Shown piece by piece: positions 1 through 22,577 of a stretch of DNA of 22,577 nt; within the stretch, counting starts at the first letter, position 1; the number at the start of each line of letters is the position of its first letter. This DNA is from a virus, in IMG/VR virus record IMGVR_UViG_3300017770_002232, positions 1 through 22,577 of that record; one strand, given 5' to 3'. The translations under genes were made by a program, and so were the position numbers. The notes beneath the pieces were generated by a model. It saw only the letters and a list, made by a program, of their open reading frames with translations, did no database searches and was not told where the DNA came from.

Positions 1-173
1 AAGAAAAGGATGTGATTCATAAAGGTATCTCAAAAAGATACTTTAAGAGATCATTTACTATCGCTGATGATGTTGAAGTCAAAGGTGCAGAGTTAAAAGA
101 CGGTTTATTGAAAGTGTCAATGGAGAAGATCATTCCAGACGCTAAAAAACTAAAAACAATAGACATTAAGTAA
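1..173 (+). CDS. hsp20: Small heat-shock protein Hsp20/IbpA-like, C-terminal part
   Basis: The reading frame is open from the left edge and ends at TAA 171-173, so only the last 56 residues are present. They match the end of the alpha-crystallin domain of IbpA-type proteins: KGISKRYFKRSF, then an IADDVEVKGAELKDGLLKV core, then IPDAKK and a terminal I-D-I, the C-terminal I-x-I/V anchor that mediates oligomer contacts. These chaperones hold unfolding proteins in the cytoplasm in an ATP-independent way. Hsp20 genes are a common auxiliary gene of T4-like marine phages. The start and any promoter lie outside the window. A GC-rich hairpin follows 8 bases after the stop. Family assignment is firm; chaperone activity is inferred from the family. 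Confidence 0.88.
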   Translation, partial: EKDVIHKGISKRYFKRSFTIADDVEVKGAELKDGLLKVSMEKIIPDAKKLKTIDIK

Positions 174-181
174 TCATAGAT

Positions 182-205
182 AGGGGCGGCTTTATTGCCG
201 CCCTT
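182..205 (+). terminator. GC-rich hairpin, probable terminator after hsp20
   Basis: GGGCGGC (184-190) pairs perfectly with GCCGCCC (197-203) across the loop TTTATT, and A182-T205 and G183-T204 extend the stem to 9 pairs. It is by far the most GC-rich spot in this part of the window. Only a short TT follows rather than a long T-run, so it may stop transcription poorly or serve mainly to stabilise the upstream mRNA's 3' end. Confidence 0.55.
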
Positions 206-206
206 G

Positions 207-214
207 TATAAATA
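207..214 (+). promoter_or_regulatory. T4-type late promoter TATAAATA
   Basis: This is an exact match to the T4 late -10 element read by gp55, with no -35 needed. It begins two bases after the hsp20 hairpin. The expected start site, around 220-222, coincides with the 5' edge of the riboswitch, so the RNA element would sit at the very start of the late transcript. Confidence 0.75.
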
Positions 215-221
215 ATTATAT

Positions 222-270
222 CGTTTATCCTGAAACGGACGGAAGTAAACCACAAAGGTTGAAGAAACGC
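222..270 (+). promoter_or_regulatory. Glutamine riboswitch, Downstream-peptide type
   Basis: The stretch matches the conserved core of the glnA/Downstream-peptide glutamine aptamers as I recall it: a 5' CGTTTATCC, a central GGACGGAAGTA (237-247), and a 3' GGTTGAAGAAACGC (257-270). Pairings: P1 CGTTT 222-226 with AAACG 265-269; a short stem TCC 228-230 with GGA 237-239; and AACC 248-251 with GGTT 257-260 around ACAAA. The ribosome-binding site AAGGAG (278-283) and a 51-codon gene follow at once, the arrangement that names this RNA class. CGTTT can alternatively pair with AAACG 233-237, which would break P1, so a two-state switch is visible. Known examples of the class occur in cyanobacteria and marine phages. 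Control of the peptide by glutamine is inferred from the class. Confidence 0.85.
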
Positions 271-288
271 TCTTAACAAGGAGTTAGT

Positions 289-444
289 ATGGACTTAATT
301 AAAGACCTACGAGCTTTACGAAAAGAGAAAAGTAAATCTGAATCGTCTAAAGCTCAATTAAGAAAAAGAAGTAAAGATAGTATTGCTAGACCTAAAGCAA
401 AAACTAATCTATTTTCTAAAGACCCTCGTATGCAGGGAATTTAG
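289..444 (+). CDS. Small basic protein downstream of the glutamine riboswitch (51 aa)
   Basis: This is a 51-residue protein with a good ribosome-binding site (AAGGAG 278-283, five bases before the ATG). It begins MDLIKDLRALRKEK, is rich in Lys, Arg and Ser throughout, and ends LFSKDPRMQGI. No signal peptide, membrane segment or Cys is present, and I do not recognise the family. Its place directly after a Downstream-peptide type riboswitch makes it the 'downstream peptide' of that RNA. In cyanobacteria such peptides include inhibitory factors of glutamine synthetase that are short and highly basic. A role in controlling host nitrogen assimilation is therefore a reasonable but unproven idea. 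A host-type promoter begins four bases after the stop. Confidence 0.75.
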   Translation: MDLIKDLRALRKEKSKSESSKAQLRKRSKDSIARPKAKTNLFSKDPRMQGI

Positions 445-447
445 GGC

Positions 448-476
448 TTGACAAATTAAAAAAAATTTGTTATTAT
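448..476 (+). promoter_or_regulatory. Host sigma-70-type (early) promoter before peroxiredoxin gene
   Basis: TTGACA (448-453), 17-base spacer, TATTAT (471-476), with an overlapping TATAAT at 474-479. Spacing and -35 are ideal. It lies in the gap between the 51-aa gene and the peroxiredoxin gene, about 14 bases upstream of a late promoter, so this gap could fire both early and late. Confidence 0.75.
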
Positions 477-489
477 AATAATAGTGATG

Positions 490-497
490 TATAAATA
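490..497 (+). promoter_or_regulatory. T4-type late promoter TATAAATA before peroxiredoxin gene
   Basis: Exact late -10 element. Transcription would begin near 503-506, so the 11-bp hairpin at 514-547 would form at the 5' end of the late message. The flanking bases (TGTATAAATAATTATA) are the same as at the late promoter at 207-214. Confidence 0.72.
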
Positions 498-513
498 ATT
501 ATACACCACACTA

Positions 514-547
514 GAGAGGTCAGTCCTCCACAATATACTGACCTCTC
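514..547 (+). promoter_or_regulatory. 5' UTR hairpin with CCTCC loop, upstream of peroxiredoxin
   Basis: GAGAGGTCAGT (514-524) pairs perfectly over 11 bases with ACTGACCTCTC (537-547). The 12-base loop begins CCTCC. No T-run follows, so it is not an ordinary terminator. It lies in the untranslated leader, and the loop's CTCC is complementary to GGAG of the ribosome-binding site AAGGAG at 560-565, so a loop-to-RBS contact is possible. It could instead protect the 5' end from decay. The role is inferred. Confidence 0.6.
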
Positions 548-573
548 ACTTAAACATTGAAGGAGAATATATT

Positions 574-1128
574 ATGGATTTAAAAATAAAACCACACACA
601 TTTAAATTTAGAACTGGCGACACAGATGAAAAAGGCGGTTGTACTTTTATTGGTGGCTCGTGGGTTGACAAAACAACAGACGAATTATTTAAAGGCAAGA
701 GAATTGTCTTATTCAGTTTACCTGGTGCATTTACACCGACATGTTCAGGTCAACAATTACCTACATACGATACAATGTATTCAGACATGACTAAAGAGCA
801 TGTTGATGATGTATATTGTATATCAGTTAATGACGCCTTTGTTATGAACGCATGGGCAAGAGATTTACAAATAAAAAATGTTAAGATGATACCAGACGGT
901 TGTGGTACTTTTACTAGAAACTTAGGAATGTTAGTTAACAAACCAGCACAAGGTTTTGGTTTAAGATCATGGAGATACTCTGCTGTTATCAATGATGGTG
1001 CTGTAGAAATGAGATTTATAGAACCAGGGTTTAATCAACATAGTAATGATGATGATCCTTATACGGTGTCATCACCAGAACATATGTTAAAATATTTACA
1101 ATCATCTATTGACTCAAACGCAATATAG
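574..1128 (+). CDS. Peroxiredoxin (Prx5-like, AhpC/TSA superfamily)
   Basis: This 184-residue thioredoxin-fold peroxidase would reduce H2O2 and organic peroxides through a Cys sulfenic acid. The active site PGAFTPTCS is intact (P50, T54, peroxidatic C57). The Prx5-type block GFGLRSWRYSAVINDG supplies the conserved Arg, and the FIEPGF segment follows as in Prx5. C110 (in PDGCGTF) is a possible partner cysteine, but resolution by host thiols is as likely. The start has AAGGAG at 560-565 and an early plus a late promoter upstream. Peroxiredoxins are uncommon in T4-like phages; here the enzyme would protect the infected cell or new virions from oxidative stress. The family is sure; the physiological role is inferred. 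Confidence 0.9.
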   Translation: MDLKIKPHTFKFRTGDTDEKGGCTFIGGSWVDKTTDELFKGKRIVLFSLPGAFTPTCSGQQLPTYDTMYSDMTKEHVDDVYCISVNDAFVMNAWARDLQIKNVKMIPDGCGTFTRNLGMLVNKPAQGFGLRSWRYSAVINDGAVEMRFIEPGFNQHSNDDDPYTVSSPEHMLKYLQSSIDSNAI

Positions 1129-1137
1129 TGATATAAT
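1109..1137 (+). promoter_or_regulatory. Host-type promoter giving a near-leaderless start for the 1144 gene
   Basis: TTGACT (1109-1114), 17-base spacer, perfect TATAAT (1132-1137). The -35 lies inside the peroxiredoxin gene. Only six bases separate the -10 box from the ATG at 1144, so the expected transcription start falls on or beside the start codon. Confidence 0.7.
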
Positions 1138-1143
1138 TATATT

Positions 1144-1407
1144 ATGAAATACAATGAAGATAAAATCCTTAAAGAGATTGACGAGTATATAAAATCTACT
1201 TACGGCCAACATTACTCAAAAGGTAAAGATGGCTTTCAAGTTTTAGATTTACTAAAAACTCTTAACATTGGAAAAGATTTTTGCCATGCAAATGCAATTA
1301 AATATTTGTGTAGATATGGTAAGAAGAACGGCCATAATCGTGCTGACTTGCTAAAAGCAGTACATTATGTTATACTATTATTAAATTATGACAAGGAGAA
1401 GAAATGA
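1144..1407 (+). CDS. DUF3310 family protein
   Basis: The 87-residue product has the DUF3310 core FCHANAIKYLCRYGKKNGHNRADLLKAVHYV, in which the N-x-I-K-Y-x-x-R-Y and D-L-x-K-A-x-H-Y positions are conserved. The family is widespread in phages, often labelled 'nucleotide kinase', but has no P-loop and its function is unproven. No ribosome-binding site precedes the ATG; instead a TATAAT box ends six bases upstream, which points to a leaderless message. The stop overlaps the ATG of the clamp gene by four bases (ATGA), so it is co-transcribed and likely translationally coupled with the replisome genes. Confidence 0.82.
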   Translation: MKYNEDKILKEIDEYIKSTYGQHYSKGKDGFQVLDLLKTLNIGKDFCHANAIKYLCRYGKKNGHNRADLLKAVHYVILLLNYDKEKK

Positions 1408-2069
1408 AAATAAGTGAAGCGACAGTTAGTGTATTGAGAAATTTCTCTGACATTAACAACAATATATTATTCAAACAAGGCAAGTCTATTGCTACTATGT
1501 CCACTATGAAAAACATAATGGCAAAAGCAGATGTTGCTGAAGAGTTTGAATCAGAGTTTGGTGTTTATGACTTACCAGAGTTTTTAAGAGCACTAGATTC
1601 TTTTGCAAAACCTGTATTAAATTTTAACGGTTCTGCTAATCTGCAAATCAAAGATGAGAGTTCCTCTCTAACAACAAGATATGCTTTTGCTGATAAATCT
1701 ACTTTAGTTGTTCCGACTAAAGAAATACAAATGCCTGACAAGACGGTTACATTTAACTTAAAAAATAGTGACTATGATTCTGTCAAAAAACTATATACAA
1801 ATTTAAGTCTACCTGATATTGCATTTAAAGGTGAGAATGGCAAGATTAAATTAGTTGCATTAGATAAAAAAAATAGTAATTCAAATGTATCATCTATTGA
1901 AGTTGGTACTACTGATATTGAGTTTACTGCTTACATCAAGGCAGAGAATATGAAAATTATTCCTGGCGAATATGATGTTGCATTATCTAAGGCAAAGATT
2001 GCTCATTTTATAAACAAAAAAGTTCCTGTGCAATATTGGATTGCATTAGAAGCTGATTCAACATTTTAG
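1404..2069 (+). CDS. 45: Sliding clamp gp45
   Basis: The 221-residue DNA polymerase processivity clamp (T4 gp45 is 228 aa) forms a trimeric ring around DNA. It tethers gp43 polymerase and, in T4, also activates late transcription by contacting gp55 and gp33. Family signs are the MKISEATVSVLRNFSDINNNILFKQG opening (strand and helix of the first clamp repeat), the VYDLPEFLRALDSF helix, and the matching second half ending in YWIALEADS. It is first of the contiguous order 45-44-x-62-regA, the same as T4. The ribosome-binding site AAGGAG lies inside the upstream gene's end. The TATAAATA promoters in this window fit clamp-coupled late transcription. Confidence 0.95.
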   Translation: MKISEATVSVLRNFSDINNNILFKQGKSIATMSTMKNIMAKADVAEEFESEFGVYDLPEFLRALDSFAKPVLNFNGSANLQIKDESSSLTTRYAFADKSTLVVPTKEIQMPDKTVTFNLKNSDYDSVKKLYTNLSLPDIAFKGENGKIKLVALDKKNSNSNVSSIEVGTTDIEFTAYIKAENMKIIPGEYDVALSKAKIAHFINKKVPVQYWIALEADSTF

Positions 2070-2078
2070 AGGTGTTGA

Positions 2079-3023
2079 ATGTCAGACTTTTTATGGGTTG
2101 AAAAATACCGTCCTAAAAAAATATCAGATTGTATTTTAAGTGAAGACTTAAAATCTACCTTTTTAAAATTTTTAGATAGTAAAGAACTACCTAATCTTCT
2201 CCTCTCTGGCACAGCAGGTACGGGCAAAACAACGGTTGCTCGTGCCTTATGTGAACAATTAGGTGTTGATTATATCATCATCAATGGTTCAGATGAAGGT
2301 AGGCACATTGATACTTTAAGAACTACAATCAAAAATTTTGCGTCTAGTGTTTCTTTAGATGGCAATTCTAATCATAAAGTTGTAATTATTGACGAGGCAG
2401 ATTATATGAATCCTGACTCTGTTCAACCTGCATTAAGAAACTTTATTGAAACATTTTACAAAAATTGTAGATTTATATTTACTTGTAATTTTAAGAATAA
2501 GATCATACCTGCTTTACATAGTCGTTGTACTTGTATTGATTTTCGTATTACAAATGGTCAAAAGATTAAAACTGCTACTGCTTTTATGGGTAGATTATCA
2601 GATGTTCTTAAAAAAGAACACATAGAATTTGATAAAAAGGTACTTGCTGAACTAATACAAAGGCACTATCCAGACTTTAGAAGAACTATCAACGAACTAC
2701 AAAGATATTCTGTAAGAGGTAAGATAGATAGTGGCATACTTGTTTCTTTATCAGAGATCAATAATAAAGAACTAGTCAAGTTATTAAAAGAAAAAAGATT
2801 TAGTGATATGCGTAAATGGGTTATTCAAAACCTAGATAAAGATCCTTCATCTTTATTTTCAGGTATCTATGACATCTTATATAAAAATTTACAACCTCAA
2901 TCAGTTCCTGCAGCCGTGTTAACAATTGCAGATTACCAATATAAATCAGCCTTTGTGGCTGACCATGAGATAAATATGGTTGCGTGCCTGACACAAATCA
3001 TGGCAGAATGTAAATTTAAGTAG
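2079..3023 (+). CDS. 44: Clamp loader large subunit gp44 (AAA+ ATPase)
   Basis: The 314-residue AAA+ ATPase (T4 gp44 is 319 aa) forms a pentamer with gp62 (four gp44 to one gp62) that opens and loads the gp45 ring. The N-terminal WVEKYRPKKISD is the RFC box. Walker A is GTAGTGKT (44-51), Walker B is VVIIDEAD (D105, E106), sensor 1 is FTCN, and the SRC motif has the arginine finger at R149. A helical C-terminal collar follows. It starts 9 bases after the clamp stop, with a GAGG ribosome-binding site on the stop codon itself. Assignment is secure. Confidence 0.96.
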   Translation: MSDFLWVEKYRPKKISDCILSEDLKSTFLKFLDSKELPNLLLSGTAGTGKTTVARALCEQLGVDYIIINGSDEGRHIDTLRTTIKNFASSVSLDGNSNHKVVIIDEADYMNPDSVQPALRNFIETFYKNCRFIFTCNFKNKIIPALHSRCTCIDFRITNGQKIKTATAFMGRLSDVLKKEHIEFDKKVLAELIQRHYPDFRRTINELQRYSVRGKIDSGILVSLSEINNKELVKLLKEKRFSDMRKWVIQNLDKDPSSLFSGIYDILYKNLQPQSVPAAVLTIADYQYKSAFVADHEINMVACLTQIMAECKFK

Positions 3024-3037
3024 AGGAGATAATAGAT

Positions 3038-3190
3038 ATGGCGAAAAGAACTTTGTGGCTAAGACTTATAGTTAAAGCACGAATGTTTTGGGCTGATATT
3101 AGAGGTCATCACGGTAAAGTTTGGGATTATGAACCAGGCGATTACTACATGGGTTCTCATAAAGGTCACAAAAAACATGAAAAGCACTAA
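3038..3190 (+). CDS. Small basic His-rich protein between 44 and 62 (50 aa)
   Basis: This is a 50-residue ORF starting with a strong ribosome-binding site (GAGGAG 3023-3028). It begins MAKRTLWLRLIVKARMFWAD, has a WDYEPGDYYMG centre, and ends GHKKHEKH with five His in the last eleven residues. It stops two bases before the ATG of gene 62 (TAATAATG), so it is clearly part of the clamp-loader operon. T4 itself has no gene between 44 and 62. I do not recognise the family. The basic N-terminal helix and His/Lys tail would suit nucleic acid or metal binding, but that is speculation. Confidence 0.72.
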   Translation: MAKRTLWLRLIVKARMFWADIRGHHGKVWDYEPGDYYMGSHKGHKKHEKH

Positions 3191-3192
3191 TA

Positions 3193-3591
3193 ATGATTGA
3201 ATATAAATTATCTGATTATCTAAATGCAATAAACTTTACTAAGGTTAATTTACTTGATGGTACAGACTTAACTTGGGAAAAGAAGTTCCCACCTTACATT
3301 ATTAATCGTTGTTTATCTCAACATGTTGACTCTATAATGATGGCAAATGAGATGAATATTCATCACGGCCTCAATAAGCGTCTTCAGTTTCATTTTCTAC
3401 TAAATAGTATTCGTAAGAGAAAACGATTTGGTGGTAAGTGGACAACTACTGCTAAGTCAAAAAATTTAGAGTATGTAAAAGAATATTATGGTTATAGTAA
3501 TGCAAAAGCAAAAGTAGCCCTTGACATACTAGATAAAAAACAATTGAATCTTATCAAAGAAAAACTTGATAAGGGTGGGAGAAAAAGATGA
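3193..3591 (+). CDS. 62: Clamp loader small subunit gp62
   Basis: The 132-residue clamp-loader subunit completes the gp44/62 complex; it has no ATPase motif. Recognisable family positions are KKFPPYIINRCLSQHVD near residues 31-47 and the NEMN...LQFHFLLNSIRKRKRF segment. T4 gp62 is 187 aa, so this is a shortened version, as in many marine T4-like phages. It lies in the expected place between 44 and regA, and its stop overlaps the regA ATG by four bases (ATGA). The GGGAG ribosome-binding site for regA is in its last codons. Confidence 0.88.
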   Translation: MIEYKLSDYLNAINFTKVNLLDGTDLTWEKKFPPYIINRCLSQHVDSIMMANEMNIHHGLNKRLQFHFLLNSIRKRKRFGGKWTTTAKSKNLEYVKEYYGYSNAKAKVALDILDKKQLNLIKEKLDKGGRKR

Positions 3592-4022
3592 GTGAAGAAA
3601 GTTTCAATTGGTCACCAGATAAGATGTTAGAGGTTACTCTTAATCAACCTGATGACTTTTTAAAAATTAGGGAAACCTTATCCCGAATAGGTGTTGCAAG
3701 TCGTAAAGATAAAACTTTATTTCAAAGTTGTCACATACTTCATAAACAAGGTAAATATTACATAGTACATTTTAAAGAATTATTTGCTTTAGATGGCAAG
3801 AAAGCCACTCTAATAGAAAATGATGTGCAAAGAAGAAACACAATTGCTATATTATTGCAAGACTGGAACTTACTAACAATAGTAAAACCTGAAGACGCAA
3901 CAAACAAAGCGCCTTTATCACAAATAAAAATCATAGCTTTTAAAGAAAAAAAAGAGTGGAATTTACAAGCGAAATATAACATTGGTAAGAAAGTAGTTAA
4001 CGAAGAAACAAAATCTGAATAA
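3588..4022 (+). CDS. regA: RegA translational repressor
   Basis: RegA binds the start regions of early phage mRNAs and blocks ribosome entry, silencing many early genes including the 44/62/45 set in T4. The match is clear: LEVTLNQPDDFLKIRETLSRIGVA, KDKTLFQSCHILHKQGKYYIVHFKELFALDG and QRRNTIAILLQDWNLL align with T4 RegA throughout, and FKEKKEWNLQAKYNIG matches its end. The chosen ATG overlaps the gene 62 stop and has a GGGAG box. It adds 12 residues before the methionine that aligns with the T4 start (M13), which has no good ribosome-binding site. The C-terminus is also about ten residues longer than in T4. Assignment is firm; the extra N-terminus is real only if this start is used. Confidence 0.95.
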   Translation: MSEESFNWSPDKMLEVTLNQPDDFLKIRETLSRIGVASRKDKTLFQSCHILHKQGKYYIVHFKELFALDGKKATLIENDVQRRNTIAILLQDWNLLTIVKPEDATNKAPLSQIKIIAFKEKKEWNLQAKYNIGKKVVNEETKSE

Positions 4023-4037
4023 TTGAAAGGATATATT

Positions 4038-4367
4038 ATGATTAGATTATACAGACTCTCAACAGGAGAAGATGTGATTGGTACGCCTATTGATGAGGGC
4101 GATCCATTAAATGAAGGTGAAGAAGTTGTCAACCATATAGAGTATGAATATATTAAAAAAGCATTTGTATTGATCCCAATGCAAGGCCAACCAGGTGCAC
4201 CTATGTCAATAGGTTTTCACCCATACATACCATATACAAAGGATGAAGTTATAAAAATTAAACACGCAAATATAATTTGTGAAACTAATCCAGATCAAAA
4301 TTTAATAGACGCTTATGATAAGAACACAAGCAGTTTAGTAAAACCTAAAACAAAACTTATAGTGTAA
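4038..4367 (+). CDS. Conserved phage protein, possibly Sm-like (109 aa)
   Basis: The ATG at 4038 is chosen because AAAGG lies eight bases upstream; an in-frame TTG at 4023 would add five residues. The product begins MIRLYRLSTGEDVIGTPIDEG. A strand-rich body follows with FVLIPMQGQPGAPMSIGFHPYIPYTKDEVIKI, and it ends with an N-L-I-D-A-Y-D-K helix. The pattern of a short N-terminal strand with G-E-x-x-I-G, a central loop and strands ending in 'P-Y/W-x-P-Y' resembles small Sm-like proteins of marine T4-like phages. That assignment is from memory of the pattern, not from a search. Its place after RegA would suit an RNA-related job. Its stop overlaps the ferredoxin ATG by one base (TAATG). Confidence 0.7.
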   Translation: MIRLYRLSTGEDVIGTPIDEGDPLNEGEEVVNHIEYEYIKKAFVLIPMQGQPGAPMSIGFHPYIPYTKDEVIKIKHANIICETNPDQNLIDAYDKNTSSLVKPKTKLIV

Positions 4368-4708
4368 TGAAAAATATTAAAGTACATTTTAAGACTCGAA
4401 ATGGTCAAACAGAGACCGTAGAAGCACCTGAATTTAATACATTGATGGAGGCGTCTAGGTACTATTCACAGAATGGTTACATAGATAGTATAGACGCTGA
4501 TTGTGGTGGTGCTTGTTCGTGTGCTACCTGTCATGTTTGGGTTGATGAAAAATGGATTGATAAGGTAGGTAAACCAGATGAAACAAGTGCTGAACAAGAT
4601 TTATTAGATTACGATCCTTTAGCAAAACCAAATAGCAGATTAAGTTGTCAGATAACATTAGAAGAAAAATTAGATGGATTAATAGTCCATATACCAAAAC
4701 AGACTTGA
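4367..4708 (+). CDS. 2Fe-2S ferredoxin (adrenodoxin-like)
   Basis: The 113-residue electron carrier has cluster ligands C46-x5-C52-x2-C55 in DCGGACSCATCHVWVD and the distal C94 in RLSCQI, the spacing typical of adrenodoxin/bacterial Fdx proteins. C50 is an extra cysteine. The region between the ligands (SAEQDLLDYDPLAKPNSRLSCQ) also fits the adrenodoxin branch rather than the plant photosynthetic type. It would pass single electrons in the cytoplasm; the partner is unknown. It is co-transcribed with the replication genes, and its stop codon lies inside the -35 box of the polymerase promoter. Confidence 0.92.
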   Translation: MKNIKVHFKTRNGQTETVEAPEFNTLMEASRYYSQNGYIDSIDADCGGACSCATCHVWVDEKWIDKVGKPDETSAEQDLLDYDPLAKPNSRLSCQITLEEKLDGLIVHIPKQT

Positions 4709-4733
4709 TTTTTTTAAGTCTTTGTGATATAAT
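4705..4733 (+). promoter_or_regulatory. Host-type promoter for DNA polymerase, near-leaderless
   Basis: TTGATT (4705-4710), 17-base spacer, perfect TATAAT (4728-4733). The gene 43 ATG at 4739 is only five bases after the -10 box, and no ribosome-binding site is visible. The AGACTT (4701-4706) and AAGTCT (4716-4721) arms around a T-run could form a small hairpin overlapping the promoter. Confidence 0.65.
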
Positions 4734-4738
4734 ACATT

Positions 4739-7240
4739 ATGAATTTAGCAAGTGATTTTTATACAAATGTTTTAGAATATAAAGGCAAACTTCTTATCAG
4801 AGGTGTTGCTAATGGTCAATCATATTTAAGCAGAATAAATTTTGAACCTACACTATTTGTACCTACAAAAGAAAAAACAAAACATCAGACACTAGACGGC
4901 AAGTTTGTTGCACCTAAAAGATTTGCTAGTATATCAAAAGCAAAACATTTTATAGATCAGTATAAAAGCATACCTGAATATAAAATCTATGGTATGAATC
5001 GTTATCAGTATCAATATATCGCAAGTAATTATAAAGATGAAGTGCGATGGAATAAAGACTATATTAAAATCTTTACATTAGATATTGAAACAACCTGTGA
5101 TCAAGGATTTCCTGATATAGATAATCCAAAAGAAACAATCATTTGTATTACTGTAAAAAATCATAGCAACAAGCAGATATTAACTTGGGGTACTGGCGAT
5201 TTTATTTCTAAAAAAGCAAACTCAACTTATGTAAAATGTCAAAACGAAAAACATTTACTATTAGAGTTTATGAAGTTTTGGTGTAAAAATCATCCTGATA
5301 TTGTGACAGGTTGGAATGTTAAATTCTTTGACATACCTTATCTTATGAATAGAATGAGAATGATATTTGATAATGACACAATCAATAAGATGTCACCATG
5401 GAATCATGTCAATGCTGAACGTGTACAACTAGGACAAAAAAATCAACAATACTGGAATATGTTAGGTATATCTGTATTAGATTATTTTGATTTATATAAA
5501 AAGTTTACATATGTTCGACAAGAAAGTTATAAACTAAATTACATTGCCAAAGTAGAACTAGGAGAACAGAAACTAGATAACCCTTATGAAACATTTAAAG
5601 ATTTCTATACAAAAGATTATCAACGATTTGTAGAATATAATATCCAAGATGTAGAATTAGTTGATAGACTTGAAGATAAGATGAAACTAATTGAGTTATG
5701 CTTGACTATGGCATATGATTACAAAGTTAATTATACAGATGTATATTCGCAAGTGAGATGTTGGGATACTTTAATCTATAATCATCTAAAGAAAAAACAT
5801 ATTGTAGTGCCACCAAGAGAAGACCAAGAAAAGGCAACACAATATGAAGGTGCATATGTAAAAGATCCTGATTTAGGATTACATAAGTGGATTGTTTCTT
5901 TTGATTTAAATAGTTTATATCCTCACCTTATTATGCAATACAATATTAGTCCTGAAACTTACTATGATGTTAAAACAAACGGCGTTAATGTTGACAATAT
6001 GTTATCACAACAGGTCAATCTAAAATTTGCTAAAGATAAGAATTTAACAATCGCCCCTAACGGTGCAATGTTTAAACGAGATAAACAAGGTTTTTTACCA
6101 GAGTTGATGGAGAAGATGTATGGCGACCGTGTCATCTATAAAAAGAAGATGATGGTTGCAAAGAAAGAATTTCAAAAGACAAAAGATCCTATCTACAAGA
6201 ATGAGATTGCTCGTTGTCATAACATACAAATGGCAAAAAAGATTGCATTGAATAGTGCTTATGGTGCAATTGGCAATCAATACTTTAGATACTTTGATGT
6301 TAAACAAGCAGAGGCGATAACACTAGGTGGTCAATTATCTATTCGTTGGGTTGAAAGAGATGTAAATAAATTTATGAATAAGGTATTAGAAACAGATAAT
6401 CAAAACTATGTTGTTGCTTCTGATACTGATTCAATCTATATCTCTATGGGTAAATTAGTTGACAAGGTATGTAAAGATAAGACACCTCAACAGATTTCAG
6501 ATTTTTTAGATAAAGTCTCTGAACAAAAACTACAAAAAGTTATAGATAAAAGTTTTGACAACCTTGCTGATTATGTAAATGCGTTTCAACAAAAGATGGT
6601 TATGAAACGAGAAGCAATTGCCAATAAAGGTATATGGGTTGCTAAAAAAAGATATATGTTAAATCTATTTGATGAAGAAGGTATTAGATATGAATATCCT
6701 AAACTAAAAGTTATGGGTGTAGAAGCCGTTAAGTCATCAACACCTGAAATATGTAGAACAAAAATTAAAGAAGCAATTAGAGTTATTATGAATGAGAGTG
6801 AAGATGATCTAATTAAATATGTTGCAGATTTTAAAGAAACATTTAAAACATTATCACCAGAAGAAGTTGCCTTTCCTAGATCATGTAATAATCTTATGAA
6901 GTTTGCAGACAGCTCAAGTATCTATAAAAAAGGTACACCGATACATGTCAAAGGTGCTCTAATATATAATTATAATCTACACAAACACAAACTAGAGATG
7001 AAATATCCTGTGATAAGAGATGGTGATAAGATAAAATTTTTAATGTTAAAGATACCTAATAATATAAAAGATACAGTATTATCCTTTTCATCTAAAATAC
7101 CTTATGAGTTTGATGTACACAAATATGTTGATTATGATTTACAATTTCAAAAATCATTTACTGATCCTTTGAGATTTATATTAGACTCAATAGGGTGGAA
7201 GTTAGAACGACAGGCCACATTAGAGGCATTTTTTGGATGA
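4739..7240 (+). CDS. 43: DNA polymerase gp43 (family B)
   Basis: The 833-residue replicative polymerase (T4 gp43 is 898 aa) is intact in one frame, with no intron or split. Exonuclease motifs: Exo I LDIETT (D115, E117), Exo II TGWNVKFFDIPYL, Exo III YNIQDVELV. Polymerase motif A is FDLNSLYPHLI near residue 387, motif B is KIALNSAYGAIGN near 500, and motif C is SDTDSIYI near 561. The thumb has KREAIANKGIWVAKKRYML. The C-terminal QATLEAFFG resembles the short hydrophobic tail by which T4 polymerase binds the gp45 clamp. It has its own promoter. Its stop overlaps the next small gene by four bases (ATGA). Confidence 0.97.
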   Translation: MNLASDFYTNVLEYKGKLLIRGVANGQSYLSRINFEPTLFVPTKEKTKHQTLDGKFVAPKRFASISKAKHFIDQYKSIPEYKIYGMNRYQYQYIASNYKDEVRWNKDYIKIFTLDIETTCDQGFPDIDNPKETIICITVKNHSNKQILTWGTGDFISKKANSTYVKCQNEKHLLLEFMKFWCKNHPDIVTGWNVKFFDIPYLMNRMRMIFDNDTINKMSPWNHVNAERVQLGQKNQQYWNMLGISVLDYFDLYKKFTYVRQESYKLNYIAKVELGEQKLDNPYETFKDFYTKDYQRFVEYNIQDVELVDRLEDKMKLIELCLTMAYDYKVNYTDVYSQVRCWDTLIYNHLKKKHIVVPPREDQEKATQYEGAYVKDPDLGLHKWIVSFDLNSLYPHLIMQYNISPETYYDVKTNGVNVDNMLSQQVNLKFAKDKNLTIAPNGAMFKRDKQGFLPELMEKMYGDRVIYKKKMMVAKKEFQKTKDPIYKNEIARCHNIQMAKKIALNSAYGAIGNQYFRYFDVKQAEAITLGGQLSIRWVERDVNKFMNKVLETDNQNYVVASDTDSIYISMGKLVDKVCKDKTPQQISDFLDKVSEQKLQKVIDKSFDNLADYVNAFQQKMVMKREAIANKGIWVAKKRYMLNLFDEEGIRYEYPKLKVMGVEAVKSSTPEICRTKIKEAIRVIMNESEDDLIKYVADFKETFKTLSPEEVAFPRSCNNLMKFADSSSIYKKGTPIHVKGALIYNYNLHKHKLEMKYPVIRDGDKIKFLMLKIPNNIKDTVLSFSSKIPYEFDVHKYVDYDLQFQKSFTDPLRFILDSIGWKLERQATLEAFFG

Positions 7241-7380
7241 TAAGTGCATTGGTACTTTTTTACTTTACAATTTTTGTGTTTTTTCAAATGGGTATGAGAA
7301 TGGCACTAACAAGAATAGATACTAAAATATTCTTAATGATAATATTGACAACATGGATATTGATAAAAAATATAACGTAA
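7237..7380 (+). CDS. Small membrane protein (47 aa)
   Basis: This ORF starts at an ATG overlapping the gene 43 stop (ATGA), so translation could be coupled to the polymerase. The product is very hydrophobic, with two likely membrane segments (about residues 2-20, ALVLFYFTIFVFFQMG, and 30-46, IFLMIILTTWILI) separated by a short basic loop containing R and K. It runs 28 bases into the MT-A70 gene. I do not recognise it. The ATGA junction argues for a real gene; AT-rich DNA can, however, produce hydrophobic frames by chance. Confidence 0.5.
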   Translation: MISALVLFYFTIFVFFQMGMRMALTRIDTKIFLMIILTTWILIKNIT

Positions 7381-7895
7381 TATATGTAGACCCACCATGG
7401 TCGTTTAAAACATATTCAAACAAAGGCAAAGATAGAAGTCCTGAAAAACATTATAATGTTATGAGTTTTAAAGACATATGTAATATGCCAGTTGACAAAA
7501 TTGCTGGTGATTCCTGTGTCCTATTAATGTGGGTAATTGACCCATTGCTCGATAAAGCTTTCGAGGTAATAAAAGCATGGGGATTTACTTACAAGACAGT
7601 TGCCTTTACATGGGCAAAGACTAATAAAACTAAACCTGGTTTCTTTACAGGTCTAGGATACTGGACAAGAGGTAATCCAGAAATGTGTTTACTTGCAACT
7701 AAAGGTAAACCAAAACGAATCAGTAAATCAGTACCTCAATTAGTAGTAGAACAACGTAGAGAACATAGTAGAAAACCTGATATAATGTATCAACATATAG
7801 AGAACTTATTAGACGGACCATATATAGAATTGTTTGCTAGACAAAAGAGAACTGGTTGGGATAGTTGGGGAAATGAGGTAAACAAATGGAGTTGA
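7353..7895 (+). CDS. MT-A70 family adenine N6-methyltransferase
   Basis: This 180-residue SAM-dependent methyltransferase acts on adenine N6. The catalytic motif IYVDPPWSF (DPPW at residues 13-16) is the MT-A70 signature. The family's later blocks are also present: LLMWVIDPLLDKAFEVIKAWGF, TFTWAK-like FTWAKTNKTKPG, the YWTRGNPEMCLLATKGKP block and the C-terminal RREHSRKPDIMYQHIE with LFARQKRTGWDSWGNE. It is a compact stand-alone domain. In phages such enzymes usually methylate DNA, protecting it from host restriction; RNA as substrate is possible. No restriction partner is seen. The start lacks a strong ribosome-binding site and lies inside the 47-aa gene. Confidence 0.9.
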   Translation: MDIDKKYNVIYVDPPWSFKTYSNKGKDRSPEKHYNVMSFKDICNMPVDKIAGDSCVLLMWVIDPLLDKAFEVIKAWGFTYKTVAFTWAKTNKTKPGFFTGLGYWTRGNPEMCLLATKGKPKRISKSVPQLVVEQRREHSRKPDIMYQHIENLLDGPYIELFARQKRTGWDSWGNEVNKWS

Positions 7896-7972
7896 CTCTA
7901 TCAATATTATATGTTATAATTATATATGGTTTTATAGTAGGATTATTAATGATGTGGAATAAAGAACAATGA
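7886..7972 (+). CDS. Tiny single-span membrane peptide (28 aa)
   Basis: A 28-codon ORF overlaps the end of the MT-A70 gene by 10 bases and the next ATG by four (ATGA). It has a GAGG ribosome-binding site at 7875-7878, seven bases from the ATG. The product has one hydrophobic segment (LSILYVIIIYGFIVGLLMMW) and a polar WNKEQ end, like small phage membrane peptides. A strong promoter lies within the same DNA, so the frame could be an accident of AT-rich promoter sequence. The tight junctions on both sides favour a gene. Confidence 0.45.
   Translation: MELTLSILYVIIIYGFIVGLLMMWNKEQ
7892..7920 (+). promoter_or_regulatory. Host-type promoter before the first 2OG oxygenase gene
   Basis: TTGACT (7892-7897), 17-base spacer, perfect TATAAT (7915-7920). 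The expected start near 7927 gives a leader of about 40 bases to the ATG at 7969. It would drive the oxygenase/methyltransferase run 7969-11465. Confidence 0.7.
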
Positions 7973-8676
7973 GTTTAGAAGAAAGACAATTTATAGTAAC
8001 CAGACAATTCGGCCCTTATATTTGTAGGAGTAAAATATCAGATGAATTATATGGTATACTTTTAAATACAGCAAAAAAAATTAGAAAAAATAAAAAGACT
8101 AGAAAGTCAAATGATTATCGTACAAGACTAGCAGGTAATCTTTCTGAGGAATATAGTTATGCAAATGCTTTTTCAAAAAAAGAAGAACAGATAGTAGAAA
8201 AAGAATTATCTTGGTTAGCAAGTATGTACACTAAATTTTCTAAACAAGTAGTTAATATGTCTTTATATGTTGAACCAAAAGATATAGCTATGCTAAAACC
8301 AATTTGGGTAAATTTTATGAAACAAGGTGAATGGAATCCTTCACATTGTCATACTGGCGATATATCTTGCGTTATATATCTACAAGTACCACCAGAAATA
8401 AAAGAAGAAAACTATAAATCAAAATCATCTATGCGTAGTAATACACCATCTGCTGGTAAGATTGAATTTATGTATGGTGATAGTATTGGATATTGTAATA
8501 CAGGCGTTATGATGAATCCTGTAGTAAAAGATATATTTTTATTTCCTGCAAAATTAAAACATCAAGTTTATCCATTTAAATCTAAAACAGAAAGAATATC
8601 TGTTAGCATAAACTTTGCTGATAAGAAAGCTGCATTACAAAATTTACATGCAGATGGCGAAAGAAAGTCCATATGA
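7969..8676 (+). CDS. Putative 2OG-Fe(II) oxygenase (PF13759-like)
   Basis: The 235-residue product has a C-terminal double-stranded beta-helix pattern of 2-oxoglutarate/Fe(II) oxygenases. GEWNPSHCHTGDISCVIYLQVP carries candidate iron ligands H126/H128, G-K-I-E-F follows, then DIFLFPAKLKHQV with the distal H198, and ERISVSINF with R209 for 2-oxoglutarate. This resembles the 'N-x-H-x-H ... LSGVYYV ... FP-x-x-L-x-H-x-V ... R-I-S-x-S-x-N' family common in marine phages. The N-terminal 90 residues are Lys-rich and without a recognised domain. Substrate unknown. The start overlaps the 28-aa gene and the stop overlaps the next gene (both ATGA). Confidence 0.78.
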   Translation: MSLEERQFIVTRQFGPYICRSKISDELYGILLNTAKKIRKNKKTRKSNDYRTRLAGNLSEEYSYANAFSKKEEQIVEKELSWLASMYTKFSKQVVNMSLYVEPKDIAMLKPIWVNFMKQGEWNPSHCHTGDISCVIYLQVPPEIKEENYKSKSSMRSNTPSAGKIEFMYGDSIGYCNTGVMMNPVVKDIFLFPAKLKHQVYPFKSKTERISVSINFADKKAALQNLHADGERKSI

Positions 8677-9929
8677 ATTTAAAAGATCATACAAACACAG
8701 ATGGATTACCTATAATGGATCAACAGACATTTGAGTCCATTACAAATGATATAGGTAAAGAAAAATTTAGAGAAGATTTGGCACAGTATATTGCAGACAA
8801 CAGACCAAAGTTTCCTCTAAAGGAGATTTCATATGATATAATGCGACAAGCATTTAAAAGTTTACAGAAACAAGATGTATGGGAGTATTGTAAACCACTT
8901 GAACAATTAGAAAAAAATATAAAAGAAAAGTATGATGATTACAAATATAATTTTAAAGATCACGGTCTAGGTATCATAGACGCACCATCAATATATAATG
9001 ATGTATCTAATTATTTTCACCAAGATTTAAGATTAAATTGTTCTAGTTATAGTTTCAAATCACCTTTAGATGTGTGGTACAATGGTACAGCAAAAGATAT
9101 ATGGCGTTGTCTAGGTCCTATGTGGCGTGGCATAAATGGTATGAAACCTGTAATGGTAGATGGCCATGAAGAATTAAGAGGTGGCAAATTAGATGATAAG
9201 AGTTATGTGTCTGCTTTTAGATTACAGACTTATATCGCAACACAATTTAAACCTAACGTAGCAAAAGCAATCTATCAGATGACAGACGCAAAGAGAGTGT
9301 TAGATACATCATGTGGTTGGGGTGATAGACTTGCAGGTTTTTTTGCTAGTGACGCTGAAGAATATATCGGCTGTGATCCTAATCCTAATACATACAAACA
9401 ATATTTAAAACAAATAGAAACATATAACTCGTTTCTTGCAAAACCTAAAAAGGTAACTATATATAATTGTGGTGCTGAAGATATGCCTTGGAATGAAATA
9501 GATAATATAGATTGTTCATTTACAAGTCCACCATATTTCTCAACCGAAAGATACAATGAAGGTGGTGATAAAGAAGAAAATCAATCATGGTTTAAGTTTG
9601 ATGAATATTCTAAATGGCGTGATGACTTTTATCTACCTGTATCTCAAAAAAGTTTTGAAAGATCAAAGCATATGTTTATCAATATTATGGACCCAACAAT
9701 AAAAGGTAAGAGGTATTATAGTAGTGATGAATTAGTTGATAGCCTAAAAGATAATTTTGTAGGTCAGATAGGTATGAGGATTATGCAACGACCTAAGTCA
9801 GATAAATTATTTGAAAGTGAAGAAGAAAAGGCAGAGTTTATGAATAGAATATATATTGAAAATGTATGGTGTTTTTCAAAAGAAAAATTAGATTACTTTA
9901 GACATAGTAGAAGGGCGACATTATTTTAA
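8673..9929 (+). CDS. DNA methyltransferase (TSPPY type)
   Basis: This 418-residue SAM-dependent DNA methyltransferase has motif I at VLDTSCGWGDRLAGF (209-223), an acidic SAM contact at GCDPN (D235), and the catalytic motif IV FTSPPYF (TSPPY 284-288). TSPPY is typical of N4-cytosine enzymes, though some N6-adenine enzymes use it. The first 200 residues lack a domain I can name and may hold target recognition; FRLQTYIATQFKPNVAKAIY just before motif I looks like the usual helix preceding the Rossmann core. No endonuclease accompanies it, so it probably modifies phage or host DNA. It joins its neighbours by ATGA upstream and TAATG downstream. Confidence 0.85.
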   Translation: MNLKDHTNTDGLPIMDQQTFESITNDIGKEKFREDLAQYIADNRPKFPLKEISYDIMRQAFKSLQKQDVWEYCKPLEQLEKNIKEKYDDYKYNFKDHGLGIIDAPSIYNDVSNYFHQDLRLNCSSYSFKSPLDVWYNGTAKDIWRCLGPMWRGINGMKPVMVDGHEELRGGKLDDKSYVSAFRLQTYIATQFKPNVAKAIYQMTDAKRVLDTSCGWGDRLAGFFASDAEEYIGCDPNPNTYKQYLKQIETYNSFLAKPKKVTIYNCGAEDMPWNEIDNIDCSFTSPPYFSTERYNEGGDKEENQSWFKFDEYSKWRDDFYLPVSQKSFERSKHMFINIMDPTIKGKRYYSSDELVDSLKDNFVGQIGMRIMQRPKSDKLFESEEEKAEFMNRIYIENVWCFSKEKLDYFRHSRRATLF

Positions 9930-10468
9930 TGTTTGATATACAAAGAAAAGATATGCCTCTTAAAGGCATGATAACTACATTTGAGTGTAAGTTAGATGAT
10001 CCTAAAATGGATAAAGATTTAAAACGTGTAATAGATTCATATGGTGATAGACAAGGCCATAAGACAAATGTAAAAGCACAAATGACAGATTGGCTTATGA
10101 ATAAAGAACCTGGTTTTGATAAGATGTCTGATATTGTATTAAACATAGCAAGATATATCTCTAATGTTAAATATAGAAAAGATGTTGATTGTTTTGTTCA
10201 TAACATGTGGGGTATGAAATACAAAAGCGAAGAATCAGCAATAGAACATGATCACTGGCCTTCATTGTGGTCATTTGTCTATTATATAAATGCACCTAAA
10301 GACGCACCAGGTTTATTTTTTCCTGATATGGGAGAACAAGGTGGTGAAAGAAAATTAGAAAAAGGATTGTTATTATTTTTTGAAGGTCATATTAAACATG
10401 CAGTAAGACCACAAAAATATAAAGGTTATAGATATTGTGTATCAGGCAATATAAAAGAAAGATATTAA
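9929..10468 (+). CDS. Putative 2OG-Fe(II) oxygenase, second copy type
   Basis: The 179-residue protein has EHDHWPSLWSFVYYINAP (H107, H109 and D108 are candidate iron ligands), a PGLFFPD strand, KGLLLFFEGHIKHAVRP with the distal H157 (or H154), and GYRYCVSGNI with R168 to bind 2-oxoglutarate. The order matches the jelly-roll core of 2OG oxygenases, and it is only distantly similar to the products at 7969 and 12860. The substrate is unknown. Its ATG overlaps the stop of the DNA methyltransferase by one base, so the pair is likely translated together, which hints at a common nucleic-acid substrate. Confidence 0.72.
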   Translation: MFDIQRKDMPLKGMITTFECKLDDPKMDKDLKRVIDSYGDRQGHKTNVKAQMTDWLMNKEPGFDKMSDIVLNIARYISNVKYRKDVDCFVHNMWGMKYKSEESAIEHDHWPSLWSFVYYINAPKDAPGLFFPDMGEQGGERKLEKGLLLFFEGHIKHAVRPQKYKGYRYCVSGNIKERY

Positions 10469-10470
10469 CT

Positions 10471-11208
10471 ATGATAAAAAAATTATTCACATTCTGGAAA
10501 CAAAGAGAGAAACCTAAGATTAAATGGTGGTCTACTATTGAGGGATTAGAAAAAGTCGTACCAATCGTACCTGCAAAAGAATATATTCCTGATTGGTGGA
10601 AAAAAGTTGAACGTATGATTAATAGTCAAGTTGATAATAAAGGCACCGTCAGAAATTGTCCATCATTTCCAGAGTATATAACACAAGGCTTTGTAGTGCC
10701 ACTATGGTGTGATTTACATTTAAATATAGAGCATGATAAGTGGTCATGGAAGTCACCAGATAATATGTTTCGATTTTCATCTCATAATGATTTGCAGTTT
10801 AGAGATTTTATACCTCAACACATGAGAGATAATACTTCAATGGTTGTAAAACCTGCTTGTCCTTGGCGTGTTAAAACACCACCAGGTTGGTCTGTATGGC
10901 AACTTCCTATGTACTATCATTATGATACTACCTTTGAAACTTTACCAGGTATAATATGGTCAGATATACACCATGAGATTAATCAACAAATGCTTATAAA
11001 GAAATATGGTGAGTTTACTATAAAGAGAGGCACTCCTCTGGCAATGTATGTGCCATATGAAAGAAATAAATATACATATGAGATAGAAGGACCTACACAA
11101 GAGAATAGTAAATTAGCAAATGTATCTTATGCTCATGTCAAAACAAAATTTAGAGGTGGATATAAATTAAATCAAGCAAAGGCAAAAAAATGTCCTATCA
11201 AGCACTAA
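10471..11208 (+). CDS. Conserved hypothetical protein, Trp/Pro-rich (245 aa)
   Basis: ATG at 10471 is chosen, two bases after the upstream stop; an in-frame GTG at 10435 would add 12 residues. Conserved-looking blocks are IKWWSTIEGL, AKEYIPDWWKK, a central PWRVKTPPGWSVWQLPM, LPGIIWSDIHHEINQQM and IKRGTPLAMYVPYER. The many Trp and Pro residues and the 'T-P-P-G-[WY]-S' and 'RGTPLA' blocks recall a phage protein family I have seen near 2OG oxygenases but cannot name securely; DUF6065 is one guess. No signal peptide or membrane span is present. Strand pattern suggests a beta-sandwich. The stop overlaps the next ATG (TAATG). Confidence 0.75.
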   Translation: MIKKLFTFWKQREKPKIKWWSTIEGLEKVVPIVPAKEYIPDWWKKVERMINSQVDNKGTVRNCPSFPEYITQGFVVPLWCDLHLNIEHDKWSWKSPDNMFRFSSHNDLQFRDFIPQHMRDNTSMVVKPACPWRVKTPPGWSVWQLPMYYHYDTTFETLPGIIWSDIHHEINQQMLIKKYGEFTIKRGTPLAMYVPYERNKYTYEIEGPTQENSKLANVSYAHVKTKFRGGYKLNQAKAKKCPIKH

Positions 11209-11465
11209 TGATAAGTAAAAAATCATACACAGATTTAAAAGAATACTGGGATTATCAGAGACTTTTAGAATACAATAGAGAAGTATTAAAGAAAAGATTA
11301 AAGAAAGTTGAAGGTAGAGTATTCAATCAGTTTGGCGCCTTACCTACGACAGATATGTTTGATGATATATGGACTAATGTAGAGACAACAGATTTAGAAA
11401 AACCACCAGTTGGTTGGATACCTAAAGATAAAAAATTCAGATTTGAATGGGAACTTGGTGATTGA
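11208..11465 (+). CDS. Hypothetical protein (85 aa)
   Basis: The start is placed at ATG 11208, which overlaps the previous stop (TAATG) as at other junctions here; an in-frame ATG at 11190 would add six residues. The N-terminal half is a charged, probably helical or coiled-coil stretch (YWDYQRLLEYNREVLKKRLKKVEGRV). The second half has [36 protein letters not shown] do not recognise it. Confidence 0.65.
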   Translation: MISKKSYTDLKEYWDYQRLLEYNREVLKKRLKKVEGRVFNQFGALPTTDMFDDIWTNVETTDLEKPPVGWIPKDKKFRFEWELGD

Positions 11466-11590
11466 ATATAATAATATACAGAAATCAACGGCCTTATGAG
11501 AGATATAGCTTTGATAAAAAAGAGCTTGACAAGGTTAAACAATTCTGTTATAATAACAATATAAAATGGTACATAATAATAGGAGAATAA
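11462..11590 (+). CDS. Possible TTG-initiated small protein before uvsX (42 aa)
   Basis: A frame opens at TTG 11462, overlapping the previous stop (TTGA), and closes at TAA one base before the uvsX ATG, filling the whole gap. The product, which contains [19 protein letters not shown] and ends IKWYIIIGE, has a strand-helix-strand look rather than random codons. Against it: a non-ATG start, no clear ribosome-binding site, and a complete promoter inside the frame. It may be a real coupled gene or a remnant. Confidence 0.38.
11526..11554 (+). promoter_or_regulatory. Host-type promoter for uvsX
   Basis: TTGACA (11526-11531), 17-base spacer, perfect TATAAT (11549-11554), both consensus. The expected start near 11561 gives a leader of about 30 bases with AGGAG at 11581-11585 before the uvsX ATG. 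Confidence 0.82.
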
Positions 11591-11591
11591 C

Positions 11592-12608
11592 ATGGATTTT
11601 TTGAAAGACATTATTAAAGAAACAGGTAATGAATATGCTACACTAGTAAGTGAGGGTGTTGAAGCAGGTGACGTAGATAGTTTCATAGACACAGGTAGTT
11701 ATACATTAAATGCTTTACTATCAGGTTCTATCAATGGTGGTATGCCATCAAACAAAATTACAGCAATTGCAGGTGAGGCAGCTACAGGTAAGACCTTCTT
11801 TGCATTAGGTATTGTAAAGGCCTTTTTAGATAAAAACAAAGACGCAGGTGTCATTTACTTTGAATCAGAAAGTGCATTAACAAAAGATTTAGTTGAAACT
11901 AGAGGTGTTGATAGTAAAAGAATGGTCGTTGTACCAGTTGCAACCGTACAAGAATTTAGACATCAATCAATTAAAGTTATTGACAAATATTTAGAACAAG
12001 ACCAGAAAGATAGAAAACCTATCATGTTTGTATTAGATAGTTTAGGTATGTTATCTACAACAAAAGAAATGACAGATACAGCTGAAGGTAAAGAAACTAG
12101 AGATATGACTAGGTCGCAGATTGTAAAAGCTGCGTTTAGAGTTTTAACACTTAAATTAGGCAAAGCAAAAGTGCCTATGATTATGACTAATCACACCTAT
12201 GATGTGATCGGTTCAATGTTCCCACAAAAAGAAATGGGTGGCGGTTCAGGCTTGAAATACGCTGCCTCTAATATTGTTTATCTATCTAAAAGAAAAGAAA
12301 AAGATGGTAAAGATGTTATCGGAAATGTTATTCATTGTTTAAATTATAAAAGTAGATTAACAAAGGAAAATGCTAAAATAGACGTAAGACTAACTTATAA
12401 ACATGGTTTAGAAAGACACTATGGATTGCTAGACTTGGCAATTAAACATGGTATATTTAAATCAGTTTCAACAAGAATAGAATTACCCGATGGCACAAAA
12501 CAATATGCAAAGACTATCAATAATGAGCCTGATAAATTCTTTACTAAAGATGTTCTCTCTAAAATTGACGAGGCAGCCAAAAAAGAATTTCTCTATGGTA
12601 CAGAATAA
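11592..12608 (+). CDS. uvsX: UvsX recombinase (RecA-like)
   Basis: The 338-residue strand-exchange ATPase (T4 UvsX is 391 aa) coats single-stranded DNA and drives recombination-dependent replication. Walker A is GEAATGKT (61-68), followed by [11 protein letters not shown]. The catalytic strand [11 protein letters not shown] has the conserved Glu, and Walker B is [10 protein letters not shown]. The [39 protein letters not shown] block includes the Gly-rich DNA-binding loop 2. It has its own consensus promoter and an AGGAG site. The 3' end overlaps the next gene by 14 bases. Confidence 0.96.
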
Positions 12609-12882
12609 AAAATACGTTTTCGCTCAACGTGATGTAGATGATTTTTCATGTATCAAGTTGACAGAAGCGCCATATTCTGAAATAATATACACATATACAA
12701 ATGTCAAATTTGCATCCGAAGAAAATGCAAGTGGACAATTGCCTTTAAAATTTACTTATGAAATAAAAAAGAATCCTAATAATGTTGAAACACAAACAGA
12801 GGACTTTAGGCAATACATTGGTGATATATTAATAGAAGTTATAGAGAAACAGTTAGAAAATGGCACAATTAAATTTGAATAA
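12595..12882 (+). CDS. Hypothetical protein downstream of uvsX (95 aa)
   Basis: ATG 12595 lies inside the end of uvsX; longer in-frame starts upstream would lie deep in uvsX and are unlikely. The product, [39 protein letters not shown] onwards in blocks, is strand-rich with an acidic helical end ([22 protein letters not shown]). The pattern suggests a small two-layer fold, and the gene's position right after uvsX may mark a recombination accessory. I do not recognise the family. It overlaps the next gene by 23 bases. Confidence 0.68.
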
Positions 12883-13423
12883 AGATTACATTACCATATA
12901 TGATGGTGTTATAGAACCTAGACTTTGTGATAATCTAATTACATTTTTTGAGAAAAATATAAAACATACACATAGAGAAGAAACAGATCACAGAGCATTT
13001 CAGGAATTAAATCTATCACTTGTACCAAAATATGAACAAGCAATAGGTAAGTTATTAAGACCTTATTTTGATTTATATAAAAAAGATAATAATATATCAG
13101 ATTGTGTATGGCCACAAACTTTTCAAATGGAACATACAAGATTTAAAAGATATATGCCCAATACAGAGGATAGATTTGATATTCATGCTGACGCAACAAC
13201 TAAAATGACATCAAGTAGATTTTTAGTTTTATTTGTATATCTATCTAATAATGATTCAGGTTATACTAGTTTTCCTAATAGAGATATAAAAGTACAACCA
13301 AAACAAGGAAGATTATTAATGTTTCCCCCTAACTGGTGTTATCCACATGTAGGTGAAAAGGTAACAGATAAACCAAAATATATTTTAGGGAGTTATGGTC
13401 ATTATGCCGACTTACAAAATTAG
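12860..13423 (+). CDS. 2OG-Fe(II) oxygenase, prolyl-4-hydroxylase-like
   Basis: The 187-residue protein has the complete canonical motif set: iron ligands H109-x-D111 in RFDIHADA, distal H163 in NWCYPHVGE, and K173 in KPKYILGSYGHY for 2-oxoglutarate. FLVLFVYLSNNDSGYTSFP and GRLLMFPPNW form the usual core strands of P4H-type enzymes. This is the most clearly catalytic of the three oxygenases in the window. The substrate is unknown: P4H relatives hydroxylate protein side chains, while more distant ones act on nucleic acids or small molecules. The ATG lies in the upstream gene, 23 bases before its stop. Confidence 0.88.
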   Translation: MAQLNLNKDYITIYDGVIEPRLCDNLITFFEKNIKHTHREETDHRAFQELNLSLVPKYEQAIGKLLRPYFDLYKKDNNISDCVWPQTFQMEHTRFKRYMPNTEDRFDIHADATTKMTSSRFLVLFVYLSNNDSGYTSFPNRDIKVQPKQGRLLMFPPNWCYPHVGEKVTDKPKYILGSYGHYADLQN

Positions 13424-14081
13424 TGGTGTAGAAATACCTAATGAAGAATTACATTTTGCTTATATAACACATAAGTTAAGAAATGAATATGGGTTTATAG
13501 AGTCATCTAAAAAAAATATACCTGTAAATAATAAAGGTGAGGTAATGCCTATGTACACCTATCCTTGTTATGAATGGTTAAATAGTATTGATTGGGAAGG
13601 TGCAAATGTATTTGAATATGGTACAGGCTTTAGTACATTATGGTGGGCAGATAAAAAAGTTAATTATTATGGTGTAGAAGATAATAAAGAGTGGTATGAT
13701 AGGGTGAAAAAATTTAATGTACAATATAAATCAGACCATAAAGAATATATCTCATCAATATATGCAGCTGATGTAAAAGGTTTTGATGTTATTGTAATTG
13801 ATGGTCAGGTAAGATTTGATTGTGTAAAACCTGCCTTTGATAAATTAAAAGATGATGGTATTATTATATTTGACAATAGCGATTGGCACAAAAATACAAA
13901 AAAAGAGTTAGACAAATACGACTTGATACCTATACATTTTCATGGATTTAAACCATTACATGTTGACTCTGAAACAACTTCATGTTATATTAGTAAAGAG
14001 TTTAACAAAAAAGCAAAACATATAATACCTATGGCAGGAACAGAGAGAACACAACACGAAACAGATAAAACAATATTATGA
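13404..14081 (+). CDS. SAM-dependent methyltransferase-like protein
   Basis: The 225-residue Rossmann-fold protein has motif I VFEYGTGFS (69-77), an acidic residue at the end of strand 2 (E92 in YYGVEDN), and FDVIVIDGQVR (D133) plus GIIIFDNSDW, as in the class I methyltransferases related to FkbM/Methyltransf_24. The product and target are unknown; small-molecule, sugar or protein methylation is as likely as DNA because no (D/N)PP(Y/W) motif is present. ATG 13404 is preferred (AGGGAG 11 bases upstream); ATG 13395 would add three residues with the same box only two bases away. The stop overlaps the helicase ATG (ATGA). Confidence 0.78.
   Translation: MPTYKISGVEIPNEELHFAYITHKLRNEYGFIESSKKNIPVNNKGEVMPMYTYPCYEWLNSIDWEGANVFEYGTGFSTLWWADKKVNYYGVEDNKEWYDRVKKFNVQYKSDHKEYISSIYAADVKGFDVIVIDGQVRFDCVKPAFDKLKDDGIIIFDNSDWHKNTKKELDKYDLIPIHFHGFKPLHVDSETTSCYISKEFNKKAKHIIPMAGTERTQHETDKTIL
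13963..13991 (+). promoter_or_regulatory. Host-type promoter for helicase gene 41, inside the methyltransferase gene
   Basis: TTGACT (13963-13968), 17-base spacer, TATATT (13986-13991). The expected start near 13998 leaves about 80 bases to the gene 41 ATG. The match is weaker than at uvsX, but the spacing is exact and the placement sensible. Confidence 0.5.
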
Positions 14082-15475
14082 TAGACAAATTTGAATTAAC
14101 AATATTATCCAATCTCGTATATAACGAAGAATTTGCTCGTAAGGCTGTACCTTTTTTAAAAGAAGAATTTTTTAGAGATAGAACAGAAATAATTGTATTT
14201 CAACAGATAAATAACTTTATAGTAAAATATAATAATCTTCCCACAAGAGAAGCTCTAACAATTGAGTTATCAAACCTAAAGAATATTACAGAGGAAGAAT
14301 TTAAACAATCAAAACAATTATTGAATAGTTTAGAGATTGAGTCTAATGTAGATCAACAATGGTTACTAGATACAACTGAAAAGTTTTGCAAAGACCGTGC
14401 TGTATATAATGCTGTACTAAAAGGTATTAAGATTATAGATGGTAAAGATAAACAATTATCTCCAGAAGCGATTCCGAGCATCCTTAGTGAGGCTCTTGCT
14501 GTTTCTTTTGATCAGCATATTGGTCATAACTATGTCGAACAATCAGATGAAAGATTCGACTACTATCATAGAACTGAAGAACGTCTTAAATTTGATTTAC
14601 AATATTTTAATCGTATAACAAAAGGTGGTCTACCACCTAAGACTTTAAATGTAGCACTTGCAGGTACAGGTGTAGGTAAGTCTTTGTTCATGTGTCATGT
14701 GGCTGCTTCTATGATAACTCAAGGCAAGAATGTATTGTATATTACTTTAGAGATGGCTGAAGAACGTATCGCAGAAAGAATTGACGCTAACTTATTAGAC
14801 GTGACGATTGATGAACTCTATGACATGCCTAAGAAGTTTTATGATGACAAGATTAAGAAAATGCAAAGTAAGGTACAAGGTCAATTAATTATCAAAGAAT
14901 ATCCTACTGCCTCTGCTCATACAGGTCATTTTAAAAATTTGATTGATGAACTTGCATTAAAGAAATCATTTAAACCAGATATAGTATTCATTGACTATTT
15001 AAATATATGTTCATCTAGTAGATTTAAAGGTGGTAATATATCATCTTACTTTTACATCAAGGCAATCGCTGAAGAATTAAGAGGCCTTGCTGTGACTTAT
15101 AATGTACCTATTGTTTCTGCTACTCAAACAACTAGAACTGGTTATATGTCAAGTGATGTAGGATTAGAAGATACCTCAGAGAGTTTTGGTCTTCCTGCAA
15201 CTGCTGACTTTATGTTTGCTCTAATATCAAATGAAGATTTAGAAGAACTATCTCAAATGAAAGTTAAACAATTAAAGAACAGATACAATGATCCAGGTCT
15301 TAATCGTGCCTTTATATTAGGTGTAGATAGGGCAAAGATGAGATTGTATGATGTAGAACAATCTGCTCAACAGATTGTAGATAGTAACCAAGAAACAGAA
15401 AAACAATTAAATGAACCATCAGGTCCTCAACCTGCTGAAAGTGTTTATGATAAGTTTTCAGGATTTAAAGTATGA
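14078..15475 (+). CDS. 41: Replicative DNA helicase gp41 (DnaB-like)
   Basis: The 465-residue hexameric 5'-3' helicase (T4 gp41 is 475 aa) unwinds the fork and partners the gp61 primase. The N-terminal domain (about 1-150) resembles the helical collar of DnaB. The RecA-like domain has Walker A AGTGVGKS (195-202), followed by FMCHVAASMITQGKNVLYITLEMAEERIAERI (the Glu of the H1a motif). Walker B is DIVFIDYLNIC, then the PIVSATQTTRTGY H3 segment. The C-terminal tail (QQIVDSNQETEKQL onward) is polar and probably flexible. ATGA couplings link it to both neighbours. Confidence 0.95.
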   Translation: MIDKFELTILSNLVYNEEFARKAVPFLKEEFFRDRTEIIVFQQINNFIVKYNNLPTREALTIELSNLKNITEEEFKQSKQLLNSLEIESNVDQQWLLDTTEKFCKDRAVYNAVLKGIKIIDGKDKQLSPEAIPSILSEALAVSFDQHIGHNYVEQSDERFDYYHRTEERLKFDLQYFNRITKGGLPPKTLNVALAGTGVGKSLFMCHVAASMITQGKNVLYITLEMAEERIAERIDANLLDVTIDELYDMPKKFYDDKIKKMQSKVQGQLIIKEYPTASAHTGHFKNLIDELALKKSFKPDIVFIDYLNICSSSRFKGGNISSYFYIKAIAEELRGLAVTYNVPIVSATQTTRTGYMSSDVGLEDTSESFGLPATADFMFALISNEDLEELSQMKVKQLKNRYNDPGLNRAFILGVDRAKMRLYDVEQSAQQIVDSNQETEKQLNEPSGPQPAESVYDKFSGFKV

Positions 15476-15768
15476 GAAAACAAATAAGAAAAAATAGTCC
15501 ATCTATATACTACAAAACTGAAATGATAAAGAAAGGTAAAGACATACTATGGCGTGCTGTAGAAATGCCTAGTAAGTTAGTATTAAAAGAGTCTTTCTTT
15601 GAAGAAGATGTAAAACCTGTTGTTAAGTTTCAAAACAAATATAAGACCTTTGGTATCTTTGGGTTCCCACCATTCTTTGATTGTAGAGATGACAAAGAAA
15701 AATTTGTAGATCAAGGTAAGTCAAGGTATAACGCTCCTGCTAGGACAAGAGGTCGTAGTCGTACATAA
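15472..15768 (+). CDS. Hypothetical basic protein (98 aa)
   Basis: The ORF overlaps the helicase stop by four bases (ATGA). The product is basic with an opening MRKQIRKNSPSIYYKTEMIKKG, a central FGIFGFPPFFDC segment, and an Arg-rich tail (APARTRGRSRT) suited to nucleic-acid contact. I do not recognise it. Its stop codon TAA is also part of the CATAAATA late-promoter-like element, so it ends the middle-gene run. Confidence 0.68.
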   Translation: MRKQIRKNSPSIYYKTEMIKKGKDILWRAVEMPSKLVLKESFFEEDVKPVVKFQNKYKTFGIFGFPPFFDCRDDKEKFVDQGKSRYNAPARTRGRSRT

Positions 15769-15771
15769 ATA
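15764..15771 (+). promoter_or_regulatory. Late-promoter-like CATAAATA
   Basis: One mismatch (C for T at the first base) from TATAAATA, placed on the stop of the previous gene and 20 bases before the ATG at 15791, with an AGGAGAG ribosome-binding site between. Position and context support a late promoter for the downstream gene; the mismatch lowers confidence. Confidence 0.5.
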
Positions 15772-15790
15772 GTACATAGGAGAGAAAACT

Positions 15791-17035
15791 ATGGCTTACG
15801 AAGCGTCTGAAATAATGACAGCAGTTGCTTTACAATCTGATTTGTCAACTTTGGATAAAGTAAAAAATCCAATAGATTTACAAAAATTAATTAACAATGG
15901 CAAGAAGATAGTAAAAACTAAAAAAGATATTCAATTCGGTGATGAAAAAACCTTTCAAGGTTTTTCTGCAAAACTAACTGATAAATTCATTAAAGATATG
16001 GCCGTAGGTGTGTCTGCCGCTAAGGGTATTAGGCGATACATGAATAAAGCGACAGGTAAAGTAACCGTCTATATGACAGGTAATATATTTCCCAAAGATG
16101 TAGAAGAATTTAAAGTTAGTGCTTTTGGTTTTGAAGATTACAATTCATCTGATATAATAGTTTCAACAGATAAGAAAAAGTTTTTTGGTGTGTCTTTAAA
16201 GAAAAAAAAAGATGTAAAAGCCTCTGATCCAACTCTTATAAACAAAGCGTTTTCTAGTGTCTTTGAAGGTAAAAAATATGACAAGTTAAAACAAGAAATG
16301 GTTGATTTAAGAATTAAATATTTTTCAGGTCTAGTAAAAAAAGCAGTAAACAAAAAAATACTATTAGAAAAAGATATTAACAATTACAAAAGATTAAGTG
16401 ATAAAGAGTTATATGAATCAAAAGGTATAGATAGAAAACAATTTGGTGATAAAGGATATATTGATACAAAAGGATATGCTTCATCTAAAAAAGGATATTT
16501 AGATGATAACACTAAAGACCCAAAGAGCATGAGATTTTTTGTTAACAAAGATTTATCTGATAAAAAGAATCCATTATGGAGTAAATATAGAGAAGTAGTA
16601 AACAAATATTCAAATGAATTAGCAGATACTTTACTTAACATAATATTAAAAACAAAATTATTTGAACAACTAGACGCTAAAAAAATAAAAGGTAAAGATT
16701 TTGATTTTGCTTTGATAACGGGTATAGGAGATGTGACACCTAAAGGTGAGGTAAAGATTTTACCTGCAAGTATTAAAGCATTAAAAACAACATTATGTGG
16801 TCTAACAAGAATTGAAAAGAAACAAAAAAATGATAAGTTTGCAGTTATAATAAATGAAGAATTATCTGCTAAATCAAATGCTGCTAAAATATACCTTACA
16901 CTTATTAGAGGTAAATCAAAAATATTAGATTTGCAAGTTAGATATAAAGGTAAATTTACACCTAGACCACAGTTTCAAGGCGGCCTTGCTAAAGATTTTG
17001 AGACCATTATGAAGGCAGAGTGTGGGTCTGCTTAA
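15791..17035 (+). CDS. Late protein, possible PD-(D/E)XK-type nuclease fold (414 aa)
   Basis: The 414-residue, Lys-rich protein (pI clearly basic) starts MAYEASEIMTAVALQSDL with a good AGGAGAG site. The most telling segment is residues 119-140: SSDIIVSTDKKKFFGVSLKKKK. D121 followed by a strand and an S-L-K strand resembles the D...(S/E)-x-K catalytic core of restriction-enzyme-like nucleases of the HaeIII kind, which use S-x-K. The TGxIFPKDVEEF strand before it and the helix DPTLINKAF after it fit the fold. A canonical Glu is missing, so it may be inactive or not a nuclease. The second half (residues 160-414) is unassigned. It lacks the N-terminal packaging leader of the following genes. Late expression is implied by flanking motifs. 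Confidence 0.6.
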   Translation: MAYEASEIMTAVALQSDLSTLDKVKNPIDLQKLINNGKKIVKTKKDIQFGDEKTFQGFSAKLTDKFIKDMAVGVSAAKGIRRYMNKATGKVTVYMTGNIFPKDVEEFKVSAFGFEDYNSSDIIVSTDKKKFFGVSLKKKKDVKASDPTLINKAFSSVFEGKKYDKLKQEMVDLRIKYFSGLVKKAVNKKILLEKDINNYKRLSDKELYESKGIDRKQFGDKGYIDTKGYASSKKGYLDDNTKDPKSMRFFVNKDLSDKKNPLWSKYREVVNKYSNELADTLLNIILKTKLFEQLDAKKIKGKDFDFALITGIGDVTPKGEVKILPASIKALKTTLCGLTRIEKKQKNDKFAVIINEELSAKSNAAKIYLTLIRGKSKILDLQVRYKGKFTPRPQFQGGLAKDFETIMKAECGSA

Positions 17036-17036
17036 G

Positions 17037-17044
17037 TATAAATA
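17037..17044 (+). promoter_or_regulatory. T4-type late promoter TATAAATA for the packaged-protein block
   Basis: Exact late element starting two bases after the stop of the 15791 gene. It would drive 17125 onward in the late phase, as expected for proteins that are packed in the virion. Confidence 0.75.
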
Positions 17045-17078
17045 GTAGAAAAACAACAATTTATTGATGGAATAACGC

Positions 17079-17107
17079 TTGACAAGAGCGGTGAAATTTT
17101 GTATAAT
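17079..17107 (+). promoter_or_regulatory. Host sigma-70-type promoter before the ligase-like gene
   Basis: TTGACA (17079-17084), 17-base spacer, TATAAT (17102-17107), all consensus. Start expected near 17114, just before the GGAGAGAG site and ATG at 17125. Having a strong early-type promoter 35 bases after a late one means the block may be made throughout infection. Confidence 0.8.
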
Positions 17108-17124
17108 GGGTATAGTGGAGAGAG

Positions 17125-18348
17125 ATGTATAGTTTTAAACAATATTTAAATGAGTCTAAAAACACACATTTAGAGCATTTAGAAGACGAAATAATTAATA
17201 ACGGATATCAAGGTGGTATCAACGCAGTAGAATTTCTTAAATCATTAAGAAATATGCTTGTCGGCTCATCTGGTAGAAAAGTAAATGTATCTGTTAAATG
17301 GGATGGTGCACCTGCTGTATTTTGTGGTGTTAATCCTGAAAACGGCAAATTCTTTGTCGGATCAAAATCTGTATTCAACGTAAATCCTAAAATTAATTAT
17401 ACGCCTGCTGATGTAAGAAGAAATCATACAGGTGGTCTTGCAGATAAATTAATCGTTGCATTAAGAGAACTTAAAAAATTAAACATCAAAGGAGTTGTGC
17501 AAGGCGACTTCTTATATACTCCAGACGAAATCAAAACAGCAACAATCAGAGGTGAAAAGGTTATCACTTTTACACCTAACACAATCACATATGCAATACC
17601 TAGTGATTCTAATTTAGCAAATAGAATACTTAAATCTAAAATGGGTATAATATTTCATACATCATACACAGGTAGAAAGATGACAGATTTAAAAGCAAAC
17701 TTCGGTGTCAATATAAACAGATTTTCAAAAACACCTGCTGTATTTTTTGATGACGCAGGATATAAAGATACATCTGGTGTTGCTACATTTACAGAATTAG
17801 AGTCAGACCAATACGATAGTTTATTAAGAATGGCTGCAGGTTCAATATCTAAAAGTAAAGGCGTTTTAGATTTGATGAAAAGGCAGACTAATTTATTATC
17901 AGTAGGTGCAAGACTTAAAATATTTTTTAATGATTATATTAGAAGAGGTCAGACTATTGCAAACGTAAAAAAATTACAAAGTAATTTTAGAAAGTATTAT
18001 GCAAAAGTTTTAAATGATGAGATTAGTAAAAGAAAAACACAAAGTGCTAAAGATAGATTTAATACTCAAAGAGATGAAGGTTTAAAATTTATTGACAGAT
18101 ATGAAAATGAGATATATTTTGCAATCGCAAGTTATGTCACATTACAGAAAACAAAAAATTATCTAGTAAATAAAATGAATCAAATTAAATCAATAGGCAC
18201 TTTTATACAGAGAGGCAATGGCTTTGAGGTTACAAATCCTGAAGGTTATGTTGCCGTAGATAGGTTAGGTCGTGCTGTCAAACTCGTAGATAGATTAGAG
18301 TTTAGTACAGCAAACTTTACTGTATCTAAAAACTGGATAAAAGGATGA
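17125..18348 (+). CDS. DUF6267-type protein with nucleotidyl-transferase/ligase fold and capsid-targeting leader
   Basis: The 407-residue product belongs to a phage family I recall as DUF6267. Residues 54-66 (NVSVKWDGAPAVF) contain K58-x-D60-G61, the KxDG signature of covalent nucleotidyl transferases (DNA/RNA ligases). FFVGSKSVF, then GVVQGDFLYT (124-132, motif III-like) and MGIIFHTSYTG (173-183, motif IV-like) follow in the right order. An ATP-dependent end-joining role is therefore plausible but not shown. The protein begins MYSFKQYLNES, matching the T4 internal-protein leader and the L-x-E|S cleavage site of the prohead protease (cut after E10). The end is helical (about 240-340). Its stop overlaps the kinase ATG (ATGA). 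Confidence 0.8.
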   Translation: MYSFKQYLNESKNTHLEHLEDEIINNGYQGGINAVEFLKSLRNMLVGSSGRKVNVSVKWDGAPAVFCGVNPENGKFFVGSKSVFNVNPKINYTPADVRRNHTGGLADKLIVALRELKKLNIKGVVQGDFLYTPDEIKTATIRGEKVITFTPNTITYAIPSDSNLANRILKSKMGIIFHTSYTGRKMTDLKANFGVNINRFSKTPAVFFDDAGYKDTSGVATFTELESDQYDSLLRMAAGSISKSKGVLDLMKRQTNLLSVGARLKIFFNDYIRRGQTIANVKKLQSNFRKYYAKVLNDEISKRKTQSAKDRFNTQRDEGLKFIDRYENEIYFAIASYVTLQKTKNYLVNKMNQIKSIGTFIQRGNGFEVTNPEGYVAVDRLGRAVKLVDRLEFSTANFTVSKNWIKG

Positions 18349-19028
18349 TAAAAAGTTTTATACAAAATTTACATGAAGGTCTTTATGACCCAGGTATATT
18401 CAAGGCGTTCTTTCTTGCAGGTGGTCCTGGCTCAGGCAAATCATTTGTGACATCAAGTGCTTTTACAGGCACAGGATTAAAACTTGTAAATTCAGATGTT
18501 AAGTTTGAGAGAGATTTAAAGAAGGCAAACCTATCTCTTAAAATGCCAGACGAAGAAGAATATTTTAGAAACATCATAAGACAAAGTGCAAAGAAATTTG
18601 TTATATCACAATTAGATCAATACATCAAAGGCAGATTAGGATTAGTTATTGATAGTACAGGCAGAGATTATGACATGATTGCTAGACAACATAACATACT
18701 TAAAAATATGGGTTACGATTGTTATATGGTATTTGTAAATACAAGTTTAGAAGTCGCATTGCAAAGAAATGCTAGACGAGAAAGAACAATACCAGAGTAC
18801 ATCACCACATCAAGTTGGAATGGTGTACAATCTAATATGGGTAAGTTTCAAAGATTATTTGGTATGTCAAACTTTTTAGTTGTAGATAACAACAAATCAG
18901 ATTTAGAATTAACAACCCTTACTATGAATAGAGTAAGTAAAGAAGTAAGAAAATATATGAAGACACCTATACAAAGTTATATCGCAAAGAGATGGATGGC
19001 TTCAGAGAGAAAAGCAAAGAGAAGATGA
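18345..19028 (+). CDS. P-loop kinase (AAA_33/zeta-like) with capsid-targeting leader
   Basis: The 227-residue NTP-dependent kinase-like protein has a Walker A GGPGSGKS (26-33) inside AFFLAGGPGSGKSFVTS, a substrate or Walker B-like LVIDSTG (100-106), and a basic lid RNARRERTIP near 141-150. The fold is that of polynucleotide or small-molecule kinases and zeta toxins (AAA_33); a 5'-end kinase role would fit the ligase-fold neighbour but is inference. The N-terminus MIKSFIQNLHEG has the L-x-E|G prohead-protease site (cut after E11) found in capsid-targeting leaders. The Arg/Lys tail is polar. ATGA couplings bind it to the genes before and after. Confidence 0.82.
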   Translation: MIKSFIQNLHEGLYDPGIFKAFFLAGGPGSGKSFVTSSAFTGTGLKLVNSDVKFERDLKKANLSLKMPDEEEYFRNIIRQSAKKFVISQLDQYIKGRLGLVIDSTGRDYDMIARQHNILKNMGYDCYMVFVNTSLEVALQRNARRERTIPEYITTSSWNGVQSNMGKFQRLFGMSNFLVVDNNKSDLELTTLTMNRVSKEVRKYMKTPIQSYIAKRWMASERKAKRR

Positions 19029-19303
19029 TAGAAACATTTAAAAATTTTATGAACCTAGTTGCAGACAAAAAATGTCCTGATGGTTTTAAATTTGACAGTA
19101 AACTAAAAGTTTGCGTACCTAAAGGACATAAATATATAAGATACCCTTACTTTGGTAGTACAAGTAAGAACGCTGATACAGATAATGGGAATGGTGATGA
19201 TAGTAATGGAAACGGTGGCAACGGCAACGGTGGCAACGGAACAGGCAATGGTAATGGAAATGGTGGCAATGGTTCTGGTGGTAACGGAGGCGGCGGAGAA
19301 TAA
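19025..19303 (+). CDS. Gly/Asn-rich small protein with paired cysteines (92 aa)
   Basis: The start is ATG 19025, overlapping the kinase stop (ATGA); an in-frame ATG at 18992 lies inside the kinase gene. The N-terminus MIETFKNFMNLVADKK resembles the packaging leaders of its neighbours (hydrophobic F-x-x-F helix) but lacks the L-x-E cut site. A C17-P-D-G-F...C30-V-P-K-G motif follows, possibly a small disulfide or metal loop. Then comes a highly polar tail, residues 54-91, almost all Gly and Asn in GNG/GGN repeats. Such tails are flexible. The role is unknown; a virion-associated filler or scaffold-bound protein is possible. Confidence 0.65.
   Translation: MIETFKNFMNLVADKKCPDGFKFDSKLKVCVPKGHKYIRYPYFGSTSKNADTDNGNGDDSNGNGGNGNGGNGTGNGNGNGGNGSGGNGGGGE
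19181..19300 (+). repeat. Imperfect GGTGGCAATGG-type coding repeats (Gly/Asn tail)
   Basis: About 110 bases of near-tandem GGN-AAY/GGN codons (for example GGTGGCAACGG, GGTGGCAATGG, AATGGTAATGGAAATGG). Base composition is clearly higher in G than the surroundings. Repeats are imperfect, use varied synonymous codons, and lie wholly within the 19025 gene. Confidence 0.8.
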
Positions 19304-22147
19304 ATGAGATTTAAAGAATTTTTAAAAGAGTCTGTAATAGACATACCTAGAAAAACATATGCTAGACCTGTGTTTGATAACGCAGATACAAGCAATCCTA
19401 AACTTAAGCCATCAGTTAGACAACAAGTATTAGATGGTATTGAGACTTTCACAAAATTTGGTAAAGTAGTTAAGTATACCTTAATTGGTTCTATACTAAC
19501 AAAACAATATAGAGATGACGCTGATTTAGATGTAAATATCTTATTTGATATACCTGGCACACAAGCAGAGCAAGAAAAGGTACATGAAAAGATAAGAGAA
19601 TATCAGTTTGATTTTAATGGTAAAACAATACCAGGAACAAAACATCCTATCAACTACTTTTCCATCATAAATCCTGCTCTATTTACTAAGGCAAGAGAGA
19701 TGGCAGATGGTACTTTTGATATAGACAAGAATACGTTTATACGAAAACCAGAGCCAGGCACTTTTGAACCTGAAAAATATGTGGCGGATTTTCAGAAGCG
19801 AGTTTCTGAAATAGATGTTGTTAAAGGCGAATTAGTACGAGACATGATTGATTATGAAGAATTGACTAACTTGACAAGTGCTGATATAGACAACTTGTCA
19901 AAACTAATCAAAGAGAAGTTAGATGAGATTACACAATCTGTTAACACATTAATTGATATTGGTGATAAAGCATTGTTAGACCGACAAGGTGTTTTCAAAG
20001 CTGATATGTCACCAGAAGAAATCAGAAAGTTTGGTGTGAAGAATCGTCTTCCCAAAAACGTGATTTATAAAATGTTAGAAAAGTATCATTATCTCAAATT
20101 TTTCAAAAAATTGACAGAGATGATGGAAGATGGTAAGTTATCATCAGACGAACTGAAATCATTATCAAAAATAAAAGAGGCCAGAGGTAAATCAATAGTG
20201 TTTACCTTTGGCCGATTTAATCCACCTACGATAGGTCATGGTAAACTATTAGATAAAATGAACTCTGTGAGAGCAGATGTTAAGAGAGTTTACCTTTCTA
20301 AATCAGAGGACTCTGATAAGAACCCATTAAAGTTTAGACAAAAGATTTCATTAATGAAACGAATGTTTCCTAGATATGCTAATCAAGTAGTCACTAGTAA
20401 TTCAAATCAAATATTTGAAATTGCAGTAGAACTTTATAAACAAAAATTTACAGAAATCTTTATGGTCGTAGGTAGCGATAGAGTAAGAGAATTTGAAACA
20501 ACATTAAATAAGTACAATGATGTTAAGGCAAGACATGGTTATTATAATTTTGATAACATAAATGTATTGTCTGCTGGCGAAAGAGATCCTGACGCTGAGG
20601 GTGCAACAGGTATGAGTGCTAGTAAAATGAGATCGGCTGCAAAGTCAAATGATTTCACAAAGTTTAAACAAGGATTGCCTTCTAGTTTTGCTAGAAGTAA
20701 TGACGCTGAAGATATGTTTAAACAGGTAAGAAAGGGAATGAACTTGGCTGCTTCAGCTGACGCAGGTGCAGGTGCATTAAGATTTAAACCTTTCATAACA
20801 GCGTCAACAAAAGAAGAATTAGATAACATGGTTTTAAGAGACAAGTATATTACCGAACATCTATATGATGTAGGTGATATTGTTGATGACGTAAGTAATA
20901 ACACAACAGGAATAATTATTAGAAGAGGCACAAATTATGTGACCTTAGAGGATGCAAATATGACATTATCAAAGGCGTGGTTATATGATATTGTGGAAAC
21001 GCCAGTAGTGACAGACGCTATGGCTGAGAGAGCAAAGAAAATTGCTAAACACAAATTTAAAAGAGATCCAAAATATTATGATAAAGGTGGTTCTATAAAG
21101 AAATCACCTGAAGATAAAGAAACAGGTCTACCTAAAAAATATGTAAAAGGTTTATCAAAAGATAAAGCAAAACAACATAAGTCTCAATTAGACAAACAAT
21201 CTAAAATGAGAGATGATGACCCTAACGCATATAAACAAACCTCTGCTGATAAAGGTGCAAAAACTAAACCTAGTAAATACACCAAGAAATTTAAACAGAT
21301 GTATGGTGAGTTAAAAACAAGTAAAGATAGTGACCCTACACAAATGCCAAGTGGTTTACCTACTGAGGCATATGATATGGGACACGATTATGCAAAGTAT
21401 ACCTCATCTATAACACCTGGCGAAAAAAATTATAGTCCTACTTTTCAAGGCACTTCTTACAAACCAAGTAATCCTAAAGACAATTTAATTAATATTAACG
21501 CCGAAAAGGATAAAGAAATGAAGAAGAAAGTTGAGTTAAAAGACATTGAAGAATGGGCAACTGACAAAGATACAATAGATAAATATAAGGAAAGATACGG
21601 AGAAGACTGGCAATCTAAAATAGAAGAGTCTTATGAAAAGATGTTCAATAAAGTGATTGACAGCAATGAAAATATGTTAGAAGGCAGAATGAAAGACATC
21701 GCTATCGACCTTAAATCTAAAGAAGAAGGTGGATTAGACGCTGAAGAATTTAAAAGAAAATACAATAAATCTAAAGCAGAAATGCAAAAAGATTTAGGTT
21801 CTCCTAATGAGAGTGTTAAACTATCTTTCAAAGAGTTTTCTGAAGAAGTAAACGAGTGGGGAATATTCCCATCACAAATTACAGAGGCACAATATCAAGG
21901 CAAAGAAGTAAAATTAAATGACCCAATAAGAGGTGGTTCTAAAAAGTTTTATGTATATGTCAAAGATGGTGATTCAGTAAAGAAAGTATCATTTGGTGAT
22001 ACAACAGGACTATCTATAAAAAGAGACGATCCTGCTAGACGAAGAAGTTTTAGGGCAAGGCACAATTGTGACAACCCAGGACCAAAAACAAAAGCACGAT
22101 ACTGGTCTTGTTATCAATGGCGTGCTGGGGCAAAGGTAAATAACTAA
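19304..22147 (+). CDS. 947-aa fusion: packaging leader, Pol-beta-type NTase, cytidylyltransferase-type domain, C-terminal module
   Basis: Leader MRFKEFLKES (cut expected after E9). Residues about 50-120 carry the DNA-polymerase-beta-type nucleotidyltransferase motif G62-S63-x10-D74-x-D76. Residues about 293-455 carry an adenylyl/cytidylyltransferase (NMNAT/PPAT-like) domain: FGRFNPPTIGHG (T309-x-G-H312, the HxGH variant) and MSASKMR (437-443, the ISSTxxR variant). Residues 500-570 hold a small strand-rich domain, then a long Lys-rich, low-complexity region (580-840). The last 85 residues (KKFYVYVKDGDSVKKVSFG and RRRSFRARHNCDNPG, ending ARYWSCYQW) look like a conserved module with H920, C922 and C936. 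Internal I-x-E|[AS] sites lie at 292/293, 775/776 and 861/862. The ribosome-binding site GGAG is just upstream. Confidence 0.85.
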   Translation: MRFKEFLKESVIDIPRKTYARPVFDNADTSNPKLKPSVRQQVLDGIETFTKFGKVVKYTLIGSILTKQYRDDADLDVNILFDIPGTQAEQEKVHEKIREYQFDFNGKTIPGTKHPINYFSIINPALFTKAREMADGTFDIDKNTFIRKPEPGTFEPEKYVADFQKRVSEIDVVKGELVRDMIDYEELTNLTSADIDNLSKLIKEKLDEITQSVNTLIDIGDKALLDRQGVFKADMSPEEIRKFGVKNRLPKNVIYKMLEKYHYLKFFKKLTEMMEDGKLSSDELKSLSKIKEARGKSIVFTFGRFNPPTIGHGKLLDKMNSVRADVKRVYLSKSEDSDKNPLKFRQKISLMKRMFPRYANQVVTSNSNQIFEIAVELYKQKFTEIFMVVGSDRVREFETTLNKYNDVKARHGYYNFDNINVLSAGERDPDAEGATGMSASKMRSAAKSNDFTKFKQGLPSSFARSNDAEDMFKQVRKGMNLAASADAGAGALRFKPFITASTKEELDNMVLRDKYITEHLYDVGDIVDDVSNNTTGIIIRRGTNYVTLEDANMTLSKAWLYDIVETPVVTDAMAERAKKIAKHKFKRDPKYYDKGGSIKKSPEDKETGLPKKYVKGLSKDKAKQHKSQLDKQSKMRDDDPNAYKQTSADKGAKTKPSKYTKKFKQMYGELKTSKDSDPTQMPSGLPTEAYDMGHDYAKYTSSITPGEKNYSPTFQGTSYKPSNPKDNLININAEKDKEMKKKVELKDIEEWATDKDTIDKYKERYGEDWQSKIEESYEKMFNKVIDSNENMLEGRMKDIAIDLKSKEEGGLDAEEFKRKYNKSKAEMQKDLGSPNESVKLSFKEFSEEVNEWGIFPSQITEAQYQGKEVKLNDPIRGGSKKFYVYVKDGDSVKKVSFGDTTGLSIKRDDPARRRSFRARHNCDNPGPKTKARYWSCYQWRAGAKVNN

Positions 22148-22577
22148 TGAGTAAATATAGATCAACATGGCATTTATTGCCAGAACAAACTAGTGAAAAC
22201 CTAGAAGAATTTACACAGGTCTTTGTAGTAAGATATAGAGATCCATTAAACAAAAAAAGATTTGCAGTACCTTATAAAGACCAGAAGTCAGCAGATGACA
22301 AGATGGCACAATTAAAAAGAGATGGTGTCAAAGAGATAGAAGTCACAAAAGATATGTTAAGAGGCAACATTAAGTTTAAAGAAGTCTTTGAAGATACAGA
22401 CCAAGAAAGACTTGCTACTTTAAGAACTAGACAAATGATGTTGCAGACTAAAGTAAGAGATATGGACCAAGGTGATCCTAAAACTAAAACTCCTATGGCT
22501 ATCGCAAAGAACGATATTGAGAATATAGGAATGAAAATGGATCAGATCAAAGATAAAATAAAAAGACAATCAATGAG
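22147..22577 (+). CDS. Hypothetical late protein, cut off at the right edge
   Basis: The ATG at 22147 overlaps the previous stop (TAATG). At least 143 residues are visible and the frame is open at the window end. It begins MSKYRSTWHLLPEQTSENLEEF, followed by a segment that may be a small beta-alpha domain (TQVFVVRYRDPLNKKRFAVP, then KMAQLKRDGVKEIEVTKDML). From about residue 85 it is charged and probably coiled-coil. No packaging leader is seen. I do not recognise it. Confidence 0.7.
   Translation, partial: MSKYRSTWHLLPEQTSENLEEFTQVFVVRYRDPLNKKRFAVPYKDQKSADDKMAQLKRDGVKEIEVTKDMLRGNIKFKEVFEDTDQERLATLRTRQMMLQTKVRDMDQGDPKTKTPMAIAKNDIENIGMKMDQIKDKIKRQSM

Follow-up and report, generated by a model that had tools for sequence, protein, structure and literature searches.

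A late promoter, a type-1 glutamine aptamer and a conserved small gene form a candidate glutamine-responsive cassette in marine T4-like phages

Is late gene output metered by host glutamine in phages of nitrogen-poor seas? The question is raised, in a form that can be tested, by a locus at positions 207-444 of a viral DNA of 22,577 nucleotides (IMG/VR record IMGVR_UViG_3300017770_002232), the whole of which is referred to here as the window. The source virus is probably a T4-like phage with SAR11 (Pelagibacter) as host. At this locus the initial annotation had placed a late-promoter box, the P1 helix, core and GAAG segment of a glutamine aptamer, and a small open reading frame (ORF), and we found every one of these elements at those places.

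A scan of the whole window against Rfam 15 identified RF01739, the glutamine riboswitch of glnA type (type 1), at 220-273 on the plus strand, with 49.8 bits and an E-value of 2.2e-8. The match covers the full length of the model (1-53), lies above the gathering cut-off of 35 bits and is the sole one in the window to pass its family's gathering score. The locus had been described as belonging to the Downstream-peptide/glnA riboswitches, with a covariance-model search as the proposed check; this search upheld the glnA part and removed the other, since the Downstream-peptide class (RF01704) stayed below its gathering score in the window and gave no match even at E≤1 on positions 1-1200. The aptamer comprises P1 (222-226/265-269), P2 (228-230/237-239) and P3 (248-251/257-260), all on the plus strand, and the conserved core CGGAAGTA (240-247) and GAAG (261-264) can be read directly from the sequence. 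In an alignment of 37 viral sequences the three stems of the junction show compensatory changes on both sides, with 100% of the cells paired in P1, 100% in P2 and 88% in P3. By sequence and predicted structure the aptamer is assigned to the type-1/glnA class, and by analogy with its members the 220-273 RNA is expected to bind glutamine.

Immediately upstream stands the T4-type late promoter box TATAAATA (207-214, plus strand). The spacing between late boxes and start sites is well established for T4, and from it transcription is predicted to begin at about 220, the 5' edge of the aptamer, as the initial annotation had proposed; the aptamer would thus be the 5' end of the message. The position of the box is shared widely among viruses. 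From 248 unique viral aptamers with intact P1, the upstream sequence was scored in 246, and TAAATA was found no more than 40 nt upstream of P1 in 145 of them, mostly 5-10 nt away, compared with 2.5% of random windows. Grouped by the peptide family encoded downstream, the box is present in 71/73 members of the window family, 20/20 of a family with a GTSGY motif and 10/10 of a 78-aa family, and is rarer before short peptides of 26-47 aa (25/61) and DUF4278-like YRG peptides (4/45), although these absolute proportions are no unbiased census because the loci were gathered partly by the aptamer pattern. In the complete genome of the Pelagibacter phage Mosig, a copy of TATAAATA, exact or with one base changed, stands before gp22, gp21 and the portal, sheath, neck and tail fibre genes, as well as gp8, gp25, gp4, gp48, gp2 and the peptide gene, and genes for a late sigma factor and a late-promoter accessory protein are annotated. 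Its placement at the aptamer edge and the use of the same box for structural genes in Mosig identify 207-214 as a late promoter of T4 type.

The gene that follows the aptamer (289-444, plus strand, ATG at 289) encodes a basic peptide of 51 aa with a pI of 10.8 and the C-terminal signature RP[KR]..NxxSxDPR[LM]QxI. Relatives were detected in 285 candidate viral stretches, 80 of which were retrieved. Among distinct coding sequences sharing the N terminus of the peptide, the median dN/dS is 0.20 and third positions are the most variable; the ORF, which had been noted as a small basic protein, is a genuine conserved gene under purifying selection. Homologs are present in four isolated Pelagibacter phages (Mosig, HTVC103P, HTVC104P and HTVC023P). 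A second, distant type, MNYRDFE...RPRCEKNILSDDPRLQKI (RDF), matches HTVC023P by tblastn with an E-value of 1e-5 and the other three phages more weakly, and on this similarity we regard it as homologous to the window type. Among 33 members, ten alignment columns are invariant, and half of these fall within the last 18 residues. In the AlphaFold2 model (pLDDT 82, pTM 0.40) residues 3-33 form a lone helix and the tail is loose. Searches of Pfam, PHROG, NCBIfam and the PDB returned no credible match, with none in Pfam even at E≤10, including DUF4278 (PF14105), the YRG-motif domain; the best PDB match, the geminin coiled coil (E 0.05), was not considered credible. A search of genome contigs with the single peptide gave three matches, apparently phage DNA in draft assemblies. 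The peptide is a conserved, very basic and, as predicted, mostly helical protein with an invariant C-terminal tail, and it probably binds a single conserved target in phage or host.

To describe the linkage between these parts, distinct loci having 100 nt of upstream sequence were counted. For the window type (MDL) the aptamer lies directly upstream of the gene in 42/42 loci, for the RDF type in 27/27 and for the MNF type in 4/5. It is found in 0/17 of the MNL type, homologs in other pelagiphages, and Rfam confirmed this absence in representatives. Among the loci with an aptamer, TAAATA stands 4-14 nt before P1 in all 42 of the MDL type, 25/27 of the RDF type and 4/4 of the MNF type. As this order of late box, aptamer and gene is shared by 42 of 42 distinct relatives, the arrangement is not due to chance. 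The cassette is flanked by many different combinations of neighbouring genes, which indicates that the linkage is not inherited synteny and that the unit behaves as a portable cassette. In the RDF type the cassette lies near the major capsid gene of another T4-like lineage; a cyanophage origin of this type was discarded, since the capsid protein does not group RDF phages with cyanophages. The existence of homologs without a riboswitch might suggest a relic, or a fortuitous match, with no regulatory role. Against a score of 49.8 bits, an association without exception in 42 distinct loci and compensatory changes in P1, P2, P3 and P4, the fortuitous version is already refuted and the whole reading retains a negligible probability.

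How the aptamer could act on the gene is suggested by a hairpin, P4 (270-283, plus strand; 270-274/279-283), that begins at the base immediately following P1 and covers the Shine-Dalgarno (SD) sequence AAGGAG (278-283). Across families, the five bases 3' of P1 complement the ribosome-binding segment in different letters (CACTT/AAGTG, CACCT/GGGTG, CATCT/AGATG, CAATC/GATTG and CTCTT/AGGAG). In 84 distinct sequences the stem score of this hairpin is 10.9, compared with 7.9 ± 0.27 when the arms are exchanged (maximum 8.8 in 2000 permutations), and 93% of them form at least four pairs. In the 37-sequence alignment, 94.2% of the cells in P1-P4 are paired, against 80.1% after shuffling and 31-52% after sliding, and both-sided changes occur in 84 cells against 20 when shuffled; the P4 count is conservative, because this alignment sets the P4 arms of the window subfamily out of register. 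The covariation support for P4 comes mainly from other families, because the CTCTT arm of the window subfamily complements any AAGGAG and because the hairpin is absent in four divergent relatives of the window cassette (L040, L044, L045 and L054). In two of these four, a second CGTT beside the start codon offers a possible pairing partner for the 3' strand of P1. Transcription attenuation was rejected, since nothing resembling a terminator lies between the aptamer and the start codon (within 1-1200 a single terminator-like site was called, on the minus strand at 509-484), and for the same reason translational control is most likely.

Folding of 220-309 placed the SD in the hairpin in 79% of the free ensemble; imposing the aptamer lowered this to 69%, and imposing an alternative hairpin, CGTTT 222-226 with AAACG 233-237, raised it to 88%, P4 gaining the pair G269-U284 in the last case. 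In the energy models the SD is mostly paired whether the RNA is free or has the aptamer imposed (mean unpaired 0.26 and 0.31, respectively), so that the predicted gain in opening is small; secondary-structure energies leave the bound ligand out of account. Of 78 viral cases, 63 have a T or C directly 3' of P4 that could form a pair with the final G of P1, which indicates that P1 and P4 compete for that G.

We consider it likely that the locus is a self-contained T4-like late cassette, composed of late promoter, type-1 glutamine riboswitch, SD hairpin and one small gene, which operates as a glutamine-ON translational switch; the aptamer identity, the promoter position, the pairing and covariation of P4 and the conserved link to the gene were all observed in this analysis. 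Late in infection, a gp55-type sigma complex would initiate RNA at about 220 and the aptamer would be transcribed first. When glutamine is scarce, the 5' strand of P1 would be available for other pairings, and P4, lengthened by G269-U284, would keep AAGGAG closed. When glutamine is bound, P1 would form and capture G269, P4 would loosen and the 51-aa peptide would be translated. The folding shift is consistent with this order of events, though the computed change is small. The ON direction is probable by comparison with those cyanobacterial switches of type 1 and type 2 that have been tested, since the tested glutamine riboswitches covered by a review (PMC6316151) raise expression with glutamine. 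The opposite sign has a limited chance of being correct: P4 begins directly after P1 and the two helices are fully compatible, so glutamine-bound P1 might stack on P4 end to end and stabilise the closed SD, with peptide made only at low glutamine. Both the behaviour of the tested riboswitches and the competition for the last G of P1 in 63 of the 78 cases speak for the ON switch instead.

The initial annotation had proposed another switch, in which CGTTT 222-226 chooses between AAACG 265-269 and AAACG 233-237. Part of this proposal holds, as the alternative hairpin is populated to 41% in the predicted ligand-free ensemble, where it would leave P4 extended, and AAAYG is retained in every CGTTT-P1 variant of the window peptide type. 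The hairpin shows no covariation across the class, however (55.8% of the cells pair, against 54.7% when shuffled), and relatives of the same type with CGTTG in P1 have no CAACG in P2; the AAAC of the hairpin reads as a GAAA-like P2 loop. We therefore judge the two-hairpin switch improbable and prefer competition of P1 and P4 for G269.

What the peptide does was approached through known systems. The Synechocystis gifB leader (RF01739) shares the secondary structure and core of the aptamer and also precedes the gene of a small basic protein; the present element differs in being viral, probably from a phage of an alphaproteobacterium, in its T4-type late promoter, in having almost no 5' leader and in encoding an unrelated peptide. 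This likeness recommends the idea that the peptide, produced at high glutamine, inactivates glutamine synthetase as IF7/IF17 do in cyanobacteria: the logic would be that of gifB, a glutamine riboswitch ahead of a small, very basic protein (pI 10.8; PMC6316151), and other riboswitch-linked phage peptides resemble DUF4278, the domain of the IF17 N terminus (S-CREM1, with its YRG motif). The resemblance to such inhibitors, raised in the initial annotation together with a search for homologs of the inactivating factors, found no support in comparisons with Pfam, PHROG and NCBIfam families and PDB structures; moreover, homologs in riboswitch-free cassettes adjoin DNA polymerase or endolysin genes. 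We regard an inactivator as decidedly doubtful. Downstream-peptide RNA (RF01704, type 2) is likewise a leader of small ORFs, 17-100 aa long and uncharacterised in cyanobacteria (PMC2864571), and differs from the present RNA in family, as RF01704 has no match here; both RNA classes and their small ORFs were described by Weinberg 2010.

Several elements of the cassette can be recognised in published phages. Glutamine riboswitches were reported in pelagiphage Mosig and methylophage Melnitz (Buchholz 2022, PMC9004378), and Mosig carries the window cassette, with an aptamer 98% identical and a peptide 72% identical; the sections of that paper available to us give no description of the late promoter, the SD hairpin or the peptide family. 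glnA RNAs are annotated in cyanophages such as S-CREM1 (PMC9964418), which has the same RNA class in a T4-like phage with a small ORF next to it; its peptide differs in having the YRG motif of the DUF4278-like family, which is rarely under a late box (4/45). Zaragoza-Solas 2020 (PMC7029224) reported neither riboswitches nor recognisable late promoters in pelagimyophages, a statement that our data qualify. Within the portions of the literature at hand, we found no earlier account that brings the late box, the SD hairpin and the peptide family together in a single conserved unit.

A second statement to be qualified, from PMC9004378, is the discussion of the Melnitz switch as controlling ssrA. 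In Melnitz (MZ577097, locus L489) the permuted tmRNA is followed by the aptamer (46398-46446, 52.8 bits), and immediately 3' of the aptamer comes a 32-aa ORF missing from the annotation (46469-46567, MTLYQQWCYLKAQKEYRRRQKILMYFRIRLKG), which has an SD hairpin; the CDS annotated there (46492-46593) is on the opposite strand. The ORF resembles one riboswitch-linked peptide family and accounts better for the aptamer position, and the riboswitch therefore probably controls this ORF, not ssrA.

Aptamers of the same class were also found in bacteria. In a SAR11-like order, a 1.2-Mb member has strong SAM-V matches, one of them before a metY-like gene, which we take to be a Pelagibacter arrangement; on these grounds the order is probably Pelagibacterales. 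The aptamer is present in two of its 297 genomes (L483 and L484), where the gene that follows encodes a 70-aa protein with the GTSGY motif; this protein is similar to riboswitch-linked phage peptides and, weakly, to many Pelagibacter podophage proteins. The window peptide had no match among those 297 genomes in a search run without a positive control. In two other alphaproteobacterial orders the aptamer is present in 12/28 and 23/32 genomes, preceding glnA (Pfam Gln-synt_N), an ammonium-transporter-like gene and a circularly permuted ATP-grasp gene (L455, L457-L459, L461, L462 and L464-L467). In one alphaproteobacterial genome of 1.6 Mb (G190; L463, L468-L473), glutamine-synthetase-like and ammonium-transporter-like genes are preceded by a total of eight glutamine aptamers, many of them arranged in tandem. 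The alphaproteobacterial matches indicate that type-1 glutamine riboswitches are not confined to cyanobacteria, contrary to a 2018 review (PMC6316151).

Many marine phages share the arrangement, and late viral gene output may thus be tied to the nitrogen state of the cell; the conserved order of late box, aptamer and minigene provides a defined element for assay. As a speculation to which we give a low probability, marine T4-like phages could have in common a mobile late module whose several unrelated small basic effectors are translated under the control of glutamine and are directed at host nitrogen metabolism or at the timing of lysis or packaging. If so, the late viral programme would read nitrogen status directly and, given that a few bacteria of a SAR11-like order have the riboswitch with a peptide from one of these families, phage and host would exchange both effectors and switch.

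Tandem glutamine aptamers occur in the viral contigs L093, L126, L127, L145, L150, L163, L185 and L393, and share one downstream small ORF where the ORF falls inside the locus. Peptide homologs free of a riboswitch lie directly after an apparent DNA polymerase gene in other pelagiphage-like contigs, and in HTVC023P one lies two genes ahead of an endolysin (L205, L068 and L085 for these loci together). In the window, a strong GC-rich, terminator-like hairpin (180-207, plus strand; -21.5 kcal/mol and z -5.8 in folding) is located 3' of the hsp20 gene and may insulate the cassette from upstream transcription, its role as a terminator being putative because the T tract is short. A second late box TATAAATA (490-497, plus strand) lies outside the cassette, adjoining a sigma70-like site (448-476), and marks the downstream neighbour, a peroxiredoxin gene (574-1128) that has both sites of its own. 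The 22.6-kb window contains only three copies of TATAAATA, at 207, 490 and 17037.
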